A stretch of 64,000 nt of DNA from Devosia riboflavina (GTDB taxonomy: Bacteria > Pseudomonadota > Alphaproteobacteria > Rhizobiales > Devosiaceae), in NCBI RefSeq assembly GCF_000743575.1, contig NZ_JQGC01000033.1, positions 124,001 through 188,000 of the forward strand. Reading direction: 5' to 3'. Numbering within the stretch: position 1 is the stretch's first letter; each line of letters begins with the position of its first letter. The notes beneath the pieces are model-generated. The model did not search any database. It saw only the letters and a list, made by a program, of their open reading frames with translations, and had not been told where the DNA came from. Both the position numbers and the translations under genes were made by a program. This document shows positions 1 through 64,000 of the stretch, piece after piece.

Positions 1-713
1 GCGAAGGAATTGGGCATGGTCTCGGAGAGATGCTCGTGCCGCTCGATCAGCGCGGTAAAATCCTCATCGCCGACGATCAGCATGGTGGGCGCCGTAACGG
101 CATCGACACGGCTCCAGGCGTCGGGCCGCGGCTCTTCCCGCGTCAGTGCCGGCTTGGCCAGCGCCTTGGCGTTCATGTCGAGAAACAGTTCGCGCGTGGA
201 GCCGCCGACGCGGCCGCTCTGGGCCCGCGGACCATCAAGCCATTCATGCGCCTGGACCTTGTTGAGAAGATCGAGATCGCCGCGCTCCCAGGCATCTTCC
301 TCGGCCATTTCGATGGCGCTTTCCTCCGCCGTCGCAGTCCAGGGCGCACCGGTGATGGAGGTGCCGATCAGCACGAGGCCAATGACCCGGCCGGGGTTCT
401 TCAAGGCAAAATCCACCGCCAGCCCGCCGCCCATGGAGCAGCCGACAAAGATGGCAGCATGAATATCGAAGGCGTCGAGAACCGCCTCGAGATCGTCGAG
501 ATGGCTGAAGGGTTCGTCGGCGCTGACCGCATCGCCATAGCCGCGCCGATCATAGGCGATCGCGTGCCAGCCATTGTCGGCAGCCAGCCGCATCTGGTCG
601 TGCCACATGCGATGGTCGCACACGCCTGCATGCAGGAACACCACCGGCAGGCCATCGCCCAGTTCGACGCCCGTCAGTGTCGCGCCATCGATATCAATAC
701 TGAATTCGTCCAT
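1..713 (-). CDS. Alpha/beta hydrolase, C-terminus cut by window edge
   Basis: The reading frame starts at 713 and is still open at base 1, so only the first 237 or so residues are seen. It has the alpha/beta hydrolase fold pattern: an HAG oxyanion-type loop near residues 28-30, a YDRRGYG strand-turn near 54-60 and the nucleophile elbow GCSMGG with Ser93. A late strand ending in GDEDF probably carries the catalytic Asp. The catalytic His would lie beyond the edge. No signal peptide is visible, so it is likely cytoplasmic. Its start overlaps the stop of the preceding small secreted protein by one base (TAATG), suggesting translational coupling. The substrate cannot be told from sequence. Confidence 0.88.
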   Translation of the reverse strand, partial: MDEFSIDIDGATLTGVELGDGLPVVFLHAGVCDHRMWHDQMRLAADNGWHAIAYDRRGYGDAVSADEPFSHLDDLEAVLDAFDIHAAIFVGCSMGGGLAVDFALKNPGRVIGLVLIGTSITGAPWTATAEESAIEMAEEDAWERGDLDLLNKVQAHEWLDGPRAQSGRVGGSTRELFLDMNAKALAKPALTREEPRPDAWSRVDAVTAPTMLIVGDEDFTALIERHEHLSETMPNSF

Positions 714-1045
714 TACCACGCGCAGATTTCCGTTTCGGTCGCGTCGCTCTTCCAGCAGGCCCGGTCTTTCTTGGCCCTGAAATAGGTTCCCGGCAGGGGC
801 ACGGCGCGTCCGCCCGCTTCATAGGTGGCGCTGACAAAGCCCTGCCCGTCTGCCTCGATCCACAGTTCGAAGGTCGGCTTGCCGGCCGCAGAAATGCGGA
901 AGCTGCCGGCCTCGTCGAGCCGCTGAAAGTCGCATCCATATTCGCCGTCGTCGGTGGTGAAGCAGCGCGCTTCCTTGGCCATCGCCGCCGGCATGACCAT
1001 CAGCATGGCCAGCAATGCGGCGAAACTGGCGCGCGCCAGCTTCAT
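713..1045 (-). CDS. Small secreted four-cysteine protein, copy 2 of a tandem pair
   Basis: A 110-residue protein with a clear Sec signal peptide (MKLARASFAALLAMLM... ending AMAKEA). The mature part has four cysteines arranged as ARC, GC, CW and IC near the C-terminus, as in its neighbour at 1042-1380, and shares with it a central F...G..F/V pattern and an LPG block. The two look like diverged tandem duplicates, each probably with two disulfides in the periplasm. Start and upstream stop overlap as ATGA, so the pair is co-translated. No family is recognised and no function is proposed. Confidence 0.72.
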   Translation of the reverse strand: MKLARASFAALLAMLMVMPAAMAKEARCFTTDDGEYGCDFQRLDEAGSFRISAAGKPTFELWIEADGQGFVSATYEAGGRAVPLPGTYFRAKKDRACWKSDATETEICAW

Positions 1046-1380
1046 TCGAACACCAGGGCGCAGAACTTGACCTCGTCCCGCTCCGCCTGCCAGCAGCCGG
1101 GTTCTTCCGCGAGCGGCGCGAACGTGCCCAGGTCGCCGGGAAGCTGTCCGGGCCTCGCGTCGGCCGCGATGAGATAGCCGAGCCCTTCATTTTCTTCGAC
1201 AAGAACAAATGCGAAGGTCTGGCCGTCGGGCAAGGCGAAGGTCAGTCCGCCGCCATCGGTCTCCACCTCGCACTCGAACTCGTCGTAGCCCGTCAACGAG
1301 CACTGACCCGATACGGCCAATGCCGGAGCCGCGAGGGCAAGGCTGGCTGCCAGCATCGCCCCCGTGATCATAATCTTCAT
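1042..1380 (-). CDS. Small secreted four-cysteine protein, copy 1 of a tandem pair
   Basis: A 112-residue protein beginning with a signal peptide (MKIMITGAMLAASLALAAPALA, cleavage probably after ALA). The mature domain has cysteines in GQC, FEC, GCW and FC contexts, with the same order and similar spacing as in the next gene downstream (713-1045). It is acidic and has no membrane segment after the signal. It shares an ATGA overlap with that gene, which in turn overlaps the hydrolase start, so the three are probably one transcript. No function is recognised; a small periplasmic disulfide-bonded domain is all that can be said. Confidence 0.7.
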   Translation of the reverse strand: MKIMITGAMLAASLALAAPALAVSGQCSLTGYDEFECEVETDGGGLTFALPDGQTFAFVLVEENEGLGYLIAADARPGQLPGDLGTFAPLAEEPGCWQAERDEVKFCALVFE

Positions 1381-1516
1381 GCATTCCCCCAGAACGCCAG
1401 ATAACCAAAGACCCTTGGGCCCTGGAAACCAAGCTTATGGCAGAAATCGCAGCAAACCCAATGTGTATTATTGCGCTTTGAAGACGATGGTAAAGGCCTG
1501 CTCTTGGGAAAGCGGC

Positions 1517-1894
1517 CTATTCGACGATACGGCCCGCCAGCAAGGGCGTCAGGGCCCGCTCGATATCCTGCTGGGAATAGGGTTTGACGATGACGGCATG
1601 GCTCTGCCATTCGGGTGGCAGACCGGCCCGGCCATACCCGGTTGCGAAAACCAGCGGCACGCCGCGCTCTTTCAAAATCTGCGCTACGGGAAACACAGTC
1701 GTGCCCCCGATATTGACGTCAAGGATGGCGACATCGACCGGCCCGAGCGTTTCCGCCACCGTAATGGCCTGATCGAGGCGCATCGCCTGCGCCACCACTT
1801 CGCATCCGAGATCGGCAAGCGCATCTTCGAGACCGAAGAGCACCAGCGTTTCATCCTCGACGACAAAGGCCCGGCTGCCGGCGAACTTGGCCAA
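1517..1894 (-). CDS. Single-domain response regulator (REC only), TTG start
   Basis: A stand-alone receiver domain of 125 residues: acidic pair E13/D14, phospho-acceptor D59 in the AILDVNIGG context, and conserved Lys104 in VIVKPY. There is no output domain, so it probably acts by phosphotransfer or protein contact. The frame is open further upstream to 2065, but that would overlap the preceding gene by about 100 bases and add a non-REC tail. A GGGAG sits six bases before a TTG at 1894, just ahead of the first beta strand, and this decides the start. It is the last gene of the minus-strand run that begins with the YeeE-type transporter; no partner kinase is adjacent. Confidence 0.75.
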   Translation of the reverse strand: MAKFAGSRAFVVEDETLVLFGLEDALADLGCEVVAQAMRLDQAITVAETLGPVDVAILDVNIGGTTVFPVAQILKERGVPLVFATGYGRAGLPPEWQSHAVIVKPYSQQDIERALTPLLAGRIVE

Positions 1895-1967
1895 GAACGA
1901 CTCCCACACGCAATCGACGGCCGACTCATCCGACCATCGCGAAACTAACTGGCAGGCGCTTTGGGGC

Positions 1968-2561
1968 TCAAGACCCCGGTCGCAAAGCGACGATAAATTC
2001 CGACGTGACTTCCAGCGCCCTATCCTCCCGCGGCGCCACACCTTGCGGCGGAACGTGAGCTGCAAGCCAGGCGTCGCGAGCGCGGATCAGTTCGGAAATC
2101 TCGCTCTCATAGGCGACGAAGATAGCCGTAAGCCAGCGATTGACCAGATAGGACGGCGACGGCATCTGCATGTCAAAGCGGCCGAGAAGGTCTATCGTCC
2201 GCTCCGCATCGGCCCAGTCGTCGCCCACCACCCACTGATTGACCGTGAACAGCCGCAACAGGCGTCCGTTCGCGTCGACACCTATGGCGATGAGATGGTG
2301 GATGGCGCCATTGGGCCCATCGGGCCGGAGAAAGCAATGGAAGTGCCCGTGCTCGGCAGTGCCTTCTTCGGCCGGATGGCAGTGATAGAACCACTGCGCA
2401 TTGCTGGCCGGGTCGAAGACGTCGCCGGGCGGATAATGTTCCCAGGCTTCGATATCGGAAACGCCGCGAAACGTGTCGCTGAGCACATTTAGGCCGCCCT
2501 TGGCGAGAATGGTCTCGCAAAAGGCGATCTCGTTGAGCGCATGTTCGCGGGCCGTGGACAT
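1968..2561 (-). CDS. Conserved hypothetical, DUF6969-like His-rich protein
   Basis: A 197-residue soluble protein without signal peptide. It has a HYPPGDVFD motif followed by an aromatic strand (WFYHCHP) and a His cluster HGHFHCFLR near residues 70-78, then IHHLIAIGVD. This pattern fits a family I recall as DUF6969; the assignment is from memory and moderately sure. The clustered His/Cys could bind a metal, which is inference. Its ATG overlaps the stop of the Cys/Pro-repeat gene by one base (TGATG), so it is translationally coupled behind the transporter and repeat protein. Confidence 0.75.
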   Translation of the reverse strand: MSTAREHALNEIAFCETILAKGGLNVLSDTFRGVSDIEAWEHYPPGDVFDPASNAQWFYHCHPAEEGTAEHGHFHCFLRPDGPNGAIHHLIAIGVDANGRLLRLFTVNQWVVGDDWADAERTIDLLGRFDMQMPSPSYLVNRWLTAIFVAYESEISELIRARDAWLAAHVPPQGVAPREDRALEVTSEFIVALRPGS

Positions 2562-2950
2562 CAGGCGCCGTCCACCACGAGGTCAGGGGCCTCCTGCCCC
2601 GCGGGCTTCGCCAGCGGTGGCGCGGGCGGAGCGGCCTTGGCCGGTGCCGCTTCGACCGGGCGCTGTGCCGGAGGCGGCGGTGGCGCGGCCTTTTGTGCCG
2701 GTGGCGGCGGCGGAGCCGCCTTGGCCGGTGCAGCAGCGGCGCATGGCGTAACAGGCGCTCCCGCAGCACAGGGCGCGACGGCCCCCGCAGCGCAGGGTGC
2801 AGAACCAGCCGCGCAAGGTGCCGAACCCGATGCAGCCGTGGCCTGCTCCGTCGGACGCGGCGGCACCGGATTGGTCACATGATCATAGGCGATGGCAGCA
2901 GTGGTGACGGCGAGCGCGGCACCGAAGAGCAGAGTGTTGCGTGCGCTCAT
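2561..2950 (-). CDS. Membrane-anchored Cys/Pro/Ala-repeat protein
   Basis: A 129-residue protein with one N-terminal hydrophobic segment (about residues 6-22), likely a signal anchor, and the rest low complexity. Residues about 45-70 contain four cysteines in APC(AAG) type repeats; the remainder is Pro/Ala/Lys-rich with a repeated APPPPPAQ unit. It overlaps the YeeE-type transporter stop by four bases (ATGA) and the DUF6969-like start by one base. The strict coupling and intact frame suggest a real protein despite the composition. Periodic exposed cysteines beside a sulfur-type transporter and near a rhodanese are suggestive of sulfur handling, but this is inference. Confidence 0.65.
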   Translation of the reverse strand: MSARNTLLFGAALAVTTAAIAYDHVTNPVPPRPTEQATAASGSAPCAAGSAPCAAGAVAPCAAGAPVTPCAAAAPAKAAPPPPPAQKAAPPPPPAQRPVEAAPAKAAPPAPPLAKPAGQEAPDLVVDGA

Positions 2951-4161
2951 TTCCTGGCGAACCCATCAAGACCGAAGAAGGGACGCAGCCAGACGCCCAC
3001 GAAGGAACCGACAAAGGCGGCAGTGAACCACAGCCAGCCATGGAGGCTCCCCGTGGCAATGCCGGAGAACAGCGCCCCGATATTGCAGCCAAAGGAGAGG
3101 CGCGCGCCATAGCCCATAAGAAGGCCACCAATGATGGCCGCTAGCAACGAGCCGAGCGGCAAAGCCGCCTTCGGCGCGAATTTGCCGGCGATTGCCGCAG
3201 CCAAAGCCGCGCCGAGCACGAGGCCAAAGTCCATCACCGAAACGGTGTCGGCCAAGACGCTGGAATTCAGCGCCTGGGCCTGGGCTGGCCAGGTCCAGAA
3301 CTCCCAGCTCGCAACCGGAATGCCAACCGCCGAAGCGATCTTGGCGCCCCAGAGGCCAAAGCCATAGGTGATCGACCAGGGGTGGCCCGCGAGCAGCAGC
3401 GTCGCGATATTGAGAAGGGCAAGCACCAGCCCTGCCCCGACCAGCGGCCACGGGCCATAGAGAATCCAGCTCCAACCCTGCCGCGCCGGAGCCGGTTCAG
3501 GTTCGATATTGCCGTGCACGCGCTTTTCGATCACCGCGGTGATCAGCGCCACGATGGCGAGCCCGGCAATGGTCGCCGCGATGGCAAAACCGACGCCCAG
3601 TTCAGCGCCCAGGCTGATGGCCGGCAGCGCCGGCTGCAGCAGCCAGAACGGCAGATGCGCCGTGCCGATGACGGCGCCGATAATGAAGAAAACCAGCGTG
3701 ACCAGCATGCGTGCCGAACCGCCGCCGACGGTAAACAGCGTGCCCGAACCGCAGCCGCCGCCCAGTTGCATGCCGAGCCCGAAAATGGCCGCGCCGAGCA
3801 GCACGGAAACCCCGACCGGCGCCATGGCGCCCACCATAGCCTGACCACCGATATTGCCGGCAGCGACCAGCGGGATCATTGCCAGTGCCGCAACGCCGAT
3901 CGTCAGCATCTGCGCCCGCATGCCGCGGCCGCGCCTCTCGACCACCATGCGCTTCCAGCCGCCAGTAAAACCGAACGAGCCGTGGTAAAGCGCCACGCCC
4001 AGAGCGCCGCCGATCAGAAACAGCGTGCCCTGGCGCAGATCGACCTGCCAGGTGATGAAAACAAAGCCGGCCAGCAACATGGCGGCAGCAACAAGAAGCG
4101 GCGCCCTATCCACCACGGCGGGCGGCAGGAATTTTGGCGCTGGTGCGGAAATATCGCTCAT
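2947..4161 (-). CDS. YeeE/YedE-family sulfur-compound transporter
   Basis: A 404-residue polytopic membrane protein with about ten hydrophobic segments. It carries the two cysteine motifs typical of the YeeE/YedE (TsuA-like) family, LGGGCGSGT near one third of the length and SFGCNIGAL near the end, which in the family conduct thiosulfate or another sulfur donor across the inner membrane. The ATG at 4161 (MSDISAP...) is preferred to a TTG three codons upstream because a GAGA-type Shine-Dalgarno lies just before it. Next upstream is a periplasmic rhodanese, separated by about 200 bases with a palindromic repeat. The substrate is inferred from family knowledge only. Confidence 0.88.
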   Translation of the reverse strand: MSDISAPAPKFLPPAVVDRAPLLVAAAMLLAGFVFITWQVDLRQGTLFLIGGALGVALYHGSFGFTGGWKRMVVERRGRGMRAQMLTIGVAALAMIPLVAAGNIGGQAMVGAMAPVGVSVLLGAAIFGLGMQLGGGCGSGTLFTVGGGSARMLVTLVFFIIGAVIGTAHLPFWLLQPALPAISLGAELGVGFAIAATIAGLAIVALITAVIEKRVHGNIEPEPAPARQGWSWILYGPWPLVGAGLVLALLNIATLLLAGHPWSITYGFGLWGAKIASAVGIPVASWEFWTWPAQAQALNSSVLADTVSVMDFGLVLGAALAAAIAGKFAPKAALPLGSLLAAIIGGLLMGYGARLSFGCNIGALFSGIATGSLHGWLWFTAAFVGSFVGVWLRPFFGLDGFARK

Positions 4162-4258
4162 GATTCTCAAAATGCAGAAGTTCTAAAAGGTTTGGATGCT
4201 GCAGCCTTGCGGCGCAACATCCAATCTTCATCTCTATCGCTTCAGCCTCTCCCCGCGC

Positions 4259-4341
4259 GTCACCCTCGGGCTTGACCCGAGGGCTCTACACTTATGAAGG
4301 CCGGTGAAGTGAAGTCCCCTCGGGTCAAGCCCGAGGGTGAC
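4259..4341. repeat. Palindromic repeat with perfect 25-bp arms
   Basis: Two perfectly inverted 25-bp arms (4259-4283 and 4317-4341) are separated by 33 bases. Each arm is itself a hairpin, CCCTCGGG-N5-CCCGAGGG. The element sits between the rhodanese stop and the transporter start, a typical place for a dispersed intergenic palindromic repeat; it could also act as a transcription terminator or mRNA-stabilising structure. Confidence 0.8.
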
Positions 4342-4364
4342 GACCGAGGCGTGAGGCCGCGATC

Positions 4365-5270
4365 TTACTGGATCGGGCGAGCCGGATCGGCAGCCCATTC
4401 GGCCATCGAGCCATCATACATGGCGGTATTCTTGTTGCCGCCCACTTCATGCAGGGCAAACCAGGCGATCGAAGCCCAGTGGCCGGTATTGCAGAAGACG
4501 ATGTTCTTTTCGCTTTCGGCCAGGCCTGCACCCTTGGCGAGAGCAGCGATGGTTTCGGGCAGCGCGAAGCTGGCATATTCGGCGCTGTAGAAATTCGAGT
4601 GCGGGATGTTCACGGCGCCGGGAATGGTGCCTTCGATGCGCACGACCGGGCTCTTGGACTGACCAAGGAACTGCTCTTCCGGACGGCCATCGACGAGCTT
4701 AGTGCCGGCGGCAAGAGCAGCTTCCACGTCGGGCGTCGTCGCGCGCAGTTCCGGACGGACATTGACGGGGAACTCGGCCGCAGCCGGCACAGCCGCCTCG
4801 GCAACGCGCTCGCCGCCGACAGCGTCATACTGGCGCCAGCCGCCGTCGAGGATCGAAACGGCGTCATGGCCGAGATATTTGAAGGTCCAGTAGACGCGGG
4901 TCGCGCCACCAAATTCGGAGGAATCGGTACCCCACGGCACGATGACGACATGGTCGTCGGCATCGACGCCAAGGCTGCCGATGAGCGCCGCAATCTGCTC
5001 GGTCGGCGGGATCTGCCCCGGCACGCCATCGACCTCGGTGCGCCAACCAGCGCTCGCATAGGGCGCGACAGCGGCATTGGCGATGAACGGCAAATCGCCC
5101 AGGTCGGTCTCGTCGATCTTGTCACGGATATCGATGATCGCGACGTTCTCATCAGCAGCATGCGCCTTGAGCCATTCGGCGGTCACGAGCGGCGTGACAT
5201 CAGAAGCAAAGGCAAAAACGGGAGCCGCAACAACAAAAGCAGCAGCGGCGGCAAACGATGCAAAACGCAT
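4365..5270 (-). CDS. Exported two-domain rhodanese (sulfurtransferase)
   Basis: A 301-residue protein with a signal peptide (cleavage near FAFA-SD) followed by two rhodanese domains. The N-terminal domain (about 28-145, with IIDIRDK and the ILDGGW ending) is non-catalytic; the C-terminal domain (about 160-300) has VDGRPEEQF and the active loop CNTGHWAS with Cys260. Rhodaneses of this type move sulfane sulfur from thiosulfate or a related donor to a thiol acceptor, here in the periplasm. The start has a GAGGA five bases upstream. It precedes the YeeE-type transporter on the same strand, a sensible functional pairing for sulfur uptake. Exact donor and acceptor are unknown. Confidence 0.92.
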   Translation of the reverse strand: MRFASFAAAAAFVVAAPVFAFASDVTPLVTAEWLKAHAADENVAIIDIRDKIDETDLGDLPFIANAAVAPYASAGWRTEVDGVPGQIPPTEQIAALIGSLGVDADDHVVIVPWGTDSSEFGGATRVYWTFKYLGHDAVSILDGGWRQYDAVGGERVAEAAVPAAAEFPVNVRPELRATTPDVEAALAAGTKLVDGRPEEQFLGQSKSPVVRIEGTIPGAVNIPHSNFYSAEYASFALPETIAALAKGAGLAESEKNIVFCNTGHWASIAWFALHEVGGNKNTAMYDGSMAEWAADPARPIQ

Positions 5271-5423
5271 GGCAATCCTCTAAAATGAATTGGAGGAAAT
5301 CTATACGGGGCCGGTAGAGAAATCGAAGCGCAGGGGTCCAAAAGTCGCCGCGACGAGGCAAAAGTGCTCTCTGCGACACCCGCCTTTGAGAACGTTATTC
5401 CAAGGGCACGCTGCACACCGCAG

Positions 5424-5454
5424 AAACAAGAAGGGCGCGGTCTGCACCGCGCCC
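5424..5454 (-). terminator. Intrinsic terminator after ettA
   Basis: A perfect 9-bp GC stem (5433-5441 with 5446-5454, loop CTGC) lies eight bases after the ettA stop. On the minus strand it is followed by a pyrimidine-rich CTTCTTGTTTC tract. Confidence 0.75.
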
Positions 5455-5462
5455 ATAAAAGC

Positions 5463-7118
<1,656 letters not shown>

Positions 7119-7266
7119 GCGGGGTGATCCTCAGATGAGAAATTTGCGCCGTATTTAGGGGATAGGCCTCTCCTAGGCAACCGCAGACCGAACTGGCCGG
7201 TTGCTTCTGCCTGCAATCCCGCCGCACACATGCGCCCAGCCTCGCAAACGGAGAATGCGCCGAACC

Positions 7267-8616
7267 ATGAACCGTCCGACGATTGCCTTTGTGGCTGCCC
7301 TTGTCACTGCCCTGCCTGTGGCAGCCCAGGACAGCCCGCCACCCGCCGTGAGCCATTTCACGCTCGATAATGGCCTCGAACTCGTGGTGATTCCCGATCG
7401 GCGCGCGCCGGTGGTGACGCATATGGTGTGGTACCACACCGGTGGCGCCGATGATCCCAATGGACAATCGGGTGTCGCCCATTTCCTCGAACACCTGATG
7501 TTCAAGGGCACGGCAAAATATCCCGCCGGCACGCTCGAAAGCGCGGTCAACGAGCTTGGCGGCCAGCTCAACGCCTTCACCACGGCCGATATCACGGTCT
7601 ATTTCGAGACGGTGCCGCCCGACGCTCTCGGCCAGATGATGGATATCGAAGCCGATCGCATGCATAACCTCGTCCTGCCCGAAGAGGTGATCGATGCCGA
7701 GCGCTCCGTGGTGCTCGATGAGCGCCGGCAACGCGTCGAATCGCAACCCGGGTCGATCCTGGCCGAGCAGGTGTCGGCGACGCTCTTCCAGAACCACCCC
7801 TATCGTATTCCGGTGATCGGCTGGGCGCACGAGATCGAAGCGCTCGATCGCGAAGACGCGCTGTCCTTTTATGGCCAACACTATGCGCCCAACAATGCCC
7901 TGGTCGTGGTTGCCGGAGACGTAGACGCCGAGGTCGTCCGTCAGATGGCCGAAGACACCTATGGCAATGTCGGGCGTGGGCCCGAACTACCCCCGAGGGC
8001 ACGCCCGGAGGAGCCACCCGCGCAGGCCAGCCGCACCGTTACGCTGCGCGACGCCCGTGTGTCGCTGCCGAGCTTTACGCGCAACTGGGTCGTGCCAAGC
8101 TATCGCCAGGCCGAAACCGGCGAAGCCGAAGCGCTCGACGTGCTTTCTGCAATCCTGAGCGATGGCGCGCAGAGCCGGCTCTATCAGGCCCTGGTGGTCG
8201 AGGCCGGCATCGCGGCGCAAGCCCGCACCAGCTATGACGGAGGCGCATTCGATTACGGCCGCTTCGTGCTCTACAGCGCCCCGCGCCCCGGCACGACGCT
8301 CGAGGCGCTTGAAGCCGCCATCGACACCGAGGTCGACGACATCATCACCAATGGCATTTCCGAAACCGAGCTCAATCGGGTCAAGACCCGCTTCATCCGC
8401 AGCACGATTTTCGCGCAGGACGATCAAGTCAGCATGGCCCAGACCTATGGGCTCTGGCTGACCACCGATCGGTCCATCGCTGACGTCGCCGAATGGCCCG
8501 ACCGCATTCGCGCCGTCACAGCGGACGATGTCAAAGCCGTCGCCGCCAAATATCTGCGCCCGGCCACCGCGGTCACGGGCTATCTGCTTCCCCTCGCCGA
8601 GGAGAAAGCCCAATGA
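7267..8616 (+). CDS. Exported M16 zinc metalloprotease, catalytic subunit
   Basis: A 449-residue protein with a signal peptide (VAALVTALPVAAQ). It has the inverted zinc motif HFLEH (His72, Glu75, His76) and the distal ligand Glu152 about 76 residues later, as expected for pitrilysin/MPP-type M16 peptidases, then the second M16 domain. A GGAGA lies 12 bases before the ATG at 7267 but directly against an earlier ATG at 7255, so 7267 is preferred. The next gene overlaps by four bases and encodes the partner lacking the zinc site. The family degrades peptides in a clamshell formed by active and inactive halves; here it would act in the periplasm. Confidence 0.93.
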   Translation: MNRPTIAFVAALVTALPVAAQDSPPPAVSHFTLDNGLELVVIPDRRAPVVTHMVWYHTGGADDPNGQSGVAHFLEHLMFKGTAKYPAGTLESAVNELGGQLNAFTTADITVYFETVPPDALGQMMDIEADRMHNLVLPEEVIDAERSVVLDERRQRVESQPGSILAEQVSATLFQNHPYRIPVIGWAHEIEALDREDALSFYGQHYAPNNALVVVAGDVDAEVVRQMAEDTYGNVGRGPELPPRARPEEPPAQASRTVTLRDARVSLPSFTRNWVVPSYRQAETGEAEALDVLSAILSDGAQSRLYQALVVEAGIAAQARTSYDGGAFDYGRFVLYSAPRPGTTLEALEAAIDTEVDDIITNGISETELNRVKTRFIRSTIFAQDDQVSMAQTYGLWLTTDRSIADVAEWPDRIRAVTADDVKAVAAKYLRPATAVTGYLLPLAEEKAQ

Positions 8617-9953
8617 TCACAACCATTCGCCACGCCCTGCCCGCGCTTCTCGCCCCGCTGATGCTCCTCGGCTTTGCCCTGCCAAGCCATGCCGACGTCG
8701 CTTTCAAATCCATCACCTCGCCGGGCGGCATCACCGCCGGCATGGTGGAAGACTACACGGTGCCGATTGTCACCATCGCCTTCGCCTTCCAAGGCGGCGC
8801 GGCGCAAGATCCCGACGACAAGGTGGGCCTCGCCTCCCTCATGTCGTCGCTGCTTGACGAAGGCGCTGGCGATCTCGACAGCAATGCCTTCCAGACCAGG
8901 CTTGATGATGTCGGCCTCGAAATGGGCTTTTCGGCCAATTTCGATTCCTTCACCGGCTTTGCGCGCATGCTGGCCGATCAGCGCGACGACGCCACCGAAC
9001 TTCTGGCGCTCGCCGTCAACGAGCCGCGCTTTGACCAGTCAGCTATCGACCGCATGCGCGCCCAGGTCCTAGCCGGCCTTGCCTCGCGCTCCCAGGACCC
9101 CGGCTATGCCGCCGGCCGCATGTGGAACGAGGCCCTGTTCGGCACGCACCCCTATGCCCGCCCACAAGAGGGCACGGCGACGAGCCTGCCCGGGATCACG
9201 GCGGACGACCTCCGCCAGTTCCACAAGGCGCTCTTTGCCCGCGGCAACCTGAAAATCGGCATCGTCGGCGCGCTCGACGAAGAAGCCGCCGGCAAGATGA
9301 TCGACGCCATCTTTGGCGCCCTGCCGGCAGAGCCCCAACTATCCGAAATCCCGCCGGCCAAACTGAGCTTTGGGCAGAACGTGGCGGTGGACTATCCCCT
9401 GCCCCAAACCTCGATCAACCTTGCCTATCCCGGCATCAGGGAAAGCGACCCCGACTTTTTCGCCGCCTATGTGATGAGTGAAATGCTGGCCGGCGATAGC
9501 CTGCTGTCCGAACTCAACCGCGAAGTGCGGGAAAAGCGCGGGCTGAGCTACGGGGTCTCCGGCGGTCTCGTCAATCTCGACCAGGCAGACGCCCTGACCA
9601 TCGGCACCTCGACCCGTCCGGATCAATCGGTCGAAGCCATCGAGGTCATCAAGGCAACGATCGCAACGATGACCGAAGACGGCCCCGACCCGGCCGCGCT
9701 CGAACGCACCAAACGCTACCTCGTCGGCGCCTACCCCATCAACCAATTGCGGTCCTCGGTGGCCATTGCCACCACCATGGTGGTGCAGCAATTGCTGGAT
9801 TTGCCCATCGACTATGTCGAAGAGCGCCAGAAGCAGATCGAGGCGGTGACGGGGGAAGACATCAAGCGCGTCGCCCAACGCATTTTCAGCACCGAGCCAA
9901 GTCTTTTGCAGGTTGGTCCCGGCGCGGAACAAGCCGAGGCAGCGACGCCCTAG
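8613..9953 (+). CDS. Exported M16 family protein, non-catalytic partner
   Basis: A 446-residue protein starting at an ATGA overlap with the catalytic subunit, with a signal peptide ending near SHA-DV. It has the M16 fold and the conserved C-terminal half (REVREKRGLSY), but where the HxxEH should be there is a GLASLMSSLL stretch without zinc ligands. Such pairs form heterodimers in bacteria, the second subunit contributing the conserved Arg/Tyr substrate-binding residues: the R-GLSY block is present here. Stop is 12 bases from the convergent oxidoreductase gene with no obvious terminator between. Confidence 0.92.
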   Translation: MITTIRHALPALLAPLMLLGFALPSHADVAFKSITSPGGITAGMVEDYTVPIVTIAFAFQGGAAQDPDDKVGLASLMSSLLDEGAGDLDSNAFQTRLDDVGLEMGFSANFDSFTGFARMLADQRDDATELLALAVNEPRFDQSAIDRMRAQVLAGLASRSQDPGYAAGRMWNEALFGTHPYARPQEGTATSLPGITADDLRQFHKALFARGNLKIGIVGALDEEAAGKMIDAIFGALPAEPQLSEIPPAKLSFGQNVAVDYPLPQTSINLAYPGIRESDPDFFAAYVMSEMLAGDSLLSELNREVREKRGLSYGVSGGLVNLDQADALTIGTSTRPDQSVEAIEVIKATIATMTEDGPDPAALERTKRYLVGAYPINQLRSSVAIATTMVVQQLLDLPIDYVEERQKQIEAVTGEDIKRVAQRIFSTEPSLLQVGPGAEQAEAATP

Positions 9954-9965
9954 GCGGGAAAAGCA

Positions 9966-12137
9966 CTAGGCGGCCGCAACATCTACGGGCACCGACTTGA
10001 AGGCCGGTGTCTTGCTGCGCGGATCGACTTCCGTGCCGATGAGCACATTGGCCTCCGGATAGTAGGCGAGCACCGAGCCGGCCGGCAGATCGAAGCTGGT
10101 GGCGATGCCCTCCATCTCGCCGACGGCAGAGCGCACTTTTACCCTCTGTCCCTCGGTCAGGCCGCGCGCTGCCATGTCTGCCATGCTGAGAAAGATCGAA
10201 TAGCGCCCGGCCTTGCCGCGATAGCTGTCGGTCTCTTCATAGATGATCGAGTTGAACTGCCCCTCGCTGCGCACCGAGGCGAGCATGAGCTTGCCTTTTT
10301 CAAGTGCCGGGATCGGCGTAACGACGAAATGCGCCTTGCCATCCATGGTGCCGAATTCGGGGACGTGCAGCACGCGGTTGCGAATGTGGAACTCACGCTT
10401 GGCAACGTCGATATCAGCCAACTCCTCCATGCCCGGCACAATGGCCGCAATGGCATCGCGCAGCTTGGCGTGACCGGAAAAGGCATCGAAATCCACGGGC
10501 GAATCCGGCAGGACGCGCTTGCCGATCTGGCCGAGAATCCAGCTTTCGGGCCGCACCGTGCTGATGCGGTCGATGCCGCCATCGGACAGCCGCACGAAAT
10601 TGAACATGGACTCCTGGGTCGTCGGCTCCCATTCCTCGTCGCGCGCCGTGACCGGCAAAATGAGCACCTCGCCGTCACCCAGCCCATGCACATGGCCCTG
10701 GTTGAGCGTCGTCGTCAGGAACAGCTTGAAACCGATGGCCCCCATGGCACGGCTCGAGAACGCCGTGTCCGGCGTCGCCGCCCAGAGATTGCCGCCCATG
10801 ATAACAGCGGCATCGATATTGCCGGCTTCGGCCCGCTTGAGGCAGGCCATTGTGTCGAGGCCTTTTTCCTCCGGGAAGCTGACGCCAAACACCTCTTCCA
10901 TGCGCTTGAGAACATCGCGGGCAAGCACCGGCTTGACCCCGATCGTGCCAATACCCTGCACGTTGGAATGTCCGCGCAGCGGCAGGAGGCCGGCAAAACG
11001 CTTGCCGATCATGCCGCGCAGCAGCGCCAGATTGGCGATGGCTTCGACATTGGCGACGCCATGGACATGGTGCGTCATACCCATGCCCCAGGCAAAGACG
11101 GCATGCCGCGAGCGACCATAGGCCTCGGCCACGCGCGAAATCTCTTCGCGCGACAGCCCACAGGCTGCAGTGATTTCATCCCAGCCAAGCGTATCGATAT
11201 CGTTACGGAAAGCATCAAAATCTGCGCCATAGGCGGCGATAAAAGCCCGGTCCTCCGTCCCCTGCTCCAGCACCGCTTTTGCGAGACCCTTGAACAGGGC
11301 AATGTCCGACCCGATGCGCGGCTGCAGATAGTCCGAAGCGATATCGCTGCCGCCCTTGAGCATGGAGAGCGGCGATTTCGGCACCGCGAATTTGACCAGG
11401 CCCGGCTCCTTGGCCGGATTGATGACGATCACCTGCCCGCCCCGCTCGCGGCAGTTCTTCAGCATGTGAATGAAGCGCGGGTGGTTGGACGAGGGATTGG
11501 CGCCGATGACGAAGATCAGGTCCGCCCCGGTCAGGTCCTCAAGCTCTACGGTAGCCGTTCCCTTGCCGATCGTGGTTGCGAGACCCTCGCTCGTCGCCTG
11601 ATGGCAATAATAGGAGCAGTTGTTGACGTTGTTGGTGCCGTAGGCCCGCGCCAAAAGCTGGAACAGGAACCCCGCCTCGTTGGACGACCGCCCCGAGGAA
11701 TAAAAGAACGTTCGCTTGGGGTCGGTTTCGGCCAGCCGATGTGCCGCATGATCGAGCGCAGCATCCCAATCGAGCGGCTCAAACTTGTCCGAGCCCGCCC
11801 GACGGAAAAGCGGCGTGCCCAGCCGCCCCAGCCGCTCCATCTCCCGCCCCGAAAGCTCGCTCAGTTCGGCAATGGTGTGCTCGAAAATCGGCTCGGGAAT
11901 CGGCGGCTGGATATCGGTCGATTGCGCCTGCACCGACTTGTTGCAGACCGAGGGGAACTCATCGAGTTCATTGGTCATGCCGCCATGCTGCCCGCCCATG
12001 CCATAAGCACAGGCCTTGCAGGTGTTTTTTGCCGTCAGCGCCTTGGCAGCCTTGCCCACGCCCATCTTGCCGATGGTGGAAAGGGTATAGAGGACTTTCT
12101 TGGGGCCGCCGCCCACGACATTACTGGTATCGGCCAC
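9966..12137 (-). CDS. FdhF/YdeP-family molybdopterin oxidoreductase
   Basis: A 723-residue cytoplasmic protein of the bis-molybdopterin guanine dinucleotide family. The N-terminus has Cys40, Cys43 and Cys65 (CKAC...C), which may hold an Fe-S cluster with an unusual ligand set. A CSYYCHQATSEG block (Cys174/Cys178) occupies the place of the formate dehydrogenase active-site Cys/SeCys. GANPSSNHPR and the C-terminal molydopterin-dinucleotide domain follow. It resembles the YdeP-like group rather than classical FdhF, so formate is not assured as substrate. The start is a GTG with GGGAG eight bases upstream. No electron-transfer subunit or FdhD is adjacent. Confidence 0.88.
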   Translation of the reverse strand: MADTSNVVGGGPKKVLYTLSTIGKMGVGKAAKALTAKNTCKACAYGMGGQHGGMTNELDEFPSVCNKSVQAQSTDIQPPIPEPIFEHTIAELSELSGREMERLGRLGTPLFRRAGSDKFEPLDWDAALDHAAHRLAETDPKRTFFYSSGRSSNEAGFLFQLLARAYGTNNVNNCSYYCHQATSEGLATTIGKGTATVELEDLTGADLIFVIGANPSSNHPRFIHMLKNCRERGGQVIVINPAKEPGLVKFAVPKSPLSMLKGGSDIASDYLQPRIGSDIALFKGLAKAVLEQGTEDRAFIAAYGADFDAFRNDIDTLGWDEITAACGLSREEISRVAEAYGRSRHAVFAWGMGMTHHVHGVANVEAIANLALLRGMIGKRFAGLLPLRGHSNVQGIGTIGVKPVLARDVLKRMEEVFGVSFPEEKGLDTMACLKRAEAGNIDAAVIMGGNLWAATPDTAFSSRAMGAIGFKLFLTTTLNQGHVHGLGDGEVLILPVTARDEEWEPTTQESMFNFVRLSDGGIDRISTVRPESWILGQIGKRVLPDSPVDFDAFSGHAKLRDAIAAIVPGMEELADIDVAKREFHIRNRVLHVPEFGTMDGKAHFVVTPIPALEKGKLMLASVRSEGQFNSIIYEETDSYRGKAGRYSIFLSMADMAARGLTEGQRVKVRSAVGEMEGIATSFDLPAGSVLAYYPEANVLIGTEVDPRSKTPAFKSVPVDVAAA

Positions 12138-12217
12138 TTAGAACACTCCCGCAGTGCCCCTTATTTTGGAGCCGACAAGACGGGAGTGCAAGTCATCAAC
12201 GGTCCTCCCTCCGCACG

Positions 12218-12285
12218 GTGTCATTCCCGCGAAAGCGGGAACCCCTGTTTGGTAACGGAGGTCCCCGCTTTCGCGGGGATGACAC
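12218..12285. repeat. Palindromic repeat, CCCGCGAAAGCGGG type
   Basis: Two 24-base arms (12218-12241 and 12262-12285) are inverted repeats with two mismatches, each centred on CCCGCGAAAGCGGG or its complement. A related copy is at 55638-55708. It lies between the oxidoreductase start and the 3' end of the PPK2 gene. This family of dispersed palindromes is common in alphaproteobacterial intergenic regions. Confidence 0.8.
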
Positions 12286-12314
12286 GGCGGAAAGCGGAGA
12301 GAGCGCAATGACCG

Positions 12315-13250
12315 TCAGTAAACCGCCTTCACATACATCTCCTGCGGCACCGGTCCACGATGGTAGTCGGGGTGTCGGATGCGCTCGGGCAGCACAATCT
12401 CGGGCTTGGGCACTTCGTCATAAGGAATGGCCTCAAGCAGATGCGCGATGCAGTTGAGGCGCGCGCGCTTCTTGTCGTCGGCATTGACGACCCACCACGG
12501 CGAATCCGTCGTGTGGGTGCGCACCAACATGTCTTCCTTGGCCTTGGTATAGTCTTCCCAGTGGCGACGACTTTCCATGTCCATGGGCGACAGCTTCCAC
12601 TGCTTCAGCGGATCCTGAATGCGCATGCGGAAGCGGAATTCCTGCTCTTCATTGGTGATAGAAAACCAGAACTTGATGAGGATGATCCCCGAACGGATCA
12701 GCATCTTTTCGAATTCCGGGACCGTGCGGAAGAACTCTTCCAGCTCGTCGGGCGAGCAGAAACCCATGACGCGCTCGACACCGGCGCGATTGTACCAGGA
12801 GCGGTCGAACAGCACCATTTCGCCCGCTGCCGGCAGGTGGGGCACGTAGCGCTGGAAATACCACTGGGTCTTTTCGCGGTCGGACGGCGCGGGCAGCGCA
12901 ACGACGCGGCAGACACGCGGATTGAGCCGCTGCGTAATGCGCTTGATGGCTCCGCCCTTGCCGGCGGAATCACGACCTTCAAAAATGACCGCAACCTTCA
13001 GTTTGTTATGAACAATCCAATCCTGCAGCCGCACCAACTCGTGCTGCAGACGGAACAGCTCTCGGAAATAGACATTGCGGTCGAGTGACTTGCGCTCTGC
13101 CCGCTCACCCTCTTCGGCGAGCGCCTCGAGCTGGTCGTCCTCGAACTGCAGCTCCAGCTCTTCATCAAAGCTGTCGGTAATCTCTTCGCGAATGCGGTTC
13201 AGTTCCGCCTCGAATTGGTCGAAGCGCGCGTTCTGGTCGAAGTCGTTCAC
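12315..13250 (-). CDS. ppk2: Polyphosphate kinase 2 (PPK2) family
   Basis: A 311-residue P-loop kinase that transfers phosphate between polyphosphate and nucleoside diphosphates. Walker A is EGRDSAGKGG (91-100), Walker B is in VLFDRSWYNR (about 146-155), and a basic lid follows with RFRMRIQDP and the SPMDMES block. The N-terminal 60 residues are acidic and probably helical. Upstream ATG codons at 13277 and beyond are possible, but GGAGG eight bases before GTG at 13250 marks that codon as the start. Length and motif set fit the one-domain class I enzymes. Whether it favours ADP or GDP cannot be told here. Confidence 0.93.
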   Translation of the reverse strand: MNDFDQNARFDQFEAELNRIREEITDSFDEELELQFEDDQLEALAEEGERAERKSLDRNVYFRELFRLQHELVRLQDWIVHNKLKVAVIFEGRDSAGKGGAIKRITQRLNPRVCRVVALPAPSDREKTQWYFQRYVPHLPAAGEMVLFDRSWYNRAGVERVMGFCSPDELEEFFRTVPEFEKMLIRSGIILIKFWFSITNEEQEFRFRMRIQDPLKQWKLSPMDMESRRHWEDYTKAKEDMLVRTHTTDSPWWVVNADDKKRARLNCIAHLLEAIPYDEVPKPEIVLPERIRHPDYHRGPVPQEMYVKAVY

Positions 13251-13338
13251 TTGAGGGCCCTCCGGGTGCGGCACCATTGGCCACACCAGGATTGCACTTT
13301 TGTGACAGAAGCGCTTCCAGCAAAAGTATCGGTGTTTT

Positions 13339-13367
13339 GCATGTCGCCCAAGTCAAAGGCGACATGC
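13339..13367. repeat. Perfect 10-bp inverted repeat before ppk2
   Basis: GCATGTCGCC (13339-13348) and its complement (13358-13367) flank a 9-base loop in the 164-base gap between the Gly-rich protein stop and ppk2. No U-tract follows on the minus strand, so it may be an operator or an mRNA structure in the ppk2 leader rather than a classic terminator. Confidence 0.55.
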
Positions 13368-13414
13368 CGTGATGTTAGGTGCTCAACCCAAATGCAAGCC
13401 GGATATTTCCGGCC

Positions 13415-14230
13415 TCAATAGACAAAGACCGTCAACTGATTGCCGCGCTGATGAACGGCAAAGACGCGGTTCGCATTGTAGGAAGACCGATCGATCGAAG
13501 CGCTCAGCAGGCTATCGCTGCTGATGGCGGAACGCAGTGAATTGCCGAGACCGGAATTGGTCAGGGCGGCGGCGAGCCAGGTCTGCAGTTCCGGGCACAT
13601 GTCGACACGCTGGATCTCGACATTGCTGGCGCGCTGCCAGGAGCCGCCGATCTGCGTGCCTTGGATCAGCCGTTCGACCTGACGCGGGCTGGTGCCGGCA
13701 CAGGCCGGAGCGTTTCCACCATTGGAAGCGGAGAAGGACGGAATGCCGCCATTGCCGACGCCGCCGTTTCCACCGCCGTTCCCGGGATTGCCGGGATTGC
13801 CCGGCGCACCGCCGCCGATCGATACGCCGATATTGGCGAGACTACCGCCACCCACTGTCGCGCCTACGCCAACAGTGCCATTGAGCAGCCCGACATCCGC
13901 ATCGACAAGACTTCCACCGCCGACTGTCGCGCCAACCGTAGCTGCCCCGCCAAGCACGTTCGCATTCGCGCCGAGGGCGCTGCCACCGCCACTGCCGACT
14001 GTTGCATTGGCGATGCCCGAGCTACCGCCGATTTGCGCATCGACGAGCTGGTTCTCACCGCCAAGGCCGACATTAACCAGGCCCGTATTGGAAGCATCGC
14101 CCGAGCCAAGGGTGACCAGCGCGTCTTCGCCACTTCCACCAATGATTCCAAGCAGGTTCTGGGCCTGGGCGGGCGCCGAAACACTCGCGACAAAGACCAG
14201 AGGCAGAATAGAAAGCAATTTTCTTTTCAT
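13415..14230 (-). CDS. Secreted Gly-rich repeat protein with C-terminal domain
   Basis: A 271-residue protein with a signal peptide (cleavage after APAQAQ). Residues about 28-165 are low-complexity Gly/Val/Asn/Ala with recurring VGATVGGGSL-type units separated by about 34 residues and a GNPGNPGNGG stretch. The last 100 residues form a normal-composition domain with two cysteines (ACAG and DMCPEL) ending in a hydrophobic strand LTVFVY. A good GGAG sits seven bases before the ATG. The repeat pattern suggests a beta-rich fibrous or adhesive surface protein; that is inference. Similar Gly-rich secreted proteins are frequent in rhizobia-like genomes but lack a known role. Confidence 0.8.
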   Translation of the reverse strand: MKRKLLSILPLVFVASVSAPAQAQNLLGIIGGSGEDALVTLGSGDASNTGLVNVGLGGENQLVDAQIGGSSGIANATVGSGGGSALGANANVLGGAATVGATVGGGSLVDADVGLLNGTVGVGATVGGGSLANIGVSIGGGAPGNPGNPGNGGGNGGVGNGGIPSFSASNGGNAPACAGTSPRQVERLIQGTQIGGSWQRASNVEIQRVDMCPELQTWLAAALTNSGLGNSLRSAISSDSLLSASIDRSSYNANRVFAVHQRGNQLTVFVY

Positions 14231-14382
14231 AACTCATCTCCATCTTCGCGACCAACTTGCCGCACTGAAATGACGGCCGAAGACAGACTTGAGTTTCAAT
14301 TTGTGATTTGGTCTAACCCAACTGGTAAACGACAGACTAATACACAAATATTGAAGAGAATTAACGAAGCATTTGTCATAAC
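14231..14382 (-). promoter_or_regulatory. AT-rich leader upstream of the Gly-rich protein gene
   Basis: The 351-base gap between 14230 and 14582 begins with a clearly AT-rich stretch (about 14290-14390), unlike the rest of the window, where the promoter of the Gly-rich gene should lie. I could not fix -35 and -10 boxes with certainty. The remainder of the gap holds a terminator and a possible tiny reading frame listed separately. Confidence 0.4.
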
Positions 14383-14412
14383 AAAAAAGGCGCGGAACCG
14401 AAGTTCCGCGCC
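14383..14412 (-). terminator. Intrinsic terminator after the outer-membrane protein gene
   Basis: A perfect 10-bp stem GGCGCGGAAC / GTTCCGCGCC (14389-14398 and 14403-14412) with a CGAA tetraloop is followed on the minus strand by six T residues (14383-14388). It is 170 bases after the barrel protein stop. Confidence 0.85.
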
Positions 14413-14460
14413 CCATCGGGGCTACAGCAAAGGAGCGTCAGCCTTCCTGCCACCGCCGAC

Positions 14461-14568
14461 TTATCGGGCTGATCCCCGCTTGGGACCGCCGCGTGGCTTG
14501 CCACAGCAGAACTGTGGTTCGCTGGCACAACGACCCATTTCCACATCAGTTCCCGCCAAGCCGTTCAC
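14461..14568 (-). other. Possible 35-residue Cys-containing reading frame
   Basis: Between the barrel protein stop and its distant terminator a GTG-started frame runs 35 codons, with a C-terminal part RCASEPQFCCGKPRGG rich in Cys, Gly and basic residues. There is no good Shine-Dalgarno. It could be a small protein translated from the 3' part of the transcript, or chance in a 3' untranslated region. Confidence 0.2.
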
Positions 14569-14581
14569 ATCGGCAACCGCG

Positions 14582-15742
14582 CTAAAATTGCGTATTGATG
14601 GCCAGGGTGAAGCGATCGATCGTGTAGCTATCGCCTGACTCCTCCACCCATTTTCGCAAGGCCCTCAGCGACAGGCTCGCCTGATCGGCCATCGCATAAT
14701 CGAGGCGCAGGCTGGCCGTCTGCACCTGCCGCGTCTGGCTCGCATCGAAAATCCCCATCTCGTCGCTGCGGCTCACCGCCGCCGAGAGCGCAATGGCATC
14801 CGTCATCCTGTACCGCGCGGAAAGCTCGATCTCGCTGGTGCTGCTGGCAACGGGATCGAGCGGATCGTCGAGATCGACGCTCTTTTCCGCCCGAAGCGCC
14901 AGCGTCCAGCGATCACCCAGCGCCAGTTCCGACTGCATCGCCAGATAAGGCAAAACCTCGCGCAGGCCGGGATCGATCAACGGCCAGACCAATGTCGCCC
15001 CCGCCAGGAATTCGACGAGAAGATTGTCCGTCTTGGTCCGAACGCCCCCAGCGACAGTCCCCGCAGTTCCCGGCAGGCGGCCATAATCGAACTGATCGGC
15101 TTCCGGAACACTCGAAAAATCCCCTTTGAGCCGGCCAAGCACCGCCATGGCGCCCGTCACCGCCTTTTCCCAATTCACCCCTACCCCGACAACACCCACT
15201 TGCGGGTCGAGCCGAACCGGTGGCAGCTCGATGGGCAGGCCGGAAATGACCGCATCCTCGGGATAGCGCCAGCTACCGTTCACGATCACATTGACCTGCT
15301 GGTCTTTCCCCATGACGGCCAGTTCCAACATGGTTTCGTGTGTCACCTTGCCGTTCGCAACGCCGATCATCGCGCCATCGAGCGGCAGGCCCTCGCCGAC
15401 CCAGTCCCGGGTCAGGGCATAGCCGGCACGCAGCACCATGCCCTTGTCGAGCTCCAGCGCCGCTTCCACGCCGGCCGCGGCTGACATGTCGTCTTCCACC
15501 GAAACCGTCGCAAAACGCGTCTGCTCGAACAGCAATGTCCCGCGCAGCGACAGGGCGCCCATGCTGTGCGACAGCGAAAGCTCATGCTTGTGCTCGACGA
15601 ACAGGTCCGACGGCCCGTCCACGGTTTCCGTGGCATTGCTGGTCCAACCCGCCTCGACGGCGCTCTTGAGCGCCAGGGCCTCCTCGCCCAAAACGGCGGA
15701 AACACTGACCATCCAGACCGCAATGCAAGAAAACCAGCGCAT
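14582..15742 (-). CDS. Putative outer-membrane beta-barrel protein
   Basis: A 386-residue protein with a signal peptide (MRWFSCIAVWMVSVSAVLGEEA) and many alternating hydrophobic/polar strands separated by short turns, ending in the aromatic residue expected of barrel proteins (NTQF). GGAGG lies five bases before the ATG at 15742; an earlier in-frame start at 15802 would put 20 charged residues before the signal peptide and is rejected. No named porin or transporter family is recognised. The gene is divergent from an XRE regulator across a 198-base region and ends in a strong terminator, so it is probably monocistronic. Confidence 0.72.
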   Translation of the reverse strand: MRWFSCIAVWMVSVSAVLGEEALALKSAVEAGWTSNATETVDGPSDLFVEHKHELSLSHSMGALSLRGTLLFEQTRFATVSVEDDMSAAAGVEAALELDKGMVLRAGYALTRDWVGEGLPLDGAMIGVANGKVTHETMLELAVMGKDQQVNVIVNGSWRYPEDAVISGLPIELPPVRLDPQVGVVGVGVNWEKAVTGAMAVLGRLKGDFSSVPEADQFDYGRLPGTAGTVAGGVRTKTDNLLVEFLAGATLVWPLIDPGLREVLPYLAMQSELALGDRWTLALRAEKSVDLDDPLDPVASSTSEIELSARYRMTDAIALSAAVSRSDEMGIFDASQTRQVQTASLRLDYAMADQASLSLRALRKWVEESGDSYTIDRFTLAINTQF

Positions 15743-15841
15743 CCCAACCTCCGGCAGAGCCACCGGGCAAGAATGCTCATGGTTCAGTAACCAATATTTC
15801 ACGTAGAGGGTCAGTAGATTTACCTGCCCGGCAGCGTTGAG

Positions 15842-15854
15842 ATTAAGCGTTAAT
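15842..15854. promoter_or_regulatory. Palindrome ATTAA-GCG-TTAAT in a divergent promoter region
   Basis: A 13-base palindrome sits midway between the start of the barrel protein gene (15742, minus) and the XRE regulator (15941, plus). Its place suggests an operator, possibly for the neighbouring HTH regulator; this is inference. Confidence 0.35.
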
Positions 15855-15940
15855 GCCGGAACTGGGTCGTGTAAGTAGTCTATTAACTATGATCTTCATC
15901 CCTGCTTCGGGATTTTGGCTCCACTCAAAAGGAGCTGGCC

Positions 15941-16579
15941 ATGCCAAAACCGAGCGAACTTTGCACCGCCCTGCGCAATTGGCGCATCCGCGCCCGCCTG
16001 CAACAGGATGCCGTCGCCAAAAGCCTCGGCGTCACGCAGAGTCAGATCAGCCGCTGGGAAAGCGGCCGCGATGCGCCCCGTCCGCACAATATCGAGGCCA
16101 TCCGCCGCCTCATCTGGGGCCCCGAAGCCGATCCGCTCGTGGCCCTGCGCTATTTCGTGGAAGAGTCGCACCAGAACCTGCTGCTGATGGATGCCAGCCA
16201 CGCCATCATCGCCTGCAGCCGGCCGCTAAAACTGCCATCCGGCCCGCTCGACCGCTTCGGTTGGGTCATCGATCCGCAGAAAAACCCCGCCTTCGCCCCG
16301 GTCCATGCCCGCTTCTGCGAATTGCTGGCCCGGCCGGCCGGCGTCGTCAGCCTCAAGATCACCATCCCCTTTGTGGACAATGGCCGCGACTGGTGCGCCA
16401 TCATCAACAAGACCATCCACACGGTCGTCGGCACCCGCCTTTGCCTCGTCGAACCCAGCTTTCGCGAGGCAACGGGCCTTGAAGGCAAGGAAATCCGGCT
16501 TGAAGAGGTACGGCTGACGCCTGACGAAGGGGAACGTCACTCGCTTACTCTCTGGCGCCAATTGGCTCCCGCCTCCTGA
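15941..16579 (+). CDS. XRE-family transcriptional regulator with C-terminal sensor region
   Basis: A 212-residue protein. Residues about 8-62 form a Cro/C1-type helix-turn-helix (LRNWRIRARLQQDAVAKSLG, then SQISRWESGRDAPRP). The remaining 150 residues form an alpha/beta domain with hydrophobic strands such as VVSLKITIPFVD and two cysteines, of no family I recognise. It may sense a ligand. GGAG precedes the ATG by seven bases. It is divergent from the outer-membrane barrel gene, so control of that gene and of itself is the natural guess. Confidence 0.85.
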   Translation: MPKPSELCTALRNWRIRARLQQDAVAKSLGVTQSQISRWESGRDAPRPHNIEAIRRLIWGPEADPLVALRYFVEESHQNLLLMDASHAIIACSRPLKLPSGPLDRFGWVIDPQKNPAFAPVHARFCELLARPAGVVSLKITIPFVDNGRDWCAIINKTIHTVVGTRLCLVEPSFREATGLEGKEIRLEEVRLTPDEGERHSLTLWRQLAPAS

Positions 16580-16597
16580 TCCATTTTTTCTAAGCAA

Positions 16598-16639
16598 AAT
16601 CAAAACAAAGAACCCGCGCCGGGGGGCTCCGGCGCGGGT
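16598..16639 (-). terminator. Terminator between XRE regulator and Asn-rich protein genes
   Basis: A perfect 11-bp stem (16612-16622 with 16629-16639) has a six-base loop. On the minus strand it is followed by a T-rich run (TTCTTTGTTTTGATTTTG), so it ends the transcript of the small Asn-rich gene; it may also stop the convergent XRE transcript. Confidence 0.8.
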
Positions 16640-16682
16640 CTGGCGTCCGTGGCGGGTTGGAGGTAACACCCCGCCGCAGGAG

Positions 16683-17009
16683 CTACCAGCCGTGCTTCTT
16701 GGTCTGGTTCTGGCCGCCGATGCCCAGAATGCCATTGCCGTTCAGCACACCATTGAGAATGGAATTGCCGTTGGCGGTATTGTTGCCGCTGAGGATGCCG
16801 GAGAGAATGCTGCTGTTGTTGCCGACAGCGACGGTATTGCCGTTGAGGACATTGATATTGCCCACATCCACGACGTCGGCCACGGTGGAGACCACGCCGG
16901 TGATGTTGCTGAGCACATTGTTGGTGCGCTTGGCGAAGAAGCCGCCGGCATGAGCGCCCGAAGTCATCGCCATGGCAGCCACGACGGAAAGTGCAATCAC
17001 GGTCTTCAT
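16683..17009 (-). CDS. Small secreted Asn/Gly-repeat protein
   Basis: A 108-residue protein with a signal peptide (MKTVIALSVVAAMAMTSGAHA). After a short VLSNITGVVSTVADVVDVG stretch, about 55 residues consist of NGN/GNN/SGN-punctuated hydrophobic steps (for example VLNGNTVAVG, ILSGILSGN, VLNGNGILGIG), ending in a basic KKHGW tail. The regular spacing of Asn/Gly suggests a short beta-solenoid or an aggregating curli-like strand, but the curlin consensus itself is not met. AAGGGAG lies eight bases before the ATG. A direct repeat in its upstream region may bind a regulator. Confidence 0.75.
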   Translation of the reverse strand: MKTVIALSVVAAMAMTSGAHAGGFFAKRTNNVLSNITGVVSTVADVVDVGNINVLNGNTVAVGNNSSILSGILSGNNTANGNSILNGVLNGNGILGIGGQNQTKKHGW

Positions 17010-17099
17010 ACTCGTTACTCCCTTGAAAACATGTCGGTTTCGACAGGCACGAGGAAGCCCGAGCACGCGCTTTTGGGCAATTGCAGGGAGCGATAATAT

Positions 17100-17129
17100 G
17101 CGTTTCATGCGCACTAGGCGCGTTTCATG
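17100..17129. promoter_or_regulatory. Direct repeat GCGTTTCATG spaced by two helical turns
   Basis: The decamer occurs at 17100-17109 and 17120-17129, exactly 20 bases apart, so both copies face the same side of the helix. It lies 90-120 bases upstream of the Asn/Gly-repeat gene and just after the response regulator gene, where an activator of the former could bind. Confidence 0.4.
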
Positions 17130-17149
17130 TCCCGGACTACGGGAAAGCC

Positions 17150-18076
17150 CTAAAGCTCAAAGCTCTCCTGCATCGCCTGAATGGCCTTGATGGCGGCCGA
17201 GGCGCGGTTTTCGACGCCAAGCTTGGCATAGACCTGCTCAAGGTGCTTGTTCACCGTGCGCGGGCTGAGGCCCAAAATATCCCCGATATCGCGATTGGAT
17301 TTTCCGCGGGCGATCCAGAGCAGCACTTCGCTTTCGCGCTGCGTCAGCCCAAAGTGCTGGCGGAGATTGTCTTCCTGCCCCTCTTCCTGCGCACCGGTCA
17401 GGCGGAAAAGATATTCGTCGCCGCCGACCACGCCGAGAAAGGCAAACTGCAGTCCCGGGGCGCCCGGCAGAGTCACATCGAACCCGCTGCCCGGTGACGC
17501 ATCGCCATGGTCGAGTCGCCAACGGGAAAAACCGCTCGACATCTCCGCCTGGCGATCCGCGTCCATACCGGAGCGTTCGAGCAGCTTGTTGGCCTGCGGC
17601 GTCGACCACAACACCGCTGCATCGGCGCCAAACGCCACCAGATGCCGCCCGGCAGCATCGAGCGCAATCCGCGCGCTCTGGGCGCGGCGGGCATTGGCAA
17701 GGTGCACCCGGATACGGGCCCGCAATTCATCGACATTGATCGGCTTTGAGAGATAATCGACGCCGCCGCTTTCGAGCGCATGGACGATATGCTCGGTTTC
17801 GGTCAGCCCGGTCATGAAGATGACAGGCACATGCGTGAGGGGCGCCATGGCCTTCAGCCGACGACAGGTTTCAAAGCCATCGAGACCGGGCATGACGGCA
17901 TCCATCAGCACCACATCCGGCACGACGCGCTGCACGATATTGAGCGCCGCCTCGCCGCTCCGCGCCACCAGCACGGTCACGCCAGCGTCTTCGAGCGCCG
18001 TCGTCAGGAAACCGAGGGATTCCGGCGAGTCATCGACCAGAAGCACAATGTCCTGATCCCGCTCAATCCGGCTCAT
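17150..18076 (-). CDS. Response regulator, REC + LuxR-type HTH, partner of the transporter-kinase
   Basis: A 308-residue two-component regulator. The receiver (about 8-130) has D15/D16 and phospho-acceptor D59 in VLMDAVMPG, and Lys in YLSKPI. A middle region of about 110 residues with no clear family follows. The C-terminal 65 residues are a LuxR/NarL-type DNA-binding domain (LTQRESEVLLWIARGKSNRDIGDILGLSPRTVNKHLEQVYAKLGV). Its start lies inside the 3' end of the hybrid kinase gene (14-base overlap), so the two are surely a pair. Divergent urt genes make them the likely target. Confidence 0.93.
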   Translation of the reverse strand: MSRIERDQDIVLLVDDSPESLGFLTTALEDAGVTVLVARSGEAALNIVQRVVPDVVLMDAVMPGLDGFETCRRLKAMAPLTHVPVIFMTGLTETEHIVHALESGGVDYLSKPINVDELRARIRVHLANARRAQSARIALDAAGRHLVAFGADAAVLWSTPQANKLLERSGMDADRQAEMSSGFSRWRLDHGDASPGSGFDVTLPGAPGLQFAFLGVVGGDEYLFRLTGAQEEGQEDNLRQHFGLTQRESEVLLWIARGKSNRDIGDILGLSPRTVNKHLEQVYAKLGVENRASAAIKAIQAMQESFEL

Positions 18077-21000
18077 GGCTCACCCGTTCGAGCAGTTCGG
18101 CATAGCCATCGAAATCGAAGCTCTCCATATGAGCGCGCAGGGCGGTCACCAAAGGCTCGTTATTGGGATCGACGGCCAGTTCGGTCAATTTCGCTTCTAT
18201 CCCCCTGATATGGCCGATCTGCCCCAGATTTGCCAAGTCACGCAAGTGCTCCACCCCTGGCGACCGCAGCTTTTGCGTTTTTTTGGCTTTTGGTGCCGGC
18301 GCCTCGAAATAGGTCCAGTCGAGAGCGAGTTGCGCGCCGATCTTGTCGAGCAATTGCGCGAGGTCGAACGGCTTTGCCAACGCATCATTATGCCCGGCAT
18401 CGCGGCTCGCTGGCCCCGCCCCATCTCCGATATTGGCCGAAAGCATGACTATAGGTTCGGCAATACCCCGTTCGCGCAGGGCCGCAACGAGATCCCAGCC
18501 GCTCATCCCCGGCATGCGAATATCGACGAAGAAGAGATCAGGCCGCGTGGTGGCAACGAGATCGAGGCACGAGAGTCCATCCGCCGCCGTCAACACGACA
18601 AAGCCCAGCGGCGACAGCATTTCGCGCATCAGCTCGCGGTGGTCCTGATTGTCATCGACGACCATCACCACCCGCGCCGGTCCCGCATAACCGACGATCC
18701 GCCGCAGATCGGCCCGCCCCTGGCTCAGACGCTCGACCTTGGCCAGCATCAACCGCGCCTGGAAGCGCGTGCCGACGCCGACCGTGCTTGAGACGGTAAT
18801 TTCGCCACCCAGCGTTTCCGTCAGCAGTTTTGTAATGGTCAACCCAAGCCCAAGTCCGGGCGTGAAGCGATTGTGCTCCGCCTCGCCGCGCACGAAGGGC
18901 TCAAAGATGTGGTCGAGATCGGCGGGAGAAATCCCGCTGCCGCTATCCGAAACCGTAAAGGTCGCCACCTGCATGCGATAAGCCACCTCAAAGCTCACGT
19001 GCCCTGAGCTGGTGAACTTGATGGCATTGGACAGCAGATTGACCAGAATCTGCCGCAGCCGCTTTTCATCGGTCCGCACATAGATCGGCAGCGCCTTGGC
19101 GCGCGTATGCCGGAACTCCAGCCCCTTGGCCTCGGCCTGAAGCCGAAACATATCGACGATCTGATCCAGAAAATCCTGAATATTGATCTCGTTAGAATAG
19201 ACGTGGAGCCGCCCCGCTTCGATCTTGGAAATATCGAGCAGGCCATCGATCAGCCCCGAAAGATGCTCCGCACTGCGGCGGATCACCTGCACCGATCCAC
19301 GCCGGTTCTCCGGCACTTCTGGATCGCGCTCAAGGATTTGCGCATAGCCCATCACCGCATTGAGCGGCGTGCGCAATTCGTGGCTGAGGCCCACGACATA
19401 GCGTGACTTGGCCTGATTGGCTGCCTCTGCCTTTTCCTTGGCGCGCTGCAATTCGGCATCGGTCTTGCCGTGCGCGTCGATTTCCTTGAGCAGCAGCGTG
19501 TTTTGCCGCGTGCTCTCTTCTTCGGCGACCAACCGGCTGTCATGCGCCAGCACGAGAAACCAGGTCATGATCCCCGCCGCCACCGCAAAGACGAAAAACA
19601 CGACGAGCAGGGTGCCCCCCACCACATCCGACGTATCCGGCGCCGATTGGCTGGCGAAATAGTAGATAAGCCCTAGAATGCCGCCGAGGATCGCTGTGGC
19701 GATACCCATGGAAATCCCATAGCGCCCAATCCGGGTCTGCAATTTCTCGATCGCCCATTGCGGCAGCACGCTCGACGCCACCGCATGCGTCTGTGCCCGG
19801 AAATGTGCATGCGGCTTGCACATGTCGTGGCACCGCGCATCGAGCGAACAACAGAGCGAGCAGATCGGCGCCGCATAAGCCGGGCACCAGGCCATGTCTT
19901 CAGGCTCGAACGGGTGCTCGCAGATCGAACAAGTCAGCGAAGTTTTGTTCGCCCATGCTTTTCGCGGTTTGCGCGCCAGATAGTATTTACCCTTCGTCGC
20001 CCATGCGATGGCCGGCGAGGCAATAAAGCAAACGACCAGCGCAATATAAGGCGCCAGCGCCGCAGCCATCTCGCCAAACGCACCAAAATGCGCCGCCAGC
20101 GCAATCACTGCCGACAGCAGCATCGACCCGACACCGACAGGATTGATGTCATAAAGATGCGCCCGCTTGAACTCGATGCCCGGCGGCGACAGCCCCAGCG
20201 GCTTGTTGACGAAAAGATCGGCTGAGATCGAGCAGAGCCAAGCCATGGCGATGATCGAGAAGATCCCAAGCGTCTCTTCCAGCAACCGATAGATCCCCAA
20301 CTCCATCAGCAACAGCGCAATGGCCACATTGAACAGCAGCCAGACCACACGGCCGGGATGGCTATGCGTCAGCCGCGAAAAGAAATTCGACCAGGCCAGC
20401 GACCCGGCATAGGCATTCATCACATTGATCTTGAGCTGACTGACCACCACGAAGACCGCCATCAGCATCAGCGCCACGAATTCATTGGGGATCATGTAGC
20501 CAAAGGCCACCGCATACATGTAACCGGGCTCTGACGCGTGCTCCGGCGAAACGCCGGACGACAGCGCCAGGAAAGCAAGGAACGACCCCGCGATCAGCTT
20601 GGGCGCGCCAACAACGACCCACCCCGCCCCCGCGAGAAAAATCCCGAGCTTCTGCCGCCACTTCGGCGCCCCCTCGGCAGGCAGAAACCGCAGGAAATCG
20701 ACCTGCTCGCCAATCTGCGTCATCAGCGCCAGAATAACCGCCGACGCCGCGCCGAACTTGGCGATATCAAAGGGCGAAATCGTCCCCGCCGCACCCTCCG
20801 GCTGCCCCAAACCCGCAAATGCCCGCCAGAGGTCGAACTTCTCCCAATCCATGAAGGCGATGAAGAAGAACGGCAGGATGTTCAGCACGATCCAGATCGG
20901 CTGCGTCAGCACCTGAAAGCTCGAAATCATCCTGATGCCATGCGTCACCAGCGGAATGACGATAACAGCCGAAATGATGTGCCCCATCCAGAGCGGAATG

Positions 21001-21434
21001 CCGAAGGCCAGCTCCAGCGCGCTCGACATAATGGAAGCTTCGATGGCGAAAAGGATGAAGGTAAAACTCGCATAGATCAGCGAGGTGATCGTCGAGCCGA
21101 TATAGCCAAAACTGGCGCCGCGGGTCAGGAGATCCACGTCCACCCCATGCCGCGTCGCATAGCGGGAGATGGGCACACCGACGAGCAGAATGGCGATTGA
21201 CGCGACGACTATCGCAATCAGCGCATTGGTTGTCCCATATGACAACGTAATGCTACCGCCAATAGCCTCCAGCGCGAGGAACGAGATGGCGCCGATCGCA
21301 GTCTGCGAGATTCGATCATTGGAAAACCGCCGCGCCGACTTGGCTGTAAAGCGCAACGCATAGTCTTCAAGCGTCTGGTTGGCGACCCAGCGATTGTATT
21401 CGCGCCTGATGGGAATGATCCGTTGCCGCGCCAT
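18063..21434 (-). CDS. Hybrid histidine kinase with N-terminal NCS1 transporter domain
   Basis: A 1123-residue membrane sensor. Residues about 1-485 are an NCS1-type (nucleobase/allantoin permease-like) transporter with roughly 12 membrane segments. Then comes a Cys-rich cytoplasmic patch (Cys502, Cys505 and about eight more within 50 residues), two further membrane segments (about 575-660) and a coiled coil. HisKA follows with His685 (SHELRTPL), then HATPase (NLLSNAIKF, DSGSGIS, GLGLGLTITK), a receiver with Asp971 (FFVDIRMPG) and a C-terminal helical tail of about 100 residues. Transporter-coupled kinases (such as CbrA, with an SSS-type domain) are established; NCS1 versions next to urea genes are less studied. 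It is divergent from urtA and overlaps its LuxR-type regulator. Confidence 0.93.
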   Translation of the reverse strand: MARQRIIPIRREYNRWVANQTLEDYALRFTAKSARRFSNDRISQTAIGAISFLALEAIGGSITLSYGTTNALIAIVVASIAILLVGVPISRYATRHGVDVDLLTRGASFGYIGSTITSLIYASFTFILFAIEASIMSSALELAFGIPLWMGHIISAVIVIPLVTHGIRMISSFQVLTQPIWIVLNILPFFFIAFMDWEKFDLWRAFAGLGQPEGAAGTISPFDIAKFGAASAVILALMTQIGEQVDFLRFLPAEGAPKWRQKLGIFLAGAGWVVVGAPKLIAGSFLAFLALSSGVSPEHASEPGYMYAVAFGYMIPNEFVALMLMAVFVVVSQLKINVMNAYAGSLAWSNFFSRLTHSHPGRVVWLLFNVAIALLLMELGIYRLLEETLGIFSIIAMAWLCSISADLFVNKPLGLSPPGIEFKRAHLYDINPVGVGSMLLSAVIALAAHFGAFGEMAAALAPYIALVVCFIASPAIAWATKGKYYLARKPRKAWANKTSLTCSICEHPFEPEDMAWCPAYAAPICSLCCSLDARCHDMCKPHAHFRAQTHAVASSVLPQWAIEKLQTRIGRYGISMGIATAILGGILGLIYYFASQSAPDTSDVVGGTLLVVFFVFAVAAGIMTWFLVLAHDSRLVAEEESTRQNTLLLKEIDAHGKTDAELQRAKEKAEAANQAKSRYVVGLSHELRTPLNAVMGYAQILERDPEVPENRRGSVQVIRRSAEHLSGLIDGLLDISKIEAGRLHVYSNEINIQDFLDQIVDMFRLQAEAKGLEFRHTRAKALPIYVRTDEKRLRQILVNLLSNAIKFTSSGHVSFEVAYRMQVATFTVSDSGSGISPADLDHIFEPFVRGEAEHNRFTPGLGLGLTITKLLTETLGGEITVSSTVGVGTRFQARLMLAKVERLSQGRADLRRIVGYAGPARVVMVVDDNQDHRELMREMLSPLGFVVLTAADGLSCLDLVATTRPDLFFVDIRMPGMSGWDLVAALRERGIAEPIVMLSANIGDGAGPASRDAGHNDALAKPFDLAQLLDKIGAQLALDWTYFEAPAPKAKKTQKLRSPGVEHLRDLANLGQIGHIRGIEAKLTELAVDPNNEPLVTALRAHMESFDFDGYAELLERVSHEPD

Positions 21435-21492
21435 TATCCGCTCAAGCCTTAACCAATTTCATGCGCTGCTCAATTTTTCGCCACCACTGTCT

Positions 21493-21508
21493 TAGCACGG
21501 ATTTTGCC
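21493..21508 (+). promoter_or_regulatory. Candidate sigma-54 (-24/-12) promoter for urt genes
   Basis: TAGCACG-GATT-TTGCC matches the consensus TGGCACG-N4-TTGCW with correct spacing and two mismatches, one of them in the important GG pair. It is about 170 bases upstream of urtA. Nitrogen control through NtrC and sigma-54 is usual for urea uptake, but this site is only a pattern match. Confidence 0.35.
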
Positions 21509-21567
21509 AAAATCACGCGGTTTTTCAGGCCCTTCCGCGCCGCAGCGGAATCTCCTCGTCAGCCAGT

Positions 21568-21583
21568 TACGTCAATCGACGTA
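21568..21583. promoter_or_regulatory. Palindrome TACGTC-AATC-GACGTA upstream of urtA
   Basis: A perfect 16-base dyad with 6-bp arms lies 93 bases before the urtA start, followed by TATAGGG. LuxR/NarL-type response regulators commonly bind TAC...GTA dyads, so it is a candidate operator for the regulator encoded at 17150-18076. No other dyad of this quality was noticed in the region. Confidence 0.45.
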
Positions 21584-21675
21584 TAGGGCAGCGTTAAAAA
21601 ATCGTCTCAGGTGCCCCCATCGAGGCGCCTCCCTTGGCTGTCTCCTGGGGTCAACAAAACTAGAGGGACGAACAC

Positions 21676-22974
21676 ATGAACTTCACCCGCGCCAAAAGCG
21701 CCCTGCTCGCCGCGGCACTCGCCGGCAGCATTTCCCTGCCCATGGTTCCCGCCATGGCGCAGGAAGACACCATCAAGGTTGGTATCCTCCACTCGCTCTC
21801 GGGCACGATGGCGATTTCGGAAACCACCCTCAAGGACACCATGCTGTTCCTCATCGAACAGCAAAACGCCAAGGGCGGCGTCCTCGGCAAGCAGCTCGAA
21901 CCCGTCGTGGTCGATATTGCTTCCGATTGGCCGCTGGCCGCCGAGCTCGCCCGCCAGCTGATCGAAGTCGACGACGTCGACGTGGTCTTCGGCTGCTGGA
22001 CCTCGGTCTGCCGCAAGTCCGTGCTGCCGGTCTTTGAAGAACTGAACTCGCTGCTCTTCTACCCCGTCCAGTACGAAGGCGAAGAATCCCAGCGCAACGT
22101 GTTCTACACCGGCGCTTCGCCGAACCAGCAGGCGATCCCGGCCGTCGACTATCTCGCCGAAGAAGAAGGCGTGGAACGCTGGGTGCTCGCCGGCACCGAC
22201 TATGTCTATCCGCAGACGACCAACAAGATCCTCGAGCAGTACCTGCTCGACAAGGGCGTCGCCAAAGAAGACATCATGATCAACTACACGCCCTTCGGTC
22301 ATTCCGATTGGCAAACCATCGTTTCCGACATCAAGGCCTTCGGCTCGGAAGGCAAGAAGACCGCCGTGGTCTCGACCATTAACGGCGACGCCAACGTGCC
22401 GTTCTATCGCGAACTGGGCAACCAGGGCATCAAGGCCGAAGACATCCCGGTCGTCGCCTTCTCGGTCGGCGAAGAGGAGCTCTCCGGCTTCGACACCACC
22501 CCACTCGTGGGTCACCTCGCCGCCTGGAACTATTTTATGAGCGTCGACACCCCGGAGAACGAGGCGTTTATCGCTGACTGGCAAAAATTCATCGGCTCCG
22601 ACACCCGCGTCACCAATGACCCGATGGAAGCCCACATGATCGGCTTCAACCTCTGGGTGAAGGCCGTGGAAGCTGCCGGTTCGACCGAAGCTGACGCCGT
22701 GATCGATAGCATCGTTGGCCTCGAAACCCCGAACCTGACCGGCGGCGTCGCCAAGATGCTCCCGAACCACCACATCACCAAGCCCGTGCTGATCGGTGAA
22801 ATCCAGGATGACGGCCAGTTCTTTGTGGTCTGGGAAACCGAAGACCTCGTCCCCGGCGACGCATGGTCCGACTACCTGCCAGAATCCAAGATGCTGGAAG
22901 CCGATTGGACCGCCCCGATCAACTGCGGCAACTACAATACCGAAACCAAGACCTGCGGCGGCGCGGCTCAGTAA
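21676..22974 (+). CDS. urtA: Urea ABC transporter substrate-binding protein
   Basis: A 432-residue periplasmic binding protein of the branched-chain-amide type. The signal peptide ends at AMA-QE. The mature protein begins DTIKVGILHSLSGTMAISE, characteristic of UrtA/AmiC-like receptors, with FGCWTSVCRKSVLP and LLFYPVQYEGEE as further typical blocks. It captures urea and delivers it to UrtBC. GGGACG precedes the ATG. It opens the urt operon, 75 bases before urtB, and is divergent from the transporter-kinase gene. Confidence 0.97.
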   Translation: MNFTRAKSALLAAALAGSISLPMVPAMAQEDTIKVGILHSLSGTMAISETTLKDTMLFLIEQQNAKGGVLGKQLEPVVVDIASDWPLAAELARQLIEVDDVDVVFGCWTSVCRKSVLPVFEELNSLLFYPVQYEGEESQRNVFYTGASPNQQAIPAVDYLAEEEGVERWVLAGTDYVYPQTTNKILEQYLLDKGVAKEDIMINYTPFGHSDWQTIVSDIKAFGSEGKKTAVVSTINGDANVPFYRELGNQGIKAEDIPVVAFSVGEEELSGFDTTPLVGHLAAWNYFMSVDTPENEAFIADWQKFIGSDTRVTNDPMEAHMIGFNLWVKAVEAAGSTEADAVIDSIVGLETPNLTGGVAKMLPNHHITKPVLIGEIQDDGQFFVVWETEDLVPGDAWSDYLPESKMLEADWTAPINCGNYNTETKTCGGAAQ

Positions 22975-23049
22975 GCGAGCCACCTAACCCGGCAGGGGCG
23001 GCCTCCGCCCCTGCCTCTTTCTCTTGAACCGACAAGGACTTCCCAAGCG

Positions 23050-24663
23050 ATGCTGACTCACCTTCTCCGCCTGGCACTCCTTACCCTGTCGCTTCTCCTA
23101 CCCAGCCAGATCGCCCGCGCGCAGGACGCCGCCGTCGATATTCCGGCCCAGATCGCCGCGATGGGCGAGGCGAGCCTCAAGGAACTCACACAGATCGTCG
23201 TCGAGCTTGCCTCAACCGGAGACAACGGCGTCGTTCCGGTCCTCACCGCTCTCGCAGACGGCAATCTCTATCTCGATGAAGCCTCCGGCCGCGTCGTCAT
23301 CCAGAACGGTTCGACCATCACCGATCCGCTGACCGGCGAGGCCGTTGATCTCGGCGCCGAAGCCGACCTCTCCCGCATCCGCGTCAACAATGGCCTCCGG
23401 CGCGATATTTCCGCTGCCCTCTCCGGCATGACGCTCATGAGCGACAATCCCGCGACGCGCCTTGCCGCCGCCCAGGGTTTTCTGTCCAAGCCAGACGCCG
23501 CCAATCTGCCGCTGCTCGACGAAGCCATTGCGGCCGAAACTGACGCCAATGTCCGCGGCGCCATGCAGGCCGCCCGCGCCGTCACCATCCTGACGAGCGA
23601 AGATGCCAGCATCGAAGACAAGAACGCCGCCGTGCCCCAGGTCGTCGCCGGCGCCGGCCGCAATGCCATCACCATTCTCACCGGCGCTCTGGCCGATGCA
23701 CCAGATGAAGTGAAGCCGACCATCGAAGCCGCCATCGCTGGCCTCGAACAGGGCCGCGCCGTCTGGGGCGCCCTGCAAAACGTCTGGTTCGGCGTTTCTC
23801 TCGGCTCCGTCCTCCTCCTCGCCGCCATCGGCCTTGCCATTACCTTCGGTGTCATGGGCGTTATCAATATGGCCCATGGCGAGATGGTCATGCTAGGCGC
23901 CTACACGACCTTCCTCGTGCAGCTCGTCATTCGCCAGAATTTCCCGGGCCTGCTCGACTATTCCCTGCTTATCGCCCTGCCCGTTGCCTTCCTCGTCACC
24001 GGGGCCATCGGCGTCGGGATCGAACGTGGCATCATCCGCTGGCTCTACGGTCGTCCGCTCGAAACGCTGCTCGCCACCTGGGGCCTATCGCTTATCCTGC
24101 AGCAAACCGTTCGCTCAATCTTCGGCCCGACCAACCAGATGGTCATCGCCCCGACCTGGATGTCCGGATCGACCGACTTCTTCGGCCTCGCCATCACCTA
24201 CAACCGCTTCTGGATCGTCATCTTCGCGCTGATCGTCTTCTTCATGCTGTTGCTGATCCTCAACCGCACGCCGCTCGGCCTTCAGATGCGCGCTGTCACC
24301 CAGAACCGCCGCATGGCCTCAGCCATGGGCATCCGCACCCCCTTCGTCGACGCCATGACCTTCGGCCTCGGTTCGGGCATTGCCGGCCTTGCTGGCGTGG
24401 CCCTCACCCAGATCGACAACATCTCGCCGAACCTGGGCCAGAACTACATCATCGATAGTTTCATGGTCGTGGTCTTCGGCGGCGTCGGCAATCTCTGGGG
24501 CACCTTTGTCGGCGCGCTCACACTCGGCGTCGCCAACAAGTTCCTGGAGCCCTATGCCGGCGCGGTGCTCGGCAAGATCCTGATCCTGGTGCTGATCATC
24601 CTCTTTATACAGCGGCGTCCGCGGGGCCTCTTCGCCCTCAAGGGAAGGGCGATCGAACAATGA
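23050..24663 (+). CDS. urtB: Urea ABC transporter permease UrtB
   Basis: A 537-residue inner-membrane protein. After a signal-like N-terminus (to ARAQ) there is a periplasmic extension of about 200 residues rich in Ala and helices, including ADGNLYLDEASGRVV. The LivH-type permease domain follows (from about 240) with about eight membrane segments and the INMAHGEMVMLGAYT motif. The long extension is a known trait of UrtB proteins and its role is unclear. A GGA lies before the ATG. It pairs with UrtC to form the urea channel. Confidence 0.96.
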   Translation: MLTHLLRLALLTLSLLLPSQIARAQDAAVDIPAQIAAMGEASLKELTQIVVELASTGDNGVVPVLTALADGNLYLDEASGRVVIQNGSTITDPLTGEAVDLGAEADLSRIRVNNGLRRDISAALSGMTLMSDNPATRLAAAQGFLSKPDAANLPLLDEAIAAETDANVRGAMQAARAVTILTSEDASIEDKNAAVPQVVAGAGRNAITILTGALADAPDEVKPTIEAAIAGLEQGRAVWGALQNVWFGVSLGSVLLLAAIGLAITFGVMGVINMAHGEMVMLGAYTTFLVQLVIRQNFPGLLDYSLLIALPVAFLVTGAIGVGIERGIIRWLYGRPLETLLATWGLSLILQQTVRSIFGPTNQMVIAPTWMSGSTDFFGLAITYNRFWIVIFALIVFFMLLLILNRTPLGLQMRAVTQNRRMASAMGIRTPFVDAMTFGLGSGIAGLAGVALTQIDNISPNLGQNYIIDSFMVVVFGGVGNLWGTFVGALTLGVANKFLEPYAGAVLGKILILVLIILFIQRRPRGLFALKGRAIEQ

Positions 24664-24703
24664 TCGCTTTCCCGCCCCGCACCCTGACTTCCGGAGACAT
24701 CGC

Positions 24704-25903
24704 ATGCTGACCCAAGCCCTGTTCCGTGCGCTCGACAAAAAGGCCGTATGGGTCATCGGCATCTTCCTCGCCGTGGCCGTCCTCGTGCCCATGGCCAATC
24801 TGCTGATCCCGCCCGGCCAGTTCGGCCACGTGCCGACCTATCTCGTCTCGCTGCTCGGCAAATACCTGAGCTACGCCATTCTGGCGCTCGCGCTGGACCT
24901 CGTCTGGGGCTATTGCGGTATCCTCTCGCTCGGCCACAGCGCCTTCTTCGCGCTCGGCGGCTATGCCATGGGCATGTATCTCATGCGCCAGATCGGCACG
25001 CGCGGCGTCTATGGCAATCCGACGCTGCCGGACTTCATGGTGTTCCTCAATTGGAAGGAACTGCCCTGGTATTGGCTCGGCTTCGACAATTTCTGGTTCG
25101 CCATGGCCATGGTCGTGGTTGTCCCCGGCCTTCTCGCCTTCATCTTCGGCTTCTTCGCTTTCCGTAGCCGCGTAACGGGCGTCTATCTCTCCATCATCAC
25201 CCAGGCGATGACCTTCGCCCTGCTGCTCGCCTTCTTCCGCAACGACATGGGCTTTGGCGGCAACAACGGCCTCACCGACTTCAAGGACATTTTAGGCGCC
25301 CCGGTTCAGGCCCAAAGCACCCGCGTCATCCTCTTCGCCGCTACTGCCATTGCCTTGGCTCTCTCAGTCCTCGTCTGCTCGATGATCGTCAATTCCAAGC
25401 TCGGCAAGGTGATGGTCGCCGTGCGCGATGCCGAAAGCCGCACGCGCTTCATCGGCTACCGCGTCGAATACGTAAAACTCTTCGCCTTCACCGTCTCGGC
25501 CATCATGGCCGGCATTGCCGGCGCGCTCTATGTGCCACAGGTCGGCATCATCAATCCCGGCGAGTTCGAGCCCGGCAATTCCATCGAAGTGGTCATCTGG
25601 ACTGCCGTCGGTGGCCGCGGCACCCTGATCGGCCCGATCATTGGTGCCATCGTCGTTAACCTCGGAAAGTCCTGGTTCACGAGCGCCCTGCCCGAATTCT
25701 GGCTCTTCGCCCTCGGCGCACTCTTCATCTTCGTCACCCTGTTCCTGCCCAAGGGTATCGTCGGCCTCTGGAAGCAGCTCTTCGGCATACGCCGCAAAAA
25801 GGCCGAGGAGCCCGCCCTGCCCACTCCGGCTCAGTCCGTCGATATCGAGCGCGGCGAAGACTCTGCCACCTTCGACAATCCTCAAATCCGGCCGGCGGAG
25901 TAA
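24704..25903 (+). CDS. urtC: Urea ABC transporter permease UrtC
   Basis: A 399-residue LivM-type permease with about ten membrane segments. Typical blocks are ALDLVWGYCGILSLGHSAFF near residues 65-85 and YVPQVGIINPGEF, and a conserved EVVIWTAVGGRGTL coupling region for the ATPases. The last 35 residues are a hydrophilic cytoplasmic tail. The start is 40 bases after urtB and the stop six bases before the urtD ATG, in line with one transcript. Confidence 0.96.
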   Translation: MLTQALFRALDKKAVWVIGIFLAVAVLVPMANLLIPPGQFGHVPTYLVSLLGKYLSYAILALALDLVWGYCGILSLGHSAFFALGGYAMGMYLMRQIGTRGVYGNPTLPDFMVFLNWKELPWYWLGFDNFWFAMAMVVVVPGLLAFIFGFFAFRSRVTGVYLSIITQAMTFALLLAFFRNDMGFGGNNGLTDFKDILGAPVQAQSTRVILFAATAIALALSVLVCSMIVNSKLGKVMVAVRDAESRTRFIGYRVEYVKLFAFTVSAIMAGIAGALYVPQVGIINPGEFEPGNSIEVVIWTAVGGRGTLIGPIIGAIVVNLGKSWFTSALPEFWLFALGALFIFVTLFLPKGIVGLWKQLFGIRRKKAEEPALPTPAQSVDIERGEDSATFDNPQIRPAE

Positions 25904-25908
25904 AGCCA

Positions 25909-26658
25909 ATGAGCAAAGCGCAGGACACTATGCTCTACCTCAACGGCGTCTCGGTTGCCTTTGACGGGTTCAAGGCCATCAATAATCTCTCGATTATCGT
26001 CCGACCCACCGAAATGCTGGCCATTATCGGCCCCAATGGCGCGGGCAAGACCACGATGATGGACATCATCACCGGCAAGACGCGACCCGACGCCGGCGAG
26101 GTCATGTTCGATGGCCGCACCGATCTCACCAAGCTCGATGAAGCCGCCATCGCCAATCTCGGCATCGGCCGCAAATTCCAGAAGCCCACCGTGTTCGAGA
26201 GCCACACGGTCTGGGACAATCTCGAAATGGCGCTGAAGAAACCGCGCGGCATCTTTGCCGCCCTCTTCTACACTGCCAGCGACGAAGACGTGACCCGCAT
26301 CACCGAAATCCTCGAAACCGTCCGCCTCCTCCACCGCAAGGACGAGTTTGCCGCCAATCTAAGCCACGGCCAGAAGCAATGGCTCGAAATTGGCATGCTG
26401 CTTGCACAAGATCCCAAGCTCCTGCTCGTCGACGAACCCGTCGCCGGCATGACCGACAGCGAAACCGAGGAAACAGCCAAACTGCTGCGCGAAATCGCCA
26501 AGACCCGATCCGTCGTAGTGGTCGAGCACGACATGAGCTTCGTGCGCGAACTCGGTTCGCGCGTCGTCTGTCTGGCTGAAGGCGCCGTGCTGGCCGAAGG
26601 GTCGCTGGACCAAGTGAGCGCCAATCCCGTGGTGATCGAAAGGTATCTTGGACGATGA
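25909..26658 (+). CDS. urtD: Urea ABC transporter ATPase UrtD
   Basis: A 249-residue LivG-type ATPase. Walker A is GPNGAGKTT, the signature is the UrtD-typical NLSHGQKQWLEIGM, Walker B is LLLVDEPVAGMT, and the switch His is in VVVEHDMSFVRE. It powers urea import with UrtE. Its stop overlaps the urtE start (ATGA). Confidence 0.96.
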   Translation: MSKAQDTMLYLNGVSVAFDGFKAINNLSIIVRPTEMLAIIGPNGAGKTTMMDIITGKTRPDAGEVMFDGRTDLTKLDEAAIANLGIGRKFQKPTVFESHTVWDNLEMALKKPRGIFAALFYTASDEDVTRITEILETVRLLHRKDEFAANLSHGQKQWLEIGMLLAQDPKLLLVDEPVAGMTDSETEETAKLLREIAKTRSVVVVEHDMSFVRELGSRVVCLAEGAVLAEGSLDQVSANPVVIERYLGR

Positions 26659-27359
26659 CCGCCGCACTCTCGATCTCAACTATCAACCTTCACTACGGCG
26701 CCGCTCAGGCGCTCAAGGGCGTGTCGATCGATTGCCAGTCGGGCCGGATCACTGCCGTGCTCGGCCGCAATGGCGTCGGCAAATCTTCGACTCTGCGCGC
26801 CATTACCGGCATCAACCACATCTCGTCCGGTGCCGTAACTTTCGGCAGCGAAGTGCTCAAAAAAGCGCCACCCTATAAACGCGCTCGCATGGGTATCGGC
26901 TATGTGCCGCAGGGTCGCGAAATCTTCCCGCTACTGACGGTCAAGGAAAACCTCGAAACCGGCTATGCCGGTCTCGCCCGCAGCGACAGAAACATTCCCG
27001 AATACATTTTCGAGCTGTTCCCCGTCCTAAAATCCATGCTTGGGCGGCGGGGCGGCGATCTCTCGGGTGGCCAGCAGCAGCAGCTCGCTATCGGCCGCGC
27101 TCTGGTCACCCGACCCAAAGTTCTGGTTCTCGATGAGCCCACCGAAGGCATCCAGCCCTCGATCATCAAGGACATTGGCCGCGCGCTGCAATTCCTGCGC
27201 GACGAAAAGGGCATGACCATTCTGTTGGTCGAGCAATTCCTCGATTTCTGCCGCGAAATTGCTGACGACATCTACGTCATGGACCGCGGCGAAATCATGC
27301 ACAAAGGCCCGGCGAGCGATCTCGACCTGCAGGATGTGCGCAAACACCTGATGGTATGA
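26655..27359 (+). CDS. urtE: Urea ABC transporter ATPase UrtE
   Basis: A 234-residue LivF-type ATPase with Walker A GRNGVGKSS, signature LSGGQQQQLAIGRAL, Walker B VLVLDEPTEGIQP and the switch His replaced by Gln in LLVEQFLDF, as is normal for the LivF branch. It is the last gene of the urt operon. A small gene on the opposite strand follows, with only an imperfect hairpin (about 27361-27388) between, so read-through towards ureD is possible. Confidence 0.96.
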   Translation: MTAALSISTINLHYGAAQALKGVSIDCQSGRITAVLGRNGVGKSSTLRAITGINHISSGAVTFGSEVLKKAPPYKRARMGIGYVPQGREIFPLLTVKENLETGYAGLARSDRNIPEYIFELFPVLKSMLGRRGGDLSGGQQQQLAIGRALVTRPKVLVLDEPTEGIQPSIIKDIGRALQFLRDEKGMTILLVEQFLDFCREIADDIYVMDRGEIMHKGPASDLDLQDVRKHLMV

Positions 27360-27412
27360 AAAAGGCACCTGACCGAAGCCAGATGCCCTTCTTAGCCGCT
27401 GAAAGCGACAAA

Positions 27413-27745
27413 TTATTGAGTAACGAAGCCACCATCGACACAGGCCTGCAGATCGATCGTATCGAGATCGATCGTCGTCGTGGCGTTCGCGCCTTCGTTA
27501 ACTGCTGGAGCATCTGCTTCCGACGTGTCGGTTTCGCCAGAAACGTTATTAGCCTCCTCTGTTTCGTTGCCCTCGGAAAGAGCCTCAGTGCTTTCGGCCG
27601 TCGAAAGAGCATCACAGCGCTCCTGCACGGCCGGCATGTCCGCTTCGGACACAGCAACACCATTGATCGTCATGCCTTGCGCAAAGGCGGCACCGGTAAG
27701 AGCAATAGTAAGCGCAGCAACAGACAAAGCAGATTTAACGGTCAT
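27413..27745 (-). CDS. Small acidic secreted protein between urt and ure genes
   Basis: A 110-residue protein with a signal peptide (ending ALTGAAFAQG). The mature 85 residues are strongly acidic and Thr/Ser/Asn/Ala-rich (TEEANNVSGETDTSEAD), flanked by GVAVSEADMPAVQERC at the front and a C-terminal DLQACVDGGFV, giving one Cys at each end that could form a disulfide. It is the only minus-strand gene between urtE and ureD. No family is recognised. Two segments with shared IDL/VSEAD-type acidic character suggest a calcium-binding or intrinsically disordered periplasmic protein; that is inference. Confidence 0.7.
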   Translation of the reverse strand: MTVKSALSVAALTIALTGAAFAQGMTINGVAVSEADMPAVQERCDALSTAESTEALSEGNETEEANNVSGETDTSEADAPAVNEGANATTTIDLDTIDLQACVDGGFVTQ

Positions 27746-27822
27746 TTGAATAACCTCTTGAAAATTCTCTATGAAAGAGCGTTTGCTCGCCTAAATAACG
27801 AGGCGAACGCGGGATCGTTGCA

Positions 27823-28677
27823 ATGAATTTTGCGACCAGGCCGAATTTCGAGGCAATTTCGTCTGCTCCCGTGATGCAGCGCGCCAGAGGCACTGCGCGC
27901 ATCGGCACCAAGCAACGCGACGGAAAGACTTGTATCGACACGCTTTTTCAGGAGGGCTGCGGCAAGATCCGTCTGCCGCGCACGCATTCTTCTGCACTTG
28001 AAGCCGTTTTTATCAATACGGCCGGCGGCATTACCGGCGGCGATCATTTGCGCTGGGGCGCCGATATCGCCCCCGAAGGTCGGCTGGTCATCACCACCCA
28101 GGCCTGCGAACGCAGCTATCGCTCCACAGGCGACACGGCGCATGTGGAAGCCGATATCAATGTCGGCGCGGACGCACATCTCGATTGGCTTCCCCAGGAA
28201 ACCATCCTCTTCGAAGCCAGCAAGCTCGACCGGCGCCTGACGATCCGCCTCGATGAAGGCGCTACCCTTACCGCCATCGAGGCTGTCCTGCTCGGTCGCG
28301 ACGCCATGGGCGAGGAAGCGCGCGACGCACAATTCTCCGACACCTGGCGCATTTTCCGCGGTGATCGTCTGATCCATGCCGAAGCAACCCGCCTCACCGG
28401 CGATGGCAGCGAGCGCGATGGCCTTTCCCTGCTACGCGGCTGCCGTGCCTTTGCTTCTATCCTTCATGTTGCACCGAGTGCCGACAGAGCCGAACAGCTC
28501 CTCGATCGCGTTCGGGCCCTTCACCCCGCCGCCGGCCTGATCGCGGCCAGCGCCAACGGCGAGCGCCTCGTCATTCGCGCCATGGCCCGCACGGGCCTTG
28601 CCTTGCGAAAACTTCTGGTTCCAACTCTCATCGAACTGACCGGCGCCGGCTCCCTGCCGCGCCTGTGGCATCTCTAG
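27823..28677 (+). CDS. ureD: Urease accessory protein UreD
   Basis: A 284-residue protein with the UreD/UreH blocks: [14 protein letters not shown] (about 64-77), [10 protein letters not shown], and [14 protein letters not shown]. UreD binds the urease apoenzyme and, with UreF and UreG, forms the nickel-delivery complex. It starts the urease gene run, 77 bases after the divergent small secreted gene; the intervening DNA contains an imperfect hairpin (about 27776-27815). The Shine-Dalgarno is weak. Confidence 0.95.
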
Positions 28678-28687
28678 GAAACGGCCG

Positions 28688-28990
28688 ATGAACCTCACCC
28701 CCCGCGAAAAAGACAAGCTCCTCATCGCCATGGCCGCCATCGTCGCGCGCAAGCGTCTGGAGCGCGGCGTCAAACTCAACCACCCCGAGGCCGTGGCCCT
28801 GATCACCGATTTCGTGGTCGAAGGCGCCCGTGACGGCCGCCCGGTCTCCGAACTCATGGAAGCCGGCGCCCATGTCATCACCCGCGCCCAGGTCATGGAG
28901 GGCATCGCCGAGATGCTCCACGACGTGCAGGTCGAAGCCACTTTCCCCGACGGCACCAAGCTCGTCACCGTCCACCAGCCCATCCGCTAA
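28688..28990 (+). CDS. ureA: Urease gamma subunit
   Basis: A 100-residue structural subunit of urease with the usual start [20 protein letters not shown] and end VTVHQPIR. Length is standard. It lies 10 bases after ureD, whose stop is followed by an AGGAAACGG-type ribosome-binding region. Confidence 0.97.
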
Positions 28991-29000
28991 CGAGGCCACC

Positions 29001-29579
29001 ATGTTCAAGCGCACGCTGATCGCCCTTGCCATTCTCGCCACCGCCACCATGCCGGCCTTCGCCCATCTTGATCCCGGCGCGCATGGATCATTCGCCGCCG
29101 GCTTCAGCCACCCGCTATTCGGGCTCGATCATATCCTGGCCATGGTCGCTGTCGGCCTTTGGGCCGCGATGCAGGGCGGAAAAGCTGTCTGGATCGTCCC
29201 CGGCGCCTTTGTCGGCACCATGGCCGTGGGCTTCGCAGCCGCCATTGCCGGTGTGCCCCTGCCCTTCGTCGAGCCGGTCATTCTCGCCTCGGTGATCTTC
29301 ATCGGCATCGCCATCGCGCTCGCCCTGCCCGTCCCGACATCGGCCGTGGCCGCTATGGTCGGCTTCTTCGCCTTCTTCCATGGCCACGCCCATGGCGGCG
29401 AACTCGGAGAAGCCGGCGCCTGGGAGTTCGCTATCGGCTTCATCGCCGCAACGGCTGTCCTCCATGCCGTTGGCATTGGAGCCGGCCTCGCTCTCGGCCG
29501 CTTCGGCGGCAAGTGGCTTTCGCGCATCGCCGGTGCCGCGACCGCCCTCGGCGGCCTCTGGCTCACCTTCGGCGCGTGA
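29001..29579 (+). CDS. ureJ: HupE/UreJ family membrane protein
   Basis: A 192-residue protein with a cleavable N-terminus (ending AFAHLDPG) and about six membrane segments. It has the HupE/UreJ hallmarks [19 protein letters not shown] and a His-rich [13 protein letters not shown] loop. Members are thought to move nickel into the cell for urease or hydrogenase. Its placement between ureA and ureB supports a nickel supply role for urease. The start is ATG at 29001, 11 bases after ureA. Confidence 0.93.
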
Positions 29580-29589
29580 GGCAAACGCC

Positions 29590-29895
29590 ATGATCCCGGG
29601 CCAAGTCATCCCCGCCGCAGGCACGATGGAACTCAATACCGGGCTCGAACAGCTCACCATCGAAGTCGCCAATACGGGGGACCGGCCGATCCAGGTCGGC
29701 TCCCACTACCACTTCTATGAAACCAACGCCGGCCTCAGCTTCGATCGCGAGAAAACCCGCGGCATGCGCCTCGACATCGCCGCCGGCACCGCCGTCCGCT
29801 TCGAACCCGGCCAAAGCCGCGAAGTGCGCCTTATCCCCATCGGCGGTGATCGCAAGGTCTACGGCTTCCGCCAAAAGGTCATGGGGTCGCTGTGA
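29590..29895 (+). CDS. ureB: Urease beta subunit
   Basis: A 101-residue subunit starting [16 protein letters not shown] and containing the conserved [12 protein letters not shown] and [15 protein letters not shown] blocks. Length is standard for separate UreB proteins. It lies 10 bases after ureJ. Confidence 0.97.
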
Positions 29896-29932
29896 CCATG
29901 CGGGCACGCTTCGGCAATTCTTGGCTGACGCC

Positions 29933-29995
29933 ATGGCAATCGCGGCCAAATGGTGGTTTAACCCCCGCCACGAAGACCTGCCTTTGCCTGGATGA
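29933..29995 (+). other. Possible 20-residue coupled leader frame
   Basis: In the 96-base gap after ureB a 20-codon frame (MAIAAKWWFNPRHEDLPLPG) ends in TGA overlapping the ATG of the next gene (ATGA). The overlap geometry equals that of many real gene pairs in this window, but there is no clear Shine-Dalgarno and chance cannot be excluded. Confidence 0.25.
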
Positions 29996-30417
29996 TCATG
30001 ACTGCCGAAGCCCCGACAAAAGAAGCCCGCAATGCCGAATTCAAGCAGCGCTTCGCCGCAGTCCTGGTCGACATTCAGAAGACCGGTGCGGAAGACGGAG
30101 AGACCCTTGGGTTGATCGGTCACCTCGCCAACGATCTGGCCAAGAGCCTGCAGCAGCCGAACTGGTCCAGCGCCAAGAAGGTGATCACCCCGCAGACTTA
30201 CAACGATCTGCTGAAAGTCTTCGAGCAGCGCGGCAACGAGTACCATCGCGCCGGCAAGAGCAAGCATGCCTATTCCATTCAGGTTTTGGCCATGTCCCTG
30301 ATCGCCGGAACGATGCGCGCCGATCAACAGATGGTCGAGGGCGAAAAACTCCTCGACGCGGTCATCGACCGCTCGGTTTCGATCTATCAGTCGCTCAATC
30401 CGACCAAGCTCAACTAA
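29992..30417 (+). CDS. Hypothetical protein between ureB and ureC
   Basis: A 141-residue soluble protein, mostly helical in character, with no signal peptide or Cys. It has a Lys-rich start (TKEARNAEFKQRF), a central QQPNWSSAKKVITPQTYNDLLKVFEQRGNEYHRAGKSKHAYSI-like basic helix region, and ends SIYQSLNPTKLN. I do not recognise a family. It is fully embedded in the urease operon, between two structural subunit genes that normally adjoin each other. A role in urease assembly or a newer insertion are both possible. An alternative ATG exists two codons later. Confidence 0.72.
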   Translation: MIMTAEAPTKEARNAEFKQRFAAVLVDIQKTGAEDGETLGLIGHLANDLAKSLQQPNWSSAKKVITPQTYNDLLKVFEQRGNEYHRAGKSKHAYSIQVLAMSLIAGTMRADQQMVEGEKLLDAVIDRSVSIYQSLNPTKLN

Positions 30418-30531
30418 CCTCCTCTCACCCCCTTCATCGCAACGCGACCGCACGCACGACCCTACCGGGTCGGGCGCTTTCGCCGTTCGCCGCATCCATT
30501 CAACGCCTCTCCTGATTTCCGGAGCCTCGCC

Positions 30532-32241
<1,710 letters not shown>

Positions 32242-32275
32242 GACTTAGGCCGATTGGGAGATCGGCGACATCAAA

Positions 32276-32317
32276 CATATTGAGCGGCGCAGCAAAGCTC
32301 CTGCGCCGCTCAATATG
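32276..32317 (+). terminator. Perfect 17-bp hairpin after ureC
   Basis: Arms 32276-32292 and 32301-32317 are perfectly complementary around an 8-base loop, 34 bases after the ureC stop. There is no T-run after it, so it may end transcription weakly or protect the upstream mRNA and thereby raise subunit expression over the genes that follow. Confidence 0.6.
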
Positions 32318-32415
32318 CGTAGGCGCGTTCACTAACCATTGCGCATCTGGGCGAATTTGTTTCCTATTGCGCAAAGGCCGGAAACGGCTGTCCTGCTCAC
32401 GCAAAGGCCCCGCCC

Positions 32416-33549
32416 GTGACCCGACGCCCCTCCCCACCCCAATCAACCCTTCCATCCGACCCCATCCTTGCCCTGCGCGCAAACGAGCTCCTGGCCCGGG
32501 GCCGGCAGCTTGAGAGCCAGGGCAAGATTGCCGATGCCGCACGCGTGAGTGCCGAACTGGTCAATGTCGCGCCTGATCTCGCCGAGGCGCATCAGTTCAT
32601 GGGCAGCATGGCCATGCGTACCGGGGCCGCCGACATTGCCGCCATGAGTTTTGAGCGCGCCTTGCAGCTCAAACCGCGCTCTGCCGATCTCCATATCGCC
32701 CTCGCCCAGGCCCTGCTTGCCCTGCAGCGCCCAGCCGACGCTGCACGTATCCTCGACAAGGGGCGCACCTTGCATCCCAACGACGCTGGGATTTTTCGCG
32801 AGCTGGGCCAGGCACAACTCGATCTCGGCCAGCCCGACGCTGCGCTCAAAAGTTTCTCGCGGGCGACAAAGCTAGTCCCCAACGATCTTTATTCGCGGCA
32901 CATGGCCTCGGCCCTCGCGACGACAGGCGCGCCGAATCCCGGCTATGTCGCCGAGCTCTTTGACTCCTATGCCGGCACCTTCGATGCTCACCTGACAGGC
33001 AAGCTCGAATATCGCGTGCCCCAGGCCCTCGCCGCCGCGCTTGCCGAACACGGCCCCGTCGCCGGCCCAACCCTCGATGTCGGCTGCGGCACCGGCCTCG
33101 TCGCCACAACCCTGCCGGAAACCCTGCGCCCGATCGACGGCATCGATATCTCCGAAAAGATGATCGCCAAGGCGCAAGAGCGCGGCGTCTATCGCCACCT
33201 CCGCACCGGCGACGCCCATGCCGTTCTGGCCGACGAACCCGATTTTGCCGGTCCCTATGGTCTCATCGTCGCCGCCGACGTCTTCATCTATATCGGAGAC
33301 ATCGGCGACCTTTTCGCCAGCCTCGCTGCCCGCCTCGCCCCCGGCGGCATTCTTGCCTTTTCCATCGAATTCAACGAGGCGCAAGGCATCGCCATCCGCT
33401 CCAGCGGCCGCTTCAGCCACAGCCCCGCCTACATTCACGGTCTCGCCGCAGCCAATGACCTGAGCATCCTCGCCGAAGTTTCGCATCCCATCCGGCTCGA
33501 ACGCGAAATACCCATTCCCGGCCGCCTCTTTCTCCTCAGGCGCGGCTGA
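32416..33549 (+). CDS. TPR-containing SAM-dependent methyltransferase
   Basis: A 377-residue protein from a GTG start. Residues about 20-165 are four TPR-like helix pairs (for example ALQLKPRSADLHIALAQALL), a protein-binding module. Residues about 190-375 are a class I methyltransferase with the SAM loop LDVGCGTG near 218-225, IDGIDIS after it, and a later strand with IVAADVFIYIG. This architecture occurs widely in alphaproteobacteria. The substrate is unknown. It lies 174 bases after ureC, in the gap between structural and accessory urease genes. Confidence 0.88.
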   Translation: MTRRPSPPQSTLPSDPILALRANELLARGRQLESQGKIADAARVSAELVNVAPDLAEAHQFMGSMAMRTGAADIAAMSFERALQLKPRSADLHIALAQALLALQRPADAARILDKGRTLHPNDAGIFRELGQAQLDLGQPDAALKSFSRATKLVPNDLYSRHMASALATTGAPNPGYVAELFDSYAGTFDAHLTGKLEYRVPQALAAALAEHGPVAGPTLDVGCGTGLVATTLPETLRPIDGIDISEKMIAKAQERGVYRHLRTGDAHAVLADEPDFAGPYGLIVAADVFIYIGDIGDLFASLAARLAPGGILAFSIEFNEAQGIAIRSSGRFSHSPAYIHGLAAANDLSILAEVSHPIRLEREIPIPGRLFLLRRG

Positions 33550-33611
33550 GGCACGCATTCCTCCGCGTCAATGTTCATGATATGTTCAACTCCGACTCGG
33601 AGGAGCACATC

Positions 33612-34451
33612 ATGAACACGAAGACGGTTGCGCTGGTCACCGGCGCCAGCCGCGGTATTGGCCGCGGCATCGCCCTCGCCTTTCTCGCTCAAGGCATGAC
33701 CGTTCATGTCACCGCCCGTACGGTGACGGACGCCCAGGCCTCTGTTCATCCCCAGCAGGAAGGCTCCCTCGATGGCCTCAAGGCCGAGGCGAAGGACTTG
33801 CCCGGCGAGCTCATTGTCCACGTCTGCGATCACGCCGACGACACCCAGACCGAGGCCGCCGTCGCCGCGGCCCTGCGCCAGTCCGGCCAGATCGATATTC
33901 TCGTCAACAATGCCTGGCCCGGCTACGAAAACATGGTGGAAGGCACCGACTACACCTGGGAGCGGCCATTCTGGGAACAACCTATGTGGCGCTGGAATGC
34001 GATGATCGACGTCGCCATGCGCACCAGCTTTGTTGCCAGCCGCGCCGTCGCTCCCGGCATGGTCGCCCGAAAGACCGGCCTTATCGTCAACATCTCCTTC
34101 TGGGCAGCCCAGAAGCACCACGGCAACGCCATCTACGGCATCGCCAAGGCCGCCACCGACAAGATGGCGTCCGACTTCGCACATGAGTTGCGCCCCCACG
34201 GCGTCGCAGCCATTTCGCTGTACCCCGGCCTCGTCCGCACCGAAGCGGTGCTGCGCAACGCCGAATATTTCGACATGTCCAATTCGGAATCGCCGCAATT
34301 CGTCGGCCTCGCCATTTCGGCGCTCTGGGCCGATCCGAACCGGCTCGAAAAATCAGGCAAGGTGCATGTCACCGCCGAGCTGGCCCGCGAATACGGTTTT
34401 GCCGATATCGACGGCAAGAAAATCGTGCCCGCAAGCCTCGGAGACTTCTAG
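33612..34451 (+). CDS. Short-chain dehydrogenase/reductase, DHRS1-like
   Basis: A 279-residue NAD(P)-dependent SDR. The cofactor motif is TGASRGIG (10-17), NNAWPGY follows, and the catalytic Tyr175 and Lys179 lie in YGIAK. The insertion before the catalytic region and the PGLVRTE block resemble eukaryotic DHRS1-type enzymes. GGAGGA seven bases before the ATG at 33612 decides the start over an ATG ten codons earlier. The substrate is unknown. It sits in the urease operon with the same orientation but its own 62-base leader. Confidence 0.9.
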   Translation: MNTKTVALVTGASRGIGRGIALAFLAQGMTVHVTARTVTDAQASVHPQQEGSLDGLKAEAKDLPGELIVHVCDHADDTQTEAAVAAALRQSGQIDILVNNAWPGYENMVEGTDYTWERPFWEQPMWRWNAMIDVAMRTSFVASRAVAPGMVARKTGLIVNISFWAAQKHHGNAIYGIAKAATDKMASDFAHELRPHGVAAISLYPGLVRTEAVLRNAEYFDMSNSESPQFVGLAISALWADPNRLEKSGKVHVTAELAREYGFADIDGKKIVPASLGDF

Positions 34452-34483
34452 ATTTCATCACGCTGACACCTTGCCAGAACAAT

Positions 34484-34498
34484 CAATCACCATGATTG
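34484..34498. promoter_or_regulatory. Palindrome CAATCA-CCA-TGATTG before the MliC-type gene
   Basis: A 15-base perfect dyad in the 102-base gap between the SDR and the lysozyme-inhibitor-like gene. It may be an operator of an internal promoter; no matching regulator is known. Confidence 0.3.
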
Positions 34499-34553
34499 TG
34501 GAGACAGACTCCTGGGTGCTTCGCACTGTTTCCAACGAAATCGAGGAAAAACC

Positions 34554-34985
34554 ATGATCGATTTGAGGAGCCTTTTCGCGGGCGGCGTTCTGATGCTCGC
34601 GGCCGGTGTGGCCCTGGCTCAGGAAGCCCCGGCGCCTGCCGAAACCGCGCCGACGCCGCCGGTCCTGCCGACGGTGACGGCCACCCTGACGCTGACCCTC
34701 GACGCCACGAGCGATATCGAGCGCCGCACGGTCATCTACCAGTGCGACAATGGCGATGGTTTCCGCGCGCAATACATCAATGCCGCGCCCAATTTCCTCG
34801 CCATCGTGCCGGTGGAAGGCGAAACGCATATCTTTGCCACCACCATTTCCGCCTCTGGCGCCCGCTATGTCTCCGGCCCCTATGAATGGTGGGACACCGG
34901 TGACGAAGCGACCTTGCGTGACCTGCGCTCGGGCGAAGACGAGGCCCCCCTTGCCACCTGCCTTGCGGCCGGCAACGCACCCTAG
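34554..34985 (+). CDS. MliC/PliC-type lysozyme inhibitor, exported
   Basis: A 143-residue protein with a signal peptide (AAGVALAQ), a Pro/Ala linker (24-40), then an MliC-like domain. The domain begins IYQCDNGDGF with Cys64, has the family block SGARYVSGPYEWW and GDEATL (101-121), and ends with Cys136, which should pair with Cys64. MliC proteins block the active site of C-type lysozyme in the periplasm. No lipobox is present, so it is soluble (PliC-like). A GAGG precedes the ATG. Its position inside a urease operon is unusual; both traits fit life with an animal or protist host, but that is inference. Confidence 0.85.
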   Translation: MIDLRSLFAGGVLMLAAGVALAQEAPAPAETAPTPPVLPTVTATLTLTLDATSDIERRTVIYQCDNGDGFRAQYINAAPNFLAIVPVEGETHIFATTISASGARYVSGPYEWWDTGDEATLRDLRSGEDEAPLATCLAAGNAP

Positions 34986-34991
34986 GCTGCC

Positions 34992-35579
34992 ATGGAACCA
35001 TACACGACTGCCGAAATATTCCCGCACATCCGCGTCGTCATGGGAACGGTGGTCGGGTTGGGCATTACCCGCCTGCTCATGACTTTCGCCAATATGGTGC
35101 AGCACCCGGATCGGCGCGACCGCTCGGTCCTGCACCTGCTTTGGATGGGTTCGATCCTGCTCGAACTCGTCCTTTTCTGGTGGTGGGAACTGGCCCTGTT
35201 CCGCCTCGACACCTGGAATTTCGGCATCGTCATCTTCATCATCTTCTACGCTGTCACCCTCTTCATGATGGCGGCCCTGCTCTGCCCGGACAATATTTCC
35301 GAATACAGGGGCTATGGGGATTTCTTCCTAAAGCGCCGGCACTGGTTCTTCGGCCTCCTCGCCACAACCTTCGTGCTTGATACGCTCGACACCTTCATCA
35401 AGGGCGGCACGCATCTGTCGCGCTTCGATGCGTCCTATTTCATGCAGGTGCCGATCGGCATCATTCTCTGCATCATCGCCTGGCGCTCGACCAATCAACG
35501 TGTGCATTTGTTTGTGGTCGGGGTGCATATCGTCTACCAATTCTTCCTGATCGGACGTTTCTTCTACGTCACCCAGTGA
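34992..35579 (+). CDS. Hypothetical six-segment membrane protein
   Basis: A 195-residue protein with about six hydrophobic segments and a basic loop (RRHWFFG). The N-terminus has VVMGTVVGLGITRLLMTFA, and hydrophobic aromatic segments such as LVLFWWWELALF follow. There is no known transporter motif and I do not recognise a family. It starts six bases after the MliC-type gene and ends 18 bases before ureE, so it is co-transcribed with urease accessory genes. Confidence 0.8.
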   Translation: MEPYTTAEIFPHIRVVMGTVVGLGITRLLMTFANMVQHPDRRDRSVLHLLWMGSILLELVLFWWWELALFRLDTWNFGIVIFIIFYAVTLFMMAALLCPDNISEYRGYGDFFLKRRHWFFGLLATTFVLDTLDTFIKGGTHLSRFDASYFMQVPIGIILCIIAWRSTNQRVHLFVVGVHIVYQFFLIGRFFYVTQ

Positions 35580-35597
35580 TTCAGGGACTACCACCGC

Positions 35598-36071
35598 ATG
35601 CTTCGTGCCGTTGCCCATTTGCCCGCCCATCACGGCCGCGGCGCCGCCATCGACAGCATCACCCTCGCCCACGACGAGCGCCGCCTGCGCCGTAAGCTGC
35701 TCACCGGCAAGAACGGCACCGAGGTCCTCGTCGATTTCCCCAATACGGTGACTCTTGACCATGAAGGCGCGCTCGAGCTGGAAGATGGCCGCCTGTTCGA
35801 AATCCTCGCAGCCAAGGAAATCCTCTACGCCGTCACCGCCGACGACGCCGCGCATCTCCTGCGCCTCGCCTGGCACATCGGCAATCGCCACACCCCAGCA
35901 CAGCTTGACGCCGACCGCATCCTCATCAAGCGCGACCATGTGCTGAAAACCATGCTCGAAGGCCTCGGCGCCAAGGTCACCGACGTAACCGAGCCCTTCT
36001 TTGCCGAGCACGGCGCCTATCACAGCCACAACCACGCCGAACCGGCCCACGCCCTCCTCGCCCGCAAGTGA
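35598..36071 (+). CDS. ureE: Urease accessory protein UreE (nickel chaperone)
   Basis: A 157-residue metallochaperone. An N-terminal beta domain is followed by the nickel domain with [11 protein letters not shown] (about 94-104), [13 protein letters not shown], and a C-terminal His-rich tail [12 protein letters not shown]. The His-rich tail binds extra nickel in the family. The stop overlaps the ureF GTG start by four bases (GTGA). Confidence 0.96.
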
Positions 36072-36724
36072 GCACCGATCTGCAAAAACTGCTGACCTGG
36101 CTGTCCCCCGCCTTCCCGGTGGGCGCTTTCGCCTGGTCAGCCGGCCTCGAAACCGCCATCGTCAGCCGCCTCGTGCATGATCGGAAAACCGCCGAAGACT
36201 GGATATCAGGCGCCCTGCTCCATGGCAGCCTCCGCACTGACGCCATCCTTCTAGCCCACGCGCATAGGGCGCCCCGCGCGCCGGAAAAGCTCCAGGAACT
36301 GGCTGATCTCTGCTTGGCACTGACACCGGCAAAAGAACGCCACGCCGAAACCACCATGACCGGCAATGCCTTCGCAACGGCTGGCGCCGCCTGGCCAGTT
36401 GAGCCGCCACTTGAGCTGCCCCTCCCCTGCCCCTACCCAATCGCGGTCGGCGCTCTGGCCGGCGCCCATGGCGTCGGCGCCCTCGATACGCTCGTCGCTT
36501 TCCTCACCGCCACGGTCCACAGCCAGGTGTCCGTCGCCGTGCGTCTGGTACCCATCGGCCAGACAGACGGCCTTGCCATCATGGCTGCGCAGGAGCCCAA
36601 AATCGCAAAACTGGCTGATATCTGCCAACATGCCACACTGGACGAAATCGGCAGCGTCGCCTATGGCGCCGATATCGCCCAGATGCAGCACGAAACGCTG
36701 CCCACAAGGATCTTTCGTTCATGA
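36068..36724 (+). CDS. ureF: Urease accessory protein UreF
   Basis: A 218-residue helical protein with the UreF opening [21 protein letters not shown] and the internal [10 protein letters not shown]. UreF acts as activator of UreG GTPase in the UreDFG complex. It starts with GTG inside the ureE stop and ends overlapping the next start (ATGA), so translation of three genes is coupled. Confidence 0.95.
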
Positions 36725-37152
36725 ACATGTTCATCGCGTCCATGATGTTCATCGCCCTCTTCGCCGTCTCGCTGGCCCACTTCCTCTGGTCGCTCGGACG
36801 CACCTGGCCGATCCGCAACGAAAAGCTGCTCGCCCAAACCGTCGTCGGCTTCAAGGACATCGAGCGCATGCCGCCGCGCCTCGCCTCCTTGGCTGTTTCC
36901 ATCGCCACCATCGCCGCCGGCATCTATGCCCTGGCGCTGGCCGATCATGACAGCGGCGGTACGCTGCTTGATCTCGGCGGCATTGCGCTGGCCGCCGTGT
37001 TCCTCGCCCGCGGCATTGCCGGCTACACCACCTGGTGGAAAGGCCTGACCCCGGAACCGAACTTCCGTCTCAACGATATCAGGGTCTATTCTCCGCTCTG
37101 CCTCGCCCTCGGCCTCGGCTTCCTCGCCCTCGTCGTCTTCCGTCATCTCTGA
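36721..37152 (+). CDS. DUF3995-type membrane protein
   Basis: A 143-residue protein with four hydrophobic segments. The features [19 protein letters not shown] near the start, the central FLARGIAGY and the Y-SPLCLALG end match a family annotated as DUF3995 (from memory). Similar genes follow ureF in other Hyphomicrobiales, which hints at a urease-related role such as nickel or urea passage, without proof. It overlaps ureF by four bases and is 15 bases from ureG. Confidence 0.82.
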
Positions 37153-37167
37153 TCAAGGAAACGTGCC

Positions 37168-37800
37168 ATGACCAAAAGCCTCAATGGACCGCTCCGCATC
37201 GGCATTGGCGGCCCCGTCGGGTCGGGCAAGACGACCCTTTGTGAAATGCTGCTCAAGGCCATGCGCGATCGCTATTCCATGGCCGTGGTCACCAATGACA
37301 TCTATACGCGCGAAGACGCCCTGATCCTCGCCCGCGTCCAGGCCATTTCCGAGGATCGCATCGTCGGCGTCGAAACCGGCGGCTGCCCGCATACCGCCAT
37401 CCGCGAAGACGCCTCGCTGAACCTCGCCGCCATCGACGATCTCAACCGCAAATTCCCCGATCTCGATATCGTCCTGATCGAAAGCGGCGGCGACAATCTC
37501 GCGGCCACCTTCTCCCCCGACCTCGCCGATCTCACCATCTATGTGATTTCGGTCGCCCAGGGCGAAAAGATCCCCCGCAAGGGCGGCCCCGCCATTTCCC
37601 GCTCCGACCTCTTGGTCATCACCCACACTGATCTCGCGCCCTATGTCGGCGCCAGCCTTGAAGTGATGGAAAGCGACACGCAAAAAGTGCGCGAGGGCCG
37701 GCCCTATGTCTTCACCGACCTCTTGCGCCGCGAAAGCCTCGATCAGATCATCGGCTTCATCGAAAAGCACGGCGGCTTCCAGGCCGTAGCCGCGGAATAG
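37168..37800 (+). CDS. ureG: Urease accessory GTPase UreG
   Basis: A 210-residue SIMIBI-class GTPase. The P-loop is [10 protein letters not shown] (about 11-20), the nickel site is the GGCPHTA motif (Cys-Pro-His), and the [13 protein letters not shown] switch region is intact, as is the [11 protein letters not shown] base-specificity region. It couples GTP hydrolysis to nickel insertion into UreC. The next gene starts three bases later. Confidence 0.97.
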
Positions 37801-37802
37801 TC

Positions 37803-38267
37803 TTGGGCGACCACATCCGCCTCCGCAAGCTGCTGGACGCGCCGATCCAACTACCGACGCTCCCGGCAGGCGTCGCCATCACGCCGCTCTGGCAGGCCAA
37901 GCCAATGGCCCTCCACGCCCTCCTCCGGGCCGCCTATGTCAGTGGCGGCGGCTCGGTGCCGGATTTCGACGCCTGGTGGTGGCCGCTCGTCGAAGACGAA
38001 GAATTCGACCCCGCCCTTGTCATCATCGCCAGCGCCGGCATCGAGCCCATCGGCCTCATCCAGTGTTGGACCAGCAGCTTTGTGAAAGACCTCGTCGTCG
38101 CGCCCAATTGGCGCAACCGCGGCCTCGGCGCTTATCTTCTCAACGCCGCTTTTTCGGAATTCCATCGCCGCGGTGCCCCCCATATCGACCTCAAGGTCGA
38201 GTTGTCGAACCCTGCCGGCCAGCGCTTCTATCACCGCCACGGCATGGTGGCCGCTGGGCCAGCCTGA
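37803..38267 (+). CDS. GNAT-family N-acetyltransferase
   Basis: A 154-residue protein with a GNAT core: the acetyl-CoA loop VVAPNWRNRGLGAYLL (motif A, Q/R-x-x-G-x-G/A variant) and a C-terminal NPAGQRFYHRHGM (motif B). The acceptor substrate is unknown. The start is a TTG three bases after the ureG stop; no ATG is available before the domain. It closes the urease gene run. Confidence 0.82.
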   Translation: MGDHIRLRKLLDAPIQLPTLPAGVAITPLWQAKPMALHALLRAAYVSGGGSVPDFDAWWWPLVEDEEFDPALVIIASAGIEPIGLIQCWTSSFVKDLVVAPNWRNRGLGAYLLNAAFSEFHRRGAPHIDLKVELSNPAGQRFYHRHGMVAAGPA

Positions 38268-38420
38268 CCGGTCGATTCAATAAATCTACTAACCCAATAG
38301 ACTTTCTTGTCATAAAAGTTTCCGCCGTTGAAATCGGCGGCAATGGCGTTTCTTGCCCGCAAATCGGGCCGCCACCTATCCTTGGCCATCCTGAAAAGAC
38401 AGGCCTTGGGGACTGACCAC

Positions 38421-39275
38421 ATGAAGATTCTTGCCACTGCCATCACCGGCCTCGTCGCCGCCACGCTGGCCTTAGCACCCACCCTTGCCGCCGAGCGCTA
38501 CGAGACCCTGCCCTACGCGCTCTCGCCCTCCTCCGCTCCGGTCGAGACCGGCACGGTCACCTCCAACGGCGCCGAAATCTACTACGAGATCTACGGCAAG
38601 TCGGGCGATCCGATCCTTCTTATTCACGGCGGCGCCGGCAATACCGAGACCTGGGGCAATCAGGTCAACGCCTGGCTTCGTTCCAACCGCGTCATCGTTG
38701 CCGACACTCGCGGTCACGGCAAATCCTCGGCCGACGACCAGCCCTTCAGCTACCAGCTTTTCGCCGACGACTTCATTGCCCTCCTCGACAAGCTCGAAAT
38801 CGAAAAGACCGCCGTGGTCGGCTGGAGCGACGGCGGCATCATCGGCATCGACCTTGCTTTGCGTCATCCGGAACGCCTGACCAAGGTCGTCGCCTACGCC
38901 GCCAACGTCACCACCGACGGCGTGCAGTCGACCGTCCTCGAAAACCCGACATTCCTGAAATACCTCGACCGCGCCCGCGGCGAATATGCCCGCCTCTCGC
39001 CCACGCCCGATGGCTATGACGCCTATCTCGAAAAGATCGGCCAGCTCTGGGCCACCCAGCCCAACTGGACCGCGGAAGAACTGAGCAAGATCACGACGCC
39101 CATCCTCGTTCTCGCCGGCGACCACGAGGAAGCCATCAGCGAAGACCACACCCGCAAGATCGCCGCAGAGATCCCGGGCTCCGAACTGGTGCTGCTCGAA
39201 AACGCCAGCCACTTCGCCCATCTGCAGGACCCGACCAGCTTCAACACGGTTGTCGGCGATTTCCTGAAGGAATAA
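38421..39275 (+). CDS. Exported alpha/beta hydrolase
   Basis: A 284-residue protein with a signal peptide (LAPTLAAE). It has HGGAGN (oxyanion loop), DTRGHGKSS, nucleophile elbow GWSDGG with Ser136, LVLAGDHEE with the likely Asp, and NASHFAHL with the catalytic His. All triad residues are present, so it should be an active periplasmic esterase or similar. GGGGA lies eight bases before the ATG at 38421. It has a separate 153-base upstream region with an AT-rich part (about 38280-38330) and so is likely its own unit. Confidence 0.9.
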   Translation: MKILATAITGLVAATLALAPTLAAERYETLPYALSPSSAPVETGTVTSNGAEIYYEIYGKSGDPILLIHGGAGNTETWGNQVNAWLRSNRVIVADTRGHGKSSADDQPFSYQLFADDFIALLDKLEIEKTAVVGWSDGGIIGIDLALRHPERLTKVVAYAANVTTDGVQSTVLENPTFLKYLDRARGEYARLSPTPDGYDAYLEKIGQLWATQPNWTAEELSKITTPILVLAGDHEEAISEDHTRKIAAEIPGSELVLLENASHFAHLQDPTSFNTVVGDFLKE

Positions 39276-39314
39276 GAACACGAATGCCCGGCCCCAAAGC
39301 CGCGCATTCACCCT

Positions 39315-40043
39315 CTAGTCGACCATCACCACATGGCTCACCAGATTGCCGCCGGCGAAATGGTGCAGCAGCAGGCCTGGCGGATCGACGATCTCGCTCT
39401 CCCGCCCATCGAGCCGCAGCCTATTGGCCTTGGTCACCGACGGCGCCATGGTCGCCTGACGACCGGCAAAGCGTGTGAACATCGGCCGATGCACGTGGCC
39501 GCAGGTGAGCGCCAGGACCCTGTCCCCCGCCGCCTCGATCACCGCCGCCAGCCCCTCGCCATTGAAACAAATATTGCGGTCCTTGCCGTCGATACCCGTT
39601 GGGAACGGATGCTGGTGCTGAAAGATCAGCGTCGGCAAATCCGAGGCAGCCAGCTCTGCCGCCAGCCATTCGAGCTGCGGCCCAGCATCGCCGTGATGGG
39701 CCCCTTCCACGGTGACATCCAGCCCGATCAGCCGAAGCCCGTCAACCTCACCCACGACATTGAGCGGCCGATTGCTCGTCCAACCGAACCTGTCCCCAAA
39801 GGCCTGCCGTATATCGCTATGGTCGTCGACATTGCCGGGCACAACGAAATAAGGGCAGCCAAGACTATCGAGCCGCTCCTTCACGGCCCGATAGCTCCGG
39901 TCATGCGCCTCCTCGGCCAGATCGCCGCTGACGATGACGGCATCGGGCCGCATGGGGTGAAGCCAGCCCAGCACCTTGTCAAGCCGGTCGAGCCTTTCGC
40001 CCGACCCGTTCGCATGGATATCGCTGAGCTGGGCGACGATCAT
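39315..40043 (-). CDS. Calcineurin-like metallophosphoesterase
   Basis: A 242-residue cytoplasmic phosphoesterase with the full metal motif set: DIH (8-10), GDLAE, GNVDD, QHQHPFP and GHVHR. It resembles CpdA-type cyclic nucleotide phosphodiesterases, yet the substrate cannot be fixed. It overlaps the glgX stop by four bases (ATGA), making it the last gene of the glycogen operon, where control by cAMP-like signals would make sense; that is inference. Confidence 0.9.
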   Translation of the reverse strand: MIVAQLSDIHANGSGERLDRLDKVLGWLHPMRPDAVIVSGDLAEEAHDRSYRAVKERLDSLGCPYFVVPGNVDDHSDIRQAFGDRFGWTSNRPLNVVGEVDGLRLIGLDVTVEGAHHGDAGPQLEWLAAELAASDLPTLIFQHQHPFPTGIDGKDRNICFNGEGLAAVIEAAGDRVLALTCGHVHRPMFTRFAGRQATMAPSVTKANRLRLDGRESEIVDPPGLLLHHFAGGNLVSHVVMVD

Positions 40044-42049
40044 TGCGCGGCCGGCCTCACGAGAGCCAACACGGTGCGCGCGCCAACCTGAACCCGGCCA
40101 TCGGCAATGGTGACGGATGTGTCCGGATCAGAGTCGATCCCGACCACCCAGTCCCCTTCCGGCAGCTTGGCGGAAACCGGATCGATCCGGCGATTGAACC
40201 AGATCAGGACCTCTTCGTCCTTGTGCCTCAGATGCATCCCAAGCACCGAGGCGCCGCCGTCGTTCCAGTCGCCCTCGGTCATCTCGTGGCCGTCGGGATG
40301 CAGCCAAACGACATCGCGAACGCCATGCCGCTCCTGCCCGGTCAGGAAATGATCGTGGCTGACGGCCGGATGGGCCTTACGGAAGGCGTTTATCGCCGCA
40401 ACGAAATCCACCAGCGCCCCATCGGCGCCTTCCCAGTCGAGCCAGGTGATTTCGTTGTCCTGCGCGTAGGCATTATTGTTGCCCTGCTGCGTGCGATACA
40501 TCTCGTCGCCCTGCTGGATCAGCGGCGTACCGCGCGACAGGAAAAGCGTCGCCAGGAGCGCCCGCACATCGCGCTTGCGCGCCGCATTGATGGCCGGATC
40601 GTCCGTCTCGCCCTCGACGCCGCAATTCCACGACTGGTTATTGTTGTGCCCGTCGCGATTGTTCTCGCCATTCGCCTCGTTGTGCTTGTCGTGATAGCTC
40701 ACGAGATCGCGCAGGGTGAAACCGTCATGCACGGCCAGCATGTTGACGCCATGATGCGGCTTGCGGCCGGCAAAATCGAAAATCTCGGCCGAACCCGAAA
40801 CCTTCCCCGCCAAAGCCCCGATCTTGGCCGGCTCGCCCTTCCAGAACGAACGCACTTCATCGCGAAATGTGTCGTTATGCTCCTGGAATTCCTTGCCGAA
40901 TTTCCCGAGCGCATAGCCGCCCGGACCCGGATCCCAAGGCTCGGCCACTAGGATGCACTTCGAAAGTACCGGATCAGCCTTGATCTTCTTCAGCATCTCC
41001 GCTTCCGGGTTGAATCCCGGTTCCCGGCCAAGAACAGTCGCCAGATCGAAGCGGAAACCGGACACGCCCATTTCCTCGACCCAATAGCGCAAGCTCTCGA
41101 TCACCAGCCGCTGCACGGCCGGATGATCGCAGCGCAGCGTATTGCCGGTGCCGGTATCGTTGACGAGGTGCTGTTTCCCGTCGACTTCCACGAAGCGGTA
41201 ATATGTGTGCGCATCGAGCCCCATCATGCTCAGCATGGGCCCATTGGCGTCGCTTTCGCCCGTGTGGTTATAGACCACGTCGAGGATCACCGAGATGCCG
41301 TTCTTGCGATAGAGATCGGTCATCACCCGCAATTCCTGCGGCCCGCGCGGCGCCAACCGCGGATCGATGGCGAAATAGGCCACCGGATTGTAGCCCCAGG
41401 CGTTAGTCAGCCCCAGCGCCGGCAGATGCCCCTCGTCGATCCAAGCCGCCGTCGGCATGAGCTGGATCGTGTCCACGCCCATATGCTTGAAATGGTCGAC
41501 CACCCACTTGGTGGTCAGCCCGGCAATCGTCCCACGTAGCGGCCCCTGCACGCTCGGATGGCGCATGGAGAAGCCACGCACATTGAGCTCGTAGAAAAGG
41601 CTCGGCGCCTTCTTGCGCGGCAGGATGTTTTCATTGCCCTCCCCGACCACAATGGCCTTGGGGATCAGCGGCGCCGTATCCACCGCCTCTTCGCGCGGCA
41701 GCCGCAGGCGCGGCGAGCGCACAAAGACGCGGTCGAGCCGCCGCGCATAGGGATCGACCAGCAGCTTGTTCGGATCGAAGAAATAGCCCCGGTCCGGATC
41801 ATATCGCCCGTCGGCCCGCAGCCCGTAGCGCGCGCCCGCCCCGATGCCGGCGACCAGGCCGGCCCGGATATTTTCGGCATGCACATCGAGCTCGAAGCGC
41901 TCGATTTCCTGGTCCTGCTCATCATAGAGCGAGACCCAGATTGCCGTTGCGGCCTCGGAATAAACCGCGAAATTCACGCCCTCGGGCGTGATCGTGGCGC
42001 CGAGCTTTTCAATGCTCCCGGCGCCGGGAACGAGATGTGGACCCGTCAA
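40040..42049 (-). CDS. glgX: Glycogen debranching enzyme GlgX
   Basis: A GH13 enzyme that cuts alpha-1,6 branches of phosphorylase-limited glycogen. It has an N-terminal CBM48-like region (EKLGATITPEGVNFAVYS), then DVVYNHT, GFRFDLATVLG with the catalytic Asp, VAEPWD with the acid Glu, and HDGFTLRDLVSYHDKHN. The frame is open into the pgm gene up to 42187, but a TTG at 42049, 10 bases after the pgm stop and directly before the conserved part, is preferred; this gives 669 residues, normal for the family. The upstream extension would be Ser/Pro-rich antisense-like sequence and is unlikely. Confidence 0.93.
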   Translation of the reverse strand: MTGPHLVPGAGSIEKLGATITPEGVNFAVYSEAATAIWVSLYDEQDQEIERFELDVHAENIRAGLVAGIGAGARYGLRADGRYDPDRGYFFDPNKLLVDPYARRLDRVFVRSPRLRLPREEAVDTAPLIPKAIVVGEGNENILPRKKAPSLFYELNVRGFSMRHPSVQGPLRGTIAGLTTKWVVDHFKHMGVDTIQLMPTAAWIDEGHLPALGLTNAWGYNPVAYFAIDPRLAPRGPQELRVMTDLYRKNGISVILDVVYNHTGESDANGPMLSMMGLDAHTYYRFVEVDGKQHLVNDTGTGNTLRCDHPAVQRLVIESLRYWVEEMGVSGFRFDLATVLGREPGFNPEAEMLKKIKADPVLSKCILVAEPWDPGPGGYALGKFGKEFQEHNDTFRDEVRSFWKGEPAKIGALAGKVSGSAEIFDFAGRKPHHGVNMLAVHDGFTLRDLVSYHDKHNEANGENNRDGHNNNQSWNCGVEGETDDPAINAARKRDVRALLATLFLSRGTPLIQQGDEMYRTQQGNNNAYAQDNEITWLDWEGADGALVDFVAAINAFRKAHPAVSHDHFLTGQERHGVRDVVWLHPDGHEMTEGDWNDGGASVLGMHLRHKDEEVLIWFNRRIDPVSAKLPEGDWVVGIDSDPDTSVTIADGRVQVGARTVLALVRPAAQ

Positions 42050-42059
42050 TTGCGTGCGC

Positions 42060-45131
<3,072 letters not shown>

Positions 45132-45135
<4 letters not shown>

Positions 45136-46403
45136 CGATCAGCCAGATACCTGTTGACCATCGCCTGGGTGACAAGGGTCACGCCGTCCTCAGTGCGCCG
45201 GAACCACTTGTCGTCGAATTCCGGATCCTCGCCGACAACCAACCCTTCCGGGATGGAAACGCCGCGGTCGATGACGACCTTCTTGAGCCGCGCATTGCGC
45301 CCGATATCGCAATAGGGCAGCACCACCGCCTCATCGAGTACCGAATAGGAATGCACCCGCGAACCGGTCGACAGCAGCGTGCGCTGCAGATGACCGCCCG
45401 AAATGATGCAATCGCCCGACACCAGCGAGTTCACCGCAGACCCACGGCGCCCGTCAAAGTCGTGCACGAACTTGGCCGGCGGCGTGATCTCGGCATAGGT
45501 CCAGATCGGCCAGTCACGATCATAAAGATCGAGCTGCGGATTGATATCGGTCAGGTCGATATTGGCCTTCCAATAGGCGTCGACCGTACCCACGTCGCGC
45601 CAATAGGAAACCGTCTCGTTACTGGAGCGCACGCAGGAGCGCGGGAAGCGATGCGCCCAGGCCGTGCCGTTCTTGACGATATAGGGAATGATGTCCTTGC
45701 CGAAGTCACGGCTCGAGCCTTCTGTCGCCGCGTCGCGACGCAGTTGTTCCATCAGGAAGCGCGTCTCGAACACATAGATGCCCATCGAAGCGAGCGCCAT
45801 ATCCGGCTTGTCCGGAATCCCCGGCGGGTCCTTGGGCTTTTCGACGAAATCGACCACCCGGTCGCGCCCGTCGACATGCATCACGCCAAAACCCGTTGCT
45901 TCCATGCGCGGCACTTCGAGGCAACCGATCGTCACGTCCGCGCCCGTGTCCACATGCTGGCGCAGCATGATTTCATAGTCCATCTTGTAGATGTGGTCGC
46001 CAGCCAGCAGCACGATGTAGCGCGCGCCATAGTCCTCGATGATGTCCATGTTCTGGTAGACGGCGTCGGCCGTACCCGCATACCACATGTCTTCCTTGAC
46101 GCGCTGGCTCGCCGGCAGCACGTCAAAGCTTTCGTTACGCTCGGTGCGGAGGAAGTTCCAGCCACGCTGCAGGTGGCGGATCAGGCTATGCGCCTGATAC
46201 TGCGTCGCCACCGAAATGCGGCGGATGCCCGAATTGATGGCATTGGAGAGCGCGAAGTCGATGATGCGCGACTTGCCCCCAAAATAGACAGCAGGCTTGG
46301 CGCGTCGGTCGGTCAATTCCATCAAACGCGTGCCGCGCCCCCCGGCAAGCACATAGGCCATGGCTTCGCGCGCCAATGGAGACGGTACTCGATAATCAGC
46401 CAT
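45132..46403 (-). CDS. glgC: Glucose-1-phosphate adenylyltransferase
   Basis: A 423-residue enzyme forming ADP-glucose, the committed step of glycogen synthesis. It has the nucleotidyltransferase opening [27 protein letters not shown], an [10 protein letters not shown] block, [10 protein letters not shown], and a C-terminal left-handed beta-helix domain. An excellent GGAGGG lies six bases before the ATG. It is probably allosterically controlled by sugar phosphates, as is usual. Confidence 0.97.
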
Positions 46404-46458
46404 TTATTTCCCTCCACTACTGCCCGCATTGAAGCGGGACGTATTCACCCGAGACGGA

Positions 46459-48648
46459 TCACTCCGGCTCATATTTCAAAAACAGCGTTGCCAGCGGCGG
46501 CAAGTACAGTTCCATTTCCGCAGGCATATGCCGCCCCTCTACGGCATGGGCGGTCACCGCCCCCTGATTTCCCGTATTGCCCCCGGCATACCAGCCAGCA
46601 TCCGTATTGATCCGCTCCACCCAGCGCCCCGCATGGGGCACCGGCACCTTGTACCCACTGCGTGGCACTGGCGTGAAATTGGAGATGACGATCACCGGAT
46701 CGGCCCCCTCGGCCTTTCTCACCCATGCATAGACGGTATTGGTCTGGTCATTGCCGATCAGCCACTCGAAGCCCTCGGGCTCGCAATCGTGCTCATAGAG
46801 GGCCGGCAGGCTGCGATAGGCAGCATTGAGATCAGCCACCAGCCGCCGCATGCCCTCATGCGGCGCGGCATCGAGCAGCCACCAGTCAAGCCCACGGCTT
46901 TCCGACCATTCCTCGCGCTGCGCAAATTCCTGCCCCATGAACAGGAGCTTCTTGCCCGGATGCCCCCACATGAAGGCGAGATAGGCCCTGAGATTGGCAA
47001 ATTGCTGCCAGTCATCGCCCGGCATTTTCGAGAGCAATGCGCCCTTCCCGTGCACCACCTCGTCATGGCTCAGCGGCAGCACGAAGTTCTCGCTGAACGC
47101 GTACATGAGCCCAAAGGTCATGTCGTTGTGGTGGTAGCGCCGATGGATTGGATTGCGGCTCATGAAACGCAGCGTGTCGTTCATGAAGCCCATGTTCCAC
47201 TTGAAGCCGAAACCAAGCCCGCCATTATAGGTCGGATGGCTCACCCCGGGCCACGAGGTCGACTCTTCGGCAATCATGAAAGCGCCCGGAAACTGCCGAT
47301 AGACCTCGGCATTCACTCGCTGCAGGAAGGCCACCGCCTCAAGGTTCTCGTTGCCGCCGTGCTTGTTGGGCACCCATTGCCCCGGCTGGCGCGAATAATC
47401 GAGATAGAGCATCGAGGCCACCGCATCGACGCGCAGCCCATCGATGTGGAACACCTCGAACCAGTAGAGCGCGCTATTGGTCAGGAAGGCCGAAACCTCC
47501 TTGCGCCCGAAATTATAGATCGCCGTGTTCCAGTCGGGGTGATAGCCCTGCCGCGGATCGGCGTGCTCATAGAGCGCCGTGCCGTCGAAGCGCGCGAGCC
47601 CGAATTCGTCTGTCGGGAAATGCGCCGGCACCCAATCGAGAATGACGCCCAGCCCCGCCTCATGCGCCGCATTCACCAGCCTCGCGAAGCCGGCAGGATC
47701 GCCATGGCGCGACGTCGGCGCAAACAGCCCCGTCGGCTGATAGCCCCAGCTCGGATCGAACGGATGCTCGGAAACCGGCAGGAATTCGAGATGGGTGTAA
47801 CCCATATCGGCAGCATAGGGCACGAGCTGCTCGGCCAACTGGTCATAGCTCAGGAACGACCCATCCGGCCGCCGCCGCCACGACCCCAGATGCACCTCAT
47901 AGATCGACATCGGCGTGCGCCGCCAATCATGGCTGGCGCGCTCTTCCATATATTTCTGGTCGGACCAGGTGAACGGCGTCGGATCGGGCACGACCGACGC
48001 CGTGCGCGGCCGCAACTCCGCCTGCCGCGCAAAGGGGTCCGCCTTGAGCGGCAAGACCTTGCCGTCCGGCCCGACGATTTCATACTTGTAGATCGTCCCG
48101 GTCCCGAGCACGGGAATGAACACTTCCCAAATGCCGTTGCGATTGCGCATAGGGTTGCGCCGCCCGTCCCACTGGTTGAACGCACCAACCACCGAAACGC
48201 GCTGTGCATTGGGCGCCCAGACGGCAAAATGCGTGCCGTGAATGCCTTCGAATTCCATCTCATGGGCGCCGAGCTTGTCGAACATCCTAAGATGGCTGCC
48301 TTCGCCGATATAGAAATCGTCCATCGGCCCCAGCACCGGCCCGAAGGAATAGGGATCGAACACGTCCCATTCCCCGCCGGCATTCTTGGCGCGATAGCGG
48401 ATCGGTTGCCGCTGGTCAATCTCGACCTTGCCCTCGAACACGCCACCGGCGTGGCGAGGATAGAGGCCCCCGAGTTCCTTCCCATCGAGCGTGAAGGCGA
48501 CAACCGATTCCGCATGCGGAATGAAAGCGCGCAACACCCATTGCCCGTCGACTTCGTGCAAGCCCAACACGCCGAAGGCATCCCTGTGGCGACCCGCCAC
48601 GATTTCTTCGACGTCACGGCTATCGGCCTGCCAAGTTTCCCTGCTCAC
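46459..48648 (-). CDS. glgB: 1,4-alpha-glucan branching enzyme
   Basis: A 729-residue GH13 enzyme with two N-terminal CBM48-type regions, then the catalytic barrel. Key blocks are DWVPAHFP, GLRVDAVASMLYLDY (nucleophile Asp), MIAEESTSWP (acid Glu) and LPLSHDEVVHGK. It introduces alpha-1,6 branches. The start is GTG at 48648 (VSRETWQ) with a G-rich ribosome-binding region. It lies 55 bases before glgC and 97 bases after glgP. Confidence 0.96.
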   Translation of the reverse strand: MSRETWQADSRDVEEIVAGRHRDAFGVLGLHEVDGQWVLRAFIPHAESVVAFTLDGKELGGLYPRHAGGVFEGKVEIDQRQPIRYRAKNAGGEWDVFDPYSFGPVLGPMDDFYIGEGSHLRMFDKLGAHEMEFEGIHGTHFAVWAPNAQRVSVVGAFNQWDGRRNPMRNRNGIWEVFIPVLGTGTIYKYEIVGPDGKVLPLKADPFARQAELRPRTASVVPDPTPFTWSDQKYMEERASHDWRRTPMSIYEVHLGSWRRRPDGSFLSYDQLAEQLVPYAADMGYTHLEFLPVSEHPFDPSWGYQPTGLFAPTSRHGDPAGFARLVNAAHEAGLGVILDWVPAHFPTDEFGLARFDGTALYEHADPRQGYHPDWNTAIYNFGRKEVSAFLTNSALYWFEVFHIDGLRVDAVASMLYLDYSRQPGQWVPNKHGGNENLEAVAFLQRVNAEVYRQFPGAFMIAEESTSWPGVSHPTYNGGLGFGFKWNMGFMNDTLRFMSRNPIHRRYHHNDMTFGLMYAFSENFVLPLSHDEVVHGKGALLSKMPGDDWQQFANLRAYLAFMWGHPGKKLLFMGQEFAQREEWSESRGLDWWLLDAAPHEGMRRLVADLNAAYRSLPALYEHDCEPEGFEWLIGNDQTNTVYAWVRKAEGADPVIVISNFTPVPRSGYKVPVPHAGRWVERINTDAGWYAGGNTGNQGAVTAHAVEGRHMPAEMELYLPPLATLFLKYEPE

Positions 48649-48745
48649 GCCCTATATCCCCCCATGACCGGCCGCTTCCATATCGGCGGTCGTACTCTGG
48701 AAAGGTCGCAGACCCGCTTTCGGATCCACGACCCGTCTCGTTTTC

Positions 48746-51217
48746 TTATGCGGTCTGCACGTTCCAGATATCGGCGGCATATTGCCGGATCGTCCGGTCC
48801 GACGAGAAGAAGCCGACATTGGCGGTGTTTCTGATCGCCATTGCGTCCCAGCGCGAGCGGTCGGCCCAGATCTTTTCGACCTGGGTCTGTGCCGTCCAAT
48901 AGGCGTCGAAATCGCGCGCCACCATGAACCAGTCATGGTCATAGAGCCCGCCGATCAGATCGCGATAGCGATTGGGATCGTCTGGCGAGAACACACCCGA
49001 GGAAATCGCCTCCAGCGCCTCCCGCAGGCGCGGCGACTTGTCGATCGAGGCGCGCGGCACTTCGCTGCGGCTGCGCTTGTCTTCCACCTGCTCCGTCGTC
49101 AGCCCGAAGATGACGATATTGTCGTCGCCCACTTCCTTGTGCATCTCGACATTGGCGCCATCCATGGTGCCGATGGTGATGGCGCCATTGGCCATGAACT
49201 TCATGTTGCCGGTGCCCGAGGCTTCCATGCCCGCCGTCGAAATCTGCTCGGAAAGATCGGCCGCCGGTACGATCATTTCGGCAAGGCTGACATTGTAGTT
49301 GGGCAGGAACACAACCTTCAGGAGACCCCGCACAGCCGGGTCATGATTGATCACCTTGGCTACGTCATTGATCAGCTTGATGATCAGCTTGGCGTTCCAA
49401 TAGCTCGGCGCCGCCTTGCCCGCGAAAATCTTCACCCGCGGCACCCAATCCTTCTCGGGATGGGCACGGATCTCGTCATAAAGCGCGACGGCATGAATGA
49501 TGTTGAGCAACTGGCGCTTGTATTCGTGGATGCGCTTGATCTGCACGTCAAAGAGCGCATCGGCCGATACGGACACATTGACCCGCTCCTTGATCAGCTT
49601 GACCAGCCGCTCCTTGTTGGCGCGCTTAACCGCCGCGAACTGCTTCTGGAATCCCGGATCTTCAGCATGCGCACTAAGAGCATGCAGCTTGTCGATATCA
49701 TCGAGGAAATCCGGCCCGATCCGCTCGCTCACGAGCTTGGTCAGCCCCGGATTACACTGCATCAGCCAGCGCCGCGGCGTAATGCCATTGGTCTTGTTGT
49801 TGATGCGCTCGGGATAGAGCTTGTGCAGGTCCGCAAACACCGTCTGCTTCATCAGCTCGGTATGGAGCGCGGAAACGCCATTGATCGAATGCGACCCGGC
49901 AAAGGCCAATTGCCCCATGCGCACCCGGCGCCCGCCATGCTCGTCGATCAGCGACACAGCCGCGATCTGCTGGTCCGTGAACTTGGCGCGACCACGCGCC
50001 TCCGCCAGCACATCGGCATTGATCTGGTAGACGATCTGCATATGGCGCGGCAGCAGCCGTTCCAGCAGCGCCACCGGCCAGCTTTCGAGTGCCTCCGGAA
50101 GCAGCGTGTGGTTGGTATAACCGAACGTGCCCTTGGTCAGCTTCCAGGCCTCGGCCCATTTGAGCCCGTTGTCATCGACGAGAATGCGCATCAATTCGGC
50201 AACCGAAATGGCCGGATGCGTATCGTTGAGCTGAATGGCCACCTTGTCCGGCAGCGAGCCGAGATCGCCATATTGCTGCAGATGCCGCCGCACGATGTCC
50301 TGCAGCGAAGCGGACGAGAAGAAAAACTCCTGCCGCAGCCGCAGTTCCTGCCCCGCCGGCGTCGAGTCAGCCGGATAGAGAACCCGCGTGATCGCCCCAG
50401 CCTTGGCGCTTTCTTCGAGCGCGCCGATATGGTCGCCGGAATTGAACTTGTCGAGCAGGATCGGATCGATCGGCTGCGCGCTCCAGAGCCGCAGCGTATT
50501 TACGCGCGCCCCACGCCACCCGACGATCGGCGTGTCATAGGCCACCGCCAGCAGATGCTCGTTCGGCCGCCATTCGTGCCGCACCGTGCCGTCGGCATCG
50601 GTGATCGGCTCGACATGCCCGCCAAAGCCAACCTCATAGGCGCTTTCACGGCGTTCGAATTCCCAAGGATTGCCATGCGCGAGCCAGTCTTCCGGCAGCT
50701 CAACCTGCCAGCCCTCGCTCATTTCCTGGCGGAAGAGGCCGTGCACATAGCGAATGCCATAGCCATAGGCCGGGATTTTCACCGAAGACATGGATTCGAG
50801 AAAACACGCCGCAAGACGGCCGAGACCACCATTGCCCAGAGCCGCATCGGGCTCGAGATTGATCAGGTCGCCGAGGTCGACATTGAGATTCTTCAATGCC
50901 TGCTGCACGGGCTCCATCAGCCCGACATTGCTGATCGCATCGCGCATCAGCCGGCCGATAAGGAATTCGAGGCTGAGATAATAGACGCGCTTGTTGGAGG
51001 TGCGCCAGGTCTCGCGCGAACTCTCCATCCAGCGGTCCATGATGCGGTCACGCACCGCCAGGATGGTGGCGCGCAACCAGTCATGCGGACGCGCGACAAT
51101 CGGATCCTTGCCGACCGAATAGATCAGCCTTTCGAGGATTTCCGCCTGTATAGCTTCAACGGTAGAGGCACGGGGCTCGGGCGTCGGAGCATCGTAGACG
51201 ATCGGCTTTTGCGGCAT
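48746..51217 (-). CDS. glgP: Glycogen/maltodextrin phosphorylase
   Basis: An 823-residue GT35 enzyme releasing glucose-1-phosphate from glycogen. Typical blocks are NGGLGRLAACFLESM, YGIRYVHGLFRQ, and the pyridoxal phosphate site EASGTGNMKFMANG with the Schiff-base Lys. GGA lies seven bases before the ATG. It is the first gene of the minus-strand glycogen operon, so the operon promoter should lie in 51218-51312. Confidence 0.97.
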   Translation of the reverse strand: MPQKPIVYDAPTPEPRASTVEAIQAEILERLIYSVGKDPIVARPHDWLRATILAVRDRIMDRWMESSRETWRTSNKRVYYLSLEFLIGRLMRDAISNVGLMEPVQQALKNLNVDLGDLINLEPDAALGNGGLGRLAACFLESMSSVKIPAYGYGIRYVHGLFRQEMSEGWQVELPEDWLAHGNPWEFERRESAYEVGFGGHVEPITDADGTVRHEWRPNEHLLAVAYDTPIVGWRGARVNTLRLWSAQPIDPILLDKFNSGDHIGALEESAKAGAITRVLYPADSTPAGQELRLRQEFFFSSASLQDIVRRHLQQYGDLGSLPDKVAIQLNDTHPAISVAELMRILVDDNGLKWAEAWKLTKGTFGYTNHTLLPEALESWPVALLERLLPRHMQIVYQINADVLAEARGRAKFTDQQIAAVSLIDEHGGRRVRMGQLAFAGSHSINGVSALHTELMKQTVFADLHKLYPERINNKTNGITPRRWLMQCNPGLTKLVSERIGPDFLDDIDKLHALSAHAEDPGFQKQFAAVKRANKERLVKLIKERVNVSVSADALFDVQIKRIHEYKRQLLNIIHAVALYDEIRAHPEKDWVPRVKIFAGKAAPSYWNAKLIIKLINDVAKVINHDPAVRGLLKVVFLPNYNVSLAEMIVPAADLSEQISTAGMEASGTGNMKFMANGAITIGTMDGANVEMHKEVGDDNIVIFGLTTEQVEDKRSRSEVPRASIDKSPRLREALEAISSGVFSPDDPNRYRDLIGGLYDHDWFMVARDFDAYWTAQTQVEKIWADRSRWDAMAIRNTANVGFFSSDRTIRQYAADIWNVQTA

Positions 51218-51266
51218 ATCGCAATCCAGTGTTCATGACGATGTTCCCCTCTAATGTGCTCACTCT

Positions 51267-51283
51267 TGCACTTAATTTGTGCA
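51267..51283. promoter_or_regulatory. Palindrome TGCAC-N7-GTGCA before glgP
   Basis: A dyad with 5-bp arms and an AT-rich centre (TTAATTT) lies 50 bases upstream of the glycogen operon, in its only available promoter region (94 bases after the antiporter stop). It may be an operator or part of the promoter. Confidence 0.35.
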
Positions 51284-51312
51284 TCGGAAAGCCCCCTTGG
51301 AGAGGAGAAAAA

Positions 51313-53166
51313 TCAGGTCCCCTGTGCGGGGACGGAATGGGCTACGGCGTCCTCGGCGCTCTCTTCGGAAACCGATACGCCGCTCTCGCGCGCCTGCTCC
51401 TGCGCATTGCTGACCAGTAGCCTGCTGAGGTTTCGCCAGTCTTCGCCACCCAGTTGCAGTTCGAATCGCTGCCGGTCGCGGGCGCGCACGCCTTCCAACA
51501 CTTCGGCGACCTCCTCCTCGCTGGCACCGAGCATGGCGATAGCCTCGCCGCCGAGAATGACAGCCGATTCGAAGGTTTCGCGAAGCTGGTACTCCACTCC
51601 CGCCTGGATCAATTCGATGCTGTGCTGTCGATCGAAGGACCGCGCCACCACCCGCGCCAACGGAAACTCGTCGCGCAGCAATTCGGCGATGCGCGTCGTC
51701 TGCTCGCGTTGGTCGGTACAGATCAGGATCAGGTCCGCCGTACTCGCGCCGGCAGCACGCAGGATATCGAGGCGCGTCCCATCACCGTAATAGACCTTGA
51801 ACCCGATCTGCGCCGCAGCCCGGATCATGTCCGTATCATTGTCTATGATCGAAACCGAATGGCGCATGGCCAGCAAGGGCTGGCTGGCGATCTGCCCGAA
51901 GCGCCCGAAGCCAATGATCAGCACCCGGCTATTGAGCCCATCGGCCGTCTCGACGCCATCCATCGATTCCACGCGCTTGGGCATCAGATAGCGCAGGCCG
52001 ATCATGGCGAATGGCGTCAGCACCATGGAAATGATGACCGTCGCCGTAAAAATCGCATTGCTTGGGCCATCGATAAGCCCCGCCGCAACGGCAGTCGTAT
52101 AGAGCACGAAGGCGAATTCGCCGCCCTGCCCCATCAGCACCGCCCGCTCCAGCGCCTCCCCATGCCCCGAGCGCAGCAGCCGCGCGATCACATAGATCGC
52201 CCCCGCCTTGACCAGCATGAAGGCCAGCACGCTGACCGCGATGAGCTGCCAATTCTCCCCGACAATCCCCAGATCGAGCGACATGCCCACGGCCAGAAAG
52301 AAGAGCCCGAGCAAAAGGCCGCGAAACGGCTCGATATCGGCCTCAAGCTGGTGCCTGAAAGTCGATGTCGACAGCAATACGCCCGCAAGAAACGCCCCCA
52401 TGGCCATGGAAAGCCCGCTGACCTGGAACAACAGCGCCGCGCCCAGCACCACCAGCAGCGCCGCCGCCGTCATCACCTCGCGCGCCTTGGACGAGGCAAG
52501 AATGGCAAAGAACGGGTTCATCACCCGCCGTCCGAGCACGATCAGCAGCAGGATGGCGCCGATGGCACTGCCAAAGCCGATGGCGCGCGTCAGCATGGAT
52601 TGATCCTCGGCCGCAGGCGCCAGGATCGCCACGACAGCCAAAAGCGGCACGATGGCGAGGTCTTCGAGCAGCAGGATAGACACCATCTTCTGCCCGCTCT
52701 CGGACGCCAGCTCCCCGCGCTCCGCTAGTATCTGCATGACGATCGCGGTCGAGGTCAGCACGAAGCCCATGCCGAAAATGAAGGCAACGACAGGCGCAAA
52801 TCCGAGCAGCAGCCCGACACCGGTCAGCAGCAACCCGCAACAGGCGACCTGAATGACGCCAAGCCCGAAGATTTGCTTGCGCAGGGCCCAGAGCTTGCTC
52901 GGCTCCATTTCGAGCCCGATGATGAAAAGAAACAGCACCACGCCCAATTCGGCCAGGTGCAGAACCGAACTCGGATCGGCAATCAGCCCGATGCCGGATG
53001 GCCCCAGCAGCAGCCCCGCCGCCAGATAACCCAGCACCGAACCAAGCCCAATACGCCGAAACAGCGGAACGGCCACCACGCCGGCAGCCAGGAGTGCCAC
53101 GACGGGAACGAGATCGACGCCGCTATGCGCGGCCTCAGCCGCGTGGATGACAGCTTCTCCGGCCAT
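51313..53166 (-). CDS. CPA2 family monovalent cation/proton antiporter with RCK domain
   Basis: A 617-residue KefB/KefC-like protein. About 12 membrane segments cover residues 15-385, including the family region LGYLAAGLLLGPSG and FLAGVLLSTSTFRHQLEADIEPFRGLLLGLFFLAVGM. An RCK N-type nucleotide-binding domain follows (VLIIGFGRFGQ, YYGDGTRLDIL) and an acidic C-terminal tail. It exports K+ or Na+ in exchange for protons. The ATG at 53166 is preferred over an upstream start at 53220 because GGGGG precedes it and the earlier segment is basic, not conserved-looking. Confidence 0.92.
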   Translation of the reverse strand: MAGEAVIHAAEAAHSGVDLVPVVALLAAGVVAVPLFRRIGLGSVLGYLAAGLLLGPSGIGLIADPSSVLHLAELGVVLFLFIIGLEMEPSKLWALRKQIFGLGVIQVACCGLLLTGVGLLLGFAPVVAFIFGMGFVLTSTAIVMQILAERGELASESGQKMVSILLLEDLAIVPLLAVVAILAPAAEDQSMLTRAIGFGSAIGAILLLIVLGRRVMNPFFAILASSKAREVMTAAALLVVLGAALLFQVSGLSMAMGAFLAGVLLSTSTFRHQLEADIEPFRGLLLGLFFLAVGMSLDLGIVGENWQLIAVSVLAFMLVKAGAIYVIARLLRSGHGEALERAVLMGQGGEFAFVLYTTAVAAGLIDGPSNAIFTATVIISMVLTPFAMIGLRYLMPKRVESMDGVETADGLNSRVLIIGFGRFGQIASQPLLAMRHSVSIIDNDTDMIRAAAQIGFKVYYGDGTRLDILRAAGASTADLILICTDQREQTTRIAELLRDEFPLARVVARSFDRQHSIELIQAGVEYQLRETFESAVILGGEAIAMLGASEEEVAEVLEGVRARDRQRFELQLGGEDWRNLSRLLVSNAQEQARESGVSVSEESAEDAVAHSVPAQGT

Positions 53167-53267
53167 GATTCGTAACCCCCGTCTCGTCCTGATCAGAACG
53201 ACACTGGTCGGCAGAGGCACTTTCCGTCAAGGCTTCGGACTGCAAGGGTGCCCCGCGCCGGAAAACG

Positions 53268-54518
53268 CTAGGAAGAGGTTTCGACCCCGGTCGGCGCCGT
53301 TCCATCGGGCGGCTCCATACGCTCCTGCTTGCGCTTTTCCGCGCTGTCCTCGGCTTCCTGCCGCTGTTCCCTGATGGCCTGTGCTGCATTGGCCAGCAGC
53401 GCCTCGCGCTCGGTCATCCTGCTCGTGCGCCGCACCGGCCGCTTCGGCATCACCGGTTTGCTCGGCAGCGTATGGGTCAGGATCGAGGTCGCGATCAACA
53501 GCGTCGGCACGGCCACAAGCCCACCCACCGGCCCCCAGGCCCAGAGCCAGAAGGTGATCGAGAGAAAGATCACGAAGGGATTGAGCGTCATCGTCCGACC
53601 TATGAAATGCGGCGTAACGATCTGCCCCTCGACGAAATTGACGCCCATATAGCAAAGCGCCGGCAACACGATCTGCTCAAGCCGCGTCTGCGTCCCGAGC
53701 CCGACAGCCAGCAGGATCAGGATCATCGTGCCCTGCCCCACATAGGGAATGTAGTTGAGCACCGCCGCCAGCGCCCCCCAGAGGATCGGCGAGGGCATGC
53801 CGATGGCCCACATCACCAGCGTCACCGCCAGCCCCACGCAGCAATTGATGAAGGTGATCGAGAGCAGGAAACGGCTGACCTTGGCCTCGACATCGCGAAA
53901 CACATGCGCCGTCCGCCACCGCATTTTTCGCGTCACGCAGAGCGACAGGACCGAAATGCGGATATGATCGCGCGTCGCGACGAAGAAATAGAGGCTGGCC
54001 AGAAAAATCAGGATTTGCGCCAATAGGGTCGGCGCCAACAGCGCCACGCTCGTCACCGCGCTGCCGTCCTCGACATTGACATTCATCGCGGCCGAGCCGC
54101 CGCCGAAAACCTCGCTGAGCTGCGACTGGAACTGCGAAAACGTCTCGAGCGGCTCCTTCAAATTTGCCAATTGCCCCTGCAGCTTTTCCCAGATCAGAGG
54201 CGCACGCGCCACCCATTCGCTGAGCGGCAAGGCGAAGGCTACGATTCCCGCCCCAATTACGCCGAGCAGCAACAGCACCACCACCGCCGCCGAAAGCGCC
54301 GGCGGCACGCCCACCCTTTCCAGCCGGTCGGCCACCGGCCCGAACATCAGCCCAATGACGATGGCCAGCGTCACCGGCGCCAGAAACATCTGCCCCGCCT
54401 GCAAGACGAACAACAGCACCACGGCTCCGATCGCCACCACCGACAGCCGCGCAGCATTGTCGAGCACACGCTCGAACTGGCTTTCATTCATGTCGTCGGG
54501 CGGAGATGGGGCTTTCAT
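53268..54518 (-). CDS. AI-2E family transporter (PerM-like)
   Basis: A 416-residue membrane protein with about eight segments and the AI-2E family architecture: a pair at the N-terminus, a soluble helical part around residues 110-170, then the core with YIPYVGQGTMILILL, NFVEGQIVTPHFIGRTMTLNPFVIFLSI. The last 70 residues are charged and cytoplasmic. Members export diverse small molecules or ions; the substrate is unknown. It is divergent from the nucleoside hydrolase gene across 141 bases. Confidence 0.9.
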   Translation of the reverse strand: MKAPSPPDDMNESQFERVLDNAARLSVVAIGAVVLLFVLQAGQMFLAPVTLAIVIGLMFGPVADRLERVGVPPALSAAVVVLLLLGVIGAGIVAFALPLSEWVARAPLIWEKLQGQLANLKEPLETFSQFQSQLSEVFGGGSAAMNVNVEDGSAVTSVALLAPTLLAQILIFLASLYFFVATRDHIRISVLSLCVTRKMRWRTAHVFRDVEAKVSRFLLSITFINCCVGLAVTLVMWAIGMPSPILWGALAAVLNYIPYVGQGTMILILLAVGLGTQTRLEQIVLPALCYMGVNFVEGQIVTPHFIGRTMTLNPFVIFLSITFWLWAWGPVGGLVAVPTLLIATSILTHTLPSKPVMPKRPVRRTSRMTEREALLANAAQAIREQRQEAEDSAEKRKQERMEPPDGTAPTGVETSS

Positions 54519-54659
54519 GGCAGCTTTCGGGGCTTGGTGACGCTGCCCCTACAACGTTGCCTGTCGATGAGCGTTCCTTTGGCCTATTGCCCTGTCGACC
54601 GCCGCTCTTCGCCTCGTTAAAGTCCCGCCGTTTTCATCCGGTTTGTCCAGGGACTATTC

Positions 54660-55601
54660 ATGCCGCGCAAGATCATCATCGACACCGACCCCGGTCAGGA
54701 CGACGCCGTAGCCATCCTTCTGGCGCTGGCCTCCCCCGAAGATTTCGACGTCATCGGTGTCGTCGCCGTGGCCGGCAATGTCGGCCTCCACCACAATGCC
54801 AATAATGCGCGCAAAATCGTCGAACTCGCCGGCCGTCCCGACGTCCCCGTCTATGCCGGCTGCGCCCGCCCCATGCGCCGCACGCTCGTCACCGCCGAGC
54901 ACGTCCACGGCGACACCGGCCTAAACGGCCCCGATCTGCCGGCGCCAAAAATCGAACTCCAGCCCCAACACGGCGTCGATTACATCATCGAAACCCTGCT
55001 TAGCGCCGAGCCCAAAACCATCACGCTCTGCACCCTCGGGCCCTTGACCAATATCGGCATGGCCCTCGTGAAAGAGCCGAAGATCGCCGAGCGCGTCGCC
55101 GAGATCGTCATGATGGGCGGCGCCTATTTCGAAGTCGGCAACATCACCCCGGCCGCCGAATTCAACATCTATGTCGACCCCGAAGCCGCCGACATCGTCT
55201 TCCGCAGCGGCATCAAGATCACCGTGCTACCGCTTGATGTGACTCATCAAATCCAGTCCACCCCGGCCCGCCTCAACGCGATTCTGGCGCTCGGCAATCG
55301 CTCCGGCCAGGCCGCCTACGACATGCTGACCTTCTCCGAAGGCTTTGACCTCAAGAAGTACGGCTGGGAAGGCGCCCCGCTCCACGACCCCACGGTCATC
55401 GCCTACCTCATCGACCCCACCCTCTTCGAAGGCCGCGAGTGCAACGTGACCGTCGAAACCGCAAGCGAACTCACCGTCGGCATGACCGTAACCGACTACT
55501 GGCACGTCACCGACAAGCCGCGTAACGCGACCTACCTCCGCAACGGCAACGCCGAAGGCCTCTTCAAGCTCCTCACGGAGCGCCTCGCCCGCCTGCCATA
55601 A
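54660..55601 (+). CDS. Nucleoside hydrolase (IunH family)
   Basis: A 313-residue enzyme splitting ribonucleosides into base and ribose. The calcium-binding motif DTDPGQDD (8-15) is complete, followed by TLGPLTNIG, MMGGAYFEVGNITPAAEFNIYVDPEAA and a late LHDP motif with His and Asp. Purine salvage is the likely role; base preference cannot be told. A palindromic repeat follows the stop. Confidence 0.94.
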   Translation: MPRKIIIDTDPGQDDAVAILLALASPEDFDVIGVVAVAGNVGLHHNANNARKIVELAGRPDVPVYAGCARPMRRTLVTAEHVHGDTGLNGPDLPAPKIELQPQHGVDYIIETLLSAEPKTITLCTLGPLTNIGMALVKEPKIAERVAEIVMMGGAYFEVGNITPAAEFNIYVDPEAADIVFRSGIKITVLPLDVTHQIQSTPARLNAILALGNRSGQAAYDMLTFSEGFDLKKYGWEGAPLHDPTVIAYLIDPTLFEGRECNVTVETASELTVGMTVTDYWHVTDKPRNATYLRNGNAEGLFKLLTERLARLP

Positions 55602-55637
55602 GACAGTTGAGCGTACGCGCTTCCAAACCCACCAATC

Positions 55638-55708
55638 TCATCCCGCGAAAGCGGGGACCTCCGTTCCACTTCGAAGGAAAACAGAGGTTCCCGCTTCCGC
55701 GGGAATGA
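55638..55708. repeat. Palindromic repeat, CCCGCGAAAGCGGG type, second copy
   Basis: Inverted arms (about 55638-55661 and 55684-55708) match the element at 12218-12285 in the core CCCGCGAAAGCGGG and the flanking GGGACCTC/GAGGTTCC. It lies between two convergent genes, like many such intergenic repeats, and may help end both transcripts. Confidence 0.8.
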
Positions 55709-55724
55709 CACCGAGTTTATGGAG

Positions 55725-55770
55725 CCCTTCGCCTCCCTCCCCCTTGTGGGGAGGGATTGAGGGTGGGGGG
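55725..55770. repeat. G-rich intergenic repeat with CCTCCCC/GGGGAGG hairpin
   Basis: CTCCCTCCCCCTTGTGGGG followed by AGGGATTGAGGGTGGGGGG. The first part forms a CCTCCCC-N-GGGGAGG hairpin. This motif type recurs between genes in Hyphomicrobiales genomes (from memory), and here sits beside another repeat in the convergent gap. Confidence 0.55.
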
Positions 55771-55779
55771 TATCGGCAA

Positions 55780-57366
55780 TCACCGCGCCCCCAACTCCAC
55801 CTCCCGCGTCACCCCAATATTCTCCAAAAACGTCCGATCATGGCTGATCACCAGGATCGCCCCATCGAACGCCCTGAGTCCCGCCTCGATCTTCTCCACC
55901 GCCTCGACATCGAGATGATTGGTCGGCTCATCAAGCACCAGCAGCATCGGCGGCGTCTTCCCGCCCACAGCGCAAGCCAGTCCCGCCCGCAGCATTTCCC
56001 CGCCGCTCAGCGTCCCCACCTTCTGCAGCGCCGCATCCGCCCGAAAGCTGAACGCCGCCAGCAATGACCGGCAATCATTCTCCGAACTCTCGCGATTAAG
56101 TCGCCCAAAATTCTCGACAATGCTCTCGCCCCGGTCCAGCAACCCCACCTGCTGATCGAGCAGCGCCATCGGCCCGCCGATCTGCACGGAGCCCGCAAAC
56201 GGCGCCAATTGCCCGGTGAGCAGCTTGATCAGCGTCGTCTTCCCAGCCCCATTGGGCCCCGTCACCGCCACCCGCTCGGGCCCGATAATCTCCATATCGA
56301 AATTCCGGATCATCGGCGCCGCCTCGTCATAGCCCCCGGTCAACCCGCTCGCCCGCAGCACCACCTTGCCCGAAGGCAGATTGCTCGGCGCCAGTTTCAC
56401 CGCGAATGGGGTAAGAACCTCGATCCGCTCCCGCGCCGCCCGCGCCTGCTCGCTCGCAGCACTCGCCATCTTTTCCGCCAGCGCGTCGAGCCCACCCGCC
56501 GTCTCCTCGGCCCGTCCTTTCAACCCGCCGAGCACGATCTTCGGCATGTCTCCCTTGGCGCCCTTGCGCCGTCCCCCAGCATCGCGCTGCGCCTGCTTTT
56601 CCCGCGCCTCCTGCGCCTTGCGCGCCACATCGCGCACCTGCCGCTCGGCCACATCGCGATCATGCTCGGCCGCCTGTAATTCCAACGCCTTGCGCTCGCG
56701 ATAAAGGCTCCACCCGCCGCCATAGGTCTTCGCACCCAGCGTCGTCAGCTCAACAATCGCATCAACCTGTTCCAGCAAGCCGCGATCGTGACTCACGACA
56801 ATGGCCGCACCCCGCCACCCCGCCAGCAGTTCCGCCACCGCCGCCCGGCCCTCGACATCGAGATTATTGGTCGGCTCATCGAGCAAGATCAGGTCCGGCT
56901 CGGCAAACACCAGAGCCGCCAACGCCGCCCGCGTCCTCTGTCCACCGGACAGAGTAGACAGCAACGTCTCCGCCGTCACGGGCAGCCCCAATTGCGCCAC
57001 CGCTTCATCCAGCCGGGCCTCCAGCGTCCAGTCGGCCTCGGCCAATTCATCAACCGTCGCCTCCCCGCCCATCGCCTTGGCGAGCAAAAGCAACTCCGCG
57101 CGAACCCCAAAGAGATCGGCAACGGTCTCCCCCTCTGCCGGCTGCACCTGCTGCCGCAGCACACCCATGCGGCCCGTGCCGCTGATCGTGCCGCCGCTCG
57201 GCGTCAGTTCGCCGGCAATCAGCCGCAGCAGCGTGGTCTTGCCCACGCCATTGCGCCCCACAAGGCCTGTGCGGCCCGGGCCAAAGGTCAGATCGAGATC
57301 GGAAAAGAGTTTGTGGCCGTCAGGACCGGTATAGGAAAGATGCGAAATCGTTACGGAAACGGGCAT
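55780..57366 (-). CDS. ABC-F family ATPase (second in window)
   Basis: A 528-residue ABC-F protein with two ATPase domains and no membrane segments. Domain 1: GRNGVGKTT, LSGGQRTRAALAAL, LLDEPTNNLD. Then an Arg/Lys/Glu-rich linker of about 90 residues (coiled coil), and domain 2: GPNGAGKTT, TLSGGEMLRAGL, LVLDEPTNHLD. It lacks EttA-specific length, so it is a different subfamily, possibly acting on the ribosome. The ATG at 57366 is preferred to a TTG 24 bases earlier. GGAGA lies about 11 bases upstream. Confidence 0.9.
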   Translation of the reverse strand: MPVSVTISHLSYTGPDGHKLFSDLDLTFGPGRTGLVGRNGVGKTTLLRLIAGELTPSGGTISGTGRMGVLRQQVQPAEGETVADLFGVRAELLLLAKAMGGEATVDELAEADWTLEARLDEAVAQLGLPVTAETLLSTLSGGQRTRAALAALVFAEPDLILLDEPTNNLDVEGRAAVAELLAGWRGAAIVVSHDRGLLEQVDAIVELTTLGAKTYGGGWSLYRERKALELQAAEHDRDVAERQVRDVARKAQEAREKQAQRDAGGRRKGAKGDMPKIVLGGLKGRAEETAGGLDALAEKMASAASEQARAARERIEVLTPFAVKLAPSNLPSGKVVLRASGLTGGYDEAAPMIRNFDMEIIGPERVAVTGPNGAGKTTLIKLLTGQLAPFAGSVQIGGPMALLDQQVGLLDRGESIVENFGRLNRESSENDCRSLLAAFSFRADAALQKVGTLSGGEMLRAGLACAVGGKTPPMLLVLDEPTNHLDVEAVEKIEAGLRAFDGAILVISHDRTFLENIGVTREVELGAR

Positions 57367-57550
57367 GGATCGAGAATTCTCCAAGGGCAAGGCAGGTCGG
57401 CATTGCGTTGGAGAAGCGTTCCATCAGGCACCATCCGGTCGGGTTACGGTGCCCCATAAATAGCGCAGCGACAGGCAGCGTCAACCGCCCTCTGGCAAAT
57501 CATCGGCCTCGGGAGTAGTGTCCGGCCTCTCTTTTCAGCGGACCACGCCC

Positions 57551-58162
57551 ATGGATCTCTTCACCCTCGCCGCCTTCACCGTCGCCTATGCCATCGCCGT
57601 GCTCGTGCCCGGTCCCGGCGTAGCCGCAGTGGTCGCCCGTGCGCTGGGCGGCGGCTTCAAGGGTGCCTTCCCCATGGTCCTCGGTATCCTCGCCGGCGAT
57701 CTCGTCTATTTCGTTTTCGCCGTCTTCGGCCTCGCCGCCATCGCCACATGGTTCGGCCCGATCTTCGTCATCGTGCGCTGGGCCGGCGCGGCATACCTGC
57801 TCTACATCGCCTGGAAATTCTGGACGGCAAAGCCCGGCGCCGAGCAGATGAAGCCCAAGAACGAAGACCCCTGGAAGACCTTCCTCGCCGGCTTCTCCCT
57901 CACCATGGGCAATCCGAAGACCATCGTCTTCTACCTCGCCATCCTGCCCACCGTGATTCCACTCGACCAGATGAACCCCGTCGCCTTCATCGAACTGACC
58001 GCCATCGTGGTCGTCGTCCTGCTGCTGATCGGTTGCGGCTATGCCTGGCTCGCCTCCGCAGCCCGCGAAATGTTCAAGAGCGAAAAGGCCTTGGGTCGTC
58101 TCAACAAGACTGCGGGCGCCATGATGGCAACGGCGGCAGGACTTGTCGTTCTTCAGCATTAA
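57551..58162 (+). CDS. LysE/RhtB-family exporter
   Basis: A 203-residue membrane protein with about six segments and the LysE family opening AYAIAVLVPGPGVAAVVARALGGGFKGA, plus the conserved GNPKTIVFYLAILP. Such proteins export amino acids or related amines; the substrate is unknown. It is divergent from the ABC-F gene across a 184-base region with an imperfect GGCACC/GGTGCC dyad. Confidence 0.9.
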   Translation: MDLFTLAAFTVAYAIAVLVPGPGVAAVVARALGGGFKGAFPMVLGILAGDLVYFVFAVFGLAAIATWFGPIFVIVRWAGAAYLLYIAWKFWTAKPGAEQMKPKNEDPWKTFLAGFSLTMGNPKTIVFYLAILPTVIPLDQMNPVAFIELTAIVVVVLLLIGCGYAWLASAAREMFKSEKALGRLNKTAGAMMATAAGLVVLQH

Positions 58163-58196
58163 TCTGGAAGTAACCAACACTTGCCATGCTCGTCCT

Positions 58197-58403
58197 ATGG
58201 CAAGTCTCAGCACCATCTCCCAGATGTCTCGCTACGAGCAGATGAACTACTACCGCGAGAAGCGGAAGGCTGCCTATTCCCAGTTGCAAGCGCTGAACAG
58301 CCAGGCCAATGGCTTGGTCTCGGTCAAGCTTTCCGAGTCCCAGGGCCTGGGCAATCTGGCCGCCAAGATCGCCTATCAGCGCAGCACCAATAAGACGGCC
58401 TAA
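58197..58403 (+). CDS. Small hypothetical protein, Tyr/Gln/Ser-rich helix
   Basis: A 68-residue basic, soluble protein (MASLSTISQMSRYEQMNYYREKRK at the front in two short helices; ending AAKIAYQRSTNKTA). It has no Cys and no signal peptide. The Shine-Dalgarno is poor and an inner ATG at 58224 could be used. It begins 35 bases after the LysE-type gene and its stop overlaps that of the convergent DUF2087 gene by four bases. No family is recognised. Confidence 0.55.
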   Translation: MASLSTISQMSRYEQMNYYREKRKAAYSQLQALNSQANGLVSVKLSESQGLGNLAAKIAYQRSTNKTA

Positions 58404-58957
58404 GCCACCTCTTCCGCCCGCCGGACCCGCCGCAACAACGGCGACAGTTCCACCGGCGGCTTCTGCTCGATCCGCTGATAAATCCGCCCATCCTTGCTGC
58501 GCACAGCATAGCCCAGCGACACCAGCGCCCGCCGCAGCAGCGCATGGTCGCCAAAGCTGGCCCATGCCGTCAGCAGCGCCGTCATCTCGGCATCCGAATA
58601 GATCCTGCCCGCCTCCATTCGGCTCCACAACGCCCAAAGGCAAAGCGGCTGCAAACTGTTCTTCGCCGGCCAGCGCATGAGCACACCGCGCTCATCAAAG
58701 TGCCGCGCCACCCGCTCGATCAGTTCGGAATCAGCCTTCGGCGCCGGTGCCACCTGCTCGGCAGCATCACTCTCGGCCCGGAAATGCTGGTAGTTCTTAT
58801 ACCCCGCCGACTTGCTCAACAGATTGAGCATCTCAACGTGGCCCAGCGGCGCAGTGCGCTCGCGGGGCGGCGCCTCGCGCTGCGCCAGAGCTTCCCGCAA
58901 AGCGCGGGCAAAAGCCGAGAGATCGGCGATAGTCAGTGCGTGAATTTCTCGCGACAT
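58400..58957 (-). CDS. DUF2087-domain protein, probable regulator
   Basis: A 185-residue protein. The N-terminal 75 residues hold a helical module with HVEMLNLLSKSAGYKNYQHFRAE, like a small DNA-binding or glyoxalase-linked helix bundle. Residues about 95-165 are a DUF2087 domain (MRWPAKNSLQPLCLWALWSRMEAGRIYSDAEMTALL and LRRALVSLGYAVR), which resembles a winged helix. AGGA six bases before the ATG at 58957 decides the start over an upstream TTG. A role in transcription is plausible but not shown. Confidence 0.82.
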   Translation of the reverse strand: MSREIHALTIADLSAFARALREALAQREAPPRERTAPLGHVEMLNLLSKSAGYKNYQHFRAESDAAEQVAPAPKADSELIERVARHFDERGVLMRWPAKNSLQPLCLWALWSRMEAGRIYSDAEMTALLTAWASFGDHALLRRALVSLGYAVRSKDGRIYQRIEQKPPVELSPLLRRVRRAEEVA

Positions 58958-59148
58958 GTCACATCCTTGTACATGCCTCAACCGCCAGTTAGGCAGTGTC
59001 GATGGTCACCGGCTTTCGACGAGGCACGAGGACGTCCTGTCGGTATTTCAATGAGCAGGTTTAGCTTCCCTCGCGGGACGGCGACGCCTCGGTGAACTGC
59101 AGACCGTGCCCCCGAAATACCCCGGCGACGCCGGAAACTCAAGACACC

Positions 59149-60764
<1,616 letters not shown>

Positions 60765-60765
<1 letters not shown>

Positions 60766-61628
60766 CACGCTCTCCCATCGGTCAGAGCCTTGATGTACCG
60801 GCCAAGCACGGTGGTCGAAATGATCGTCGCCGTCGCAAACACGCCCGGGAAAATCCCGACCCACCAGCCACGCCGCAAATAGCCCTGCCCTTCGGAGAGC
60901 ATCAGCCCCCATTCCGGCGTCGGCGCCTTCGGCCCGAGCCCGAGATAGCTTAGCGCCGCCGATTGCAGGATGGCGCTGCCGATCCCCAGCGTCGAGAGCA
61001 CGATCAGCGGCCCCACCGTATTGGGCAGGATATGCCGCAAAAGCGTCCGCATCGGCGGTTGCCCCAACACCCGCGCTGCTTCGACATAGCCCGAAGTGCG
61101 CACCACCATCACCTGCGCCCGCACGATGCGCGCATAGCCGGGAATGGACGCAATCGCGATGGCAATGAGAATATTGGTCACGCCCGTGCCGAGAAACGCC
61201 ACCACGGCCATCGACATAAGAAGGCCCGGAAACGCCAGCAGCACATCGATAACGCGCATCAGCGCCAGATCGATGACCCCACCGGCAACACCCGCACTGA
61301 GCCCGATGACAATCCCCGCTGCCACAGCCAGCGCGGTCGCACAAAGCCCGATATAAAGCGAATAGCTGGCCCCATGCACCACGCGCGAGAAAATATCGCG
61401 CCCGAGTTGATCGGTCCCAAAGATATGCGCCCAGGACGGCGGCTTCAGCGACGCCAGCAGATCCGGAGCATAGGGATCGTAAGGCGCGACAAATCCGGGT
61501 GCCAAGGCGCAGACCACCATGAATGTCAGGATCAGCCCCGCCAGAAGCACACCAAGCGGCACGCGCCCACGCCGCAGCTTCCCGGCCGCTCTGCCGGCGC
61601 CGCCCATTTCAATGGAAAGATTGGTCAT
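60765..61628 (-). CDS. ABC importer permease, DppC type
   Basis: A 287-residue inner-membrane protein with six segments and the N-terminal DppC-like YDPYAPDLLASLKPPSWAHIFGTDQLGRDIFSR block, plus an EAARVLG coupling loop (EAA motif). It forms the channel with the DppB-type permease, which its start overlaps by four bases. Confidence 0.94.
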
Positions 61629-62557
61629 GCACGGGCTCGCAAACGCGGATCGACGACGCGATAGAGCAGATCGACGATGATATTGATGGTCACGAAGACG
61701 AAAGCCGAAAACAGCACGACGCCGAGCACCACCGGAATGTCCTGATTGCGCACCGCCTGCAGCGTGATCCGCCCCAGCCCCGGCCGTCCAAACACCTGCT
61801 CGGTGATGATGGCACCTGCCAGCAGCGCCCCAAACGTCTCTGCCGCAATTGTCAGCGCCGGGATCAGCGCATGCCGCAAGGCATGGCGCCAGCGTACCGC
61901 CCAAAGGGAAAGTCCTCGCGTCCGCGCCGTCAGCGCAAAAGGCTGCTCCAGCGCCTGATCCATCTCATTGCGCATCACCTGGCTCAGCGTCCCGAACAGC
62001 GCAATGCCCAGCGTCGCCACCGGTAGCACCAGCGATTTCCAGCCCTGATCTCCCACAACGGGAAAGATCGGCCATTGAAACGAAAAGAAGGTCAGCAGTA
62101 GCAGCCCGATCCAGAAGGCCGGCGTCGAAACGCTCACCAGCTCCAGCGATGAAATCACCCGCCGCAGCCAGTTGTCCCGCCCCGCCGTTGCCAGTGTCGC
62201 CAACACCGCCATTGAAAACGCCAGCAGCACCGCAAGGCTCGCGAGCGTAATCGTCGAACCCAACTCGCTGGTAATAATGGAAACCACCGTTCGCCGCTGC
62301 TGATAGGACGTCCCGAGATCGCCCGTCACAGTGCGGCCGACAAACCCCGCATATTGCCGCCAAAGCGGCTGATCGAGCCCGAAATCGGCGCGAATACGAT
62401 CGCGCATTTCAGGCGTAACGGTGCTGTCCGCCCCATAAATCACCTGCACGGGATCGCTGGGCAACAGTTGCAACACGATGAATGCTAGAGAAGCGGCGGC
62501 CCAGAGGACCGCCGCTCCCGCCAGAAGGCGTGTAAAAAGCTCTTTGGCCAAGGCCAA
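61625..62557 (-). CDS. ABC importer permease, DppB type
   Basis: A 310-residue permease with six segments. The N-terminus has the DppB pattern LLPSDPVQVIYG and FGLDQPLWRQYAGFVGRTVTGDLGTSY; the coupling loop is in FALTARTRGLS. The start is a TTG with AGGA eight bases upstream; no ATG is available before the first segment. It lies 10 bases after the binding-protein stop. Confidence 0.92.
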   Translation of the reverse strand: MALAKELFTRLLAGAAVLWAAASLAFIVLQLLPSDPVQVIYGADSTVTPEMRDRIRADFGLDQPLWRQYAGFVGRTVTGDLGTSYQQRRTVVSIITSELGSTITLASLAVLLAFSMAVLATLATAGRDNWLRRVISSLELVSVSTPAFWIGLLLLTFFSFQWPIFPVVGDQGWKSLVLPVATLGIALFGTLSQVMRNEMDQALEQPFALTARTRGLSLWAVRWRHALRHALIPALTIAAETFGALLAGAIITEQVFGRPGLGRITLQAVRNQDIPVVLGVVLFSAFVFVTINIIVDLLYRVVDPRLRARA

Positions 62558-62567
62558 GTCTAAAATC

Positions 62568-64000
62568 CTACTGCTGCAGCCAGACGTCGTAATAGCTGCC
62601 GACCTGGCCCGAAGTGCCGAAGGTCACACCCTGCACGCGATTGTTGACCGCGATCAAGACCTGCGGATTGGCAATCGGGATCAGGTAGGCATTGTCCTTG
62701 ATGATCTCCTGAGCCTTCACATAGTGCCCAATACGCTCATCACGATCGGTCGTTGCCAGTGCCGCTTCAAGCTCGGCATCCAGCGCCGGGTCGTTCACAA
62801 AACCCCAATTGGTATTGGTTTCCCAAAGCTGCTCGGACTGGAATGCGCCGAACAGCAGGTTCGGTTCGGCCGCCGACTGCGAGGTATCGACGAGGTCATA
62901 TTCATTGGCCTTGAAGCGCGCATCCACCGTGGCGAAGTCGAGCACTTCGCGGGTGAATTCAACGCCGATCTGCTGCAGATTGGCCTGGATGCCCTGCGCA
63001 AAAAGCTCACGCTGCTGATTGTTCCAGTTGACCGCCGAGAGGCTGACAAGGCTCAAGCGCTCGCCGTCCTTCTCACGAATCCCATCCGAACCAACCACCC
63101 AGCCTGCCTCATCAAGCAGCGCCGCAGCAGCCGCCGGATCATACGACCAAGAGCCTTCAAGCTTGGCGTCATAGCCAAACGAAATCCCCGGCGTCAGCGC
63201 CGAATAGGCCGGCGTCGCAGTGCCAAGGAACACGGCCTCGATGAGGCTCGGATAGTCGACGCCAATGCGCAGCGCTTCACGAACCTTCACGTCGGCCAGA
63301 GCAGGCTTGGACTGGTTGACCCAGAACGACCATGGAATACCCGGCTGTTCCGTCCGCAGCAGTGTCAGGCTGTCATTGGCCTCCACGTCTTCCACGGCAA
63401 TCGCCGGAATACCCGTGGCGATATCAGCCTGGTCGGATTCAACCGCACCAACACGCACCGCATCTTCGGTCAGGAAGCGCAGTTCGACGCGATCGAGATA
63501 CGCCGCGCCGTCGTGCACGGCATTCTCCGGCGCCCATGCATAGGCGTCATTGCGCTCAAGGATCAGGTCCTGCCCCGAGGTGCGGGCCACCACCTTGAAC
63601 GGCCCCGAACCCACGGTGATGTCAGGACCACCAGTGCAGCGATCTTCCTTGGAATATTTTTCGATCGAAGCCGGCGACACAAAGCCCAGCACCGGCTCGC
63701 TGAGATCATGCAGCAGCGGGCTGTAGGCCGACTTGAGCGTCACAGTGACGACATTGCCATCGACGGCAACGCTCTCGACCGGCACGCCACCGGCACCCTT
63801 GTCATCCACCCAGCGCTGCAGGTTCACACGCACCGCTTCCGCGTCGAGCGCCGTGCCGTCATGGAACAACACGCCATCGCGAATGGTGAAAGCATAGCTG
63901 AGCCCATCGTCCGAAATCGCCCATTCGCTGGCGATCCAGGGATGGAACTGGCCTTCGAGATCTTCGGAGACGAGACGATCATAGACGTCCTGCAGCGCCG
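62568..64000 (-). CDS. ABC importer substrate-binding protein (SBP family 5), N-terminus beyond edge
   Basis: The frame is open from the window edge to 62568, giving 477 residues or so of a family 5 solute-binding protein. Typical blocks are YDRLVSEDLEGQFHPWIASEW near the visible start, FTIRDGVLFHDGTALDAEAV, the LRFLTEDAVRVGAV strand and the C-terminal IPIANPQVLIAVNNRV. The signal peptide lies outside the window. It feeds the downstream DppB/DppC/ATPase genes. The substrate may be peptides, nickel or another ligand; His residues are few, so no metal preference is argued. Confidence 0.93.
   Translation of the reverse strand, partial: ALQDVYDRLVSEDLEGQFHPWIASEWAISDDGLSYAFTIRDGVLFHDGTALDAEAVRVNLQRWVDDKGAGGVPVESVAVDGNVVTVTLKSAYSPLLHDLSEPVLGFVSPASIEKYSKEDRCTGGPDITVGSGPFKVVARTSGQDLILERNDAYAWAPENAVHDGAAYLDRVELRFLTEDAVRVGAVESDQADIATGIPAIAVEDVEANDSLTLLRTEQPGIPWSFWVNQSKPALADVKVREALRIGVDYPSLIEAVFLGTATPAYSALTPGISFGYDAKLEGSWSYDPAAAAALLDEAGWVVGSDGIREKDGERLSLVSLSAVNWNNQQRELFAQGIQANLQQIGVEFTREVLDFATVDARFKANEYDLVDTSQSAAEPNLLFGAFQSEQLWETNTNWGFVNDPALDAELEAALATTDRDERIGHYVKAQEIIKDNAYLIPIANPQVLIAVNNRVQGVTFGTSGQVGSYYDVWLQQ

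Follow-up and report, generated by a model that had tools for sequence, protein, structure and literature searches.

SLC5 transporters (CbrA, CrbS, RpuS) and an ammonium transporter were already known to occur fused to a histidine kinase. CbrA of Pseudomonas is an SLC5-STAC-histidine kinase transceptor in which the side chain of K196 fills the Na2 site (PMC13022988). CrbS, which also contains SLC5 and STAC and whose signal is acetate, is a hybrid kinase working with a LuxR-family regulator, CrbR, and this regulator needs an inverted repeat at its target promoters (PMC5715377). RpuS/RpuR, again with SLC5 and STAC, controls the gene of a pyruvate symporter (PMC9100948). The ammonium sensor histidine kinase from Kuenenia stuttgartiensis is likewise a transporter-kinase fusion for a nitrogen compound; it differs from the system described here in having the fold of an ammonium transporter and in coming from an anammox bacterium (PMC5764959). 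As to the genes that such a sensor could serve, a urea-type ABC cluster, the second in Bradyrhizobium japonicum, adjoins PF03069 and AmiE genes, which led the authors to suggest an amide other than urea; a kinase is not mentioned for this cluster in the available part of the text (PMC3098086). The fmdCABDEF cluster of Methylophilus methylotrophus encodes a putative regulator, the term "two-component" being absent from the main text of the review (PMC10781810). The kinase of EupR was considered as a further relative and not taken; the word "urea" does not occur in the available text (PMC2964678). A fusion of an NCS1 carrier with a histidine kinase was not found in literature searches, which covered open-licence PMC papers.

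The locus described here lies in a window of 64,000 nucleotides from Devosia riboflavina, by which the whole stretch of DNA analysed is meant. On its minus strand, at 18063..21434, it encodes a hybrid histidine kinase of 1123 amino acids with an NCS1-related N-terminal domain (ORF, Pfam and family alignment). The parts of this protein, all encoded on the minus strand, are an NCS1-related 12-helix domain (residues 1–487, 19974..21434; AF2, Foldseek + VIA, HHalign), a Cys-rich module with eight Cys (C502–C539, 19818..19931; family alignment), a membrane hairpin, TM13-TM14, that enters the kinase coiled coil (approximately residues 568–632, 19539..19733; AF2 of the linker), and three domains identified with Pfam: HisKA with His685 (residues 676–741, 19212..19409), HATPase_c (residues 788–897, 18744..19073) and a receiver with Asp971 (residues 923–1032, 18339..18668). 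His685 is conserved in 56/56 and Asp971 in 54/56 aligned members of the family. An HPt at the C-terminus of the kinase was considered and dropped: the 56-member alignment has no conserved HPt-like His there, His at position 1063 being the commonest residue in just 21 of the 56 and Tyr the commonest at position 1075. Most close relatives go in the databases by the names ATP-binding protein or hybrid sensor histidine kinase, to which purine-cytosine permease-like protein is added in some JGI names.

The kinase ORF overlaps by 14 nucleotides the gene of a NarL/LuxR-type response regulator (17150..18076, minus strand, 308 amino acids), in which Pfam finds a REC domain with Asp59 and a LuxR-type (GerE) HTH; Asp59 is present in 51/51 aligned regulators. 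Divergent from the kinase, on the plus strand, are the genes of a urea ABC transporter, namely urtA for the binding protein (21676..22974; TIGR03407, 540.7 bits), urtB (23050..24663; TIGR03409), urtC (24704..25903; TIGR03408), urtD (25909..26658; TIGR03411) and urtE (26655..27359; TIGR03410), with 5/5 above the NCBIfam cut-offs. On the same strand follow a putative ureD (27823..28677), so named from its position alone as it has no NCBIfam match at E ≤ 0.01, ureA for urease gamma (28688..28990; PF00547), the gene of a HupE/UreJ family protein (28830..29579; PF04955), ureB for urease beta (29380..29895; PF00699), and ureC for urease alpha (30532..32241; TIGR01792, above cut-off); the ORF starts given for the HupE/UreJ protein and for ureB are probably too early. 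Other genes intervene before ureE (35598..36071; PF05194/PF02814) and ureF (36068..36724; PF01730). UrtA is matched only once in this genome at E ≤ 1e-10, so that closeness to the kinase within 10 kb would arise by chance there with a probability under 1%. A formamidase-family gene is also present, on another contig.

Like CbrA, the Devosia protein joins a LeuT-fold transporter to a histidine kinase, and like CrbS/CrbR it combines a hybrid kinase with a LuxR-family regulator. Unlike CbrA, it is NCS1-related rather than of SLC5 type, its linker consists of an eight-Cys module plus TM13-14 without a Pfam match, it has a receiver, and its apparent targets are local urea/amide genes, whereas RpuS/RpuR controls a pyruvate symporter gene. 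New here are a palindrome upstream of urtA and, as far as open-licence PMC papers show, the NCS1-related version of such a fusion. We consider it likely that a transporter has here become a receptor kinase for urea, within a proteobacterial family that senses urea or short-chain amides, and that this kinase controls the urt and urease genes.

The preliminary description of this DNA had recognized a transporter part, HisKA, HATPase and a receiver in one protein, overlapping a LuxR-type regulator gene and facing urtABCDE and urease, all of which ORF, Pfam, NCBIfam, fold and profile analyses bear out. It had also called the transporter part a complete NCS1 type, which holds for fold and profile and fails for PF02133 (Transp_cyt_pur), and it had overlooked the Cys-rich module, the additional hairpin and the palindrome upstream of urtA. 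The full 1123-residue protein does not match PF02133 at E ≤ 0.1, nor do the N-terminal domains of 10/10 members at E ≤ 1, and Pfam and PDB sequence searches with the N-terminal transporter domain gave no match. The fold of the AF2 model, however, is closest to CodB and Mhp1 (Foldseek + VIA), and a profile-profile comparison with NCS1 gives a significant match (HHalign). Because the domain escapes PF02133 we call it NCS1-related rather than NCS1. It is not assigned to SLC5, since there are zero Pfam matches in the domain and both fold and profile are nearest to NCS1.

In the core of the domain, Glu132, Thr125, Gln240, Glu243, Gln244, Gln333, Lys335, Asn337 and Asn340 are invariant in 56/56 members, and position 336 is Ile or Val. 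Aligned to CodB, Glu132 corresponds to Gly112, Asn337 to Asn280 and Lys335 to Thr278, which presumably belongs to the Na2 region; Trp108 and Phe204, which we take to be the residues that stack on the nucleobase in CodB, correspond to Phe/Leu128 and to a mostly aliphatic position 238. This comparison is tentative because helix 8 moves by two residues in a poorer alignment and HMMER places gaps in helices 6 and 8. With the same reserve, the invariant Lys335 would lie where CbrA has K196, in the Na2 site. In seven aligned stand-alone relatives, Glu132, Gln333 and Asn340 are found in 7/7, Arg or Lys at position 335 in 7/7, Asn337 in 6/7, and Glu56, Thr125, Glu243 and Gln244 in 0/7. The best-scoring stand-alone relative in a search of 398 genomes, 28–30% identical, adjoins a nitrilase-type gene and a gene for an UrtA-like binding protein. 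Such a stand-alone NCS1-type carrier beside CN_hydrolase and an UrtA-like binding protein is seen at L094:6949-11373 (plus strand); the gene set is perhaps an uptake system for an amide or a nitrile product and a guide to the ligand of the sensor.

Between transporter and kinase there is no Pfam match; the model shows here the Cys module after the transporter, then the TM13-TM14 hairpin and then the kinase coiled coil (AF2 of the linker, pLDDT 86.8, pTM 0.59). The eight Cys, at positions 502, 505, 517, 525, 528, 529, 535 and 539, are invariant in 56/56 members, and from their pattern the module probably binds metal. A Foldseek search with the Cys-rich linker had no match at E ≤ 0.001, RING, PHD and LIM domains appearing solely at E > 1. 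When the module alone was used as query against 299 genomes, 42 matches in 38 genomes were obtained, and 42/42 were fusions of this kinase family; since scoring was limited to 23 candidates per genome, a distant copy outside the fusions could have been missed. One could think of the transporter domain as mainly an anchor, with nitrogen, redox or metal status being sensed via the Cys-rich module or from the cell interior. Urease needs nickel, and the invariance of the eight Cys and the confinement of the module to the kinase family, within the candidates scored, would fit such a signal. The many invariant polar residues in the core of the transporter domain argue against it, as does a transporter-less relative, which has lost most of the Cys module, too. 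This relative (L101:6857-8713, plus strand), a 618-residue hybrid kinase of the family without the transporter domain, has kept part of the Cys module along with hairpin, kinase and receiver; 0/5 tested flanking genes are urea or amide genes, one of the five being its own regulator. A mere anchor is in our opinion unlikely. It should be noted, however, that the same genes could also respond to ammonium status or to an intracellular signal, which would be compatible with the gene linkage and the palindrome described below.

In 398 genomes drawn across the phylum a match to the protein at E ≤ 1e-5 is found in 60, and a near-full fusion (E below 1e-160) in 52, at 57 places. The latter number excludes stand-alone carriers, G288 with its missing transporter, and the short fragments of G236 and G070, which may be pieces of fusions. 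The analysis of gene context covered 55 of the 57 places, with 11–20 kb each, omitting the window itself and the partial match G224. Urea or amide genes stand beside the fusion in 54/55 loci, the lone exception, L051, ending at a contig edge. An UrtA-like ABC gene together with fmdA is found in 35/55, and 20 of these 35 also have an AmiE-type gene; 17/55 are of urea type (9 with urt and ure, 7 with ure, 1 with urt), and 2/55 have fmdA plus AmiS/UreI. The ABC and formamidase/amidase set of B. japonicum is the one seen wholly or partly in the 35 loci (PMC3098086). For FmdA, CN_hydrolase, AmiS_UreI and the FmdB-type zinc ribbon one example each was identified with Pfam, the others being tblastn matches. 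The UrtA-like proteins of amide-type loci are 35–40% identical to UrtA of the window, and 3/3 amide-linked binding proteins tested (L044:7574-8956, L065:11174-12529 and L084:7374-8639) pass TIGR03407. This label alone is therefore no proof of urea, and automatic "urea transporter" annotations may be wrong for the amide-linked group. In 80 named loci, the best 80 of 576 confirmed and skewed to close relatives, an UrtA-like gene is present in 76; of the remaining four, three lie near the end of a contig, which leaves L145 as a genuine exception. Genera with the system include, among these best 80 of 576, Rhizobium, Sinorhizobium, Bradyrhizobium and Devosia.

The link to urea metabolism and the dedicated unit for sensing, import and hydrolysis that the preliminary description had proposed are supported by this co-occurrence across genomes and by the conserved palindrome upstream of urtA. 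Allantoin or another product of purine breakdown, which it had also named as ligand, no longer appears likely. Nucleobases, hydantoins and allantoin are substrates of known NCS1 carriers, and the fold is closest to CodB and Mhp1, so that the domain might sense allantoin or a nucleobase and the urea genes might be controlled as the end of the pathway. Yet 37/55 loci have a formamidase-family gene without a urease match (20 of the 37 also with an amidase-type gene), and none of the annotated neighbours of the fusions, a subset of all neighbours, is a purine gene. Moreover, the presumed stacking residues of CodB are replaced by Phe/Leu128 and the mostly aliphatic position 238, as far as the alignment in helices 6 and 8 can be trusted, whereas Glu132, Gln240, Glu243, Gln244, Lys335 and Asn337 are invariant. 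Sensing of a purine product is thus quite improbable.

A history of exchange between urea and amides points the same way. In one FastTree tree of the transporter domain, in which several inner nodes are weakly supported (0.30–0.58), the urea-linked members fall into three or four groups, interspersed with amide-linked ones. By parsimony the linkage changes 4 times; 500 shuffles of the labels never gave fewer than 10 changes (L051 omitted). That amides came first is an assumption, since the root was placed on L088/L089, two deviating loci described at the end. Because the linkage changed about four times, the signal is likely urea or a short-chain amide and not a purine product. A residue scan of the family found no pocket residue that cleanly separates urea-linked from amide-linked members. 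Residue 326 was considered as a context switch and rejected, as it changes only in a scattered manner, being mostly Ala in 3/4 urea groups and mostly Gly, Val or Thr in amide-linked members. The lack of a residue tracking the split suggests a pocket that would accept the carbonyl-amide group common to urea and amides, or else specificity that sits elsewhere.

The putative operator upstream of urtA is TACGTCAATCGACGTA at 21568..21583, on neither strand in particular, a NarL-like 7-2-7 palindrome recognized by its geometry, with its centre 100 bp upstream of urtA. In the NarL 7-2-7 arrangement inverted heptamers starting with TAC stand two bases apart, for example TACCCCTAAAGGGGTA (PMC4549865), and the geometry at 21568-21583 would fit an operator of a NarL-type regulator. 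For comparison, the fusion loci were pooled with the best 80 of 576; of 121 two-gene loci in this pooled set, 85 have divergent kinase-urtA regions, which together with the window gives 86. The pooled loci contain duplicate genomes, since the two sets overlap in part; L041 and L114, like L051 and L168, lie on contigs of the same length. The best 5-mer dyad, TACGT-N6-ACGTA, is present in 42/86 regions, while in 20 shuffles no dyad occurred in more than 3. With the motif discovered in the same 86 pooled regions in which it was counted, the palindrome is exact in 42, present with ≤1 mismatch in 57 and with ≤2 mismatches in 82; five base-composition shuffles gave 0 exact, 0–1 and 5–10, respectively, and random segments from the same loci 0–2 at ≤1 mismatch. 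With ≤2 mismatches it is found in 31/32 urea-type and 51/54 amide-type regions of the pooled set and exactly in 29/32 and 13/54, many amide-type sites having the variant TACGC-N6-GCGTA.

The other 36 pooled loci, which lack the divergent side-by-side arrangement of kinase and urtA, were held out and are separate, though related. With ≤1 mismatch or an exact TACGC-N6-GCGTA counted as a site, 34/36 have one within 200 bp upstream of urtA (L074 and L081 have none near urtA), as against 2/36 upstream of the kinase, 0/36 upstream of the regulator and 0/35 each upstream of UrtB, UrtC and UrtE. From these counts the site tracks urtA and not the kinase. At ≤1 mismatch it is absent in seven urease-only loci, in three of which urtA probably lies just beyond the examined stretch. 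In the 5.05-Mb genome of the window, TACGTCNNNNGACGTA, one strict pattern, has a single match at ≤1 mismatch, at 21568-21583; judged by a reversed-pattern control with 7 matches per strand, this uniqueness reflects the general rarity of such a pattern in the genome. When 21380-21740 was scanned for promoters, the plus strand had no site, and the one match on the minus strand overlapped the start of the kinase. That the palindrome belongs to another regulator, with the kinase-regulator pair controlling something else or merely being adjacent, is very improbable: binding by this regulator is indeed something we infer, and L145 has a site without urtA, but the geometry fits a NarL-type regulator, L088 and L089 with their OmpR-type regulator (L088 by Pfam, L089 by clustering) are without a site, albeit also without urtA, and the single strict match in the window's genome speaks against a global regulator.

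The preferred reading, a receptor kinase for urea or short-chain amides, can be put as follows. The NCS1-related domain would bind the ligand, with transport perhaps retained; this binding would change the LeuT-fold domain, and the eight-Cys module and the TM13-14 hairpin would convey the change to the kinase. His685 would become phosphorylated, with Asp971 of the receiver tuning the signal or else relaying or draining phosphate; in the REC-LuxR regulator, Asp59 would be phosphorylated in turn. A dimer of the regulator could then bind the palindrome at 21568-21583 and would presumably activate, rather than repress, urtABCDE and the downstream urease genes. In D. riboflavina the output is most likely one urea operon. 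More tentatively, and with somewhat more doubt than confidence, we picture a whole NCS1-related carrier turned into a receptor for urea or small amides, with a positive charge at the sodium position, a private eight-Cys metal module replacing STAC as the relay, an output of a single promoter in the window's genome, and about four changes between amide and urea gene sets.

To our knowledge, little is understood of the means by which soil and marine proteobacteria detect urea or small amides specifically, rather than their general nitrogen status; many genomes now offer a candidate receptor together with its regulator and a candidate operator of 16 bp. In addition, the few known transporter-kinase fusions gain a second family of LeuT fold whose coupling module is different, which helps to distinguish what a transporter needs for signalling from what it needs for transport.

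Two deviating arrangements should finally be mentioned. At L145:9903 an exact palindrome lies upstream of the kinase, with no urtA within the 21-kb locus; this is possibly an autoregulated or a displaced system. In L088 (4060-11015) and L089 (3882-11060) the fusion has no receiver and is thus non-hybrid, and it is accompanied by AmiS/UreI, FmdA, an OmpR-type regulator and an extra REC-kinase gene (for the missing receiver, the regulator and the extra gene, in each case one locus was tested with Pfam and the other assigned by clustering): they are a second wiring of the same sensor.
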